A model generated the notes under the pieces. The model did not search any database. It was not told the DNA's origin and saw nothing but the letters and a program-made list of their open reading frames with translations. A DNA stretch of 64,000 nucleotides, taken from positions 352,728 through 416,727 of the forward strand of contig NW_020654748.1 in the NCBI RefSeq assembly GCF_003589595.1, in the 5' to 3' direction. A program made the position numbers and the translations under genes. Shown here one piece after another: positions 1 through 64,000 of the stretch (positions within the stretch are counted from its first letter, which is position 1; every line of letters starts with the position of its first letter). This stretch comes from Hyposmocoma kahamanoa (lineage: Eukaryota > Arthropoda > Insecta > Lepidoptera > Cosmopterigidae).

Positions 1-148
1 TTTAGAGATCCATTAAAGGGATCACAATAGGTATAAATACAAAATGTCTCGGCTGAATGAGTTGGCACTAAATCTTATTAGAATCGGATTTATAAAAGCA
101 CTTTGAATGTGTTTATACGACTTAATATGTTTTGTATGAATGAAATTT

Positions 149-475
149 AGTAGCAGTAGAAATCTTGCGAGAGTTTATCCAAATACTGCTCTGGTTTTGA
201 AGGGTGTTGGCGAAACACAGGTGATACATACGTGAAACTTAAATAATGCACATACTCGTAGCCCCGGACTAAGGAAACCTTGTATCGCGGGTGCCATGGA
301 CAACCACAAATTAGAGAAATAAAAAAAATGTAGGCCATACAAATATTTCTCCCGGGACCTCCACGTGGCAGACCAGAATGGTCACCGTTCGGCCACGGAG
401 GCAGTTAAACGTAGACTTGTCAACTTTAGGTTTCCGGGTGCAGTGGCAGTGCCTCTTAAATATTTGCGTATTCAT
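149..475 (+). mobile_element. Metulj-like SINE, interrupted by a younger SINE
   Basis: Reads TAGTAGCAGTAGAAATCTTG, then a CTGGTTTTGAAGGGTG box B-like region up to about 244, and resumes at about 405 with the GACTTGTCAACTT and CAGTGGCAGTGCC segments seen in the other copies. It is diverged from the family average. Confidence 0.7.
245..404 (-). mobile_element. tRNA-derived SINE, nested in a Metulj-like SINE
   Basis: On the minus strand it starts CTGCCTCCGTGGCCGAACGG at 404. The B box region is deleted (body resumes at CGGGAGAAATATTTG). It ends near 245 in the AGTCCGGGGCTACGAG segment. It interrupts the older SINE at about 149-475. Confidence 0.75.
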
Positions 476-495
476 AAAGAAAAATATTTTTTTTT

Positions 496-703
496 AAATG
501 ATATCAAGTAACGGGATGGGCAAGTCGTGCGCGCCTGGTGGTAAGCGACAAGCCTACCCATAACAGTTGCAATACTATTTGGAGCTTTAAGCAAAGAACT
601 GAGGAGCTCTGGCACTGCGGCCGTCAGCGTCACTTGGCAACAGAAATAGTTAAAGCAGTATTTCCCTGGATTAACTCATTCGCAAGAAGCTCTAAAGTTA
701 CTA
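496..703 (-). mobile_element. Metulj-like SINE, diverged, with internal deletion
   Basis: The + strand shows the reversed family order: tail (TGATATCAAGTAACGGGATG), CGTGCGCGCCTGGTGGTAAG, then the CTCTGGCACTGCGGCC segment, and finally the head (TCATTCGCAAGAAGCTCTA). The central CATGTGCCTGTAATTTCACC block is missing. Confidence 0.75.
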
Positions 704-1017
704 AATTTCATTAATACAAATCGTATAAATAGCAAAGTGCTTTTATAAATCCAATAGTAATAAGGTTTAGTGATGAGATTTAGTTTTTAAGTGGCTGAAA
801 ATATTATTGAATGATCATGTGTGTTGCATGCATGTATGTAATATGTGTATGTGGCTTTATTCCTTAATTTTCTTATGAGTTAAGATAATGGATATTGCGC
901 AATAATTATCTGTTTTTTCAAGTAATTAGAGTGCACAAAAGTAGAACCAGGACCAGTTTGTATGCCTGCTATCACTGGAAAGTGTAGTCACTGATCTATG
1001 GACTAAAACTTCCTCTT

Positions 1018-1112
1018 CATAACGGTCACATTACTGCTTGGCGGTAGAAATACATAAGATAGCAGTACTTCTCTGGACGAACTCTTTCACAAGGAGTTCT
1101 ACTGCTACTAAA
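1018..1112 (-). mobile_element. Metulj-like SINE, head fragment
   Basis: CATTACTGCTTGGCGGTAGA then CTCTGGACGAACTCTTTCAC and AAGGAGTTCTACTGCTACTA match the head part of the full copy at 10321-10610. Confidence 0.75.
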
Positions 1113-2287
1113 CTACTACATCCTTCAACGTTCAGGTTTCACCACGCACCGTCAAGTCTAATTTTAACTTTATCGTCGTAATAAACGCAGAAGTTAAAAT
1201 AACTAATGAAACATTTCTATTTATCAAGACCAGTCTTGAGAACCGAGAACCGGCACATTATCATCTTTAACTAACATAGACTACACTAGACGTAAATTTA
1301 AAGCTCTTAGGAAACAGTTAAAACTGTCACAATGAAATTTAAAGCGTTCTGTACAAGCTCGCACAATTAGAGCTGCGTATATTTAGACCGTTTATGACTT
1401 GGAGAAGTTGTTTTGGGTATCGTTATGCCGCGAGAGGTTGTTTAGAGTAGCGTGATACTGCTTTTAGAAAGCTTTTCTCTGGATAATATTGAAGAATTTA
1501 TATGGTGAAACATGACATTCAAAGAGTTAAATGTTTTAAATGTTGTAGCTCTTTCTGGTGGTTTATCCATGGGGATCATTACCAGGATTCCACTAGTGAT
1601 GATGTGACATCATTACTAGTGGGATTCTGTGAATGATAAGTGCTAAAGTCTAAAAATCTGTGTGAGCGGTAGCTTTCTGTATGCTCATTGAGTGCGGTGG
1701 TAGATCGGTGGGAGAATGATTGCTTCACAATGAATTGTGTTCCCCCTTCACTACAATTTTATCTGATCTTTAAACATCATTATGAAACTCATCAGTTTCT
1801 ACAGGAACACAGTTACTATAAAGAAAACGAACAAAACATTTGTTTTTATACACGTCTAACACCACGTACAAGAAACATTAATAACCTCGCCTTGCCGCTA
1901 GATGGCGTTGGTATCAAAATAGAACGCGCTATCGGAGTGTTCACTACATTACCAATTAAGTTGTAAAAGGAAATTGCTTTGTATCGAATCATAGGGACTT
2001 TGAGTGGCACTCCGGTAACGCCTGCTGGGATACTTGAAGGCTCATAGAATCGTCGTTCCTTATTATCGATCGCCGGCTGCTGCTTCCACCTGGTAGGGCG
2101 GTGAGCTGACATCCAGAATAAATGCGATTATGTCTATCATACAACTACGTAAACAAATGCCGTTGCGCATTTGGAGATTCAAGTGTCTTCGTATGGAGTT
2201 ATTTTCTTGCTTGATAAAAAATATTTCTTCTCTGTTTAAGTAAGTAGATTATTAAGACGAATGTTCAATCTTTTTGATTTACTACTT
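1113..2287. other. Intergenic or far-upstream unc-5 intron, no gene seen
   Basis: Apart from the hairpin at 1583-1631 nothing is recognised. The 92-codon plus and 88-codon minus frames near 1690-2110 overlap each other on opposite strands and show no protein character. Confidence 0.6.
1583..1631. repeat. Short hairpin
   Basis: AGGATTCCACTAGTGATGAT followed closely by ATCATTACTAGTGGGATTCT; about 20-base arms with two differences and a loop of a few bases. Confidence 0.7.
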
Positions 2288-2380
2288 AGACATCATCATC
2301 AATCCATTGTACATCCCACCGGTAGGCGTCTCTTCTAAAGACAGTATTTAAGCCACTATCCGCCAACCTGACACAGTTTG
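2288..2380 (-). mobile_element. Decayed SINE tail fragment (CATCATCATC type)
   Basis: ACATCATCATCAATCCATTG then CACCGGTAGGCGTCTCTTCT resembles the CATCATCATCA-TCCATT ends common in moth SINEs. A similar decayed fragment is at 52596-52690. Confidence 0.4.
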
Positions 2381-3501
2381 AGTTGGGACTCGTTTTTCAA
2401 GGGCTGTGAACGGTTTTCCACAGGCAATTTTCATTACGATTGTCTTCCTTGAAATGTATATCTTTTAAACAATCACTAATGTTCGTAACTTACAAATTAC
2501 ATTCACGGTTGGGAACTGTGATGTTTCCAATTGTTAGGTTGCACGCATACAATTTTTAAGTAATCTTGTATCCAGGTTACAAAAAGAAATAGCAAAGTTG
2601 TGGTACAATATACCAAAAACAAATAATATTTGTTGCAGTTATAATTTTAAGTAAAAATTACCGTGCATGTAGACAATATTGTTAATATAAAAATTTATTA
2701 AACCAAGTAGGGTAAAACCGGGATAGATGCCGCAGGAGGATAGGTGCCTCGTTTTCAAAAAACCTAACTTCCCCAAATCGCAACAAAGAATAATTAGTTT
2801 AAATAACGAGTATAGACACCACTCATCAAAGTTCCTGCAGGGCTTCGTGTGGAATAGACGCGTTTGGCTTATGCATGAGTTTATCTCCGCGACGAATACG
2901 ATAAACGGTTCAATATTTCAGACCCAAGTATTTACTGTCACATAATTTTGTAAGTTATAATAAATTCCGTTTTATTTTTATTATAACTATACACTGGTTC
3001 ATTAACTGCGCACCTAGGTGTCAATGATCGCTCTTTTGTATATAGCTTAGTTATATAATAAAAGGACATCTATCCATATCGAATAGGATAGACGCCTCGA
3101 TTTTTCGCGGTATAGGTGGGCACCTAGTGTTGTATTATCCTAGCCTTAGTGGCAAAGAACAATACAAGAAAGTTAGGAAAAGAAAATTAAAAAAAATACA
3201 TTATTTTAGTGAAAGATAAGTAAATGATAATAGTTTAAAAGTAAGTAAAAGTACTAAAAAGACAAATTATTCACAGTTTTAAAATAGTTTAAACAGCGAA
3301 CATTTTTGTACAAAATGTTTTGATATCTACAAAAATACGAAGTGAAGTAGGTAGTAACTTTAAATACGTATATATTTATTAATAAAGATGTAATATGTAT
3401 ATGCAATATGTTAAAGATTACAAATAAAACATTTTATTATAAATTTTACTATTTTATTCTAAAGGGCATCCATCCTTCTTGGTATTTTCTATATCTATCC
3501 T

Positions 3502-3879
3502 CTTAGAATAATAACGCATAGAAACCTTGCCCGCACACGCTAAGTGAGGCAAATTGAAGAGCTCCCAAAGGGCCTACACGAGCGGGCGGGCCTTCAATGC
3601 TCAAGGTCAACTTGCACCGCGAACAGCTCAAGAATTTTAGCTAAAAATGACGAAATGTGCGATAATTGAGTGTACAAATACGTCAGACAAACATAAAATA
3701 GATACTAACATCACATTCCACAAGGAAGTAACGCGTTTCAACTTGTATTTTTATATAAATTTTCACTAAAACCGAAAATTAACCTACTTGTTAAACTAGC
3801 TTACATGAATTTGATTTTTGCCTCACTTGTGACAGTTCGCTTGATATGAAACTATCATTCTATGCGTTATTATTCTAAG
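3502..3879 (+). mobile_element. 8-bp-TSD MITE with THAP coding remnant, copy A
   Basis: Terminal inverted repeats start CTTAGAATAATAACGCATAG at 3502 and, read inward, CTTAGAATAATAACGCATAG at 3879. Perfect 8-bp duplications TCTATCCT flank it (3494-3501, 3880-3887). An 8-bp duplication plus a THAP-type start codon region points to a P-superfamily (THAP transposase) parent, though hAT also makes 8-bp duplications. Inserted inside the 2710-4073 element. A second copy in opposite orientation is at 9628-10006. Confidence 0.85.
3647..3769 (+). pseudogene. 40-codon THAP-like zinc finger start inside MITE copy A
   Basis: The frame begins MTKCAIIECTNTSDKHKID and continues NITFHKEVTRFNL before running into low-complexity residues and a stop. 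The pattern M-x-K-C-x4-C...TFHK resembles the start of the C2CH THAP finger, the DNA-binding domain of P-element transposases (first two cysteines, then the F-H segment); the last C and H of a full finger are missing. It is best read as the first exon or first codons of the lost parental transposase. The same frame, with the same length and stop, is kept in copy B. Confidence 0.6.
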
Positions 3880-5271
3880 TCTATCCTCAAAAAAATACGT
3901 TTTCAAAAAGTCAACTTCTTAGATGAATAAAATTATTAGATGAATAAAATTAAGTATTAATGTAATGTAAAAGATTAAACTAGTTATATCCATAGGAATT
4001 GTTCATGGTAAACTGATAATTTTTTAATTAGAAGGCCCTTTCAAAAAGTGGGGCATCTATCCCATTTTTACCCTAGTTTATGCGTAAAACGGAATATTTA
4101 TCCAAAGAGATTTACACCATAGAGTCGATAAACCGAATCGGCTATTGTACAGTCGCGTTAATGCGAGTGCATATACACCTTGTATGCGTGTAGTTTTCTT
4201 TTGTTTTGAGCTTGGCATGATGTTTTTGGAGTAATTGCTCAAAATCCGTTTCATTGCATCATTAGTAACTTAATGACATAATAATTGTATCATTTTTATT
4301 TTGTTTATTATTTGTTCTTTAATTATTGAAATGGATTATGTCTTAGTTACATCTTCATCGAGAGACAGAGAGCTGTAGGGCTAGCACGACAAGATGCGAC
4401 TTGCGCGAGAGCAACATAAAACACGAGATCTTTATCAGTATCTCGCGCTTTATGTCACACTTGGGCTTGTTGCGCCGTGACGTGCTACCTACTGCTAATT
4501 GGACAGCTCCGATAAAATCCGCTCTGCTGGACATTTGCAAATACATTCTACTCGCAATGACTGTGCAAGTAAAAACAGTTCTAATAATAAATGAATTTGC
4601 ATTATAAGTGTCAAAGTGCATGCTGTCGCCTTCTCTTTAAATAAATCTATATTCATAGAATACAATGAGTTCACTCAACCTATATAAATCCAAGGTCTAC
4701 CACAAAACTTCACGACGCATGAGTACCAGTAAAATCCTTCTATAATCAGCGGAACGTTTTAACATCTCGAAATGTAATTAATTTCCACGAGTTCTATCTT
4801 TTCCAACATCTCCACATTGCGTACGTACGAATTTCGTACAGGAAATGAAACGTAGTAGTAGTTGGTAATTTATGGGTGTAACTGCTGCAGTATCTAAGAG
4901 TCTATGCACACGACGTATTCTATACGTGCCGACGAACGCAAAAAAAAAACAGATTGTTGTGTTTGTGTCGATACAAACGCGCGTAGAACGCGATAAAGAT
5001 GCGCGCGAGAAGCGCGTTCGGAGCTTGTCTGTATCGAACTTCGCGTTGCAAGCAAGAAGCTTATATACTCCACTGGAGTTTACACTTACAATGTCATGTT
5101 AAACACAAGTTTTGCTGTGAATTTTTATCATTTTCATACTTCGTGTCTAGTGCAATGCATGCATAATAAACTACCAAAACCGAATAGTAATAATTTAGTA
5201 CATTTACTAAGTGATTTCTCTTAAATCTATTTTATTATATGTTTAACAGACGCAGTGTACAAAAATTTGTA

Positions 5272-5365
5272 CTTACCACGGTATGACTTCTTTATATTTT
5301 CCCGATATTTCGGAATCGAAATCGGGAAAATAAAATTTAGTGAATAACCACGAGTCTTTAAATGA
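5272..5365. mobile_element. Penelope-type terminal fragment, folded
   Basis: CTTACCACGGTATGACTTCT matches the left arm at 45677. It then contains TTTTCCCGATATTTCGGAAT followed by its reverse complement to GGGAAAATAA, and ends TTAGTGAATAACCACGAGTC as at 46490. Confidence 0.6.
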
Positions 5366-5399
5366 AATTAACAAATAAAACTAAAACTGTCTCTTATCA

Positions 5400-5570
5400 A
5401 AATACGCAACTACAGCGCATCTGCGGAGCGTATACGCGCAGATGACGCTCATTTACAGTGCCACTGAATTTGTAAACGTGTGCGCAGGTTTATTTGCTGC
5501 GTCTGCATCGCGTTAACGCGCGTCGTCTGTGCGCCGTCGGCGCGTATAAAATGCACTGTCTACTTACACT
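5400..5570. other. CpG-dense patch
   Basis: CGCATCTGCGGAGCGTATAC, GCGTCTGCATCGCGTTAACG and GCGCGTCGTCTGTGCGCCGT stand out from the AT-rich surroundings; a TATAAAAT follows at about 5544. A related CpG-rich stretch is at 4975-5050 (GCGCGTAGAACGCG, GCGCGCGAGAAGCGCGTTCG). No gene recognised; could be the end of an unrecognised element or a promoter. Confidence 0.3.
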
Positions 5571-5785
5571 CTAAGTCTTATCGTTTACGGTCATCGTGAG
5601 AGATTGCAAAATTCTTATTAGCTCTGTCTGTGTTGTGTTAGTTCTAATTTACTTCTCGTATAGCGGTGGCAGTCCAGCGGGAGAGCGATTGTTTCATAAT
5701 AGAAATGTCGAGGGTTCCAATGCCTGTGGTGCCATGTACTTAAAATGTCAATTACATTAGTTGTGGTGCGGAGGACAGTCTGTAT

Positions 5786-5878
5786 TGAAAATGAAACTAT
5801 TTAAATCGCGTATATTTGTTTTTTTAAATAAACCACCTTTCGGGTCCTTCACGAGTCTCTTGGTCATAACTGACTGAC
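5786..5878 (+). mobile_element. Penelope-type terminal fragment
   Basis: GAAAATGAAACTATTTAAAT, CGCGTATATTTGTTTTTTTA, CCACCTTTCGGGTCCTTCAC match the 56073 repeat (ATATTTGTTTTTTCAAACAA, GACGTTTCGGGCCCTTTACA). Confidence 0.55.
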
Positions 5879-5882
5879 TAAA

Positions 5883-6104
5883 CTGCCTCTGTGGCCGAAC
5901 GGTTACCATGCCGGACTGCCACGCAGAGGTCCCAGGTTCGATTCCCGGGCCGGGAGAAATATTTGTATGGCCTACAATTATTTCTCTCGTGAGTTTGGGT
6001 GTAATTTGTGGTTGTCTATATGTGTCTCCATGGCACCCGCGACACAGGGTTTCCCTAGTGCGGGGCTATGTTGAGTGTGTGTGTTATTTATTTATTTATT
6101 AAAA
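5883..6104 (+). mobile_element. tRNA-derived SINE, full copy
   Basis: Begins CTGCCTCTGTGGCCGAACGG. The A box is TGGCCGAACGGTTACC and the B box GGTTCGATTCC is at 5935-5945. A non-tRNA body follows (GGGAGAAATATTTGTATGGC, then the ATGGCACCCGCGACACAGGG segment) and the copy ends in TTATTTATTTATTT. The head could be mistaken for a tRNA gene, but the body recurs in the other copies. Confidence 0.85.
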
Positions 6105-7365
6105 AAAAATCAGTCGTATAGTAAATAGTTTCATTTCCAATATATTAGTTAATATTTACTAGCAACATGTTTCACTAACTATAAAGAAAAACATCGCAAG
6201 TTGAAAAAGGTTCACAACCATTGGAAAAGTTGTGAAGTTTCCAACCTGCATTGGACCAGCATGGCAGATTATTATCTAAACCTTTTCTTTAGAATATACC
6301 CCTGCGTATCAATGAGACGTATAATATAAGAAATTAATTATTAATGCAAAGATCGAACACGTGAAAAAAATACCTCGATCCCAACGCAACTGGGCTACAG
6401 AACGAACCAGCAGACGTTACGAATTTTTATACATCTCTGTTTTTGGTTTGTAACCATAGCGCCATCTGTGAGAAATTTATGAAAATTTCCTCATTCAGCC
6501 AGGTACCTCTATATCCAGCGGATGACTAGAGGTGTCGCTTAAATATTAAGTTTATTAAACATCACTATATTTTGCTATCATGATATTCAATTATAAAAAC
6601 AATAAGAAGTTTTTTGCTTAATAATGAACCCCAAAGCAACATGTGTATGCCACTTTCAGAATCGAAAAAATTTGCCTAATGTCGGCGATAACACAATCGA
6701 CAGATGGTTTTGCTTGCTGTATAAGCGAGTTTAAAAGGATATTTACAAAACTTTTAAAGACGAATTCATCTTTTTTTTATTTGTCGTTGCGTACATTTGG
6801 ACGTATATTAGAAATTAATAGGCATAAGGTGGTATACCTACACAGGTATTCCGTCTGAAATGAGAAACAACCGTGGCACTTGACTACCACAATTCTCACA
6901 ACTTTAACAAGCAAAACTAGTAAATGCCAATAGCGTTAACGGCCAAAAAATAGACAATGAGCATCTGCTTGTTGTCGCCAAGAACCTTTGTTGTGTTAGT
7001 TTCTGAAAGCATTAGGTACTAGCCGTCTTTTGGAAGCTATTGAAAGAAAAAAACATCTTTGCAGCTTTAGCAAGCAAGCCATTTTCAAGCAGATGTAATG
7101 GCCAACTCTAGACAAAGGACGTCTGCATGTTTGGGCCAAGCGTTCAGGACGTGTGCAAGTAATGGAGCGTGGAAGCAGCAGATTTATCGCTCACTCGCTT
7201 TAAACCACTCGGCTGGAGCGTTCATTTCACCGACATTAGTTTCGAGGAAAAAGCTCGGTGATTTGTTAGTTTTCGCGCCGGTTGAAGTGTCGTCTGCGAA
7301 TATAGTCCAACTGCTGCAATGCAAAAAGTTTGAAATGAAAGTATGTCGCCGCAGATATTTCAAAC
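6105..7365. other. No gene recognised
   Basis: AT-rich DNA. A 93-codon frame starts at 7098 but runs directly into the MITE at 7374 and lacks family features. Confidence 0.55.
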
Positions 7366-7373
7366 GCTGCCTA

Positions 7374-7602
7374 CATTGACTTACAAATAAATGGACGACG
7401 GGTCTAAAACAAAAACCACGAAAAAAAATGTCCCAAGTCAACCTATTCGAAATTTAAATTGTAATGTCATCGCAGTATCGCGCTGTCCGTCGAACAAAAG
7501 AAGACTAAAGCGGAGTTTGGCGCTCTGTATACGATTTTAGCGCCTTACAAGTGCGGACACTTTTTAGCGCGGACCCGACGTCCATATAATTGTAAGTCAA
7601 TG
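7374..7602 (+). mobile_element. MITE family CATTGACTTAC, copy 1 (internally deleted)
   Basis: Ends are CATTGACTTACAAATAAATG and, read inward from the right, CATTGACTTACAATTATATG. Perfect 8-bp duplications GCTGCCTA flank it (7366-7373, 7603-7610). At 229 bp it is about 57 bp shorter than the other two copies, having lost a block after the left end (around 7447). The 8-bp duplication suggests a hAT- or P-type parent. No coding capacity. Confidence 0.9.
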
Positions 7603-8993
7603 GCTGCCTAGTAAAACATATTATACTCAGCGAGAAAGTACATTTTGCACCCACAATTATAACGTGGGTTGATATAAAAAGTCTTTAGCGGGAAACTGAA
7701 AAAGTTATGTAAAGACCAGCCAAGTGTATTAGTTGGCTGGTGACAACACATTTCCCCCATTCAAATTTGAAGAAAACACTCGGTGGCTAATTAGATAATG
7801 TATCCGGTTTATTGGATTCCACTTTCCGTTAACCAATTTGAATAATACTTGGCAAACAGATGTAATTGGACAGACTTTATGGTCGGTTCTTTTTACACAA
7901 AAGTTATAATTATTAACAGTACGATTTGGAAAACAATTAGTTATTAATTTATTTCGTGTCTTTACAAAATGTATGGTAAAGATTTATATCATTTCTAACC
8001 CCGAAACAGGATCGAATGGCGTAAAAGAAATTGTGAAAGTACCAATTGAAATATCTTAGAAATTCATGGGCAGTGTTCTAGGACCGTTTTCCTGTAGCTG
8101 TGAGGCTTAAGGTATCAACCCTTGGCGACGAATCTCAAATATCCACCCTGATATAGTCAATCCATAGATATGTTGTACCTTAAACTGTGAAATTCTGACC
8201 CGAACTATGTAAATTACTTTTTTTCTGTCAAAATAGCAATACGAGTACCTCCAATGAACACTACGTCAACTTTATTTTTTGGTCATTTTCTGTTGTCTTT
8301 GCAAACGCCATATTTATTTACTAATATCATGCTCCCCGAATTTTGTGAAAAAAAATAACAAAAAACAAAATTCCAAAAAAAAAAACGATTTTTGTGAAAA
8401 AAGAAACAAAAACAAAATAATAACAGAACAGGTCCAAAAATTACACACACAGTATTTATTGGAGGTATCTATAGTAAGTTACGCTTACAAACAGGTCCTC
8501 TCTACACAAACTTTAAAGCTCATGTGGTTTGAGGATATCACAAGTGTTTAACTTTTATTTTATTTGTGTTAAAAACAATGATTAAATTAACTAACTTCAT
8601 ATACCACATGAGACATCCACAAACATTGCAACTTAATGCAATCCACTTAACTATTGTTTTAGCAGTTTCATATAAACATACATGTTTGTCTCGTTGGAAT
8701 GGAGCCAGGCACGACGCGTCTTCCTACGAGGAGTTATGTCCAGGATTTACTCACCTGGATTTATCACCATAATGTCCCATAACACAACGGTGTGCTCCAA
8801 AAACAAGTATTAATGTTTCGCTCCTAAAATAAAAATGCTGTCAACGTAGGAGGTAATCCTGTATCTTTACTGTCACCGGAAATACAGAGTTTCGGAAGCG
8901 CTACGGTGGCAAATTGGGTATATGGTTTTATAACCTTTTTCCTACGCTAAAATATTATTACGATATTTAATTTCAACATACCTTTTTTTCGTA

Positions 8994-9195
8994 AGCAAGC
9001 AAATTTTGTATTAGACAACGTCACGTGCGTTGCACTGATCCCAAAGTTGAAATTGGAAACAACGGTGGTGCTACAAACACCTAGTCCCGAGCCAATGTTG
9101 GAAACTAAATTTTCTACATTGAACGGGGTTTGAATCTGGGACCTCAGAAATGGCGACACCATAAAAGCAGCATGTAGACCACGGAGGATGACAAC
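8994..9195 (-). mobile_element. Second tRNA-like SINE family
   Basis: Read on the minus strand: GTTGTCATCCTCCGTGGTCT head, an A-box-like TGGTCTACATGC, a B-box-like AGATTCAAACCCC, then the body TTTCCAACATTGGCTCGGGA and GTGTTTGTAGCACCACCGTT. The overlapping 92- and 94-codon minus-strand frames are read-throughs of this repeat. Confidence 0.7.
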
Positions 9196-9627
9196 AAATT
9201 GCACTCGTATTATCGAATTTAACATTCTCTATAAGGCAAATTCTTTGAGAAACAGCCCCCTGCTGCAGCTTCACATTCATCATTTCATCACCGACTTCAC
9301 CCACTGCCAGGTTTCTTTTGCCTTTTCCATGAACCGCATTTTTGTCGGAATCCATCTTGCTGCAGGATTTATCATTTAAAATAAACTGAAATATCTAAAC
9401 GGCTCAACTTCCTTAGATTTTTTCGTCCAAGTGAGCGATTTATGATCGATCAATCGATGTTTATTGTTGTCTGAAAAGAAAACAAAAGATGAAGGGTCGT
9501 AGAGTTATCGATAAAAATAATTCCTTTAAAGTTTCACAAATGTGTTACTTTTCTTTTTGTAGGTACTTTGCAAACATTCTGACGTATAATGTTGAAGAAT
9601 TCGACAAATTATGTTTTGATGTACAAA

Positions 9628-10006
9628 CTTAGAATAATAACGCATAGAATGATAGTTTCACATCAAACGAACTGTCACAAGTGAGGCAAAAATCAAATTC
9701 ATGTAGGCTAGTTTTAGTAGTAGGTTAATTTTCGGTTTTAGTGAATATTTATATAAAAATACAAGTTGAAACGCGTTACTTCCTTGTGGAATGTGATGTT
9801 AGTATCTATTTTATGTTTGTCTGACGTATTTTTACACTCATTTACCGCACATTTCGTCATTTTTTAGCTAAAATTCTGGAGCTGTTCGCGGTGCAAGTTG
9901 ACCTTGAGCACTGAAGGCCCGCCCGCTCGTGTAGGCCCATTGGGAGCGCTTCAATTTGCCTCACTTAGCGTGTGCAGACTAGGTTTCTATGCGTTATTAT
10001 TCTAAG
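9628..10006 (-). mobile_element. 8-bp-TSD MITE with THAP coding remnant, copy B
   Basis: This is the second copy of the 3502-3879 MITE, almost the same length (379 bp) and inverted relative to it. Ends are CTTAGAATAATAACGCATAG at both termini. Flanking octamers TGTACAAA (9620-9627) and TATACAAG (10007-10014) agree at six of eight positions, so the duplication is decayed or the match partly fortuitous. The interior follows copy A with scattered substitutions. Confidence 0.82.
9738..9860 (-). pseudogene. 40-codon THAP-like zinc finger start inside MITE copy B
   Basis: Read on the minus strand it starts MTKCAVNECKNTSDKHKID and continues NITFHKEVTRFNL, ending at the same stop position as copy A. 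Differences from copy A (for example AVNECKN versus AIIECTN) leave the two cysteines and the TFHK segment intact. Too short to be a functional THAP finger on its own. Confidence 0.58.
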
Positions 10007-10320
10007 TATACAAGTATCACCACAACATCTCTATAGTAAGTCAAGATACGCGATATATTTAAAAAAAAACTGAGTGGTGGTAGCCTATTGGGAGAAGGAT
10101 TGCTTCCCAAATGAGACGCTTACGGTTGAAATTGACATGGCATGTACATGGACATTAATTTCTACGTCATGTACATTTTTATTAATACAAACATCGATAC
10201 GTAGAACAAATTTCTTCGATCCAGCTTTTGAACCAACGTCTTCTACCAAACCATGCCAGACGACCCAGCGGACCTTACGAATTTTTCAATGCGCTTGTTT
10301 GTCGGATCTTTGTTTTAGAT

Positions 10321-10610
10321 GTTTTTAATCTCAAGTGACGGGACTAACAAGTAGTGCGCCTGATGGTAAACTACACGCCTGTCCACAACAGTTGCAGTGC
10401 CACTCAGAGCTTTAAATCGCAAACATCTGACACTGCCAGTGCGCCCGTCACCCTGAGTGTAAGTTGACAAGTCCCATGTGCCTGTAATTTCACCAGCACC
10501 CTTACCCTTCAAAACCGGAACACAGTAATAATGACATTACTGCTTGGCGGCAGAAATAGGTAAGGTGGCAGTACTTCTCTGGACGAACTCTTTCACAAGG
10601 AGGTCTAGAA
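10321..10610 (-). mobile_element. Metulj-like SINE, near full length
   Basis: The most complete copy. On the minus strand: head with GAGTTCGTCCAGAGAAGTAC, box B-like GTTCCGGTTTTGAAGGGTAA, then GGTGCTGGTGAAATTACAGG, the ACTGGCAGTGTCAGATG segment, GTGTAGTTTACCATCAGGCG, and a tail GTCACTTGAGATTAAAAA. I recall butterfly Metulj SINEs having this order; the family name is from memory. Confidence 0.85.
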
Positions 10611-11096
10611 GACTCCATGTATAAAAACAAATATCGGGGTATACGGACGCCTTGGTTATTAATATTGAATTATTTTACAAGTGTCTTTGCATATCTCTCT
10701 ATGTATATATAGTGGGTTGAAAATGTTGATTATGAAGTATATATATATAATAACATCCCCAGCAAATCAAAACTACGTCGTATTTCAATAACAGTCTCGT
10801 ACATTTTATGTCGTAAAACGTTTTAACAAAACGCCGTTTTCGTAACAAAATAGTTTTGTTCAAATGTTCAAATGCATTCTGTTCCCTTAGGCACGTTTTG
10901 TTTCGAAATGAAACGCATTTGTCTGGGTCTTACTGTAGCTTTAAAACTATGTAGGATTTCCTTTTATTCAACTAGATTTTTTATTTCACAACCGATTTTG
11001 TTTTCTAAAGCTTATTATACACTCCAGGACATAAATTCGAACCACCTTGCATTTTTATATTTAAGTGTTAAAGTTCAAAAATATTGTTACCATGTG

Positions 11097-11999
11097 GTTA
11101 TTCAAATTCAAATTCAAATTATTTATTTTCTCAGATAACAAGATCCATTGGTGTTAGTAAAAAAAAAAAAAAAAGAAACAAACTTATAGACTATTGTTAG
11201 TATGAAATTATAATTATAAATTACTTAGAAACTAAAATGTCATGTACTTACGAGGCATCTCGTGCGGAATCATTGTCCGTACGAGATGCCTCAGTACAGG
11301 CGCTCTGTGGTCGTTTGCAACAACTCTCAGAATGCTGTTGCCACTACCCCGGAGCCTACTAACCAAAGATGCTACCTTTCTCCGCAAGACCGCATTAAAG
11401 CAGCTTGTATGGGATAGAGCAAACATTGCAGAGGCACTGCAGTACCGGGGTAGTCCCAACATCATCCTGAACACGTTGTTGTACTTGTACTGGACTCGAA
11501 GGGAATTCAGCGACCTTTGCGAACAGCTAAACCACAAGCCGCCCGTGTACAGACCCTGACAATACGCTTTAAAAAGCGTAATTTTTACTTGGTCCGTACA
11601 GCGGGCAAACCTGCGGGCCAGCATATTTCCGCGGACCGCCAAAGCCCTGCGTTCCCTCTCGACGTCGTCATCATCTTTAAGGTCGTCGGCAAGTATATGT
11701 CCAAGGTGTTTAAAATGAGACACCTGTTTTACACTCATGCCATTTAGCGAAATAGCTGGAATGACTCTGGACACCTACCGGCGGCCTTGAAGACCATGAA
11801 CTCGCTTTTTTTAACATTATAAATTAGTCCGTGTGATGCGGCATATACCTCACAGACTGCCAACATCTCCCTAATAGACTTCGCAGTCGGGCCCAGCAGC
11901 ACCATGTCGTCTGCATAGCTGATGTTATTCACACAAACATCCCCCACACAACAGCCGACACGCATGCTACTGTTATCATCAAAGAAAAAGTTTTCCAAA
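11097..11999 (-). pseudogene. CR1-like non-LTR retrotransposon, reverse transcriptase end, frameshifted
   Basis: Two overlapping minus-strand frames together give the end of a LINE reverse transcriptase. The first (11998 down to 11744) holds the catalytic YADD box in VNNISYADDMVLLGPTAKS followed by KSEFMVFKA. The second (11774 down to 11232, 180 codons) continues FKHLGHILADDLKDDDDVER, then RCTDQVKITLFKAYCQ and QYKYNNVFRMMLGLPRYCSA. The change of frame near 11760 and the missing N-terminal part mark it as dead. The LGHILADDLKDDDD and VFRMMLGLPR wording is typical of moth CR1/Daphne-like elements. The TTCAAATTCAAATTC run at about 11100-11120 is a likely 3' tail. A similar but distinct relic is at 22187-23960. 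Confidence 0.82.
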
Positions 12000-12078
12000 T
12001 TTAAATTTTCAGGTTTTGACCAATCAAATATTTTTAAGGCATTTAATATTGAAAATGGAGGGTGACACGATTTACCTT

Positions 12079-12306
12079 GTAGCAGTAGTCACCTATTTCT
12101 GCCGAATGCTCACATTACTATGTGAGCATTACCGCGTGCCGGTTGGGACTTGTCAAATTATGTCTCAGAGTGACAGGCACAGTGGCAGTGTCCCTAAGAT
12201 CTTTGCGATTTAAAGCTCTGAGTGGCACTGCAACTGTTACGGATAGGTGTGTCGCTTACAACCAGGCGCACGACTTGGTCGTCCAGTCACTTGATATTAT
12301 AAAAAC
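12079..12306 (+). mobile_element. Metulj-like SINE with shortened centre
   Basis: TAGCAGTAGTCACCTATTTC starts the head. After a GTGAGCATTACCGCGTGCCG segment the body continues GACTTGTCAAATTATGTCTC and ends at GTCACTTGATATTATAAAAA. Its two overlapping short frames have no protein features. Confidence 0.8.
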
Positions 12307-12312
12307 AAATTA

Positions 12313-13344
12313 ACAGGACTGAAAATTGTCATGTTATTTATTTTTTGAATTTTATGTTACAAAATAAAAAATAATAATTTACATAAAAAGACTCAAAGAA
12401 CTCACTGTTACTTGATTTATTTCATAATTAAGAAATTTACGTTAGAAATTATAAAACTATTGTTTGGTTTTGGTATCCCCTTCTCTTTCAGATCTCAAAA
12501 TACTTAGTTATATATAATCGAATGTGTTAAACTGCTATTGATGATTTTATAAACGCTGACAATGAAAAGTGTCGATACTGGTAGATTCAATATTTGTTCA
12601 AATTTTACAAGCCCTGAATACTAACACGTCTATCACGTTCGATTAGTTTGTAGCAAGTTCTAAGAAAGTAAACCATTGAATGTGAAATATCTAGAAAAAT
12701 ACACAAAATTTTTAAATCATGCTAAGGCCAAAGAAACAAAATTAGCTTGCATAATTGAGTGTCACTGTTATAACACTATTATTCTACGTCAAAATATAAC
12801 TTCAAACTGGTCTACTGTAAAGTATGTATTTTGTTTAGTTTCGATACTGTAGGTACCTACATTGCACAAGTCGATATTGATATGATTCTGTAAACCAATG
12901 AATAAAACTTTTCACATAGTTATCAAAAACACGTTTTCTAAAAAAAAACAGCTACAAAAACAAATGCAGCTTAATCAATAAAGCTCAACGCTAAATTATT
13001 TAATGAAAAACAATTATTGTCCGTGGGATGGAACTGTCCTAAAGTACATAATCGACGAGCTCGTTACGTTTATTTTTATTAAGAGTGACATGTGAAGACA
13101 GATGTTGTTTAGTGTAATTTGTAGAACGTAGCGTATTTGGCATATTCTTCTGTGATTTCGAACTCCGAGTCCCAGGGCATTTGTTTTAAAAGGCTAACAA
13201 TTTTGGATCATCGCCAACCTATGTACACGTCGCAATACTGGACACATGTCTCATCTCAGGCGAGGGTTTGTTGGGGACTTCACAGTTTTCCGAGATTTGT
13301 AAACCTTCTTCGACGTGCAGGTTTCAAACGAACGAACAAGTCGT
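12313..13344. other. No gene recognised
   Basis: AT-rich DNA with short A/T tracts; the frame at 13137 runs into a SINE tail. The next stretch, 13391-13895, is equally plain. Confidence 0.6.
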
Positions 13345-13390
13345 GCGCCTGCCACCACTTGTTCGTCCCGTCACTTGATATTATAAAAAA
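13345..13390 (+). mobile_element. Metulj-like SINE, tail fragment
   Basis: CGCCTGCCACCACTTGTTCG then GTCACTTGATATTATAAAAA, the last part of the family. Confidence 0.7.
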
Positions 13391-13895
13391 GTAAAAGAAA
13401 ATCCCGTTCATGTTTTAAACCACACAAAAATAACGCAATAATAAAACTCATTGTAATATTTGTTCAAGTTACTGGATTACAACAAGCTTTTGGCAGTCGG
13501 CAAACAGTCACGTGAGATGAATTGATATTGACATTACATGACGGTCCTTGTTCTTACTATTGCACAACTATTGTGCAATAATAAAACCATAACAAAACAG
13601 ATATACAATGCTTGTCAAAACGTGATGGTATTTATGTTATCGTGAGAAAGATGCTCAACGCCAATTTAAAATTTGTTAGTCCACTGTTTTATCAAAGTAA
13701 AGATGGCGTGTAATGATAAAACAACATTGTATACCTTCCCCTGTCTTCATAAAATATATTTACTGCTAAACAAATAATGTTGTGTACAAAATTTTTTTTT
13801 TTTCCTTTTATAAAATTTATAAGACTCGGTAACATAATGAAAATTAAAGTTTCTTAAATTATTGTCACTAAATACAGGTTTATACAAGAACAGAT

Positions 13896-14040
13896 ATATC
13901 TGACTACCCTCTTCCGAAAGAGCTGTGACCGGAGAACGTATAACCGCTCCTAAATATTGGGAAAATAAAAAACCGTACAGTGATCAGAAACTTGTAACTA
14001 GTGAGAATAATTTACTGAATAACCACAAAAATCTTAGCTA
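13896..14040 (+). mobile_element. Penelope-type terminal fragment next to an unc-5 acceptor
   Basis: CTGACTACCCTCTTCCGAAA, GAGCTGTGACCGG, TTGGGAAAATAAAAAACCGT and TTTACTGAATAACCACAAAA correspond in order to the right arm and flank at 46345-46510. Strongly diverged. It ends about 60 bases before the exon at 14101. Confidence 0.5.
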
Positions 14041-14100
14041 AAGCGAAGTCGAGTAGGGAATATTAATTATTTCTAATTTTTCCTATTTCTTCTCCATCAG

Positions 14101-14300
14101 ATCTGAAGAAACAATTTACCATATCTCCATCACCAACGTCTGTGGAAGCAGGCTCAGCAGCCTCCCTCCGCTGCTCTCCACCAGCGGCTGCTCCTGCTCC
14201 AAGAGTAACTTGGTTAAAACATGGAGCACCATTGCAGCAGGATCATAATGTGCTGGTTTCTGCTGAGGGGAATTTACTGATTTCTAGAGCTTCTTTACAA
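14101..14300 (+). CDS. unc-5: unc-5 netrin receptor, exon for first two thirds of Ig domain 2
   Basis: This exon codes for the start of the second immunoglobulin domain of an UNC-5 netrin receptor, a type I membrane protein that mediates repulsive guidance of axons and migrating cells. After a split codon (phase 2 entry) it reads LKKQFTISPSPTSVEAGSAA, then SLRC with the first Ig cysteine, VTWLKHGAPL with the core tryptophan, and GNLLISRASLQ before the donor. The order (LRKQF-like start, WLK, EGNLLIS) is typical of UNC-5 Ig2. The acceptor is a pyrimidine tract ending in cag at 14100 and the donor is gtgagt at 14301; the exon ends in phase 0. Exons for the signal peptide and first Ig domain were not found upstream in the window. 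Decayed Penelope-like sequence lies within about 60 bases of the acceptor. Confidence 0.95.
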
Positions 14301-15449
14301 GTGAGTATTAATTTACCTTATATTTGTTTGTGCCAGACAAAGGTTATGAAATGCTATATCTAAAACTAGAACCCTGGTTTAAAAGTACCAAAGTAACGAT
14401 AATAAATTGATCAAGTATAAAATACACCACTTCGACTTTAAAATATTATTTATCCCCAAATTGTAATACAATTGTTTATGAACATTATTCTGTACGCTTT
14501 ATATAAAGGAGTGCATTAATATTTGAACAAAAGAAGTATATATTTTCAACGTCAAGTAAAAAGTAACGGAAATTTCACCGAAGGTAGAACCAAACCTTTG
14601 GTCATCAATAAAGGCTTCAGCGAAATGATGCGAAGGTATTATTAATACAAAATTTTAATGAAAACATACCACGAATATTAAAAACAAAAACAAACGTTCT
14701 CAATTCACCCAGCGCGACTAACTAAAGTCTAAAAACATAAAATGCGTCTAGACCAAACCCACAATTAGCGCAGAGTATCATCCAATAAAATTCACAAAAA
14801 TCGACTCGTAAATGAACTAGCAAACTTGATGTTAAGAGTCATTCAAACAAAAAGAGACATTAATTACCTTCCATAGAACGTAGTATGAAAACTAACCCGG
14901 ACTTTTACACTTTTATTAAGTCCTTTGAAAGAGAACACCGGAGGCAAAAAGAAGATTCTTGTGTTGCAATTAATAAATGTCTGTCGGGCTCGACTAATTA
15001 GTTGCAGTCTCGATGCAGTGTCGCAGTCGGTTAGAGATACAAGCAATTGCGAAGATGCGACGATAGTGCAGTGAGACACGCTTCCACACTTTCGTGTTAA
15101 GGAACTTGTGAGCCACGCAATGGTGTCGTGATATGAGAATTTCAAATCGTGTAGGAAGTTTGAAATAGGGCCATTTGTTTGAGAAGACAAGGATGAAAAT
15201 ACAGATTTACTCCTTGAAAATTGTCTAGAATGGCATAGCGAATGTTACAGATATTTATTTAGCTTAAAAAAAAAGATAAATAAATACCTTTCTTGTGCTT
15301 TTTCTTCCCTACAGTGACCACTTCAAAATTTTCTAACAATTAGTTAAAACACTAAAACTATGTAAAGTTTGACAAAAGTTTCAATAGCTCCAATGTTCGA
15401 AGTTATTCAATATTCATATCACAATTCAGTTCTTCCAAGAACGATGTAC

Positions 15450-15706
15450 TAGTTTCTTCAAGAATCAATAGTTAGGTATCGAATTCACATTTTCCATGTT
15501 TATAGTAATTATACAATCTTACACTTTCGATTGCAACCACAGGTCTTTTATGTTTTATTTAAATTGGTTTATTATAAAATCAACAAAACACCTTCAACAT
15601 TAGTTACAATTCAATATTCACACCGTATTGTGGAACTCTAATAACATTGTCCCAGTTTCTTCGAGAATCAATAGTTATCGAATTCACATTTTGCTCGTTC
15701 TTGGTG
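15450..15706 (+). repeat. Direct repeat pair, about 205 bp apart
   Basis: TAGTTTCTTCAAGAATCAAT, AGTTAGGTATCGAATTCACA near 15450 recurs as CAGTTTCTTCGAGAATCAAT, AGTTATCGAATTCACA near 15656, with flanking AATTCAGTTCTTCC-like and AATATTCA similarity before each. Probably an old local duplication. Confidence 0.6.
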
Positions 15707-16369
15707 CATTGCTTATCTGCAGACATTAACTTTTATAGCACACTGGCGTGCGAATGGGTTATATGGCGAACCAGTACACCTTTGTTGGTTATATTGGTAC
15801 CAAGGTATTCTTAGATTGTATAATTAGATCTGGTATTATATTGATTACGTTACTGAGCATTGCAACTATATTAGTAATTTTGGACTCGTCGTAGTCGTAG
15901 TTGATTTCGAAATATTTAGTGTATCATCGTAAAGTTCATTGTCCCGATCTCAAAATATTCAAACACATTTATTGCTCTAACATCATCAATATGTCCAAAT
16001 TTAATATTCGCAGATACTTCAAAATTTGCTTTTGAAGCCATATGGCATAACCCTATTGATTCCAGAGCTTCATAGTCATATTCGAATACCCCTTAAAGCA
16101 TATGACTCACAATAAGGATGTACACCACATGGCATCGTGTCAGTCAACATCAATTACATGCGAATTTGAGCTCTTATTAATTCATGATGTTTGATACTTC
16201 CTTAGTTGTTATGTTTGCTTTTTTATTATGACTTTAGTTATTTTGGATTATGCACGTATGTATGTATGTTATGTTACATACATTGGCAAAGGTTTTTGTA
16301 TTAAATGTTCAGTTTAAAATATGAATAACAATTTGTTTGAGATGAGATTCAGTTATTTACGAAACTTTG

Positions 16370-16455
16370 TTACAGATTTAAATCGGGTATATTTTCCTTT
16401 TAAACAAACTCAATGTTTCGGGCTCTTTACAGGTTCCATGGTCACGGTTGACTCA
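16370..16455 (+). mobile_element. Penelope-type terminal fragment
   Basis: TTACAGATTTAAATCGGGTA, AAACAAACTCAATGTTTCGG, GCTCTTTACAGGTTCCATGG and TCACGGTTGACTCA, the TTTCGG...TTTACAGG...TGGTCACGGT order of the family. Confidence 0.6.
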
Positions 16456-18494
16456 ATCTAGGAACTCAATAAGTCATAATATTATTTTATGGAATTGAAT
16501 TTCAATCTCGTCATCTTTTGCAGCATTATTTTAAATATTAATTCCCCTTTCGTCCACATCGCATATTTCTCCGCAATCTTATTTGTCCTTTGCATTTCTA
16601 ATTACAGAACCGCGTTCGTGCTTCCAAACTCTGTAATTAATACACTTTATGGGTGGCAAAACGTATTGACCTAATTCGAGCACGTGTTTTATAGTTTTAA
16701 ACGATGCCTTTGTTTGATTCGCGGTTAGTTTAATGCTGTTAACAATGTATGTTGTAATTTATTGATCGTAAAATGTTCTTGAAATTATTATGTGATTATT
16801 TTATTTGCGTTATAAAATAAGGATGTGAGAGTGCCAATGAAAACCTTGCGGAGCAGTCTTGTTGTTCGCATTCAGACTTCTAGTAATAAATGCCTACATA
16901 AAACATATTTATGGCTTTGATGTTGAATTTTTTTAATACAGTATCACAGTTTAGATATTGTGTTCCAATATTTGGATGCGATATAGGTGTATATTATCCT
17001 GGATGTGTACTGGATCTTCACTCTGGTAGTACAACTCACATTTACTCCGACTCTCTCCATCCAAAAGTAACACTCACTGTACCAGAAATAAGTATATCCA
17101 TTAAGAAATACCCAAATATAGTACAAGTAACAGACGTACACATCCAAAAAGTCTCGAGTGACATTAATCAAACGTACAAACCAACACGAGTCCTGCAACG
17201 GTACAATCGCAAATAACTCATTCCATCTCCGGTTTCCGCTACGCAGCTTTCACTAATTAGCCTCTGCGGCCGAACATGGATTAATAGCTGTCTTTGCTGT
17301 ATGTGTTACAGTAACACTATCCTTCAAAGGCTCAGTCAGCCTAATTAAGGTAATCGCAATAAGTATTGCTGTCATTTCAATGATATCCTCTTGCGTCCTC
17401 TTCTTCCACCTCTCTTATGTTTTATAATGGATGGCTAATTATGTCTTATGAAAACCGATATAGTTTAGGTTAAATTAGTTTGAAAACGAGGCCGTCTTTA
17501 ATACCGTTTCTTTTTTACAGTAGTTTAGTTAGTGCCAGCAATTTGCAATTTCTTGATTTGATTGTGAACAAATTATAGATATATCCTCCTATTTATTTGA
17601 ATTAAGGACGTGCTCTGTAATTTTTACGATAAGAGAATTTAGACTAGCCTTATACGTAACATATTGTTCGTTTTGTATTCGTGTTGCTTAATTTATAAAA
17701 CATACATTTACATTTTTGGCCGCTTCCCCTTGTCTGCTTTGTGAGAGAAAAACAAGTTTATGTGCAGTGTCGGACGATGTAAAATATTTATATTTTCTCT
17801 TCCATTTCCAGCTGTTGTACTTTTTCTGCCAAGTTTAGTTTATAATATTTTATCAGTTTTCCACTAAACAGGACACCGGAGTTGTAAATATTTTATAATT
17901 GAAACAATTTTGTCAAATCAATACAGCTTTTCAAATTGTAGCAGTAATGCTAATCGAATAACGGGTGGCTTGTCGTAAATGAGTTGTACTTGTAATTTGG
18001 TCAAACAAAAACTGCTTTATTACACATGCAATACAATACAGAAAAAGAAATTTATTTCAAAACACATGTGTCAAATGGGTCAATGACTCAGCTACAGAAG
18101 ACTATGGACTACGCAGCCGTCGATGTGGTTAAAAACTTTCTTAAAGGCGTTATTATCTCGTTTTATTTTCGGGTCCGGGAAAAAAGACACTTTCAAAAGT
18201 ATCTTTCCGTATAGGATAGGGGTTTAAGCAGAAAAAGTATGGGATTTTGATCAAGTCTTTTATTAACTCTAATTATATAATAAAACAATATTTATGAAAG
18301 TTTTTAGCTGTTTATACTGGACACGTAAGAAACAAAGTATGTTTAATTACGAGTATCTAGAATATCGCTCTTCAATTTGCACAGATTGTGTCCTTGTAAC
18401 CAGAATAAAGAATACTGTTGATTTAGCAGATTTTTGTCGATATCACCGAGTTCCAATCGAGAATCGTCGGAATTTGCGAAATTTATAGTCTTAA
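16456..18494. other. unc-5 intron, no gene recognised
   Basis: A 101-codon frame at 16911-17216 is mirrored by an 84-codon frame on the other strand over the same bases and has no recognisable domain. Only the SINE head scrap at 17260 was identified. Confidence 0.6.
17260..17285 (+). mobile_element. Head fragment of the tRNA-derived SINE
   Basis: GCCTCTGCGGCCGAACATGG matches the first 20 or so bases of the 5883 SINE family; nothing of the body follows. Confidence 0.4.
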
Positions 18495-18666
18495 GGTCGT
18501 ATTCCAGAACTCTACTCAATGCTCAAGTCAGGATTTGAGCAGACTTGAGTATGAATTCAAGCACTGAAAATACGACCATAATGGCAAGGACTTGAGTATG
18601 ATTTGTAGTGCTTTGAATCATACTCAAGTCCTGACTTGAGCATTGAGTAAAGTCTAGAATACGACT
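18495..18666. mobile_element. 172-bp foldback element
   Basis: The left arm GGTCGTATTCCAGAACTCTA, CTCAATGCTCAAGTCAGGA matches the inverted right arm AGTCGTATTCTAGACTTTAC, TCAATGCTCAAGTCAGGACT. CTTGAGTATGA-TTCAAGCACT also recurs in both arms. The loop is about 20 bases. No clear target duplication. Confidence 0.7.
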
Positions 18667-19165
18667 CTGACATTCCCAGAATGAAAACACTGTCAGAAAT
18701 ACCCCGAAAATTAATAAAAACCCATACTCCTGCGCAAAACTACAACAAAATTAAAAAAATCTGCATTGCATGTCATAAAACCATTATTAAAATTAGTCTG
18801 AATGTCGATAATGATTGAGATTTGTTTCTGCCTGCATAATAAAAAGGTTAAAAACTGGGTCGAAGCTATATAAAAAAAGCGTCACAGAGTCGTTTCAACA
18901 AGTTAAGCTACGGATGTCAAAATACGCCACAAATAGCTATCGTCGATAGCTGCTGATGGAACTTTTAAAGAATGGTGTCAAGAAAGTGTAAAAATTTTTG
19001 TTTTTTAGAAAGTTACAGGATTTTTGTTTTAAAATGTTTGTGTAGTAGAAAAGACGATTAATTGGCGTAAAGATCAAAGGAAAGTGCATACTGGTTTTAA
19101 ACTACATTTACATTTTCTTTTTATTCTATCCGCGGATGATATTAATCTTCAGCAAAATAATTTAT

Positions 19166-19490
19166 TTTTTTACGATATTAAGTAACGACGATAACGTCGT
19201 GATGGTACGATCTAGTCGTAGGCCTGGTGACTTATCACCACGCTTATCACTGTCGCTTACGACATGCCTATCCATAACCGTTGCTATGACACAAAAGCTT
19301 TAAATCGTAGAGATTTGAAAGCACTGTTATTGCGTCTGTCACCCTGAGACATAAAGTTGACGTCTCATATGCATGTACTTTCATCAGCTTTAAAACAGAA
19401 ACGCAGCAATGCTTACATTACTGCATGGCTGTGGATGTAGGTAAGGTGGCTCCAAGAACTCTTTCACAAGGAGCTCCACTGCTTCTAGAT
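19166..19490 (-). mobile_element. Metulj-like SINE, diverged full-length copy
   Basis: Begins on the + strand with the tail ACGATATTAAGTAACG, passes GCTTTAAATCGTAGAGATTT, CACCCTGAGACATAAAGTTG and GCAATGCTTACATTACTGCA, and ends CTCTTTCACAAGGAGCTCCA. It ends about 60 bases before the unc-5 exon at 19552. Confidence 0.82.
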
Positions 19491-19551
19491 GAAAAAATAA
19501 GTATTTTTCATAGTCCTTATTACGTGTCTAATACAGATATTTTGTTCACAG

Positions 19552-19630
19552 GACATGGCGAACTATAGCTGTGTGGCTGAAAATATCGCTGGTAAACGCA
19601 TTTCGGAACCTGCACTGTTAACCGTTTATG
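19552..19630 (+). CDS. unc-5: unc-5 netrin receptor, exon completing Ig domain 2
   Basis: This 79-base exon starts in phase 0 right after ttcacag and reads DMANYSCVAENIAGKRISEP then ALLTVY. It supplies the Y-x-C motif with the second Ig cysteine and the final G strand of Ig2. It leaves in phase 1 at the donor gtgagt. It joins exactly to the previous exon (ASLQ|DMANYSC) and to the thrombospondin exon 23.5 kb downstream ([12 protein letters not shown]). In UNC-5 proteins the Ig domains face netrin and FLRT/latrophilin-type partners outside the cell. Penelope-type debris begins within about 50 bases after the donor. Confidence 0.95.
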
Positions 19631-19679
19631 GTGAGTGTCGTTTCTTTGTTTATAAGTTTGGAATAGTTAAATACGACAA

Positions 19680-19842
19680 TTCTAAATATATCGAGTTCTT
19701 AGGTTTTCGCGATTGTTACATAGGAAATAAAACTATTTTTCCGGAGTTGTCAACTATGATCTTGTAAAGGACCCAAAGCGTTGGTTTGTTTGAAAAAACA
19801 AATATACGCGATTTCAATCCGGAAAGATAGTTTCATTTCCTG
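19680..19842. mobile_element. Penelope-type terminal repeat, partial palindrome
   Basis: ATATATCGAGTTCTTAGGTT, CGCGATTGTTACATAGGAAA and ACTATTTTTCCGG run into GTAAAGGACCCAAAGCGTTG, GTTTGTTTGAAAAAACAAAT and CCGGAAAGATAGTTTCATTT. Read inverted, the first part matches the right flank of the 56073-56222 palindrome, so both are copies of one element. It begins 50 bases after the unc-5 donor at 19631. Confidence 0.65.
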
Positions 19843-20109
19843 ATTCTATACATAGTTAATGATCTTATTTGATGAACTGTTTGTGTACTTTATTTCTTTT
19901 ACTAAACTTAATTATATTGACTACACCTACATTTGCATTTAAAGATACATCTTCAACCTTCTCTTCATTTCAAATTACTGTTACTTCATCTCTAACTAAA
20001 TCATTAACTAGAAAATCCTTAACATTTATTACTTCACAAATTATTACCATCGCTAGACGATTTAATACGGCTTTAACGAGATTTCACGATTCATTATTTC
20101 ATATATAAT

Positions 20110-21349
20110 TTATAAGACAACCGACATGGTCGGTGTTTAGAGCTCATTTCACCCTTGCCTGTACATAATAACTATCTTTAGTGAGGTGGGATCAAAGGGC
20201 AGGCGCCGATGGCTTGCAATTATTGCCATTGCAGTGGGAAGAGGCCGTTAATACAGTGTATCATCTTGACGTAGACTTAAAATCTTTTCAATTTGATGAT
20301 TTAGTCTCATTGCTTTATTTATTATTAGAGTGATCGATTTGATATCAATTGAGAATAATCTTTATTCATTAACCTCACTAAAGTTCTAAGCAACACATAC
20401 TAAATCCAGTAAAGAGACAACAATGAAGTAATCTATATTAAATTGAGTTTTTGATATAGTTACCTTTATTGTTGTCTTCTTATAGCTACCTATAAATATA
20501 TTTAGGACATTATATTGAGCTGAACGAAGTTTTTTATAGTTCTTTTGAAGTTGGAATCGCGACAAAAACATTTACAAACCACAGTATTAATCAAGTCAAC
20601 ATCACTATGTTTACAAGTTACAAAAATAAATTTCTTCCTCAAATCCCCCGTTTAATTTAAAAGCTTGTTGTGTCAATTTTGTCAAGTCGACTTACTACGA
20701 AGATAAAGCTTACAGCATGTTAGAGTCATTAGATGTGCGCCTACGCATCGAAGTATGGCGCCTCACTAACTGATCACAATCGCCAACTCTGACTACGCAC
20801 GTTCAAAATACTTATTTTGCAGATTATTTGGTTCTGATTGGGAATATTCATTTGTGAAAGATCATTAAAACAAGTCTACTACAGAGCATTTCAATGATAA
20901 AAATCTTTTTACTTCTAGGCTTGACGCTACCATGGTTTTTGTTACCTCCATAAATGTTATCACCTTTTTGTTGTCCCAAAAATTGTACTAGTTTTTAATT
21001 ACCTGCATCGATATTCTATCTAGTGTTGGACTGTTTAACGTTTCATGCATTGGTTTGATGAATTTTCAAATTCGTAACAAAATTGCCGTCTTTATCAATG
21101 TTACGTTAAATCACTTAATGTTAGTAATTTCAAACCTTGTGGTTATGTGTGGTGTACTTTAATTTATAGATGTTTCTTCGATAACGGATTGCGTGTTTAT
21201 TACTCTTGTACCCTCAACACGTACGTGCTTATGATATTGATCGTCTCAGTTGGCACCTTGGCCAATTATTTGCTTATAAATTGCAACTTCGATTATTATG
21301 ATGTATGGAAGTTTTATATCTAGTTGCTAGGCATTCACCATTGCTATAC
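20110..21349. other. unc-5 intron, no gene recognised
   Basis: A somewhat GC-richer stretch at 20120-20260 (AGGGCAGGCGCCGATGGCTT) looks repeat-like but could not be assigned. The rest is AT-rich. Confidence 0.5.
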
Positions 21350-21462
21350 ACATTGGAAATGAAACTGTTTTTGAATTGACCTGAGTTGTACATAGTCCGT
21401 AACATTAGTTTGTTTAAAAAGACGAATTTTAGATCCGGAAAATGGGTTTGTCATTTTAATTA
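21350..21462. mobile_element. Decayed Penelope-type terminal fragment
   Basis: ATTGGAAATGAAACTGTTTT and, further on, GTTTGTTTAAAAAGACGAAT, TTTTAGATCCGGAAAATGGG are weak matches to the two arms of the 56073 palindrome. Confidence 0.4.
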
Positions 21463-22186
21463 GTATCATCTTTAGTACAGGATGTGTTAATTGCGATCCT
21501 TAAATCGAAAGAAAATGTGTAAATGGGGGTTCAGGGATGTTAGTCTAACTTGATGGGACTGCTGTGCCCAAACACAGTCCATACAGCACTTGCTTGTATA
21601 TCCCTCGTGCTTACATGAAGGAAGATTTCTATGGGGTCACGCATAAGCAGATTGTGCAGTCAAAGTGGCGACATACAACTCAAATTTAATATAGTCCTAA
21701 AATAAGTAAGAGGAATACAGCGCTTGACAAAGGGTCACGCTTGACGCTTAACGCTTCGTCTGGTGCAGCCATTTTTACAGAAAAAAACCTCGCATATGGC
21801 ACGCTTCTGGTCGGGAACAACATCTATGCGTTCCGTTTAAACTACTTTAACTCAAACTGAAGCGACAACATAAGACAAGGATAGAATATGGTTGTTCAGT
21901 CATGTTGTTCTTAAAAATAATCATTCAATATGAGCCATCATACAAGACCGAGACAGGGCCTCCCGTTAGGGTCGACTTTTTGTAAAGATTCTACAGTCAA
22001 AAAAAATTCTGAAGAAGTAATATAGAACGTAAATAAAACACAAATTTGAACGGATATTTGTTATGTTTAATAATTCTAGGGTTTTACAATAATAAGAATA
22101 TAATTTATTTCAGACAAAAATAATCCATATTTGGTTAGTATACAATCATAATTCTTATGTAACTACTGTTAGTAATACATATTAAT

Positions 22187-23960
22187 CTAATGTTTATGTA
22201 GACTCAGCCAATGTTCAATAAATGGACTGTCCCACCTGTGTGCAACCGTGTTCAGAATGGTGTTAGGGCTGGCAAGCACACGGAGCAGCGTGGAAGCGCA
22301 GCGCTTCCGCATTATGGCGTGGAAGCCATCCGCCCTCGCCGCGCAGAACATGCCAGACGCGCTACAGCGGCGCCAAAGCCCCATCAGAACCCTGAACGCG
22401 TTGTTGTATTGTACGCGCAGAGCGCTACATGCTCTCTGCGTGTATCTGACCACATAGGCTGCACGTGTAGCCGCTCACGCGATGCGCTCCTCCTACCGCA
22501 AAATGGCGGCTATTTGGTTTCGCAAATTAGAGCAGCATTCAGTTTAAATACAAGTTTTTATAAATAAAAATTATTATTCTGCATTGCTAAATAAATATAA
22601 AAAACTTAAAAAACGCTACTTACGGTAAGTTTTCAATAAATAAACACCGAAATCACCAGCCCAAACAGTAACACACACGATTGTCGTGACGTATTTTTGA
22701 AGTTGTTTATTTTTTTAAATGACAGACCCAGGCATTAAAAACTTTATGGTTTGCTAGAGTAGTTACCGAAATAGCAATTAATATTAGTTCTTTTACCTGT
22801 TATAACTTCGATATCCGATAAATCGGTATAAAATCATCACCGGCACCTCTAGGTGTGGTATGCGTCTACGGCTGCATGTATCGCGTGAGCGGGTAGAAGG
22901 ACTGACAGAAAACTTTTTAAAAAATTGTCGTCTTCACCTCTTTTGTAGAACGTGCAAACCTGCGAGCCAGCATATTGCAGCGGACAGAGAGCGCCCTGCA
23001 CTCCCTCTCCAAATCCAAGTCATCACTCAGATCTTCAGTGACCTAGTGACATAGATACTTAAAGCAGACCACTCTGTTAAGGGCCAGCCTGCGTAATTGA
23101 CTGTAATGTGGTAAAGGTCTTCTTACCAGCCTTGAAAACCATCATTTCACTCTTGGTCGCATTGTATCTGAGCCCATGGGTCTCAGCGTATTTTTCAAAA
23201 ATGTGAAGCAGTCTCCTCATGGCACCGATGAAAGGACTCAACAAAACCATATCGTCTGCGTAACTGATATTATTTACGCAGACCCCGCCTACATGACAAC
23301 CGATACCGGTTTCACCGAGTTCCTCGATCAGCTTATTCATATATAAGTTGAATAGGCGGGGAGACGACAAACCCCCCTGCCTCACCCCGCCATCCAACCC
23401 ATAACTCTTCCGAGAAGGAACCTGCCCACCTTACACTATTAGACTGCTCGCTGTACCAGAACTTGAGCAGTTGAATGATCTCACCAGAAACCTGTGAACC
23501 TTTCCTCAACTACGCCAGAGCAAGTCGTAATTTACCAAATCGAAGGCTTTGGATAAGTCAAGGAAACAGGCAACCACAGGCGTACTTCTGTCAGCATAGT
23601 ATTGAACAGTATGCTTGAGTAATAGGATTGCACTGTCTATGGATAGTCCGGGTCTAAACCCGAATTGAGTGTCGTGCAGTTTTATGCGTATTTCCATGTG
23701 TTTATCAAGCAGACTGTCCAACACTATTACTATTACAGGTGCCAGTGAAATTGGTTTGTAGTTGCCTATATCCGAAGTGCCCCAGTTTTGTTTTTCAGTA
23801 TTGGTACTACAATAGTTTTAATTAGTGCTTCTGGAAGATGAGAATGTCCAATACACAAAGTGAAAAACATGGCTAGAACTCTAGGAAGGTGCACTCCGGC
23901 GTGCTGCAGATGCTCGATGCTGAGGCTGTCATGCCCTCCCAAGGAGCACACTTTAAATGT
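22187..23960 (-). pseudogene. CR1-like non-LTR retrotransposon, longer decayed reverse transcriptase
   Basis: Minus-strand pieces in order: 23951-23766 (GHDSLSIEHLQHAGVHLPRV, then PEALIKTIVVPILKNKTG), 23724-23506 (FGFRPGLSIDSAILLLKHTV and ACFLDLSKAFDLVNYDLLW, RT blocks around the first catalytic Asp), 23397-23077 (GGVRQGGLSSPRLFNLYMN and VNNISYADDMVLL with the YADD box) and 22453-22187 (QYNNAFRVLMGLWRRCSASG to the C-terminus). The pieces lie in different frames and sequence between 23076 and 22454 is broken, so it cannot be active. It carries more of the RT than the copy at 11097-11999 and differs from it in sequence. Confidence 0.85.
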
Positions 23961-24576
23961 CTTAAAACTGTTATATCTATAAACAGTCTTAATATGGTAT
24001 AGATTTAGATAATAGTTCTCTATAAATGGTTTTAGAAAAAAGAAGTTGTTCTTATAGACTTATTTCACTCAAGTCCAAATTTTAAAACCTTCTCAATACC
24101 AAACAACTTAATTAAGTGTAATCTCTCTTAAGATTTACTCTTATAGTCCTTATTTTAAGTTCATCTGTAGAACAACTGATTATTTTTAGTAAAATTGTTC
24201 TATACACATCCAGTAAAGCCTATTGATACTCTAAAAACTAGTGTTCTTAAGTTTATTCTAGATATATTTAATTTATAGACATTCTGTAGTGTTTGTACTT
24301 ATTGACAAACACGTTATAGCGTGTCTTCAGTACATTTTATTTAAAAACATACTACAATTAGGGTTTTTACTCTATTGGTAAGAGTTTATGCAAAATGGAT
24401 GAAGTAAAGAATACTAAAAGATCTGGTGGAGGTGGTAAACCTTGGATATTAAGTCACATCATTCGATACAATCAGCGTTGCCAATGCCAATTGTTCAAAA
24501 TCCCCAAAAATCACTATAATAATAATAACGTACACAATCAACATAGCCCCGCACTAGGGAAACCTTGTGTCGCGGG

Positions 24577-25533
24577 CAGTGTTGGGCAAAATTTAATTGT
24601 TCTGGTTTTTTAATTAAAGATTGACAATTGATTAATTGTCAATTGCGAAACAGCAATTAACGATTGATCAATTGTTAGTTGCGAGAACCGCAATTAACAA
24701 TTAATTAATTTTCAATCTTTTCAATGTTTTTGATTAACAATTAACAATTAAAACTGACAATTATGATAAATTTATAGGGCATATGGGGGTGAGTTAGGGC
24801 GTTGGTTGTGGGGGCCTGTTGGGGGCCTGCTGGGGGCAGGGTTGGGGGGCCCGGTTGGGGCCCCGGTTGGGGACCCGCTTGTGGGCCCCGGTTGGGGCCC
24901 CGGTTGGGGCCCCCGGTTGGGTGGCCCGGTTGCGGGGCCCGGTTAGGGGCCAGTTATGGGGCCTGATGGATCCGGGGCCCCCAAACCGTGGCCCACAACT
25001 GGGCCCCAAACGGGGGCCCCCAACCGGGGGCCCCCAACCGGGCCCCACAAACGGGCCCCCAACGCGGTCCTACAAACGGGTCACCCAACCGGGCCCCCAA
25101 CCGGGCCACCCAAGCGGGCCCCCCAACCGGGCCCCCAAACGTGGGCCCCAACCGGTTCCCTAACCGGAGCCCCAACCGGGGCCCTAACCGGGGGCCCCAA
25201 CAGGGCCCCCAACAGGGCCCCCAACCGGGCCTCCAACCGGGGCCCCCAACCGGGCCCCCCAACCGGGCCCCCCAACCGGGCCCCCAACTGGGGCCCCCAA
25301 TCGGGCCCCAAAACCGGCCCCCAACCGGGGACCCCAACCGGGGACCCCAACCGGGGCCCCCAAGCGGGATTCCCAACCGGGGCCCCCAACCGGCCGGAAT
25401 TGATTTTAATTGCAAATTTAATTGCAATTAAAATCAATTCAATTGAAATCAATTGCAATTGATTTCAATTGAATTGATTTTTTAATCTGATTGAATTATT
25501 GATTGAAATTTAATTGATTAACGCCTAACACTG
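24577..25533. mobile_element. 957-bp hAT-like MITE with GC-rich minisatellite core
   Basis: Ends CAGTGTTGGGCAAAATTTAA and, read inward, CAGTGTTAGGCGTTAATCAA are of the CAGTG type usual for hAT elements. Perfect 8-bp duplications GTCGCGGG flank it (24569-24576, 25534-25541), and the SINE it interrupted resumes exactly after the duplication. Outer parts (24610-24780 and 25395-25520) are made of CAATTGATTAATTG-type palindromic AT repeats. The centre is a GC-rich minisatellite, described separately. No transposase remains. Confidence 0.9.
24785..25393. repeat. GC-rich minisatellite, GGTTGGGGGCCC units, strand-switching at about 24970
   Basis: Imperfect units of roughly 12-17 bases. From 24785 to about 24970 they read GGTTGGGGCCCC on the + strand; from about 24975 to 25393 they read CCCCAACCGGGG, the reverse complement. 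The whole block is therefore a large inverted repeat around GGATCC at 24968. Runs of four or five G's are frequent. The long open frames through it on both strands (repeated G, P, R, W, N) are products of the repeat and not genes. Confidence 0.9.
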
Positions 25534-25699
25534 GTCGCGGGTGCCATGGACACACACGTAGACAACCACAAATTACATCCAAACTCACGAGAGAAATAAA
25601 TGTAGGCCAAACAAATATTTCTCCCGACCCGGGAATTGAACTTGGGACCTCTGCATGGCAGTCCGGCATGGTAACCGTTCGGCCACGGAGGCAGTAAAA

Positions 25700-26550
25700 A
25701 TATTTTCAGTAAGTACTACATTGTGTTATCATAGTTATCATTTAAAAGTGTTATTTTATGCACTAGTATATTATATAGTATTTAATTTATATTTAAATTA
25801 ATCGTAAATATAAATTACAAAAGCAATCAAAATAATCAAATAACTAACTGTCTCTTTCCGACTCATAGCTTGCGTAAAAGACTGAACGAGACCCAACACG
25901 TCAATTTCAATTGTTTCAAACACAAGCGTTTGAAATATTTAGAACAAAAATTTCATAGAGTCGCTTTGATGCTAATGTTATTATTAAAATATTTTTAATA
26001 CATGTTAGTAATACTTTCAAATATTGTTGTACTCTTTCTACGGCTTGGGGTTACGAATCAGAAGGCCGAAAACACATTTGCCCGAAATAACGTTTGCATG
26101 AATTTCCATAATCCCGAAACTATTTTTTTAGGTTTTTTTTTTAGAATATTACAAAACAAACCTAAGCTAACTTAGTCTTTTCTTTGTAATAAGCATCCAA
26201 AACTCCAAAGCATAACGGTTTTATTATGAATCGGTTTTCAGGATTATGAAAGTTTGGCTTTACGTTAAATTTGAATTAAAAAAAATCTAAACATCGGTAC
26301 TTTGAATACAGGAATTTATCCAGTAAACATAGCTTGAACTTAAGGAGAAAGTGACAAGTATTAACAGAGAACATCTTACACCGACAAAATGCATTAAAAA
26401 TCAAAAGTTGGTTGAATGACAAAATATACCAACTTAAGAAACAAAGAAGGTAATTGAAGCAGACTGACACTGCAAATTAAATAGGATATTTTTATAAAAG
26501 TTTAAGCAATTTGTAGCCTTCACATGCAAACAATGCATAATAATCCAAAT
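25700..26550. other. unc-5 intron, no gene recognised
   Basis: AT-rich sequence without long frames or clear repeats. Confidence 0.6.
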
Positions 26551-26554
26551 AGTA

Positions 26555-26900
26555 CAACCTTGATAGCCTAACGGTTTGCACTGTGGGCACTGGATGAGAA
26601 GTTCCCGGGTTCTATACCGGTAGGATCAATTTAACAAATTAACTTTTCTAAATGGTTCTGGTGTTGGTATTCTATTGTAAGACAATCACCTGGTCTGAAA
26701 CTAGGGAACTCTCTGTACATACTCCCCATGAGTATCAGAACAACAGAATCCCAGAGCAAAACCAATTTACAAAAGTTCATTTCCCAAATTGGTTCTACTG
26801 GGAATCGAACCTGGGACCAAGAACGATGGAATTTATTTCGGGGCACAACTCAGAACACCCAGGCCAAAACAACTTTCGAAAAGTTCACATTTATTTTTAT
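26555..26900. mobile_element. Two facing heads of a fourth tRNA-like SINE
   Basis: A + head at 26555-26640 (TTGATAGCCTAACGGTTTGC with A-box character, then GGGTTCTATACCGG as B box) faces a - head at about 26790-26840, where GGGAATCGAACCTGGGACC is an inverted B box. The DNA between carries body sequence on one or both strands. The assignment is by eye and the borders are rough. Confidence 0.45.
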
Positions 26901-27119
26901 AGTCGATTGAGCTGATTTTTTACGGTTTTTAAAAAAATTCTCGAATAACTCGAGAAATCGGGTAAGAGAATTCTCGAAACTCAAGAAAAAAACATCAGAC
27001 ACCCTAACTCGTAAATAATGGCATTGTATAAAATTCAACATTTACATATAAAATTTATTTATAAATAATAAAGGCTACTCCATTATACCTGTATTCAAAT
27101 ACTTTTCACTAGAAGGGGA

Positions 27120-27410
27120 ATTCCCTACAAATTGGCAACGCTGGATACAAGTCGTAATTCGCGCTCGGGCTGGTCATGGCCGGCATTTGTTTGTTGACAA
27201 ATAAATAAACATTGTGAAGTAATTCCGTGTTGTGAAATGATAAAAACAATTGAAATGAGCGCGTAAACTACTGTACTTCAATGTAGTGTATGTGTATTGT
27301 GCCGTTTATCAATGGAATACAGTGAAATCATTGTGTGAAATGTGGTTGGCGTGAAAAAATAACCTCAATGTTGTAATGAAAATTGTATTTCTACCATCAT
27401 AAGTTAGGTA
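27120..27410 (+). promoter_or_regulatory. Possible cryptic promoter and 5' exon
   Basis: AATTGGCAACGCTGG and a GC-richer stretch (GGGCTGGTCATGGCCGG) precede TTGTTTGTTGACAAATAAAT and a region ending AAGTTAG before GTATGTC, a possible donor at about 27409. GGCAACGCTG-type sequence is often seen near insect transcription starts. No ATG-led frame of length. It would suit an internal promoter of unc-5 or none at all; weak evidence. Confidence 0.2.
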
Positions 27411-29315
27411 TGTCATTAAAATATTCCTTATATTTAAATGATAGTAAATGTATCCACCTTTCTAGTCATATTATAACACATTCCATACAATTATGCAGAA
27501 TAACGTTTTTTTTTTGCGACAAATTGGATTATTTCCAATTGTTTTTTTGACCAAGTGTTTTGAAAAGTGTTTTAATGCATAAAGCGCTCATTATTTGGTA
27601 ACAGCTTATAAGGGTTTTGTAATACTGTCAAAAGAAACAATCGCTTAGAAACATCGCGTTTTGTAGACAATCATAAAAATCTCATAGGAGGAATATTCTT
27701 CGACAAGTTCAACTACACTAAAGCAAGTAAAAATAATCTTTTCGTATTCTAAAGTTTTTCTATAGATCAAGCTATAGACAAAATGTTCCCAACTGTGTTT
27801 TGAAAAAAGCTTTAAATTCTTATCGCCATTTTTATTTTCAAAGAATGACTATGAAGTAGCCGAGAAAAATTTCTTTTCTTTTTAAAAAGTAAATCTAAGT
27901 TGAAAAAGCCTAGAACTTCTTGGAAATGGTTTGTTTTGTGAGTTATTTTGTATATTTAAGCTTTCTATAAATATTTAAAACCGAAAATCGATAACTGTAT
28001 TTTTATTAAGTTTATATTTTATACTTAAATATTTAAAATTTAGCGAGCGCATTACTTTTATGACAGGTTTTACATCACTTTTCACAATGTATTTAAAGTC
28101 GCACGTTAATTTGCGCTTTCCAACCGATTAAACATTGCGCGAAAAAGTCAGAAATATTATATCTAATTTCGCCATGTTGCAATTTATACCTATAGTTTAT
28201 ATTTTGTAAGCCATTAAACATGAAGTCTATTAGTATTAAGAGAATTGCGTCCTATGTTTGTAACGCTTTAGTATTTTGGTTTTAAAATAGCATTACTAAG
28301 AAAACTATCATAGACTATAAATTATCTAAAAACTATCTACAAGACTAAATAAAAACTTTCTACATTCTACAAATGGTCTTGTAGCATTCTAGAAGGGTTA
28401 CTTCAGAAAAAAGATAAGAATGACTCTTAACACTACCTACAGATAGTTTCTCAAAGCACTCTTGTGATCTACTAATAAAGTTGTGCCCACTTTTACTTTA
28501 AATTATCTAGAAACCTTCTTTGAGATATCTTGAGGGAATTTGAACTCTTAAAATATTCAATCGAATTAAATTCTATTAGATGTCTTATAGTATATGGGTA
28601 ATTCTTATTCTTACGTAAAAAAGTGTCTTCTCTGAGAATTTCTTAATCTAAGGCATGAAAGGTTTATTTGTTTTTTGTTAAGATATGTTGTTGACCGAAT
28701 CTATGTAATAGCAATCGCAGCTACTCCTGAAATATTCAGGTTTCAGAGTTATAAAATAAAACATGTGCTAAAAGTCCGCGCCATGCCGTGTCCGTACTCC
28801 AAAATTTAATATTATTGTTTTTTTATAAAATAAACTGCCATATTAATTGTTATAAATATACTTTGAGGATCAAGCTGAACGTTATAGCTATGTATTTACA
28901 AAACAATATAATTTTATCTTCAAGTTTTCTATACTTAATAAAAATCCAAACTTTGTCTTCGATTTTTTTGTCCGAACCGAGGTCTTAAATAAAAAATCGT
29001 CCAAGGTAGTAGGAAATTACGAAATTCAGCTGGTATCATTTTATTTGTTTTTTTGAACCGGCAACACTATAATCGGTTAGTTTTTTAAATGGCCTCAGTT
29101 GTTGAGGACGAAGTAAAGTTTTTTCCAAAATAATTATTTCAAAAAGGAAAAGCATAACCTGTCCGCATCGTGTTCGACATACCGAAGGTAATATTATTGT
29201 TAAAATTATAATTATTGCATTATGGATTATCTTAAACTACGTATATTCTATAAAAAGGACCATATTTACTTAATCTTTAACAGTTGTTAGGTTATACCCG
29301 GCACGGCATGAAAAT

Positions 29316-29387
29316 GTCCGAACCAAGGCATTCCAAACCATGGCATTTTGAGAACTTGGTTCGGACATATAAGTGCATGGTTTGGAC
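29316..29387. repeat. Left cluster of the GTCCRAACC motif, two direct and two inverted
   Basis: GTCCGAACCAAGGC at 29316 and TTCCAAACCATGGC at 29331 read on the + strand. The same motif reads on the - strand at 29353-29366 and 29374-29387, these two being 21 bases apart. Single weaker copies lie further left at 28774 and 28970. The cluster sits about 230 bases before the transposase ATG, so it could be promoter-proximal as well as subterminal. Confidence 0.75.
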
Positions 29388-29620
29388 ACACTCCTCGAGT
29401 TATTAATAACTACTCAAAGAAATTAATATATCATTTTTAAATATTATTTTTCCTATTCTGTTTTACAATATTAGCTTAATAAACACTTCACTGCATTTTA
29501 ACAATGTATTAGCATACAGCTTTTGTATTGCCACAGTTTTCCAGCAACTAATGTCATCAGACCTTAGAAGGCTAGAGCATGCAGCCTACTAACTTAAGTT
29601 TTATGATTTTATTGGTTTAG

Positions 29621-32194
29621 ATGCCACCGAAGAAGGACCACCCTGACGAAAAGAAAAAAGCAAAAGTAGAAAGAGAACGAAGGAGAAGAGCTAAAATAAA
29701 AGCAGATCCTGTAAAATATGCAGAATATTTAAGAAAAGAAAAAGAACGTCGTCAGAAAAGAAAAGCTGAGAAGAAGATTTTACTAATAGGAGATCTCACA
29801 CCGCGTCATCAAAGAGCAAAGCGTAAAGAGTGGCGTGATTATGCTAAGATAAGGAGAGCAAAAAAGAAGACAGCTGAACGTGCTTTTAGACCTTTCAGGG
29901 AAAATACCCCTTCCACCGATTCTGACATAGATCCTGTGCGAGATAGAAGCCCTTCACCATCTATATTTCGTGAAGACATTCCATTGTCAAGATGTAGCAG
30001 TCCTTTAACCCCGGCAAATAATGTTCGACTGCAGAATCTAATCAGAAAACGTGTGTCTACACCAAATCTCGTATCCAAAACCAAATCTCCATCAAGAACA
30101 TTTGAAACCCCATGTACGGGTTCTCCTTCATCTGTGGGTAGTTCAGTTGATTCTGCTTTAAGCAGACAAAAGCTGGAAGGGCTAAAACGTGTTAAGGAGA
30201 GCAGAGATCTTGCGCGGTTTGCAATCCATAAACAAGGCAAAATAATAAAAAATCAGAGAAATGAGATAAACAGATTAAAAAAAAAAATACAGAGATTAAT
30301 AAAAACTCACCAAATTGTACCTACGACAACACAAAAAAAACAAAAACTCCACAAAGAAAATTGGCATAAACGCAAGAATTCTATAGAGAAGTTTTTGGAG
30401 GATGAAGAAAACTCCATGATCAGCCCGGGGCTCAAAGATACTGTTACACGAAAGAAGATTAAGAAGCAAAAGAGGTTTCTTTGCGACTCTCTGGAGAATT
30501 TACACAAAAAATATAATGCGCAAGTACCGCAAAGCTACCGCGTAAGTTATGCATCATTCTGCCGCCTTCGTCCGTTCTGGATCCTGCGAGCAAAATTGTC
30601 AGATCGCGACACGTGCATGTGTGTTTTACATGAAAATTTTAAAATGATTTTGGAAAGACTGAGATCATTGAATATTTTACGAAGTGGAATAGACGTTATC
30701 GAAAATGTAGTGTGTGACGTTAATTCTTACGCATGCATGAGTCGAAAATGTGAACAATGTAGTCGCAAATCGCCTCTAATCGGAACATTTGAAAACGATG
30801 AAATATCGTATCATCAATGGATTAACAAAAACGAGGAGCGTAATATAAAAGGACACAATAAAACAATAAGAAGAACTGTTAAAGCTAGACTTATAGCGAC
30901 GAAGAAGGATCTTGTTGAAAAATTTCTCGATTATCTACCAAAGTTTTTGCTACACAAGTTTAATATTAGCAACCAGCACAAAACCCTGAATCACATTAAA
31001 GAACATTTGAAAGAAGGGGAAGTCTTAATTCACATCGACTTCTCAGAAAACTTCTCCTGTAAATATTTTACAGAAGCACAATCGGTGCATTTTGGAGCGT
31101 CCCGTCAACAAGTTTCTATTCACTCAGGTGTGCTTTATTATCTATCAGAGACCACTGGAAAAACTGAACCAATTTCGTTTTGTTCAGTTTCACCATGCCT
31201 TCGCCATGACGCAGCAGCGGTATTCGCGCACTTGAAGAAAGCTCTATTACATATAAATAGAGATAAAAACATCAAAGTTTTACATGTTGCCAGTGATGGT
31301 CCGAGTAGTCAGTATAAAAACAAAACTAACTTTTACCTTTTTACTCAACATCTGGTTAACATCTTACACGTTTCTAAGTGTACTTGGAATTTTTCGGAAT
31401 CCTCTCACGGCAAGGGTCCTGCAGATGGAGTTGGAGCTGCCGTCAAAGGAACCGCTAATAATCATGTGCTTAAAGGAAACGACATCCCAGACTACGAGAC
31501 ATTTGTCCAAGTAATCAAAGAACAATCCAATGTTCTCACCCTTGAAGTAAGTGAAGATGAGATCAAAGAAGGAGATCGTCTGCTGAAGAGTTCTGGGCCA
31601 ATAAAGAACTTACATGGAATAAAAAAAATGCATCAGTTGACATGGACTCGGGAACAACCAAAAATGATAAATATGAGGGAATTGACTTGCATCGATTGTG
31701 GCATTACAGATGATTGTTCACACTTCTCTACTTCAAGGAAGCAAGAGATAGCACAATTTTCCAGCGTTTTTCATTCAGGATCCAGCCATAAGCAAATGGA
31801 GGCTAATAATGAACCTGTTGAATTAGGTTTTGTTACATATGAACAAGATATTGGCACTAGTAATAAAACTAGTACACTAAGTTCAAAAACACTGCGAGAA
31901 GGAGTATGGGTGCTGGCAAAGTTTTTAAGTAGCAAAAAACAGAATGTTCTATATGTAGGACAGATAATAGCGGTACATGATGATGGAGACGAACCGTTAT
32001 ACGCAAAATTTACAAGAAAAAGGTATCACAATGTTATAAATGGAACCACTGTGTTCATATGGAAAGAACCTGATGACTTCTGTGCTCTTAATGCAGACAA
32101 CATTATTCGCGTTTTACCAGAACCCACACCCAGCAGACGGGGTGAACTTATATTCGATTTGGATTTCTCTGGCTTAGAATATCCTGTTATGTAA
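29621..32194 (+). CDS. DDE-type DNA transposase, 857 aa, intact
   Basis: A single uninterrupted reading frame inside the largest unc-5 intron. Residues 1-95 are strongly basic and include DPVKYAEYLRKEKERRQKRK at 29-48, a pattern common at the start of insect and cnidarian transposases. Residues about 181-232 look like a basic coiled coil. Cysteine clusters follow: C332, C334, H337, then C365, C372, C377, C380. A probable catalytic triad is D473 (HIDFSENF), D559 (ASDGPSSQYKN) and E593 (FSESSHGKGPADG), with spacings that fit an RNase-H-fold DDE transposase. A second cluster, C690, C693, C699, H701, precedes a C-terminal domain (about 763-857, GVWVLAKF...YVGQIIA) that looks like a small beta-barrel. 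The ATG at 29621 is the first in frame; an upstream exon is possible because tttag precedes it. The superfamily is uncertain: the 4-bp duplication would fit Sola-type elements, but I cannot verify this. Confidence 0.85.
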   Translation: MPPKKDHPDEKKKAKVERERRRRAKIKADPVKYAEYLRKEKERRQKRKAEKKILLIGDLTPRHQRAKRKEWRDYAKIRRAKKKTAERAFRPFRENTPSTDSDIDPVRDRSPSPSIFREDIPLSRCSSPLTPANNVRLQNLIRKRVSTPNLVSKTKSPSRTFETPCTGSPSSVGSSVDSALSRQKLEGLKRVKESRDLARFAIHKQGKIIKNQRNEINRLKKKIQRLIKTHQIVPTTTQKKQKLHKENWHKRKNSIEKFLEDEENSMISPGLKDTVTRKKIKKQKRFLCDSLENLHKKYNAQVPQSYRVSYASFCRLRPFWILRAKLSDRDTCMCVLHENFKMILERLRSLNILRSGIDVIENVVCDVNSYACMSRKCEQCSRKSPLIGTFENDEISYHQWINKNEERNIKGHNKTIRRTVKARLIATKKDLVEKFLDYLPKFLLHKFNISNQHKTLNHIKEHLKEGEVLIHIDFSENFSCKYFTEAQSVHFGASRQQVSIHSGVLYYLSETTGKTEPISFCSVSPCLRHDAAAVFAHLKKALLHINRDKNIKVLHVASDGPSSQYKNKTNFYLFTQHLVNILHVSKCTWNFSESSHGKGPADGVGAAVKGTANNHVLKGNDIPDYETFVQVIKEQSNVLTLEVSEDEIKEGDRLLKSSGPIKNLHGIKKMHQLTWTREQPKMINMRELTCIDCGITDDCSHFSTSRKQEIAQFSSVFHSGSSHKQMEANNEPVELGFVTYEQDIGTSNKTSTLSSKTLREGVWVLAKFLSSKKQNVLYVGQIIAVHDDGDEPLYAKFTRKRYHNVINGTTVFIWKEPDDFCALNADNIIRVLPEPTPSRRGELIFDLDFSGLEYPVM

Positions 32195-32425
32195 TTATAA
32201 CAGATTATTTGGCGATATTTGATTTGGCAAAGTTCATATTATTTGGAAATTTGATTCTGACAATTTATGTTAAAGAAAGTATTCATTTGTGAAATCGACA
32301 AGACTTAAATATTGATTAAAAAGACTTCTAATTTTAAGTAAGTAATAATATTATGTTAGTCCGAATCCAAAGAAACTCATAATTAATACTAGTATAAGTA
32401 AAATTTATTATTTAAAATTTAATAG

Positions 32426-32431
32426 AATAAA
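32426..32431 (+). promoter_or_regulatory. Candidate polyadenylation signal of the transposase
   Basis: AATAAA lies 232 bases after the transposase stop codon, with further AATAAA-like sequences within the next 35 bases. The whole region is AT-rich, so the hexamer alone is weak evidence. Confidence 0.35.
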
Positions 32432-32852
32432 CTATCATAAAACAAAAAATCATAAATAAATAAAATACAAGTATTTCATTTGATTTTACACATAAATCAA
32501 ATTAAATATATATATTTATTTTTTATGAATATTTTGTGTTATGGTAGTTTATACATTTAGTGTGTCAGAAGTTAAGATATACATAATTATATTCATATTA
32601 CAATTTAATAATTGTATAACAAGTCAGTTTTTATATTTGCTATTTTAAAAAATTAAGCTGTTTTTTAATGAAGAAGTAATAGTTAATTTGTTATCATATA
32701 TTTTAAAGGTAAAGTCAAATATATTTTATTATGATTGTTAATTATATTTTTAGAGTCATAAATAAACACAAGATTATCAGTATAAAATTTTTTTATTTGG
32801 TAGGTCGAAGAGAATAGTTTTTTTTAAACAAGCTATATTTTATTATAAAAAT

Positions 32853-32971
32853 GTCGCAACCGTGTCATGTGATATCCGAACCATGCCGATAATAGTCCAA
32901 ACCGTGACATGAGTTATCTAAACCATGCCTCTACTAGTCCAAACCATGCCACCAAATGTCCAAACCGTACA
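32853..32971 (+). repeat. Six GTCCAAACCRTGCC-like motifs at exact 21-bp spacing
   Basis: The motif starts at 32853, 32874, 32895, 32916, 32937 and 32958, each exactly 21 bases apart. Core sequences include ATCCGAACCATGCC, GTCCAAACCGTGAC, ATCTAAACCATGCC and GTCCAAACCATGCC; the first and last copies are more diverged. Spacers between motifs are not conserved. The array lies about 160 bp inside the right end of the transposon. Probable role (inference): binding sites for the transposase or a host factor on one face of the helix. Confidence 0.85.
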
Positions 32972-33134
32972 ATTTCACCCCTTTTTCACCCCCTTCCAGG
33001 GATCATTAAGCTCGACAACATACTTTAAAAAAAACTTTGTTGAATAGTCTATCAAAAAGCATTCAAAAATTACAAAAATAAATAAAAAAATTGAAAAAAT
33101 ATTTTTTAAACTCTATTTAAGAACTACCCATATA

Positions 33135-36100
33135 TTTAGATATGGGTGTGCTGCTTGGGCTGGGGACGTACTTCTAACCATTATCTTCACGACAGTAGCC
33201 ACATCCTTGGCAGAGAATCTTACAGTCAGCTCCGTGGCAGTTTCCCTAGTATCGACCTCCTGTAGCTCTCGGTACATGGACGAGGACACCGGCAACGAGG
33301 AAATTCTTTAACTCAAGCTTGACTTACAACGTAACTTTATTTCTACACCAAAAAAGTTTTCTGCAATGCCATCTGTTAGCTTAACACATTTGGTGAGTTA
33401 AGTCCCTGCCAGATATACCTAAATTTGCAAAATGGCAGCGCCAAATGAAGGTATTTGCCTAACGTCCAGGAGCGGGAATTTGCCACACGAAGGGTTAAGG
33501 TTTAAATTCAACTTTATACTGCTTACGATAAGAACGGTCCAAAGCCCAAAATGTCAAATGCCCTTTTTATGTCTTTGCCAATTTTTTTTTCTAAATAATT
33601 TTTTAACAATTAAGAAAAAATGAGTAATTTCTTCAACTCAGAAATCTAATTTCATATAGTTCAAAAACAATGCTATGCAATTATATGTTTACCTTCCTGG
33701 ACTTTATTGTGTCAGCCACTCCCTTGTGCAACCAATTTTATAACTCGATCCAATCTCCTACAAATCAACAATGGACTAAGCAAGAACTAATAACTAAACC
33801 CATTTTATCGTTGGGTTTCATGTGCTCATAAACATTTACGTCTTTGGATTTATCATTTACATTCATTTGAGCTAATATAACATTTACGTGTAATAAGTCT
33901 ATAGTATCCTGTGTTGTATGGTAGTTCCATAATAAGTTGGTAGTATTCACATTTCTTGCGTAAATCCCGCCTCTAATTGGCACTGGTGTCATAAAATGTA
34001 TTGAATTGATGGCCTCAATTACAAATGTGATTCTATGTTTAGTTCAATATAAGTCTGTTAGATTGATGTACTGTTTACGCTGAGTATATGCAGGCTCCAG
34101 TAACTGTTTTAACACATTGAGATATTCAATGCGCATAAATTACAAATTTGTTATGAACACTCTTAGATTTTTCTTAGTAGCTTTTTTTTAGCTTTTGTTA
34201 CTGTTCAGTTGATTTCATTGAAATAAGCCTTTTACAATGTACTTTTGGTTACAATGTTGTAAAGCGCATTACTTTCATGCAATTTGTAACTCTCATAATT
34301 AATAAATACGTAAATAAAAGGTTTAACAATGAGATCGATACTTTCTCTGTATATCTCTATATACCCAAAGCACTTTGGGCTAGTCCTTTTCGAAAAGTTT
34401 AGCAACAATGTTGTACATAATAATGACTGTCTATCATCACAGTTTTTGGTAAGTAAAAATAATCTTAATTATAACTCAAATATAGGAATTGAGATTTTTC
34501 ACTACATTGGCTAAAGTGATATAAATCTTGATAGTATAAGTGAAATGTAATGCCAGGATTATCATAAACGTATGAACCAAAGAGAAAATTGTAGCATACA
34601 CAAATGTTTTGGCACCTGTGTACTATGTACTTTTAAATTTATAATTTCTGACATACTTTCGGAATTGTTGCAAAAACATGATTTCTGGAAGCTTCTAGAA
34701 GTTTAAAGTACGTTTATTTGATAACTGAGAATTAGAATTTTTGTATAAGTTTTAGTAATCTTTGTACACGATATGCACATTTTAATAGTGAGGCACAATC
34801 TTGCATTATCTTTTCATCGTACATTAACTTTAAGCCGTATATCAAAGTAATCTCTAGAATCAATATAGGTACCGAAAAAGACTATAGCGTAAAACGTAGC
34901 AATATCCTTTCGAAATTCAGCTGTTACCGTCTGCATCTCTTTTTTCTGCCATAATTGCATCGAATCATAAAAATGGGATCCGGGTGCTAAAGAGGAATGG
35001 GAAGTACAAAGAAAATATAGTTACAGTTTATTAGGACACGTAAAAGTATAAAATGTGCACGAGATCAAAACAATGACAAATAAAAAAGCACGAAGCTTCA
35101 ATCTCAAACTAAAGTGATAAAAAAGACTATATAAAACACAGAAAGATTTATAGCAACTGCTGCTGTTCACTACAATATGAAGGGTGTTCCATTCTTGTAT
35201 AAAAACGCACTTGATTTTTTTTTTTTAATTTGTTTTTGTAAATAACTTCTCATCTGGTACTTACTACATACACCATTTCCTTATATTTTATTTTCGACAT
35301 GAACTTAGGTCCTTAAATTTCTTCTTCCATTACACCTCACAATAACGTTGGTGCTTAGGTGCAAATTGGGCAATTACGTGTTATAAAGAATAAGTTGTGG
35401 GCGTTCGCAACAATGGTATTTATATCTTGTAATTGTAACAATAGCTTGCTTTAATGTTCTTTAGTGACGACATGAGTGGGTGTTTTGTCATTGTGCTCTG
35501 CTGCGTTTTCTGAGGTACTTTTTTGAATTGTTGTGTTTTTGACATTGGTTTCTGTAACCATATTTGGAATGTCTTTGAATACAAACCATGAATTTAATAT
35601 AACTTAGGAACAGGAATAGTGCCCTGGAGAAGCCTTGTTTAGTATCAGTTTTGAAAGTACTTTAGAGAAACCAAGGCAAGCATGACAAGTTATAAATTTA
35701 TCGCACTTTTGAACTCCCAATGTAGAATTTCCTCATACTATTTCTCAGTTATAGGATGTGTGTTAAAGCTTTGATGTAACACCAGTTTATTATGTTTCTC
35801 TTGATCCGCAATACAGTAGGCATCGCGACTATAATTAAATATCATCTTCAAAGCGCTTTTCTCCTGCCTACAGCACACTATATATATTGAAAATAGTAAG
35901 TAATTCTCTACACTTTAAAACTATTTTGCATACGGACCAATATCATTAAATTATTTAAATATCGCATCATAAATAATATCGCCGTCGCGTGTGGTCCGAT
36001 TTTTTATTTATATGGATATGTTTTTTTTTTAATTCATACAAGATTCTAATTTTGTTATTTATTTACTGGCTAATCCAATTATTAATTTGACTTAATTTCA

Positions 36101-37249
36101 GAACTTGATATCGAATTTGAATAATTGTAATTTATTTTGGCATTTCCTTTTTCAACAGTGTCTTAAAATTTCAAATTGCAATTTACTTTTGCGCGGTTTC
36201 TTTTTCGTTACTATTTATATTGCATTGGCCAAACCTCATTTACAGTCAATTTTACTGTTATTTCCACAATGTCAATTATTTATACTGTAAGATACTTTTA
36301 GATAAAACACTGTATTTTTGTTTTAATCGCACCATATTATAATTTAAACAGTGTTCAAATTTATAGTTTTAAAATCGATTTTGTACAACTTGGCTTGACG
36401 ATGATTGAATGTTAAGCTTAAGAATTGTATTTTTAAAATCACTTTATACAGTATTTAGAAAACACATAATTATAAAAAATCGAATTCATAAATCCACAAA
36501 TAATTTGACCGAATTACATTTTACGCCCGAAACTAATATTAAATCAATATAAATGCAAGAAACGGTCGTTCGATTCAGACCACCCGTGGTATTAATTTCG
36601 GCGTTTTCTTCCCGATAGAAATTGATTGGCCCATTAGCTGCGGGTTTGTTATTAACATAATAAAGCACTGTTAATATTAATCGAATGTTCTTCCACTTTG
36701 ATGAAGATTGTTTAATATTATTGGTTAAATTGATTCTTGTTTAGAATAGTTTCACAAAAAGTTTCCAAATTTAAACGTTACGTACCGGTAATAAAGCTTT
36801 TCTAGAATGGACATTGCAGATTCTTTACTGCACCATACGGCTTCTATGCAACAACATATTTCTGATTGATGCGCTGTCAATAGCTTCTATTAACGGTTCT
36901 AAGTTTAGAAAGATCTTTTTGTTTTTATTAGATGAATTATGACATGTATCCATAGTTCTCCACGCTCAATGCGGACTAGGGACTTCAATTTGACTTCACC
37001 GGAAGTGAAAGATACTACTACTAAATGTTCCCAAATGTTAACTTTATAAGTTATAGGATTTGAACTACTATCACATTATATTTACAATAATATACTGTGA
37101 TATAGTGGTAGAAATATTTATAAGCTCTTCCAAACAACATTCAATGACCACTATGTTTTGTTCTCATTACTCTTTTACGTGCTTTAAGGCCCGTTTGAAT
37201 CAGTTAACTTAAACCGTGGCGAAATTGCTTTGAAATTCAGCTGTTATCG
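33135..37249. other. unc-5 intron right of the transposon, no gene recognised
   Basis: Four kilobases of AT-rich DNA. The GC-richer patch at 33130-33300 (GGGCTGGGGACGTACTTC) has a 60-codon minus-strand frame without recognised family. No inverted repeats or SINEs were noticed. Confidence 0.55.
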
Positions 37250-37420
37250 TTGTCAACAAGTCGTGCGCCTGGTGACTAGCAACACACCGGTCCGTAGCAG
37301 TTGCAGTGTTACTCAGAACTTGAAATTGCAAAGAACTGAATGGAACTGCCACCGCGCTCGTTACCCTGAGACATAAGTTGATGAGTCCCATGTGCCTGCA
37401 ATTTCACCAGCATCTTTAAC
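37250..37420 (-). mobile_element. Metulj-like SINE, truncated
   Basis: CAACAAGTCGTGCGCCTGGT, then AGTTGCAGTGTTACTCAGAA, CGTTACCCTGAGACATAAGT and CATGTGCCTGCAATTTCACC. The head third is missing. Confidence 0.82.
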
Positions 37421-37784
37421 GTACCCTTCCTTAACTTACTTTGCTCAAAACTTATATCTGTGTCATATCACCTTAGAACTTATATCAGTATATCTATCTG
37501 ACTGACTGTTGTATCTTAGCTCCCAAATGGCTGGACTGATCTTAAACTTTTTTTTTTGAGACTAATTCAATCAGGATGGTTCTTAGCTATATATGACGAA
37601 CATCTGTTCAGCTGTTTAAAGATCATCATCTCTTTTCCCAGTTAGTAATGTAAGGATCTCAATCGTAAAATGAATATTTATTTTATTTCCATTTGTGCCA
37701 GTAACTTGAAATTTGTTTTTATTAGACAATGAGGAGCAATATACAGGTAAGGTATAATAAAAGCTTAAGTACTGGAAAGTAAAT

Positions 37785-38250
37785 CTAGGAATAAATTATA
37801 TGAATAAAATTGGATCCCCGCGGCAAGGTACCCAAGATGCTGGCAGCGTTCCCTCTTCGTATGGCTAAGCTAATGCGTTGGGCAAGGTAGCTGCCGGCCG
37901 TTAGGTTTCCCAGACAGTGCATTTTTTTTTTTGGATTATGTACATATTAAGGGCATCGGCACCCCACGGGCCAAGGGTTTGGACTCCAAAGGCTGTATAT
38001 AAGCCGAGGTCCCGGTACTTATTACTTTTTAATCTTTCCGCCAGCTTAGTTGCTAAGCCAGCGCTCTTGCTCACACTGGCACACGTGACGTCCCACACCA
38101 ATACCCGGGCTATACTCCAAGGGATAAGAGTCATTCCATCCGGGCGTTTGCCATCAGTTCGCGACATGCCGCTTGGCTCGAATGTAGCGGGCACGTTAAC
38201 CAACGACTTGAAATTTGATATACCATGGAAATCAGATGACATAACAATAA
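37785..38250 (-). pseudogene. Non-LTR retrotransposon ORF2 C-terminus, frameshifted
   Basis: The minus-strand frame from 38242 reads TDGKRPDGMTLIPWSIARVL, VWDVTCASVSKSAGLATKLA, then YTAFGVQTLGPWGADALNMY and stops at 37901. The neighbouring frame continues LGNLTAGSYLAQRISLAIRR and GNAASILGTLPRG to a stop at 37785. RPDG...IPW...L-WDVT...ETLGPWG followed by QRISLAIQRGNAA is a recurrent C-terminal module of invertebrate LINE polyproteins, often discussed as endonuclease-like. The frame changes near a run of T's at 37922-37932. The overlapping 113-codon plus-strand frame is an antisense shadow. Confidence 0.72.
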
Positions 38251-39079
38251 TACGGTAACCTTGATCTGCTACTGAAACCAGGACCGTCTACAGACTATCC
38301 AACCCGTCAAATATTCACAACAATTATTGGTCTCGACGAGTACTTACCTTACAGATGGTTTCGCTTTTTGGAGTGCACTGTTTTGTATTGGGGTTTTAGC
38401 CATGTGTTTATCTTTCATATCTCTTAAAACAACTAACTATAAGCTACTATTGTTTTCAATACCAACAAACGTGACACACTCAACACACACCCCAAAGGTT
38501 CTTCAAACATTATAAAAAATTCAACTTAATTAACTCCTGCGATGTCTTTAACGTTTTTGTTTCGTTCTTGCACGACATCTCGAATATTTTTTGTTCCCCT
38601 CCCACGGCCCAACTGAGAATTGACATTGAAAAACCTTTACGGTTTTTTGCGCCCGTGCGATTTATTTTCGTTTGCCCTCTAGGTCTAATTTTATACATCT
38701 TTGTATCCATTGACGTGTGCAGACTCAAAAAAAAATTTATTATTAATAAAAGTGGTGCTTACGATACGTTGCTTATCATCAAATCAGCTGACAGATTTGG
38801 CGTTTCTCAACGTAATGGCGTCCGTTCATTTCTTCTTTCCTCGTCATTATTAAGTTGGTGGTACTGTACAGAACAGCTAAAGGATGAATTCAACTCATAA
38901 AAGTTACAATAAGATTTATCTAACGGAAGAGCGCTAAGTGATATATTCATCACATACCAGCATGTAGTTATTTATGCGTTAAGGGATTAAGTCTTCAACC
39001 TCTATTTAACCATTGTAGTAGGTTAGGATACACATAATTATTTCTACTTACCGCTGCTGTGTGCAGGTCGTGTTGAAAC

Positions 39080-39225
39080 TAGAGGCACAAGTGACTTGTC
39101 AACTTTGACAGATGTGACAGAGTCCCTCAGAACATTGCGTTTTATAAGTGAGTGGCAATGAGCAGGTGTGTTGCTTTCTATCAGATGCATAACTTATTCG
39201 TTCCGTCACTTGATAGCATAAAATA
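39080..39225 (+). mobile_element. Metulj-like SINE, second-half fragment
   Basis: AGAGGCACAAGTGACTTGTC, a decayed centre, then TTATTCGTTCCGTCACTTGA and a TAGCATAAAATAA tail. Confidence 0.7.
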
Positions 39226-39937
39226 ATCAAGTTTTACAATTACTTCTATTAAGAATCCAAGGCTTTAAAAAGAAGTGGCAAAGCCAAAATATGGAACATG
39301 ATGTCTGAATCTATGTTTCTGTGGTCACAGCCTCAGGGTTTTATCATCAAGACTGAGACTCCAAATCGAGGCTTTCACTTGATCAGTCTCGTTAAGTCGT
39401 TCACATGAAATAACATAATCAGCTAAATAAAAGTACCTACACGGTCCGATCGCCGGTCAGTCTGCCTCCGTCTGTCCGTTAACCATACAGTGCAAGCCAT
39501 AGACACTTCCCGAGTTAAGCTTCATTCATCAACTTCATTTTCACTCAAGTTCAGATTGTGGTCAGACGCGAACCCATATTTTTTTATAAAAAAAATCTGT
39601 GTAGAAACAGATGTGCCGAAAGATACCCTAATTCGGACGACATGTGGTAAATTGAAACATATTTTATCCATTACAAATGATCTGCTATTAACTGCAATTT
39701 CAGAATACGATGCAGATTATATTTTACAACATGAAAATTAGGTTTAAATAAGCAATTACTTAATGTTAATTTTAAAACACAAAATTTTGGCATATGGGTA
39801 GTAATTTTAATTCAGAATTCGTTTCAAATAAACGTTTAATATATTCAGATGTAAGATAAGTGATCATTAGCTTACAGTGTAAGTAGTGTGCTGTGCGTGT
39901 GTGTGTGTGATGCGTGTAGCCTTACACGCATCCACTG

Positions 39938-40135
39938 CTGGATATAAGCTTGTTCCCGAGAATGCCAACTCTCCCGGTCTTGTGCCGCCCGCATCCAGCC
40001 GCTGCTGGTAATCTTTCTCAAGTCATTCGCTACATCTTGCCGCAGGGCGTCCTACATTACGTTTTCCTTGACGTGGTCGCCACTCCACAACAAAATCTGC
40101 TCCATTGGCCATCAGCAGAGATATATCCGGCCCAC
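39938..40135 (-). pseudogene. RTE-like retrotransposon ORF2 tail fragment
   Basis: Minus-strand translation gives VEWRPRQGKRNVGRP in one frame and RQDVANDLRKITSSGWMRAA followed by QDRESWHSREQAYIQQWM in another. This is the W-RPR-GKR-VGRP...W-DDL-K-AG-W...A-DR-W...EAY-QQW ending common to RTE-type LINEs of moths. At least one frameshift separates the two halves. Confidence 0.72.
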
Positions 40136-40139
40136 TGAC

Positions 40140-41874
40140 ACGTAAATTTACCAATATATACTGTAAGATAACTGTATCGTAGACAAAATTTCAAAGATTC
40201 ATTTGGCTTGTAAATATTTGATTTAGAGGTGAAGTTTCTCAGCTTAGAAAAAAAATTTAACCTACATTACATAACGTCGATAAAGACACTACACTATTGA
40301 CGACGATAATTGTTATGGTATTTTTTATTATAACAAAAAGCACGACACTGTAACTTTTTAAACTAGCCATGTGTCTACTATTTAATATAAGCAAAACCGC
40401 AATTACATAGGAACCAACACCGTTCAATTGCAATAACACACAAGTGTGTTGATGCATTTGCGGTAGGTACACACGCGTTATAGAGCGATTGGCGGCGAAC
40501 CGCCTAGACTTTTACATTGTTACAGACATGACAATGACCATGAACCAAGTTCATATGGTACTTATTAAAATAACCGTATATCTGAAGGCGTTACGACTTG
40601 CAAGCATCATAAATTGCTTTGTCACTTGATATTTCATATCATTTGTCACAATCAAATCAAATCATAAAAGCAAAATTTGAAAGGAATGCTTGCCAATTAC
40701 TTAAAAAAAACATGTAATGAATTGTTGTCGGCTTATATAAATGCTCTCTAATAAAGTGTCAGTTCAAGAAGCATTTTTGAAAAGTAACGTAATAAAACTT
40801 AAAAAAATATCGTATAATATCAAACGAATATATCTTATTTAATATCAATGGAATTTAGTTAGATTTGGAGGATTTTTGTTTGTTTCCCCAAATTTTAAGT
40901 TTTTTAATTTCGTGACTTTATTATTAAGGGTGCGATATGTAAAAACATATTAGGTGCAGGTTTTGATATTTCAATAGCGAATCTTTAAAGGAAAACTATA
41001 ATAGTGTCAGTTCTACGTAGATGATATTATATTGTCAAAACAATACGAATTATAATGGGTAGAGTACAATTTTACCGCGTTTCGTCCTCAAATGAGAAGC
41101 GGCTTTAGGTAAATCCTAGCATTCTAGCTACATCGTTTAGGTCATGGAAGTTAGGGCACGCAAAGTAGCGTGCAGCCGATCCCTACAATTGATAGTCTAA
41201 TACTTTCTCGGAATGCGTTAAACCTATAATTTGTCCTATATAGAAAATGAGGCTCTTCTTGGTAGCCGACTTCTGGAAACAACTAATTATAGTTTGTTAC
41301 CAACGATGCACCTATGATAACCCATTATAATTATATATTCCTCTGCTAGAAAGAGTAGTCCATAGTCCGTCACGCTAGATCACTGCGGGTAGGTACTTAA
41401 CACGGTTTTGCAACGGTTGTGAACCTTGTTTGACTTGCACGTTTTACTAGCATAGCACAAAAACTCAAAAGCTTTGTTGGCTCTACCTCTTTTAAAAAAG
41501 TTACGTAGCAATAGCTGACTAATGTCTTGTCTTGTGTAAAACTATTATGTAAAACTTGTCTTGGGCATATTCTATCTCTTGGTAAAGGCTATCAGCTAAA
41601 GGATATCAAAAAACGCTTACAATTCGGATAGGCTGCTTTCGATAATCTGGATGATTTCGATTAATACTCCAGTATCTAAAGACCGATCAATCAATATGTT
41701 CTGTCCATTATGACTTACAGACAGAAATCTGTACAGAATGTTGCACAAAGCGCCATGGATCGTGTCAAGCTCAACATCAAACTTATAGACCAACTTCCGA
41801 ATTCCGAAAGCCAATGACGAAATTAGGTTCAGGACATAGAAAATCGGATAACAAAGCTGTGCATGACATACAGA
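40140..41874. other. unc-5 intron, no gene recognised
   Basis: AT-rich; short frames on both strands have no protein character. The next stretch, 42171-43125, up to the first TSP1 exon, is likewise plain. Confidence 0.55.
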
Positions 41875-42170
41875 TTTTTTTTATATCAAGTGACGGAACG
41901 CACAAGTCATGCGGCTGTTGGTACCTCAGCTACACGCCTGTCCATAATAGATGCAGTGCCACTCAGAGCTTTAAATCGCAAATATCTGATGCGCACTGCC
42001 ACTGCACATTGAGACATACGTAGACAATTTCCATGTGCCTGTAATTTCACCAGCACCCTTACCCTTCAAAACCGGAACACAGTAATGCTGACATTACAGC
42101 TTGACGGCAGAAACAGATAAGGTGGCAGTACTATCCTGAACTCTTTCACAAAGAGTTCTCATGCTACTAC
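41875..42170 (-). mobile_element. Metulj-like SINE, near full length
   Basis: TTATATCAAGTGACGGAACG, GCTTTAAATCGCAAATATCT, CCATGTGCCTGTAATTTCAC and CCCTTCAAAACCGGAACACA follow the order of the 10321-10610 copy and end CTCTTTCACAAAGAGTTCTC. Confidence 0.85.
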
Positions 42171-43125
42171 AGATGTAGTAAACCAATAAACGAATAGTCT
42201 CCAAAATGAGGTGGATCACGGTGAGTAACACAGACTACGGGAGGCTGATATATAGGAGAGTATGATGATGATGAAATATACGTCTCAGGGAAACCTGTTT
42301 CCCAATTACATAATAAAAAGTTATGACAGCGCCTCGATATAAAATATGGCGACCAAATGGCATGATGTGGCAACTCGTCGCGTGGAGAACGTCATATTTC
42401 TGAATTATATTTGAAAGCCTATGGTTGCAAGATATTATAAAGAGATATTACTTTCATACTAAAATATAGTATCTCCTATATAGAAACTTAGTAGAGGTTA
42501 TTCAAAAGTATGCAGCTTGGTTTTTTATAATTCTGTAATTAAAGAATGACGAAGTTCGCGAGAAATCTTTGAAAGCTCAAGAACGGACGCAACATGGTAG
42601 TAATTTGAACGCCAAATCTCAAGGTACCTAACTTATCACTCTTCTGAAAAGAAATTATTGTTATCTACGTCAAGGTCCTATATATTAATAAATCCATCTT
42701 CAATAGAATATATTAAATACATCAAGAGATAGAAACAAAAGAAGTCTTAATTCACCAAAAGAATTTCAACTAAAACAAGAGTAATAACGACTTTGACACC
42801 GAATCGAATTAAATTAACAATTTAGTTTCAAAAGAATTTTTTTCTTCTAATGGCTTTGAAAACGAGTTTCACGGTTTCAAAATGAAGGCGCCTATTGCTT
42901 CATTACTTTGTCATTAACATAAAGTCAAATTTTCTGTGCCTTTTTCTTAATCTTCCCGAATTTCTCTAACAATTTGTACGGACTTCATGAATTCAAATAG
43001 GCTTATGTTTTTTTTTTATAAGGAGACGTTTATTATTTCTTTTTTATCTCAATTTTATCAATTTAATTTTATATGTTGTAGGCCCTGTATATCCTTAACG
43101 ATTTAGCAAATCTCCTTCCTTACAG

Positions 43126-43299
43126 TAAACGGCGGCTGGAGTTCTTGGGGTCCTTGGACCCACTGTCGCTGCAATAGCCGCGTTACAGTCGGCCAGCGTA
43201 GAACGCGCACTTGTACCGACCCTCATCCCCTAAACGGAGGTGCTCAATGCCAAGGACAAGCAGTACAAAGGACCGCTGATTGCGTACCATGTCAGAATG
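43126..43299 (+). CDS. unc-5: unc-5 netrin receptor, thrombospondin type 1 repeat 1
   Basis: The exon enters in phase 2 (a valine split with the previous exon), reads [19 protein letters not shown], then [25 protein letters not shown] and VPCQN, and leaves in phase 1 at gtaagt. It holds one complete TSP1 repeat: the W-x-x-W-x-x-W start (a C-mannosylation motif in this family), the layered arginines of QRRTRTC, and six cysteines. TSP1 repeats form the membrane-proximal stalk of UNC-5 receptors. Acceptor: ccttcc ttacag at 43125. A minus-strand non-LTR retrotransposon fragment lies about 100 bases after the donor, and its own ORF overlaps the exon only as an antisense shadow. Confidence 0.96.
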
Positions 43300-43404
43300 G
43301 TAAGTGATCTCCTTCGATGTGAAACTTGTGTTTTGTAGGTTATTGTTAAATAAAAAACAATTAAGGATTGTACAATAGTGCACATCCTACTATCAGATAT
43401 ATAT

Positions 43405-43750
43405 AGAGCCAGGCTCTTATTGGTATAGCCTCCTCCACTCTTCATGGTTCATAGTCAGCTCCTTGACCTTTATATAGCTACTCACTTTGATGTTCTTCTG
43501 TATTTGTTCACTATACGTCATTCTTGGTCTTCCCCTCTTTCTTTTTCCTTCTATCGTCTCTTCAATTATAATTGTCACAAATTCATCATTATGCAACACA
43601 TGTCCAAACGATTCCCCCCTTCTATTTTACACTGTATTTAAAAGATTTCTTCATTTTCTTCCCTAACCCTTTATAAAACTTCCTTATTTGATATCTTCGT
43701 AATCCATTTTATTTTATCCATTCGCCTCCAGCACGATATTTCAAATGATT
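43405..43750 (-). pseudogene. Non-LTR retrotransposon ORF2 tail fragment
   Basis: The minus-strand frame 43599-43420 reads MLHNDEFVTIIIEETIEGKR, KRGRPRMTYSEQIQKN and KELTMNHEEWRRLYQ. The I-EGK-GRGRPR-TY-DQI...A-DR-EWR pattern is the usual end of a class of LINE polyproteins. Sequence up to about 43750 continues the pattern backwards with stops and frameshifts (SFEISCWRRMDKIKW, IGH-like LDMCC). It lies about 100 bases after the first TSP1 exon of unc-5. Confidence 0.65.
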
Positions 43751-45317
43751 CCGATCTCTCTCTCTGTCTTTCTTTGTGATAATCACTCACTATTACGAAT
43801 AAATGGGATATAATTGTTAATAAACAACATTACAATCAAGAATCGTCTTCTAAGACAATATATATTTTTTCTAAAACCTGCCTATTTTTTCCTTACTCAC
43901 AAAATTTTTAAAATTAAATTTCTCTTCTCCATTACTTTATTCCCGATTACCTAATTCTATCATAAATCATCCCAAACTTTGGTGAGTCGGTAACATTATA
44001 CAATTCCTACTAATGAGCTCTCGTTTTATATTTTAATGTCATCGTATTTTATTTTTAATAGACTCCTATATATTATACCCTTAAGGTTTTTCGAAAAGTG
44101 TTATTTAATGGTAAATTCTCTTGTTAATGCTTACAATGAAGATGGATTTAAGGATTTGGACTTTGATAATACGCAGCAATTGTTAATTGGTAAGTATGGT
44201 AATCAGTGAGAGATTCTAGTTAATAAAATTTCGAAAACAGAACAGTCATTAAATTATAAATATGACAGAACGTAGATTGATAGGATTTGTAAAGAATATT
44301 TTTTGCCTTATAACTCTGTTTGCTTGACAAACAGAGCTATGAGCAAATACATTTTTCATTCCACCTATTCAGAAAAATGTCTCCCATTGCTTTCTGAGAA
44401 GAGGACTTAAAACCGATTTTATTACCTATGGAATGATATAAATTTTTAATCAAATGATAACACCAAAGTAAAACAGAATGTTTCGTTCGAAAATTAAAGA
44501 TTTTTTTATGTTGAAACCCGGATTCTACTTTAAAATTCTTCGTTTCGCCTTGGAGCCAATATGGCGCCATCGCTACAGATCATATTTTGCTAGATACAAG
44601 AATTAATGACAATAATGTAATAAAAAAAGGAGATTATTATGACATCAAATATCATTGTGACGTCAATAGAATTGTCATATGTTATAATAAAACGAATTTC
44701 TTAAGAAGTCTTCAAAGTGAAAACATCACAGTCATAATGCTTACTGAAAGTAAATAACATTTCTTTTACTACTTATAACTTCTTCGTAAAGAAACCGGCA
44801 CTAACAAAAGCGCATAAAGTCAAAGACAATAAAATAATGATCATAAAGGACACGTGCTCGAAATCCCTACATGAAATATTCAAACAAGTGACATTTTATG
44901 TGACGAGTGTATCTTCACAAAAGTCATAAAAATGTTTTTAATACTTACCGAATGTCCTTCCAACTGACTTTATGTTGTCGGACATAACTTCAACATCATC
45001 GAATGCTACCTTTAATTCTCCTTAATTCCAAAAGTTAGAAACTAAACCATTTTCGAGTAAGTTTCAGACAAAGTGATTGTAATAAATAAATCTCAAAGAT
45101 AGGCAGTAGCATCTCCGTTTATATTAGATTGCTGATTTACTAGCTATCGTCAATCCGTCTGTCGGGCGTTCCACAGGGTTCGGTCCTAGGTCCAACCAAG
45201 TATAACGTTAGTCTGGTAATAAAAGTTCAATTTTAGAAGATTTCAGTAATTATTGTACTTTAATCACTCAAGAATTGGTACAAGGAAGCATTGCCACCTA
45301 ATGAGAAAGACGCTGGA
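43751..45317. other. unc-5 intron, no gene recognised
   Basis: The first 250 bases are pyrimidine-rich and may be further decayed retrotransposon. The 77-codon minus-strand frame at 44337 is unrecognised. Confidence 0.5.
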
Positions 45318-45424
45318 CACTGGTGAAATTACATAAATTATTACGAGGATCTTGTCAACTTGTCTAAGAGTGACGTATTTTTATAAAGCTCTGGGTAGCA
45401 CTGCAACTGGACAGGCGTGTAATA
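45318..45424 (+). mobile_element. Metulj-like SINE, internal fragment
   Basis: CTGGTGAAATTACATAAATT, TCTTGTCAACTTGTCTAAGA and AAAGCTCTGGGTAGCACTGC match the centre of the family; head and tail are absent. Confidence 0.65.
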
Positions 45425-45664
45425 TAAAACGTGAAGTTAATAACTGTGACAATGTACAATTTTTTTTAAAGAAGTGCCTTAGAGATAATTTTTATTGAAA
45501 TTTACCGCATTTTGTATGAGTGACACACAGTTCAATTATTTGGCAAACCGTACCAGGCTGAGTCAGGCGTTGTTATGCTGGAATGTTACATTCTGGGAAT
45601 GATCTCAACATTGCGAAACTGAATTATGTGACATTGTTAAGTGTACTGTCATTTTACGATTGTC

Positions 45665-46466
45665 ACTAATATCAGGTTTCTTACCACGGTATGACATCTT
45701 TTTATTTTCCCGTTATTTTGGAACGGTTGCACGCTCCATGGTCACGGTTTGACTGGACGGCGGCAGATGACAGCTTTAAGAGCAGACATATCTGTCTACC
45801 CTCTTGCGCTGTAGATAACTACCTTCATCGCGATTTGTTGTGGTGTTACCATTGTCACTCACTTTTTTCACTCCTATTTTGGTTACGGAAAAGGAAAAAT
45901 ATTACGTTCACCAAAAGACCACCTTCCTTTACAAACACCGGGTGTCTATAAAGTGAACTGCAGTTGTGGGAGCTGGTATATCAGTTGACTAAACGAAGAA
46001 TTGTCGATCGTAAGAAGGAACACATCGGAGCAGTAAAAAACACACAGACTGACACTAACCACTGGATCGAGTTGCATAGCCCCCAGGTACTCTCGACAGA
46101 ACGTCACTACATACCACAGTTGGTATGAGAAGCCATCGAGATCACGAAGTATAAAACATTTAACCATGATGATGGTTTTAAACTGTCCAGTACATGGAAT
46201 CCGATTCTTAGTTCGTACAGTAATAAAAACAAAAACACCTCGATCAGTTTCACGTGTGGACGCAGTGAGTGTGGTTTGTGTGAAAAAAGTGCGTGACAAT
46301 GGTAACGCCACAACAAATCGCGATGAAGGTAGTCGTCGAAAGCGCAAGAGGGCAGACAGATATGTCTGCTCTTAAAGCTGTCATCTGCCGCCGTTCAGTC
46401 AACCCGTGACCATGGAGCGTGCAAATAAAAAGAAGTCATACCGTGGTAAGAAACCTGATATTAGTG
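45665..46466 (+). mobile_element. Penelope-like element remnant with inverted terminal arms
   Basis: The left arm 45665-45810 and right arm 46341-46466 are inverted copies: CTAATATCAGGTTTCTTACC, then CCATGGTCACGG and GCAGATGACAGCTTTAAGAG, through CTCTTGCGCT. The right arm lacks about 20 bases (TTTTCCCGTTATTTTGGAAC). The broken GIY-YIG domain sits between them. Inverted or partly inverted terminal repeats are known for Penelope elements. Confidence 0.78.
45941..46222 (+). pseudogene. Penelope-like element GIY-YIG endonuclease, broken
   Basis: One frame reads [15 protein letters not shown], the next frame [20 protein letters not shown], then HWIELHSPQVLSTERHYIPQ, a stop, and EAIEITKYKTFNHDDGFKLS ending STWNPILS. 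C-x-CG-x-YI(G/S)-x-T-x-R-I-x-R-x-EH is the GIY-YIG signature of Penelope-like retroelements. The glycine of YIG is replaced by serine, there is a frameshift at about 45988, a short in-frame deletion near 46065 where the AEH segment is expected, and a stop at about 46126. No reverse transcriptase part was recognised. It lies between two inverted terminal arms. Confidence 0.8.
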
Positions 46467-46937
46467 TATATAAAATATATAATAATCATTTAGTGAATAA
46501 CCACGAAAGTCTTAAAATTTACATAGTGTCATTTTGTTCACTACATATTTATATGTTCTTATTTGTCATTTTGTAGCATCAATACTTAATTGTCCAGATA
46601 TTTACGTATGTTACTTATTATAATTCGGTTCATAGTAACCGTAGCTCTACATTAAAATTACAGACCCTTGCTGAAAACTTATTATTATATGTGTAACTAA
46701 ACCTATTGTAAACACGCCAGCACATCAAGCTACTTATTGACGTATCTTGTTCCATTGCACTGGAGGCGATTTTCGAATAAAAATCTGTAGTCTGATGTGC
46801 CGTTGTCCGTACTGGGAAATAAACATTTTAATAATCGCTTCATGACTCGTAAAAATAACTATTATTAAGTAGAATTTTTTTTTTAATAAATGAAGACTCC
46901 AATTTTGATATTTTATATAAAAAGAAATAATTTATTT

Positions 46938-47180
46938 CGTGTCGTGCGCCTGTCCATAACTGTTGCAGTGCCACTCAGAGCTTTAAATCGCAAAGATCCA
47001 AGGGGTACTGCCACTGCGCCCGTCATCCTGAGACATAAGTTGACAAGTCCCATGTGCCTGTAATACCACCAGAACCCTTACCCTTCAAAACTGGAACACA
47101 GTAATGCTGACGGCAGAAATAGGTAAGGTGGCAGTACTTCCCTGGACGAACTCTTTCACAATGAGGTCTACTGCTACTAC
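46938..47180 (-). mobile_element. Metulj-like SINE, missing tail end
   Basis: GTCGTGCGCCTGTCCATAAC (with the usual TGGTGGTAAGC stretch shortened), AGAGCTTTAAATCGCAAAGA, CCATGTGCCTGTAATACCAC, AAACTGGAACACAGTAATGC and CTCTTTCACAATGAGGTCTA in family order. Confidence 0.82.
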
Positions 47181-47585
47181 CTAAAATATCGTTAATGTCA
47201 AGGATTTTTTCATAATAACTTTTGAATTTTATATCAAAATATATAAAGTTAATATTTTAGAAAAACATGATCTGTAAATTCACTCTGTTATCTTGCTTGA
47301 TTATAGTATTTGTAAGTATAATGTTTAATGACGTTTTATAATTTTCGAAGCAGTATGTCCCGGCATAATAAAGTAGACCAACCGGGTAGACAATAAAATG
47401 CAATCAAGAGTGGTTTAGCTCCACCCGTTATTACGGTTGCAGTTTAATTGAGAACATATGTCGGCATGTTTGTTGTATTGGGGAGCTGTGTGTGGTACAT
47501 GAGTATGTTTTTGTTTGACAGAATTTGGAATTTTAAACAATGTCTATGTTTATTTCTTCTATATTTTTGTCCTAAAGAATTGTAT

Positions 47586-47800
47586 GTCTCCGTGGGCCGA
47601 ACGGTTACCATGCTTCGCAGAGGTCCCGGGTGCGATTCCCGGGCCGGGAGAAGTATTTGTATTACCTACACTTATTTCTCTCGTTAGTTTGATTGTAATT
47701 TGTGGTTTTCTATGTGTGCGTCCGTAGCATCCGCGATACAGGGGTTCATTAGTGCGAGGCTCTGACTGTGTACGTTATTAACATTATTATATGGGTTTAT
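47586..47800 (+). mobile_element. tRNA-derived SINE, copy with shortened head
   Basis: Same family as 5883-6104. A box GGGCCGAACGGTTACC; a short deletion follows before the B box (GGTGCGATTCC). The body with the TATTTCTCTCGTTAG segment is intact and ends in an ATTATTAT tail. Confidence 0.82.
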
Positions 47801-47810
47801 TATTAATTAT

Positions 47811-48028
47811 CACCATCATCATCAACCTATTTATCCCTCTCACTGCTGAGCTCGGGTCTCTTATCAGGCGAGGTATTCAGCTTTAGTTTGCCATGCTGGC
47901 CTAAGGCGGGTGAAGCTCGTGGTAAATTTCAAATTAAATTTTGCACATAAATTCCGAAAAACCAAGAGCTCGGATTCGAACCTACGGTCTCTGCTTGAGA
48001 GACGGTAGGTCAAACCAGGCTACTATGA
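47811..48028 (-). mobile_element. Third tRNA-like SINE family with GATGATGATG tail
   Basis: On the minus strand the head is CATAGTAGCCTGGTTTGACC, the B box GGTTCGAATCC is near 47975, the body runs through ACGAGCTTCACCCGCC and AGCTCAGCAGTGAGAGGGAT, and the tail is TTGATGATGATGGTGATAAT. It abuts the tRNA-derived SINE at 47586-47800. Confidence 0.72.
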
Positions 48029-48608
48029 TTTCTTTTGTTATTCATTAGACTTCTCGTAAATACAAAAACAAATGTTATTAAACTAATTGTCAAGTCGGCA
48101 TCAAAAGAAATATAACAAAAAATAACGTAACAAAGTAACTGTTCAAGACAATCTCAGATTCAACTTCATAATAATTCATTTGCGGTTCACGGCTCAGCTC
48201 CCTAATTGAAACAAATGCTAATTCTAATCCCACCATAACCATTGTTACAGCGTAACATTATATTGTACATAACGCCTTATGCTTATAAATTTAAAGTTAA
48301 AATTCACACAATTCATATGAGAGGACAAAGTAGGTATACTGTGATAATTATGCATTTGCTAATTCCTAATACCTTTCGGAATAAGGTTGAAAGTCTCCTA
48401 ACCAAAGTACACAATAAACAATGTGGTAATCAATCAAATGCCGACAAAGTCATAAAGGTTATGAGAAATTGTAAGTACTTCATTCATTGTTTTTAAAATA
48501 TATGCATTTGTGCAATAGCATAAAGTTTTGTAGGTCAATAATCTAGAATGACACAGAAGCTACTTAATTATTCAATTGAATGATTGCTAAAAACAAGATG
48601 ACTATAAT

Positions 48609-49159
48609 TAGAGGCCATGAGAACCATAGTGGCCTAATTCAATGGACAAGCCATAGTGGCCTATCTTACTTAGGCCAGTATGGCACCTCAAATTTAGATC
48701 ACAGACTAAAAACCATAACAATGATTATGCTGCCATCTAGTGAAAATTCGTTGTATCACTTTTAGGCCTTTCTGATTCTATCAATATGTGTATGGGCCAG
48801 GTATAGTCCATACATGCACTGTAGTTGTAAGTTAGTTGTAGTAGTAGAGTAGCACGAAGAGAAAGATTGCTTGAAAGTTCAAAGTATATTTTCGTAATAA
48901 GTTACAAGTATTAGGTGGCAAATCTTTCCTTAAGTAGTGTCTCTGTGGACAGTTGGTGACGTACTGAGTTAATATTAAAGATTAATTAGTTATATAAAAC
49001 AAAAGGCTGCGCGCGGCCTAAGTAGGTTGCCGCGTGCGCAGATTTGTACTTTAGTATGTATGGTGAGACCATACAATATGATCAATTTGAACTGGAAAAA
49101 ATCATAAACTCAATATTGTAAAAAAATGAGTTAGGCCACTATGGTTCTCATGGCCTCTA
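48609..49159. mobile_element. 551-bp MITE with TAGAGGCCATGAGAACC ends
   Basis: The left end TAGAGGCCATGAGAACCATA continues GTGGCCTAA, and the right end read inward is identical over these 29 bases. Flanking octamers ACTATAAT (48601-48608) and ATTATAAT (49160-49167) match at seven of eight positions. CATAGTGGCCTA recurs inside the left end (near 48650) with TAGGCC variants. TAGAGG ends with an 8-bp duplication fit a hAT-type parent. No coding sequence recognised. Confidence 0.8.
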
Positions 49160-49169
49160 ATTATAATAC

Positions 49170-50488
49170 TTAATCTTACTTTGGCGAACTGACACAACAC
49201 TACTAATCTTTTTTGGAATATGGAATCTTATCAGTTTAATTTTAGAAATTGGAAATTTAAATGTACTTGTTTTTGTCGCCTTTATTTACATTTGTCATTG
49301 TTTCGTCTATTGTTTCATGCTCGTGTACATCTTTGCTTCTGTTTTTAAATCATCAATTATCGTAAATTATAAGTTTCGGAAAAGAGGATCGTTTCTATAC
49401 TATACCAAAAAGTTGTCACGTTGTCACAAGAGCACTAACGTTTATGCTTGAGAAACTTCGACTCGTCGCCATAATATTTGATCTGCAGTGCAAGAAACAA
49501 ATTTAACCATAACAAGCTTCCTTTTGAAATACCCCATTTAAGCCTTTAGAAAAAAAACATCCATTTCTTCTTAGAGCGGCACATTCCAAAAGTTCTTTAG
49601 CCCAAAAACGTGCGAAGGTAAAATACTTTATCTTTTACGCAGCAACTACATTGTTTCAAATTCCTGTATAAGCGGTGGTAAATACGCAAAAAGCGCATTA
49701 TCGTAATATAATTTAGCTACGTTATCTTGAGAAATATCTTCGGTACTTCTGTGTGGAGGATTTCTTTAAATTCGGTTCCAAACGTGACAGGGGGCGCAAT
49801 TACATGTTATTTATTTGAACGCCTCGAAAAAACTTTGTAATGTATTGTGTATGTGTCAAATATTCTCTTCTTTAGAATGGTTCTGTAGATATTATTGAAA
49901 TATTGGATGTAGTAGCCTAAACTGTACTAATGTAAGGGTATTGAAATTTTGTTGTTCTTCTTCCTGATGTCATTGAAAAATATTGAGAGCAATAATTTAA
50001 GAACGTTAAAAAAACGTACAGGTAAAAAATCACTAAAGCTACCAATGGAATTTAAAAAACGAAACACTCTAGGGTAGATGGTCATCTTACAACACAAGTT
50101 AATATATGCTAAGACCGATGTATACGAAATAGAGTTTGTCAGCCTAACTGTAGATTTAATAGAATCCAAGGAACTCTAAAATTAAATGTAGAAATGTGAA
50201 AGTCCTGTGTTCCTCTAACGAAGCGGAGTGATTTATGCGTGTGCGCACTAATTAATAAGAAACGCAACAGTGTAGGTTAATATGCGTACACCCACACATG
50301 GGTGCGAGGGGAATCAACGAACGATTTAAGTTAAGAGAAACTGAAAAGATTGAATATTAAAAAAGATGCAACTCGTACCATATAAAGGTACTCAATAAAT
50401 TGTTACTACTCGAGAATGTTAAAAATAAGAAAGTCACAGCTAATTCTGTAGCCACAATAAACAATAGTATTGTAACAAAAAGTATATG
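49170..50488. other. unc-5 intron, no gene recognised
   Basis: AT-rich with no repeats noticed; the 80-codon minus-strand frame at 49927 has no recognisable feature. Confidence 0.55.
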
Positions 50489-50496
50489 GCAGTAAT

Positions 50497-50782
50497 CATT
50501 GACTTACAAATAAATGGACGACGGGTCTAATACAAAAACCACGAAAAAAATGTCCCAAGTCAACCTATTTAAACGTAGTGACATGTAAAGGAATATGAAA
50601 AAGCTAAAACGTTGAATTTAAATTGTAATGTCATCGCAGTACTGTCTAATTTTGCTTGCTTGGCTGTCAGTCGAACAAACGAAGACTAAAGCGTGAATGA
50701 CGCTCTGTATACGATTTTAACGCCCTATAAGTTCGGACACTTTTTAGCGCGGACCCGACGTCCATATAATTGTAAGTCAATG
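50497..50782 (+). mobile_element. MITE family CATTGACTTAC, copy 2
   Basis: 286 bp, same ends as the copy at 7374-7602, flanked by perfect 8-bp duplications GCAGTAAT (50489-50496, 50783-50790). About 30 bp at each end forms the inverted repeat, from CATTGACTTAC to CGGGTC. Lies in the intron between the two TSP1 exons of unc-5. Confidence 0.9.
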
Positions 50783-50921
50783 GCAGTAATATTAATTTTA
50801 CAGTGTAGAGGAATATTTCGAAGAAATTGTTATTTTATTTTTAAGGAACGTCATTGTCTTTTAACAATATTGTACGTTAACTTTTTTTAACAATAACTAT
50901 TAATAATAATAATATACCAAA

Positions 50922-51100
50922 CAACGACACTAATAACCTGTTCTCAAAATAGAGAATTCCCTGTAATATGACTATCAGAGCAAGGGAATTCACTCCTGCA
51001 CTCATCGCACCCAAACCTCTAATTTATAAAAATTCATTTCCCATGTTTGTCTCCGAATTCAGCCTACAGTGCAAACAATTGGGCCACCGAGGCCATCGAA
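50922..51100 (-). mobile_element. SINE-like repeat, inverted partner of 51690-51832
   Basis: CAACGACACTAATAACCTGT through ATTCATTTCCCATGTTTGTC is an imperfect inverted copy of 51690-51832. The far end, read on the minus strand, TGGCCCAATTGTTTGCACTG, resembles the head of the SINE at 26555. Confidence 0.5.
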
Positions 51101-51689
51101 TTGTTCTTTAATTACAATCATATTGTCCCTTGACATTATGGTTTAAATTTAAATATTGTGACATTGATAATATGAAATATTCTCTAACATCCATCATCTT
51201 TAATGCATTATTTCTGTCTCAAGATTTGCTTCGTTAAAGTAAGGAACAGTATTATGCACACGAATAGAAAATACGTAAAATACATAAAACATATAAAATT
51301 TTGAAAACATAACGGCAACTCTTGTATCGTTAAAAGCTTTAGACTCAAACCGAACCCAACTCAGAACACACGGACACTATTATTTCTTTGGTAAAAAAAC
51401 ATGTGATTTATTCCTCACTCGCATGTAAGGGCGGTTTCGAGTCGCATTTATTTTAATTTCAATTTATACCACAATAATTCCTGCCCGGTTGCTGTTTAAA
51501 ATATTGTTTAGATGCGATTAATTTTGTTAAATTATGAGGTAATTGGAGGGGAACAGTATTCTGGGAGAATGTCTGAAGTTTGCCTATTATATTTATTGCT
51601 TGATAATAAAGAATGCTGCCGAAACAATGATATATGGTTTATTTGAGGTTGTTGTCGGTGATCTGATGATTCGTACTATACGACCAATT

Positions 51690-51832
51690 TTAGGAAGTGA
51701 ATTTTCCTAAATTGATTCTGGTCTGAGTGTTCAGAGTAAATTCCGTTACTTCGGCACTCATAGTACACGGAATTTCTTAGTCGAGAACAGGTAATTGGTG
51801 TCGTTGTCTGGTACTTTATGATTATTTCGAAC
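51690..51832 (+). mobile_element. SINE-like repeat, inverted partner of 50922-51100
   Basis: GGAAGTGAATTTTCCTAAAT, then GGTCTGAGTGTTCAGAGTAA and GAGAACAGGTAATTGGTGTC. The last segment read inverted matches 50925-50960. Confidence 0.5.
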
Positions 51833-52036
51833 TTTGGACATTAACACTCAACGATTTTTATATAAGTTTTAGAGCTATTTTCTTTCATAAATTTCAATTT
51901 CATACCAGTATTATAGTTAAACATTCGATTTTTTAAAAGCTACAATAAAATTGATATCTTAAACCTGAGACATCCACAGAAGTAGTAAATTCAATTCTGA
52001 CATTGACGTGGGCATACCAAATCTCATAGCGACCTT

Positions 52037-52330
52037 TTTTATAATGTCAAGCGACGTGTTAGACGAGTCGTGTGTCCAGTGACAAGCGACAAGCAATTGC
52101 AGTGCCACTCAGAGATTTAAATCGCAAAGATCTGAGGGGCACTGCCACTACGCCCAACACCCTGAGACATCAATTGTCAAGTCCCAGATGCTTGTAATTT
52201 CACCAGCACTGTTAAACTTCAAAACTGGAAGGCAATAATTCTCAAATTATCATTTGATGGCAGAAATAGGTAAGGTGGCAGTAGAACTTATCTGGACGAA
52301 ATCGTTCACAAGAAGCTCTACTAATTCTAA
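52037..52330 (-). mobile_element. Metulj-like SINE, near full length
   Basis: TATAATGTCAAGCGACGTGT at the tail, then GTGCCACTCAGAGATTTAAA, GCACTGCCACTACGCCCAAC, CCTGAGACATCAATTGTCAA and the head ATCGTTCACAAGAAGCTCTA. It ends about 550 bases before the second TSP1 exon. Confidence 0.82.
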
Positions 52331-52595
52331 AGCGATTACTTTAGTGACTGAAATTCCATAATCATGGTGAAATTGTACTGGCAGAATACAGCTGCTCAGA
52401 AATCTGCAAGTAAAATGCTATATAAGCATCCATACTGAGCCAAAAACACAAAATTTAGTAATATTGTGATCGATAAATATGTTTCAATTACTATTCTGTT
52501 TGATTTTATGTGAATTTGTCTGTTTGTTTATAATGTAAATATTAGTTAGTACGTTTTTGTGTTGAATAAACGTTCAAGCTGTCTATTTATCTACT

Positions 52596-52690
52596 ATCAT
52601 CATCAAAATCCATTATAAACCCCACTAGTGGGCACAGGTTGATGCCACAATCCGCCACCGTTGGTGAGAGGTATTCCCACTAAATATTCT
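52596..52690 (-). mobile_element. Decayed SINE tail fragment (CATCATCA type)
   Basis: CTATCATCATCAAAATCCAT, CCCCACTAGTGGGCACAGGT and CCACAATCCGCCACC follow the order of the fragment at 2288. Confidence 0.4.
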
Positions 52691-52883
52691 TAAACCTTAA
52701 AATTTAAGTCACGGGTACATCTGCCGTGCTTACAATATTAACAGTAAGTATGTTTGAAATACATATAGACTTACTGTTCTTGTTGTAGGCATGGCAGACA
52801 TGCCGCCATAGATAAGAGCCGTTGATCTCTTAATTGAAAAGTAACCTAATAGAATCCGCTGACTCTATAATTTTTCCCCACAG

Positions 52884-53039
52884 CTCTGCCTGGACGATGG
52901 GGAGCTTGGTCGGAATGGACTGTGTGCGGATCGGACTGCAGACAGAGTCGACGACGGTCCTGCAGTGGTGACACTCAATGTCCTGGAGCTCACATACAAC
53001 ATGCTGACTGCGTTGGAGATTTCTGTGGTGTTCGAGGAA
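52884..53039 (+). CDS. unc-5: unc-5 netrin receptor, thrombospondin type 1 repeat 2
   Basis: This 156-base exon follows tttttccccacag, enters in phase 2 (split alanine) and leaves in phase 1 at gtgagt. It reads LPGRWGAWSEWTVCGSDC, then RQSRRRSCSGDTQCPG and HIQHADCVGDFCGVRG. This is the second TSP1 repeat, with an intact W-x-x-W-x-x-W motif, the R-x-R-R-x-C arginine layer and six cysteines. Vertebrate and fly UNC-5 proteins also have two TSP1 repeats between the Ig domains and the membrane segment. The open frame that runs about 270 bases past the donor is in a different frame and was not treated as coding. Confidence 0.96.
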
Positions 53040-54014
53040 GTGAGTGTAACTTTCGTCATAATCACAAATCTTACCACAAAAAATTACACTAAACCCACCT
53101 TTCCTTTGAAAGAACTCAAAGAGTATTTAAAGGTGTTGTATAAAATTGTACTAGCGATCATATCACAAATGAAAATAACACCTGATACCGTTCTTAACTC
53201 GTTAAAATATAATAACATTGACAAGGATTTCTTTCTTGGAAAGAAAAATAGAACGATATCGTTCCTGGCAGATAGTAAAACGTTAACTTTGAGGTCTTCA
53301 TATTTCTAGTGCTTGTATTTATCAAAAAATCAACTAAAATCTTACTTCTTGTAAATATAATCTAAACATTGGAAGCTACAATTTCCCAAAACATGCATTC
53401 TAATATATACCGACAACCGAAAGCCGCGGTAGGCCACAAAAGCCTATTCAGACCAACTGAGACAGATTCGATTCGATAAATCTCACGCTGTCCACCCTCG
53501 CCTACTTGGATAGTTCTTGAATAGTCCTCGAGCTAGTGAATAGTTTTGAATAGTTCCCTGATTAGCGTGCATGAGTTAGTACGAAAGTCTACGTTAACTT
53601 GGCGCTAACAAGCTGCAAAATTTTGTCGCAAATAGAATTCATATATACATATTGTCAAGAAATATGTCGCAATACAAAATTTGTCTATTGTACGTGGACG
53701 TGCCGTTAGCAATAATAACAATTTGTAATCCGAACTTGACTGCTGCACTGACAATATTTTCACGGAATTAGAAATTCATTTCCAAGCTCATTTTGCATGT
53801 TGAAAGTTAGTGTCGTAAAACTTTATTGCTCATTCTTGTCTCTGGGGGTATTTATACCGCGATATTTTTTTCTTTGTGTCTTTATATTTCCTTCTGAAAG
53901 TCATTTGCCGTAGAAACATAGAAACATCTTCTTTGCCAAGGAAAGTTCAAAAGAAAATTCGCTTTTATCTATCTATTAAAAAATCGTACCAAATCTCAGT
54001 AACAGCAGTCACAT

Positions 54015-54392
54015 ATGACTGTTCCCGAGGGAGATATTAATTGCTTCAAATACTTTGAAAAACCCACATCTTCATCTACCAGATGCCGTAAGATTAAAAA
54101 TATACTTCCTTTTCCGCGCCCGCTCATAACTATGAAATGCTACACGGACCGGTCGCTTTATAACAGGCTATCGGTTGTAACTATGACCTACCACTCTTTA
54201 AAGAGCCTCCACCCCTCCCAAAACTCAAAGAAAAGTAATAAAATTGAAGGTGTCTTAAAAGAATTCAAGAGCTCATACTTAGTTGGTGACGTTAAAAAGA
54301 TTCGAGACTTGAGAGATACTAAAATCGGGCTCCATGACCATCTGGGTCGTATCATATCGTTTAAATATAGACGGGAGCCTAAAATTTTATAG
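54015..54392 (+). other. Orphan 125-codon frame in an unc-5 intron
   Basis: MTVPEGDINCFKYFEKPTSS opens a basic frame that continues KCYTDRSLYNRLSVVTMTYH and KKIRDLRDTKIGLHDHLGRI. It is the longest unexplained frame in this intron and is not repetitive or strongly biased in composition. I recognise no family, and it could equally be a chance frame or a transposon fragment. A 71-codon frame lies opposite its end. Confidence 0.2.
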
Positions 54393-55686
54393 TTCCCGTA
54401 CAATTCGTTGACTCGGAATGTCGTTTTTGTGCATAAAGCTGAACAAAGGTCGGTAATATTTCTTATTGTTCTTTCCTTTACGGGTTTTAATTACTTTTAT
54501 TTGACTTCATATTCATGGAGTGTGGTTAAGTGGTCCGTTAGTCTTGCAACAGTTGGGTTTTAACGTTTGGAGCTATTTATAACTATTTTTCAGTCAGGAC
54601 TTTATTTGGAATTAGTTTAAGAGCTAAAACTAGAAAATAAATTTCTAGGGAAACACTTTTATCCCTATTAATTTGTACTTAAATAACTGCAAACAAAATA
54701 AGCAGAATTTCCTAACCGAACGAAGTTATCAAATCGTTTAGAACCTGAATTTAATCACCTAAACATTTCCAAGTCACAAGCAATCCAATATTGTAAATGG
54801 AAAATGATCAGTCTGGTATTTTGTTTATAATGGCAATAAATCATTTCTTTGGTCCCCGTTGACTTGGTTTCAATTTCCTTTGCTGTTTATCGTGTATTTG
54901 ATAAATAGCCATGGGGTTTCAGTATTTTTGTTTACCGTACGTATTTATTCTTCCCCGACGCCTTTGCGCTATATAAATCTGCAATCTCTAACATATTTGC
55001 CTATAAATTGGTTTTGTTTATCTTCTACGAGATTGATTGTTATTTATTGGGGTCCATCGTTTTTGAGGTTAGCTTTTTGGGTTTCACGTTTGAGTTGCTT
55101 TTGATTAATACTGAAAGTGATAGATTCTTTCTCATCTCTGACTGCGTCTTATATTCAATAGGTATCGGAAAGACGCATCGTCGCGTAGAATAGGCTACTA
55201 TAGAAGTTTATTTGCCAGAATAAGTACAGCGTATTCTATTAATTTCATTTTAATACAAATTAGTATTTATTATATATTTATTTATTTGTTTGTAAATGTT
55301 CTTTATTACTTTTAAAGCAATTATGTTAAAGCTGTTTAGTTCCTTGTAATTTAAAAGTAAGTCCTTGTAGAAATTTAATTCGATTTTTGATAATTTGTTG
55401 TGAATCTTTGTATACAAGTTGACGCTGTTATTTTAAAAAAATTATGACAAATTGTTGGTGTGGAAGATTCATAATTTTGGCTCCAAATCCAGAATAAATT
55501 GACTGCGTGTTTCAAAATACTAATGAAGAATGTTCTCTTATATACTGATATCTTTTGAAACTTTCAGCTGTTTCTAAAAGTTATGAGTTGCTCTTTAGTA
55601 TAAAACCAAAGCTGACCGGCCATTAACGAAACGTAGATACGCGTTATCTTATGAACCTATGAACACAAAAAATATTGTATATTACA

Positions 55687-55977
55687 CATTGACTTACAAA
55701 TAAATGGACGACGGGTCTAATACAAAAACCACGAAAAAAATGTCCCAAATCAACCTATTTAAACGTAATAATATATAATGTAAAGGAATATGAAAAAGCT
55801 AAAACGTTGAATTTAAATTGTAATGTCATCGCAATACTGTTTAATTTTGCTTGCTTCGCTGTCAGTCGAACAAACGAAGATTAAAGCTTGAATGACGCTC
55901 TGTATACGATTTTAACGCCCTATAAGTTCGGACACTTTTTAGCGCGGACCGGACGTCCATATAATTATAAGTCAATG
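55687..55977 (+). mobile_element. MITE family CATTGACTTAC, copy 3
   Basis: 291 bp, very close to copy 2 throughout. Flanking octamers ATATTACA (55679-55686) and ATATTATA (55978-55985) match at seven of eight positions. Same orientation as the other two copies. Lies between the second TSP1 exon and the transmembrane exon. Confidence 0.9.
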
Positions 55978-56072
55978 ATATTATACATCCTATTAACTCC
56001 ACTGAGACGCCTAAGATTGAAATATACTTCTCACATTTTATTACTGTACCGAAAGTACTATCGTTATTAATA

Positions 56073-56222
56073 GGAAATGAAACTATTTTTCCGGATTTAA
56101 ATCGCGTATATTTGTTTTTTCAAACAAACCGACGTTTCGGGCCCTTTACAGGTCGAGGAAACGTCGGTTTGTTTGAAAAAACAAATATACGCGATTTATA
56201 TCCGGAAAAATAGTTTCATTTT
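56073..56222. repeat. Near-perfect 150-bp palindrome from a Penelope-type end
   Basis: Left arm GGAAATGAAACTATTTTTCC through CAAACAAACCGACGTTTC; an 18-base spacer containing GGGCCCTTTACAGG; right arm GAAACGTCGGTTTGTTTGAA through CCGGAAAAATAGTTTCATTT. Arms are about 65 bases with only one or two differences. The right flank (CTATGTGTAACAATCGCGAA) matches the inverted copy at 19690-19725. Confidence 0.85.
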
Positions 56223-56269
56223 CTATGTGTAACAATCGCGAAAACCTAAGAACTCGATATATCGTTATT

Positions 56270-59059
56270 AAGTTTAATTTGTTCAAAACTACATCCATCA
56301 TGGCAAACTTTAGTTTTACCAACACTTAATTACACTTGTAACTTTATTATTATGAAGCTTAATTGCTCTTGAGATGTTACGCGTTCATTTAACTACCTTA
56401 TGATATAGTCAAAATCTTCATCATCATTCCTGAAAGTTTCCATGTTTATAAAGTTTGTTGTACTGTACATTTCGACCCTAAACTACTCGTACTTCTACAA
56501 GTTGCTATCTCTTAATTCCATTAAGTTTATTAAAATAATTGGGCCCGTCCTTATCTTACTAATTCAAGTGGAACCATAGAATGTGGACCATCAGTGAATT
56601 ACCCACATGAAAGGCTGGAGGAACATTGGAGGGCCATTCATTCGCACGTCGGTGCTTCATTAGCCTAATTGCTGGGTACAAAGGGGGAAATGGCGAAATT
56701 TTATAGCGGCTTTTCATCTTTTGTTGTCTAAACATCCGTACCGTGTGAATCAACTTTTATTAAGTTAAATTAGTTTTATTAGGCACTGGTATTTTTGATA
56801 TTATTTTCGATCTTTGGTTTCCGTGAAACACATTTGCATGACCTATAAACATACATACAACATTGGTATGACCTATAAAGGCCGAAGTAAGTTTTATTTG
56901 ACCGAAACGCACTTCGGTCAAGTTAACTCACTCCTAACGCACTCCTTTTTGTCTCCATGATCGATAATGTTTATGCTTATTACTAAAGCATTCATTATCA
57001 ATAGAAACTAATAATTTCCATATGATAGCCAAATCGTGGACTGCATTAAGAGAAAGCCTTGTCACATTATTTCGACTCAGACATAAACAAACAAATAAGC
57101 GAATCGATTTATATGCCAAGCAATCATTGCTGGAGGTGGGCCCAGCAAATGATTTGTTGTGATCTCGCCGAGAGAACGCAGCGGGCGACTGCAAACTGCA
57201 TTCGCATATCCCTAAAGACTGCAACCAAAATTGTCCCTTCATGACGTGGTAGAGAAGGTGCATGTTAGGTGCAATATCCTGTCATGAGATTTCAATTCCG
57301 CGAGCCCCCTACCACGTTATGGGCATAGCGACAAGGGTTTATAAATTTCGATTGGATTTCCTATCTTCAATCTCGTTGCAACGGACATGAATATACGACT
57401 AAAACTCTGGCACTGACAAATGTTTACATCGACTACAAATTTCGACATTAATCCGAACGTTTAAACTGATATTAATATTCTAAATGTGGTTTCAGTTAAC
57501 GGGTATGGCGATATAAATGAAGTAGCGGATGTTTTAATATGATTTATTGGAATCCAAACATCGTATGTATGGAGCTTAGAACTTGTTTATGTGGGAGATT
57601 TATTGATACGACGCAGTTTACTGCAGGATTGCGCCATTGCGCATAAAGCTGCGTACATTTTGTGACAAAAGGTGTCTCGAAATCTTGCTTCTTTTAACGA
57701 TTGTAACATTATTTTCTTGAATGGAAATACAAACGAGGTAGGAAAATATCTCTTCAGTCCAAGAATTTATTTCCACACATTTGTCAAAAAATCATATAAC
57801 AATTGTAACTACCTGTATCTATCTGTCCAAAACCAAATACCCTATAACCTTTGTTATTTAACATGGTAAGTATATTATTTTGTCTTTTATAAAATCAACT
57901 TAAGTAATTGTAAAATCAACATCCAATATAAATTCGTCTTATTGGCAATTTTCTATTACGTCGCTTTATTTACGGGCTCGACTCACAACGCCCCAGTTAT
58001 AGGTCAAACGTGACATGTTTAACAATTAAGACCTCCTATCAGTACTGAATCTAAATTAGCTACAATTCTTGTCATATTTCCAGTAACAATTTTATTACTA
58101 ACATCGATCTTCTAATTTATCGATATCTGGAATCGATTTTGAAATGCGTTTCGTGTTCTTGTTAGTGTCCAATAAATATTAAAGCAGTTATCGAAAAGCT
58201 CAAGTGCATAATTTGATTTTGTTTACAAGTTAATTTTGCGATTTTACAAGCGCATTCATGCTTTCACATATCGTAAATACTTTCGTGACGCAGCTGTTGG
58301 TGTTTATGATTTTGTAGTTTGACATTTTATACATCTTTATTTTCAATATACCTTCGCTTTTCTTTAAATAAGAGAAACATAGCATCTTACAGCATTTTGC
58401 TTACCATAACAATTCTATTTTTAGCGTTCAGAAATTCTCAACAAAAATGTTTTACTAACACGAGACTGTAGATACAATATCTAAACCTAGCGTTTCCAAC
58501 AAAATTTATTTAAAAATATCGTCTGAAGATTGACAAATTTAAGTTAAAATTGTATATGTACAAAGTTGATATACGTATGTATGATAAAAAATCAGTAACT
58601 AAATTAGAAATGCCAGCACTAATCGAATGGAAAAATATTTCTTGATGGATTTTACCTGCACCTTGCCAGCAATTAAGCTGACAAAATTGTTAACCTTCCC
58701 AAGCAAAAACTTCAATTAAAACTTAATTACTGTATTCAATTAAGTACCAATCTATCCTTTTTGGGAACTCATTGTAGTGTTTTTATTTTGAAATTAAGTG
58801 CGAATTGAACCCTCGTTGTCAGGGCCAGGTGCAAACTGATGCTTATCAAAACCGACCCCATGTTCGCTATTCAGTTCCCCATTTGAATTTTTATTCAACC
58901 GGCGTTGAGTTTTATTCTCACTGTCAAGGTAAATAATACAAGAAATTTATACGTGTCTATATACGTTACTACAAAGTGTAAGCTATAACATCTTGTTTTT
59001 CTATCCACTGTTAATTTCTCCTGTAAACTATTTCTTCATTTTCACCACTTTCATATTCA
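56270..59059. other. unc-5 intron, no gene recognised
   Basis: A GC-richer segment at 57090-57330 (TGCTGGAGGTGGGCCCAGCA, CTCGCCGAGAGAACGCAGCG) stands out but has no recognised coding or repeat match. A short hairpin TTGACCGAA...TTCGGTCAA lies near 56898. Confidence 0.5.
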
Positions 59060-59445
59060 TCACGGACGAGCAAGTCGCGAACCTAGTAGTAAGCGTCACG
59101 AATGCCCATAAAAGTGGCAGTGCCACTCAGAGCTTTAATTAAATGATCTACTGTTAGTGGTTACTGCGCCTGTTACCCTGAAACAAAGTTAACAAATTCG
59201 ATGTTCCTGCGGGTTCACCAACATCCTTTAAAACCAATACGTTCCGAGTCTCCCCGCAAGAAGTACCATTCCTTTCATGTACAGTTAGCGCAGCCTGGGC
59301 AACAATCGGCGATACCTTACGCGGATTGGCAAATCTTTACACTACGATAGCAAGCTTTATAGTGTATACCACTGATATCATAAGAAATAACTATGATGGC
59401 AGTACTTCTCTGCACGAACTCTTTAACAAACAGCTCTACTGCTAA
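59060..59445 (-). mobile_element. Metulj-like SINE with about 100 bp of extra sequence
   Basis: CACGGACGAGCAAGTCGCGA, GTGGCAGTGCCACTCAGAGC and GTTCACCAACATCCTTTAAA match the family. Unrelated sequence follows from about 59235 to 59385, then the head resumes CTCTGCACGAACTCTTTAAC. The extra block is either a small insertion or a subfamily difference. Confidence 0.75.
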
Positions 59446-61534
59446 TTGACCAAAAAATTATACAGTGCCAATGAGCTGGTGTGAAACTAAACCTCGTGCT
59501 TTATGAATCAGAGAAATTATATTTCTATTAATCAGAATACATAAATATTTATTAGCTTTTATACTCAATCCATAGTACAGTTCGAAGCATTTTCTCTTAT
59601 TTCGTATCATGCAATCTTCTCTATAAGAATGTTCAACTAAACCCAAAACTTACTAAACTGTAAGTGAATCACGCTTGAGGGTAGACGTTGTTTTTAATTA
59701 CACGTGGAACGCGAACGGACGAGATGGTTATCGAGTTATCGAATACGAGTTAGCAGACGATGGCTTCATTGCGGCTTTCGATTTGACGATAGCGTATCAC
59801 ATGTGAGTTACTCAGGTTAGTTTGGAAAATCAATGTTTTATAAGAAATATAATCTGTGATTTTACTGCCATCTTGAAAATGTTATTTTACGATCACCGAA
59901 TTGTTTGAGTTGTATTTTATTTCATACTTTCATGTCGTCGTGACTATATATTCATTTTAAGTAATTCGTCTTCGACTAAAGCATCAATCTTTCTTGTTAC
60001 CGGAAGATGAAAAAAGGAGATAGAACGAAAATTCATGACAGAATTATTACAAAATGAACGACGTCATTTCGAACAGTACATTCAACCCACGTACTGACTT
60101 AAAAGCATTCATTCATCTCTACCACAACGTTGAAAACGGTGTCCTTAATTTGGGTCCTTTTCACGGCACCAAATTATACAAAAAATAATCGTTAAAACGC
60201 GCCTCTGGCCCAATCATAAAGTTGGAGACGCGATGACATAAATAATATCAAGGCATGGTGCCAGAAACTGGTACCCTGTTTCATTTCGTGTTATGACAAA
60301 AATATTAATGTTACTTAAAAACAAACACACAAACCGTTTCAGACTCTATTTTCAAAGCCTTAAAAGCCGTCGTATATATTATTAATGAGTAATTAAAGTT
60401 TGTGAAAGGATATTTTACATTTATAGCCAAAAACTCATAAAGCGTTGAGGGCTTATCACACACAGGTGTAGTTAATAATTTCATGGTTAATTTTATAGAT
60501 TTTGGGGTTTTAAAATTTCATTATTTAGACATTCGGAATCATAATAAAATAGCAATCTTATATACACCATATTTTAAATAGATGATGTCTATTAAAACAT
60601 AAAATTACACACATAAAGTTCCCTTCTTTTAATGGAAATGAAATAGTGTAAAAGAAGAAGTGAACACACAGTATGACCAATTTGAAATTCACCAATCACT
60701 TAAGGCAACCTGCACATTATATGTATGTACAACAAAAACTTTTCTCTCTCTCGAAGCTGCAATATTTTCTCACGTAATAAAAGTTTGCGGGACAGATACC
60801 AGACCTAAACTTACGTTGTAATTTATGCCTCTTTGTTTAAACGTGGGCAATACTTGTGAAGGATATTAAAATGTGGTTTATTGTACTTTAAAATCTGACA
60901 CGCTTATGATGCCAATAATGTTATGTGTTTTCAAATAATCTATTCATTTCAGCTTCAACGCTTTGAAGTCTACTTTATTAAGCTGTTAAATGTATCCATT
61001 CAGTTAGAACTCGGTCTTTTATAGAATTTATTGACGTGTCATGTCTTTTCAAGTAACTTTGCGATATACTTTAATGTTTCCTCACGCGTTTCCATTGATC
61101 TGTCCTTTCCTAGAAATTCTTACTGGAATATGAAAGCTATTAATGTTTTTATTGCTCTGCTAACAATTGTCAGTTTCAGTATGGCCGTTAATATCTTTAA
61201 CTATTATTTAGTTATTACCTTTTGGCAATTAAAATTCAATGGATTTATTTAAACTAATGATTTATTTGAGTAAATACTGTTTAAACTGTATTAGGAAATT
61301 TAAACAGCCTTTCCTAATACAGTTTCAATAGTATTTACTTAACTCACTATTATAATATATAAATATAAATAGGTATCTATTTCTCATTATTACTTGAGTG
61401 TATGTTTCTATTGACTAAAATTGTTCGATTATTATAACATAACGTACTGTCTATAGACATGTTCTGGATTAAGACTTACTTTAGGTAGCTTGTCTTCATG
61501 TGTATAACTAATAATCCGTCGTTTTCTTTCCTAG
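59446..61534. other. unc-5 intron before the transmembrane exon, no gene recognised
   Basis: AT-rich. Near 61265-61335 the sequences AAATACTGTTTAAACTGTAT and TACAGTTTCAATAGTATTTA form a loose inverted pair around TTAGGAAATTTAAACAGCCT. No exon-like conserved sequence found. Confidence 0.5.
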
Positions 61535-61672
61535 TGGCAACCCATAGCGACGTCCCTCTTTATATCGGCATCGCCGTAGCCGTTGTGGTCTTCTTAGCCG
61601 GCGCTGTTGTCGTCTATAAACTGCTGCAGAGGAAGACTAGGGATCATTCACTTTATACTATGACTAGGACTG
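61535..61672 (+). CDS. unc-5: unc-5 netrin receptor, transmembrane exon
   Basis: The exon follows gttttctttcctag and runs to the donor gtaagt, phase 2 in and phase 1 out. With the split first codon (A|TG) it reads M-ATHSDVPLYIGIAVAVVV, then FLAGAVVVYKLLQRKTRDH and SLYTMTRT. About 21 hydrophobic residues (LYIGIAV to VVVY) form the single membrane segment, followed at once by basic residues (K, QRK, R) that mark the cytoplasmic side. The DVPLYIG start resembles the DVALYVG junction of other UNC-5 proteins. About 8.5 kb of intron separates it from the second TSP1 repeat; no other exon was recognised in that gap, but a short alternative juxtamembrane exon could be missed by eye. Confidence 0.94.
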
Positions 61673-62467
61673 GTAAGTGTCTGAGTTTATTCTTTTCCTT
61701 GTGCTTATTTAGAATATCATCGAAATCATTATGATTTCGATTTCAATTTCGGTTGAAGATGAACAGAAGGCGAAGTATTCCTGAAATTAGACGTCTCTCA
61801 AGCCCAGTTCAAGAAAACTCATGTTTTCGTTTTTTTAGTTCAGTTGGTTATCAAGAAAGGTACGATTCTTGTTCATTCACTAGGTGATTCAAAGAAAAAC
61901 TGACAATAGCATCCAATTTGTTCTTCAGTTTGTACAGAGCGTGTTATTGATAACATTGCACAAAAAAAAACACTAACAGAAACCTAAGACCTCGATACTA
62001 ACAGGATTGTTTTCTTATCAACACGCTTCAAAATTGTATTGACGGCTTATAACGTAGACCTCACTGGTGATATAATACGATCGGGGTTCGAAAAACGGGT
62101 CACGACCTACGACCTCCGAGTCTAAAAGGGGAAGCCCTTTTCGTCGTTTGTCCTATCTGATATGAGAAAATGATGTCATGTTTTTTATACATGTTTCTAC
62201 ACACACACTCCTACAGCAGCTATAAGATGCAACTTTGATAAAATGTGTTTCGTTACGTTCTACCACATTATCAATAAACTATAAATATAATTGGACCTAA
62301 GCTTTTCCTCTGTATAACACCACATTGAAATAAATTCCTACCAGTCTTGGTAGCACGATTTAGAATAGGACAGATTTATAAATCGTACTATATTTTTATT
62401 TTTCAAGGATAAGTTAATAAAGTGAGATTTTCAGAAAATAAAAGCAAAATAATTTTTCTCCAAGCAG

Positions 62468-62615
62468 ACTTCCAACCTGAGATGTATCCGACTGTGGAGA
62501 AGCAATCATTATCACTAGCTCCTGACCTAATGCAGCATAGACCTCCGAGATATGAACAACCTCAACCTGATACGAGAGCGGAACATCATTATGACGTGCC
62601 ACATTTGACCAATAG
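62468..62615 (+). CDS. unc-5: unc-5 netrin receptor, cytoplasmic linker exon with YDVP motif
   Basis: After ctccaagcag the exon reads D-FQPEMYPTVEKQSLSLAP, then DLMQHRPPRYEQPQPDTRAE and HHYDVPHLTN, and leaves in phase 2 at gtttgt. DFQP-x-YPTV just inside the membrane is characteristic of UNC-5. The rest is proline- and glutamine-rich and probably unstructured. It contains several tyrosines, including YDVP, a form seen in SH2 docking sites of the Y-x-x-P class. That fits the known tyrosine phosphorylation of UNC-5 tails, but use of this particular site is inference. The phases match both neighbouring exons. Confidence 0.92.
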
Positions 62616-63142
62616 GTTTGTTTCAATCAAGAGTAAATAAGTATACCCTTAACCATAAAGAAACCAGGTGCAAATTATTATTAGTAATAGGGACAGACAC
62701 TATAATTCCAATATCAAACAACAACGTTGTTAGTAGATGTTTTATATTGTCATTGCGTCCAAGTTTAAAAACCTTTTTTTAACATTCATATATTCCTATG
62801 AATTGCCAGAACTTCCGAACAAAACTAGACAAGCACTAACTTTTCACAATACCCTTTAGAAATTCGTGAATATTTTCTAAAGAACTTTTTCTGCATTTTT
62901 AACTTTAATGTGAGTTCCACTAACACTGTTTTAAAGTTAACCCAGTTTCAAGAACTTGCAAGAACTTTAAGTCTAGCGTGGCAAGATTCTCTAAAAGCTT
63001 GTTTAAATTTTAAGCTTCTTGAAAAAATATTTGAATTTCGCGTAAAATGTTCCATAGGAGAAGATTTCTTATTCCAGTCACATTTATTCTCCGTAGCCAA
63101 AGTGCATTATAGAAAAACCTAATTTATACATTATTGTTCTAG

Positions 63143-63264
63143 CTATGCATCACCAGTTGATCATCAGATCACTCCATGTGCATCTAGTAAAGGTCAAAGC
63201 GATGACTACGACAGCAAGCCTTATAGCGAATCTGAACATTCTGTTTCCAGTTGCTTTACCAGTT
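63143..63264 (+). CDS. unc-5: unc-5 netrin receptor, second cytoplasmic linker exon
   Basis: A 122-base exon between attgttctag and gtaagt. It reads S-YASPVDHQITPCASSKGQ, then SDDYDSKPYSESEHSVSSCF and TS. It is rich in serine and acidic residues with scattered tyrosines and has no recognisable fold, as expected for the spacer between the membrane and the ZU5 domain. It enters in phase 1, completing the AG-C codon, and leaves in phase 1. Its identity as unc-5 rests mainly on position, matching phases and good splice sites; the sequence itself is poorly conserved in the family. Confidence 0.88.
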
Positions 63265-63435
63265 GTAAGTTATTAATTTGGGATTTTCTAAGGACGTTTT
63301 GTTTTAGTCTTTATTACTTTTAAATATTGTTACAATGCCCTTTCCAGTTTTATGAATTACATTTATCGATAATAATTTCTCTACTTAATCAAATATGACC
63401 AATTTCATTTGTACTAACAATAGCTGTCGTTTCAG

Positions 63436-63669
63436 CGGGATCGATGTATGACGCAGCAAATGAATCAGTCACGTTACAATTGGCTGAATTAGTATCAAAC
63501 TCGCCAACTTCACAATCGCTTTCTGTATCAAGCGCTGGTGCAAGACTGGCATTGCCGGCTGCAGGAGTAGCCTTGAATGTACCAGAGACAGCCCTTTGTA
63601 GGGGCCGAAGGGAACAAATCTACGTCGCCGTCGTTAGAGACGACAGATATCGACCCAGACTCGGCAAAG
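63436..63669 (+). CDS. unc-5: unc-5 netrin receptor, start of ZU5 domain
   Basis: The exon follows cgtttcag and ends at the donor gtgagt, phase 2 in and phase 1 out. It begins SGSMYDAANESVTLQLAELV, a serine-rich stretch follows, and then the ZU5 fold starts with GARLALPAAGVALNVPETAL and continues CRGRREQIYVAVVRDDRYRP and RLGK. The G-x-RL-LP...V-L-VPE-A pattern and the IYVAV-RDD-RP pattern are the first strands of ZU5 in UNC-5, where the domain packs on the UPA and death domains to keep the cytoplasmic part in a closed state. The next exon continues it as GITQL. Confidence 0.95.
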
Positions 63670-63987
63670 GTGAGTTTTCAAGTGAATTTTATTGCCCGTA
63701 AAAATCTGCAGTGGCTAAAGATAAACTATAAATTCAAAAGAGACAAGATGAATTTATAAATAATAAAACAACCAATCTATGCGTATAAATACAAAAGCAA
63801 TAAAAATAAATTGTTTCGCAATTTTTCAACGCTAATATATTTGCTCTATAATTACGCTATCAAATCAGAGGACCGTGATTACGATGAGAAAAAGAACATG
63901 CCGTGTGCCGCAAGCGAGGCGAGTCTAATAACACACAACACGTTTTGTACCGTAAAATATTTTATTAAGAATAATTTTTGCCCCCAG

Positions 63988-64000
63988 GTATCACGCAACT
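63988..64000 (+). CDS. unc-5: unc-5 netrin receptor, ZU5 domain continued (cut by window edge)
   Basis: Only the first 13 bases of this exon are in the window. After the acceptor tttgcccccag they complete the split glycine and encode ITQL, matching the G-x-TQL-SPVV stretch of UNC-5 ZU5 domains. The remainder of ZU5, the UPA domain and the C-terminal death domain should lie to the right. Confidence 0.85.

What the first reader, a model, noticed from the sequence alone, without database searches (positions are those of the whole stretch)
28595..33130. Apparently intact DNA transposon with an 857-aa DDE transposase of uncertain superfamily
The sequence shows one uninterrupted frame, an Asp-Asp-Glu set with spacing 85 and 33 residues (D473, D559, E593), two cysteine/histidine clusters, near-identical 13-bp ends and a TATA duplication. 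Complete, uninterrupted eukaryotic transposases are rare in a window otherwise full of dead elements. The FSESSHGKGPADG motif around the Glu is distinctive. A Sola-type affiliation is only a guess from the 4-bp duplication.
Basis: partly seen in the sequence, partly recalled or inferred. Interest (0 to 1): 0.85.

Follow-up and report, generated by a model that had tools for sequence, protein, structure and literature searches.

The report
Intact Sola-like DNA transposon
This is a complete 4.5-kb jumping gene, recently copied within what looks like a moth genome; it most likely belongs to the known Sola kind, and its enzyme may carry an unusual chromatin-reading domain at its end.

Summary
The element is real, intact and recently mobile, but three details of the finding are wrong. 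True borders: 28596-33129 (4534 bp), 12-bp ends with one mismatch, flanked by ATAT. Two further copies lie elsewhere in the genome: one identical, one flanked by TAAT. Twelve of 12 fetched copies of the surrounding repeat show the empty site with a single ATAT, so insertion duplicated exactly 4 bp. The 857-aa protein reaches no Pfam cut-off but has many animal relatives. Its predicted core is an integrase-like RNase H fold. The third catalytic acid is almost certainly D602 (110/110 and 61/61 aligned rows), not E593 (93/110 and 6/61): a DDD enzyme. Over 12 insertions of this and related elements, 10 have exact 4-bp, AT-rich duplications and 9 have GGG...CCC ends. These features fit published descriptions of Sola, Sola-2 in particular; no named Sola sequence was available, so membership is likely, not proved. 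Long open frames are common here (27 places), not rare. Most novel point: residues 752-834 are predicted to form a Tudor/chromo-barrel-like domain shared by many relatives, hinting at chromatin-guided insertion; its sequence support is weak.

The parts
28596..33129 (+). Whole transposon, 4534 bp
   Evidence: Copy 2 (L002) has no internal difference; copy 3 (L003/L006) differs inside by one extra A; flanks differ at the three places
28592..28595 (.). Left target-site duplication ATAT
   Evidence: Empty site with a single ATAT in 12 of 12 fetched repeat copies
33130..33133 (.). Right target-site duplication ATAT
   Evidence: As for the left one
28596..28607 (+). Left terminal inverted repeat GGGTAATTCTTA
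   Evidence: 11 of 12 positions match the other end
33118..33129 (-). Right terminal inverted repeat, GGGTAGTTCTTA on the - strand
29621..32194 (+). Transposase ORF, 857 aa
   Evidence: relatives
29648..29905 (+). Basic N-terminal helices (aa 10-95), presumed DNA binding
   Evidence: Predicted structure; the function is inferred
30614..30760 (+). Putative zinc-binding cluster, C332 C334 H337 C365 C372 C377 C380
   Evidence: Each position 98-109 of 110 in A2 and 60-61 of 61 in A6; zinc binding is inferred
31019..31525 (+). RNase H-like catalytic core (aa 467-635)
31037..31039 (+). D473, first catalytic Asp
   Evidence: 110/110 and 61/61
31295..31297 (+). D559, second catalytic Asp
   Evidence: 107/110 and 61/61
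31424..31426 (+). D602, third catalytic Asp, inside the helix after strand 5
   Evidence: 110/110 and 61/61; helix 599-617
31397..31399 (+).
   Evidence: 93/110 and 6/61; in the loop before the helix
31874..32122 (+). Predicted C-terminal Tudor/chromo-barrel-like domain (aa 752-834)
32853..32972 (+). Six subterminal copies of a GTCCRAACCRTGSCA-like motif at exact 21-bp spacing
28774..29387 (.). Five scattered copies of the same motif in the 5' noncoding part, four on + and one on -

Best explanation
It is an autonomous cut-and-paste DNA transposon, most likely of the Sola-2 kind. Its single protein is a DDD transposase: a basic helical N-terminus and a zinc-binding cluster presumably bind the ends (12-bp repeats and the subterminal 21-bp-spaced motif), the RNase H core (D473-D559-D602) presumably cuts and joins, and staggered insertion into AT-rich target gives a 4-bp duplication. 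A C-terminal barrel may hold the complex to chromatin or DNA. Shown: insertion with a 4-bp duplication, several copies, intact frame. Predicted: fold and active site. Inferred: excision, end binding, chromatin contact.
For: Three copies at different places, two of them identical over 4534 bp. Empty site in 12 of 12 fetched repeat copies. Duplications ATAT, ATAT, TAAT here, and 4-bp AT-rich ones in 7 of 9 insertions of related elements. Invariant D473 and D602, near-invariant D559. Integrase-like core. Published features, seen as passages: Sola with DDD transposase, 4-bp duplications, ends of 11-1124 bp, mostly 2-9 kb (PMC10741241); Sola2 with an 888-aa transposase, 12-13-bp ends in one host and 21-bp imperfect ends in another, AT-rich 4-bp duplications (PMC3627910).
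Against: No comparison with a named Sola sequence was possible. PMC3627910 gives AWWT for one Sola2 host; TAAT, GTAT, AAGT, TTTT and TAAA here do not fit it. Two of 12 insertions (L004, L011) show no duplication, and 3 of 12 lack full GGG...CCC ends. No excision footprint was seen or sought. No Foldseek match reached E 0.001. A one-pattern scan of prokaryote contigs found no relative, although Sola is described as reaching bacteria.
Confidence: 0.75

Rival explanations
1. It is a DDD/E DNA transposon of a lineage outside Sola: an unnamed superfamily, or one recalled to make 3-4-bp duplications such as Academ or Chapaev.
For: No Pfam family reaches its cut-off for this protein. Placement rests on structural features, not on similarity to a named member. 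The window's group sits on a long branch (1.34, support 1.000) from the divergent group.
Against: DDD, 12-bp ends and AT-rich 4-bp duplication together are what is published for Sola and Sola-2.
Confidence: 0.22
2. It is a domesticated host gene that happens to be flanked by short repeats.
For: The frame is intact and the protein is conserved.
Against: Near-identical copies sit in unrelated flanks with target duplications, and the window copy lies inside another repeat whose 12 fetched copies lack it.
Confidence: 0.01
3. The third catalytic residue is E593, as the reader proposed (DDE).
For: E in 93 of 110 rows of A2.
Against: In A6 the 55 rows from the divergent search have Ala (54) or Gly (1) there, while D602 is 61/61. 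E593 lies in the loop before the helix that in integrases carries the third acid (recalled); D602 lies in that helix.
Confidence: 0.04

Closest known systems
Sola-2 transposons (Sola2 of Dictyostelium fasciculatum and Polysphondylium pallidum, PMC3627910, passages)
   Same: Transposase of similar size (888 vs 857 aa), 12-13-bp ends (first host), 4-bp AT-rich duplications
   Different: No Fanzor gene here; some duplications outside AWWT; sequence similarity not tested
Retroviral integrases (solved structures)
   Same: RNase H-type core with three acids; first acid in strand 1, second after strand 4, third in the following helix (integrase positions recalled); an SH3-like C-terminal domain (recalled)
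   Different: Third acid is Asp, not Glu; different zinc cluster; 7-14% identity in the listed alignments; a DNA transposon without reverse transcriptase
Ectocarpus Gypsy-10 with C-terminal Tudor domain (PMC12477816, passages)
   Same: A possible Tudor-like domain at the C-terminus of the integrating enzyme
   Different: LTR retrotransposon of a brown alga; a DNA transposase here

Membership tests
Sola superfamily | DDD catalytic triad | tested here: met
   D473/D559/D602 in 110/107/110 of 110 and 61/61/61 of 61 rows; Sola as DDD from PMC10741241. By alignment and predicted fold, not by assay
Sola superfamily | 4-bp target-site duplication | tested here: met
   Empty site; 10 of 12 insertions examined
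Sola superfamily | Terminal inverted repeats of 11-1124 bp, mostly 2-9 kb long | tested here: met
   12 bp; 4534 bp
Sola superfamily | Sequence similarity to named Sola transposases | not testable with these tools
   No named Sola sequence available; the 2009 and 2011 papers, asked for by recalled DOIs, are not held
Sola-2 | AT-rich 4-bp duplication (AWWT in one host; ATAT, AAAT, ATTT in another, PMC3627910) | tested here: met
   38 of 40 duplication letters are A/T in 10 insertions; the AWWT pattern itself holds in 5 of 10
Sola-2 | Short inverted repeats (12-13 bp, or 21 bp imperfect) | tested here: met
   12 bp here; in relatives 12 bp (L013), 16 bp (L019) and 27 bp (L008) of unbroken match
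Tc1/mariner | 2-bp TA duplication | tested here: not met
   Copy 3 is flanked by TAAT; the empty site shows 4 bp
piggyBac / Kolobok | TTAA duplication (recalled) | tested here: not met
   ATAT, ATAT, TAAT
Academ / Chapaev | Transposase sequence of those superfamilies | not testable with these tools
   No reference sequences to hand; no Pfam match above cut-off
Tudor / chromo-barrel domain | Small beta-barrel fold of the domain | tested here: met
Tudor / chromo-barrel domain | Significant sequence match and methyl-lysine cage | tested here: inconclusive
   PHF19/PHF20 Tudor chains are 5 of the 11 PDB sequence hits but at E 0.14-0.48. Pfam: Tudor_4 for 2 of 25 segments (0.017), BRWD_AD for 1 (0.00058), none for the window's own segment. 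Aromatic columns 763, 768, 778, 812, 814 are conserved; no cage was modelled

The most novel reading that the evidence does not exclude
A whole animal lineage of DNA transposases carries a conserved Tudor-like methyl-lysine reader at its C-terminus that steers insertion to marked chromatin: cut-and-paste transposons with their own histone reader, which none of the passages and listings seen here describes.
Probability: 0.3. Interest if true: 0.65.

Novelty: new member of a known kind. Interest (0 to 1): 0.4.

Why it matters
It is a complete element with an identical second copy and a demonstrated empty site, so it is a good candidate for a working transposon of a kind for which no biochemistry is recalled. 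The conserved D602 corrects where to look for the active site. If the C-terminal barrel reads histone marks, chromatin-guided site choice by a DNA transposon becomes directly testable.

Tried and rejected
Whole-protein searches gave nothing above cut-off or significant: Pfam, PDB by sequence and by profile, Foldseek. Over the 57 rows of A1, Pfam hits below E 1 were scattered, one row each; only Peptidase_C48 in one row was strong, and DUF7869 in one row (0.0072) was not followed up. A one-pattern scan of prokaryote contigs (27 stretches, none a relative) and a two-pattern scan of viral contigs (63 stretches, none a relative) found nothing. Peptide motifs in papers: none; 'Cc8L18.2', a name given to relative P0253: none. 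Alignment A4 for the C-terminal piece aligned it wrongly and was dropped; A5 replaced it. Short non-autonomous derivatives: both 200-bp ends hit only the same three places. In the fold lists retroviral integrases, Mos1 and Argonaute-like chains lead; families not listed are not excluded.

Rows dropped before counts: A2 uses the window and 109 of the 120 proteins listed (left out: the near-identical P0001, the internally duplicated P0002, and P0082, P0083, P0085, P0090, P0105, P0107, P0109, P0112, P0115). A6 uses the window, 5 of its nearer relatives and 55 of the 120 listed. A7 uses 25 segments picked by eye from 40 printed of 85 kept of 91; near repeats and several that looked unaligned or low in complexity were left out, which favours a clean barrel profile.

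Novelty searches: 'transposase/chromo barrel/Tudor/Sola', 'DNA transposon/transposase/Tudor domain/chromatin reader', 'cut-and-paste/transposase/chromodomain/Tudor/DNA transposons'. For this question only listings were seen, plus passages of PMC12477816.

Full report
Observation. The frame is real: 29621-32194, 857 aa; 20 mononucleotide shuffles of the window gave at most 163 stop-free codons. D473, D559 and E593 lie where stated.

Borders. The genome search (57 match rows, 53 of 182 candidates scored, 728-Mb assembly) found a copy with an identical protein on another contig (L002) and a third copy 15.7 Mb away on the window's own contig (L003/L006). Copy 2 has no internal difference from the window copy; copy 3 differs inside by one extra A in an A-run near 31620, which breaks its frame unless it is an assembly error. 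The flanks differ. Copies 1 and 2 are flanked by ATAT and copy 3 by TAAT, each next to GGG...CCC. In copies 1 and 2 the palindromic flanks leave the border open by a base; copy 3 decides it: the element runs 28596-33129 with 12-bp ends, not 13-bp ends and TATA. Both 200-bp ends find only these three places, so no short derivatives were seen.

Empty site. The window copy sits in a high-copy repeat. A query of its joined flanks with one ATAT gave 40 matches (40 of 754 candidates scored); one is the window's own right flank and the other 39 run across the junction. The 12 best became loci, and 12 of 12 read ...CTTATAGT-ATAT-ATTTAGATATGGG... without interruption. They match the window over 1.0-1.65 kb left of the element, within 26948-28595, at 93.8-99.6% identity. 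The insertion therefore added 4534 bp plus 4 bp. For copy 2 the joined query found its own two flanks, overlapping by 4 bp, and only partial matches elsewhere, so no empty site; the query for copy 3 did not complete.

Related elements. For nine further insertions in the same genome both ends were in hand: L004, L005, L008, L009, L011, L013, L014, L019, L020. Seven have exact 4-bp duplications: GTAT (L005), AAGT (L008), TTTT (L009, in a T-run), ATAT (L013), TAAA (L014), ATAT (L019), AAAT (L020); L004 and L011 have none. Ends are GGG...CCC in six of these nine; L004 and L005 begin GGA, and L011 ends CACC. With copies 1-3, 10 of 12 insertions show the duplication, 38 of its 40 letters are A or T, and 9 of 12 have full GGG...CCC ends. 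Ends of the other match rows were not examined. Of the 57 rows, 27 distinct places hold frames of 697-1068 aa without a stop inside the match, so long open relatives are common; copy 3, cut short, is one of them.

Protein family. No Pfam family reaches its cut-off (best 0.033). Sequence searches, each scoring about 8000 candidates, found 121, 90 (overlapping) and 685 (queried with six divergent relatives) proteins at E <= 0.001. Where a source names them they include moths, beetles, bugs, spiders, molluscs, fish, a rotifer and a sponge; the closest named are moths, from which the host order is inferred. In A2 (110 rows) D473, D559, D602 and E593 are conserved in 110, 107, 110 and 93; in A6 (61 rows) in 61, 61, 61 and 6, the 55 rows having Ala (54) or Gly (1) at 593. 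The third acid is thus D602, with 42 residues between it and D559. A Cys/His cluster at 332-380 is nearly invariant; C699 of a second cluster is kept in A2 (100 of 110) but gapped in 54 of 61 rows of A6.

Subterminal motif. A motif like GTCCRAACCRTGSCA has 15 matches in the window at up to 3 mismatches (expected 3.9; 0 of 100 shuffles reached 15); 11 lie in the element's noncoding parts, six of them at exact 21-bp steps at 32853-32972. The motif was drawn from the element, so the excess is partly built in. Binding by the transposase is inferred.

Comparison. Passages of PMC10741241 describe Sola as DDD, with 4-bp duplications and ends of 11-1124 bp; passages of PMC3627910 describe Sola2 with an 888-aa transposase, 12-13-bp ends in one host and 21-bp ends in another, and AT-rich 4-bp duplications. 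This element meets these points. Similarity to a named Sola protein could not be tested. Moth Sola sequences in baculovirus populations are tabulated in PMC4735498 (table passage), and Sola families of a moth appear in PMC8634313 (passages), so Sola in moths is known. PMC12477816 (passages) calls its Tudor-bearing Gypsy, to its authors' knowledge, the first reported transposable element with a Tudor domain.

Verdict. A known kind of mobile element by its features, well preserved and recently mobile, with a corrected active site and border, and one untested but interesting domain.

Noticed in passing
window 26948-28595 and 33130-33159: The element is nested near one end of a high-copy repeat (at least 1.6 kb, copies up to 99.6% identical) whose shared part ends at ...GGGTGTGCTGCTTGGG; its kind was not determined.
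   Followed up: partly
window 24804-25393: GC-rich tandem arrays of 12-13-bp units (GGTTGGGGGCCC, then GGGCCCCCAACC) that give long stop-free frames on both strands.
   Followed up: no
window 11232-11774, - strand: A 180-aa stop-to-stop frame that resembles the C-terminal part of a non-LTR retrotransposon protein (recalled, not searched).
   Followed up: no
protein P0119 (relative): A divergent relative of the transposase carries an Ulp1-type (Peptidase_C48) domain at 757-870, E 7.7e-17.
   Followed up: no
protein P0131 (relative): A relative labelled as from a Wolbachia metagenome-assembled genome; insect DNA in that assembly is a likely reason, not tested.
   Followed up: no
L003/L006 (copy 3): One extra A in an A-run is the only internal difference from the window copy; it could be a real frameshift or an assembly error.
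   Followed up: no
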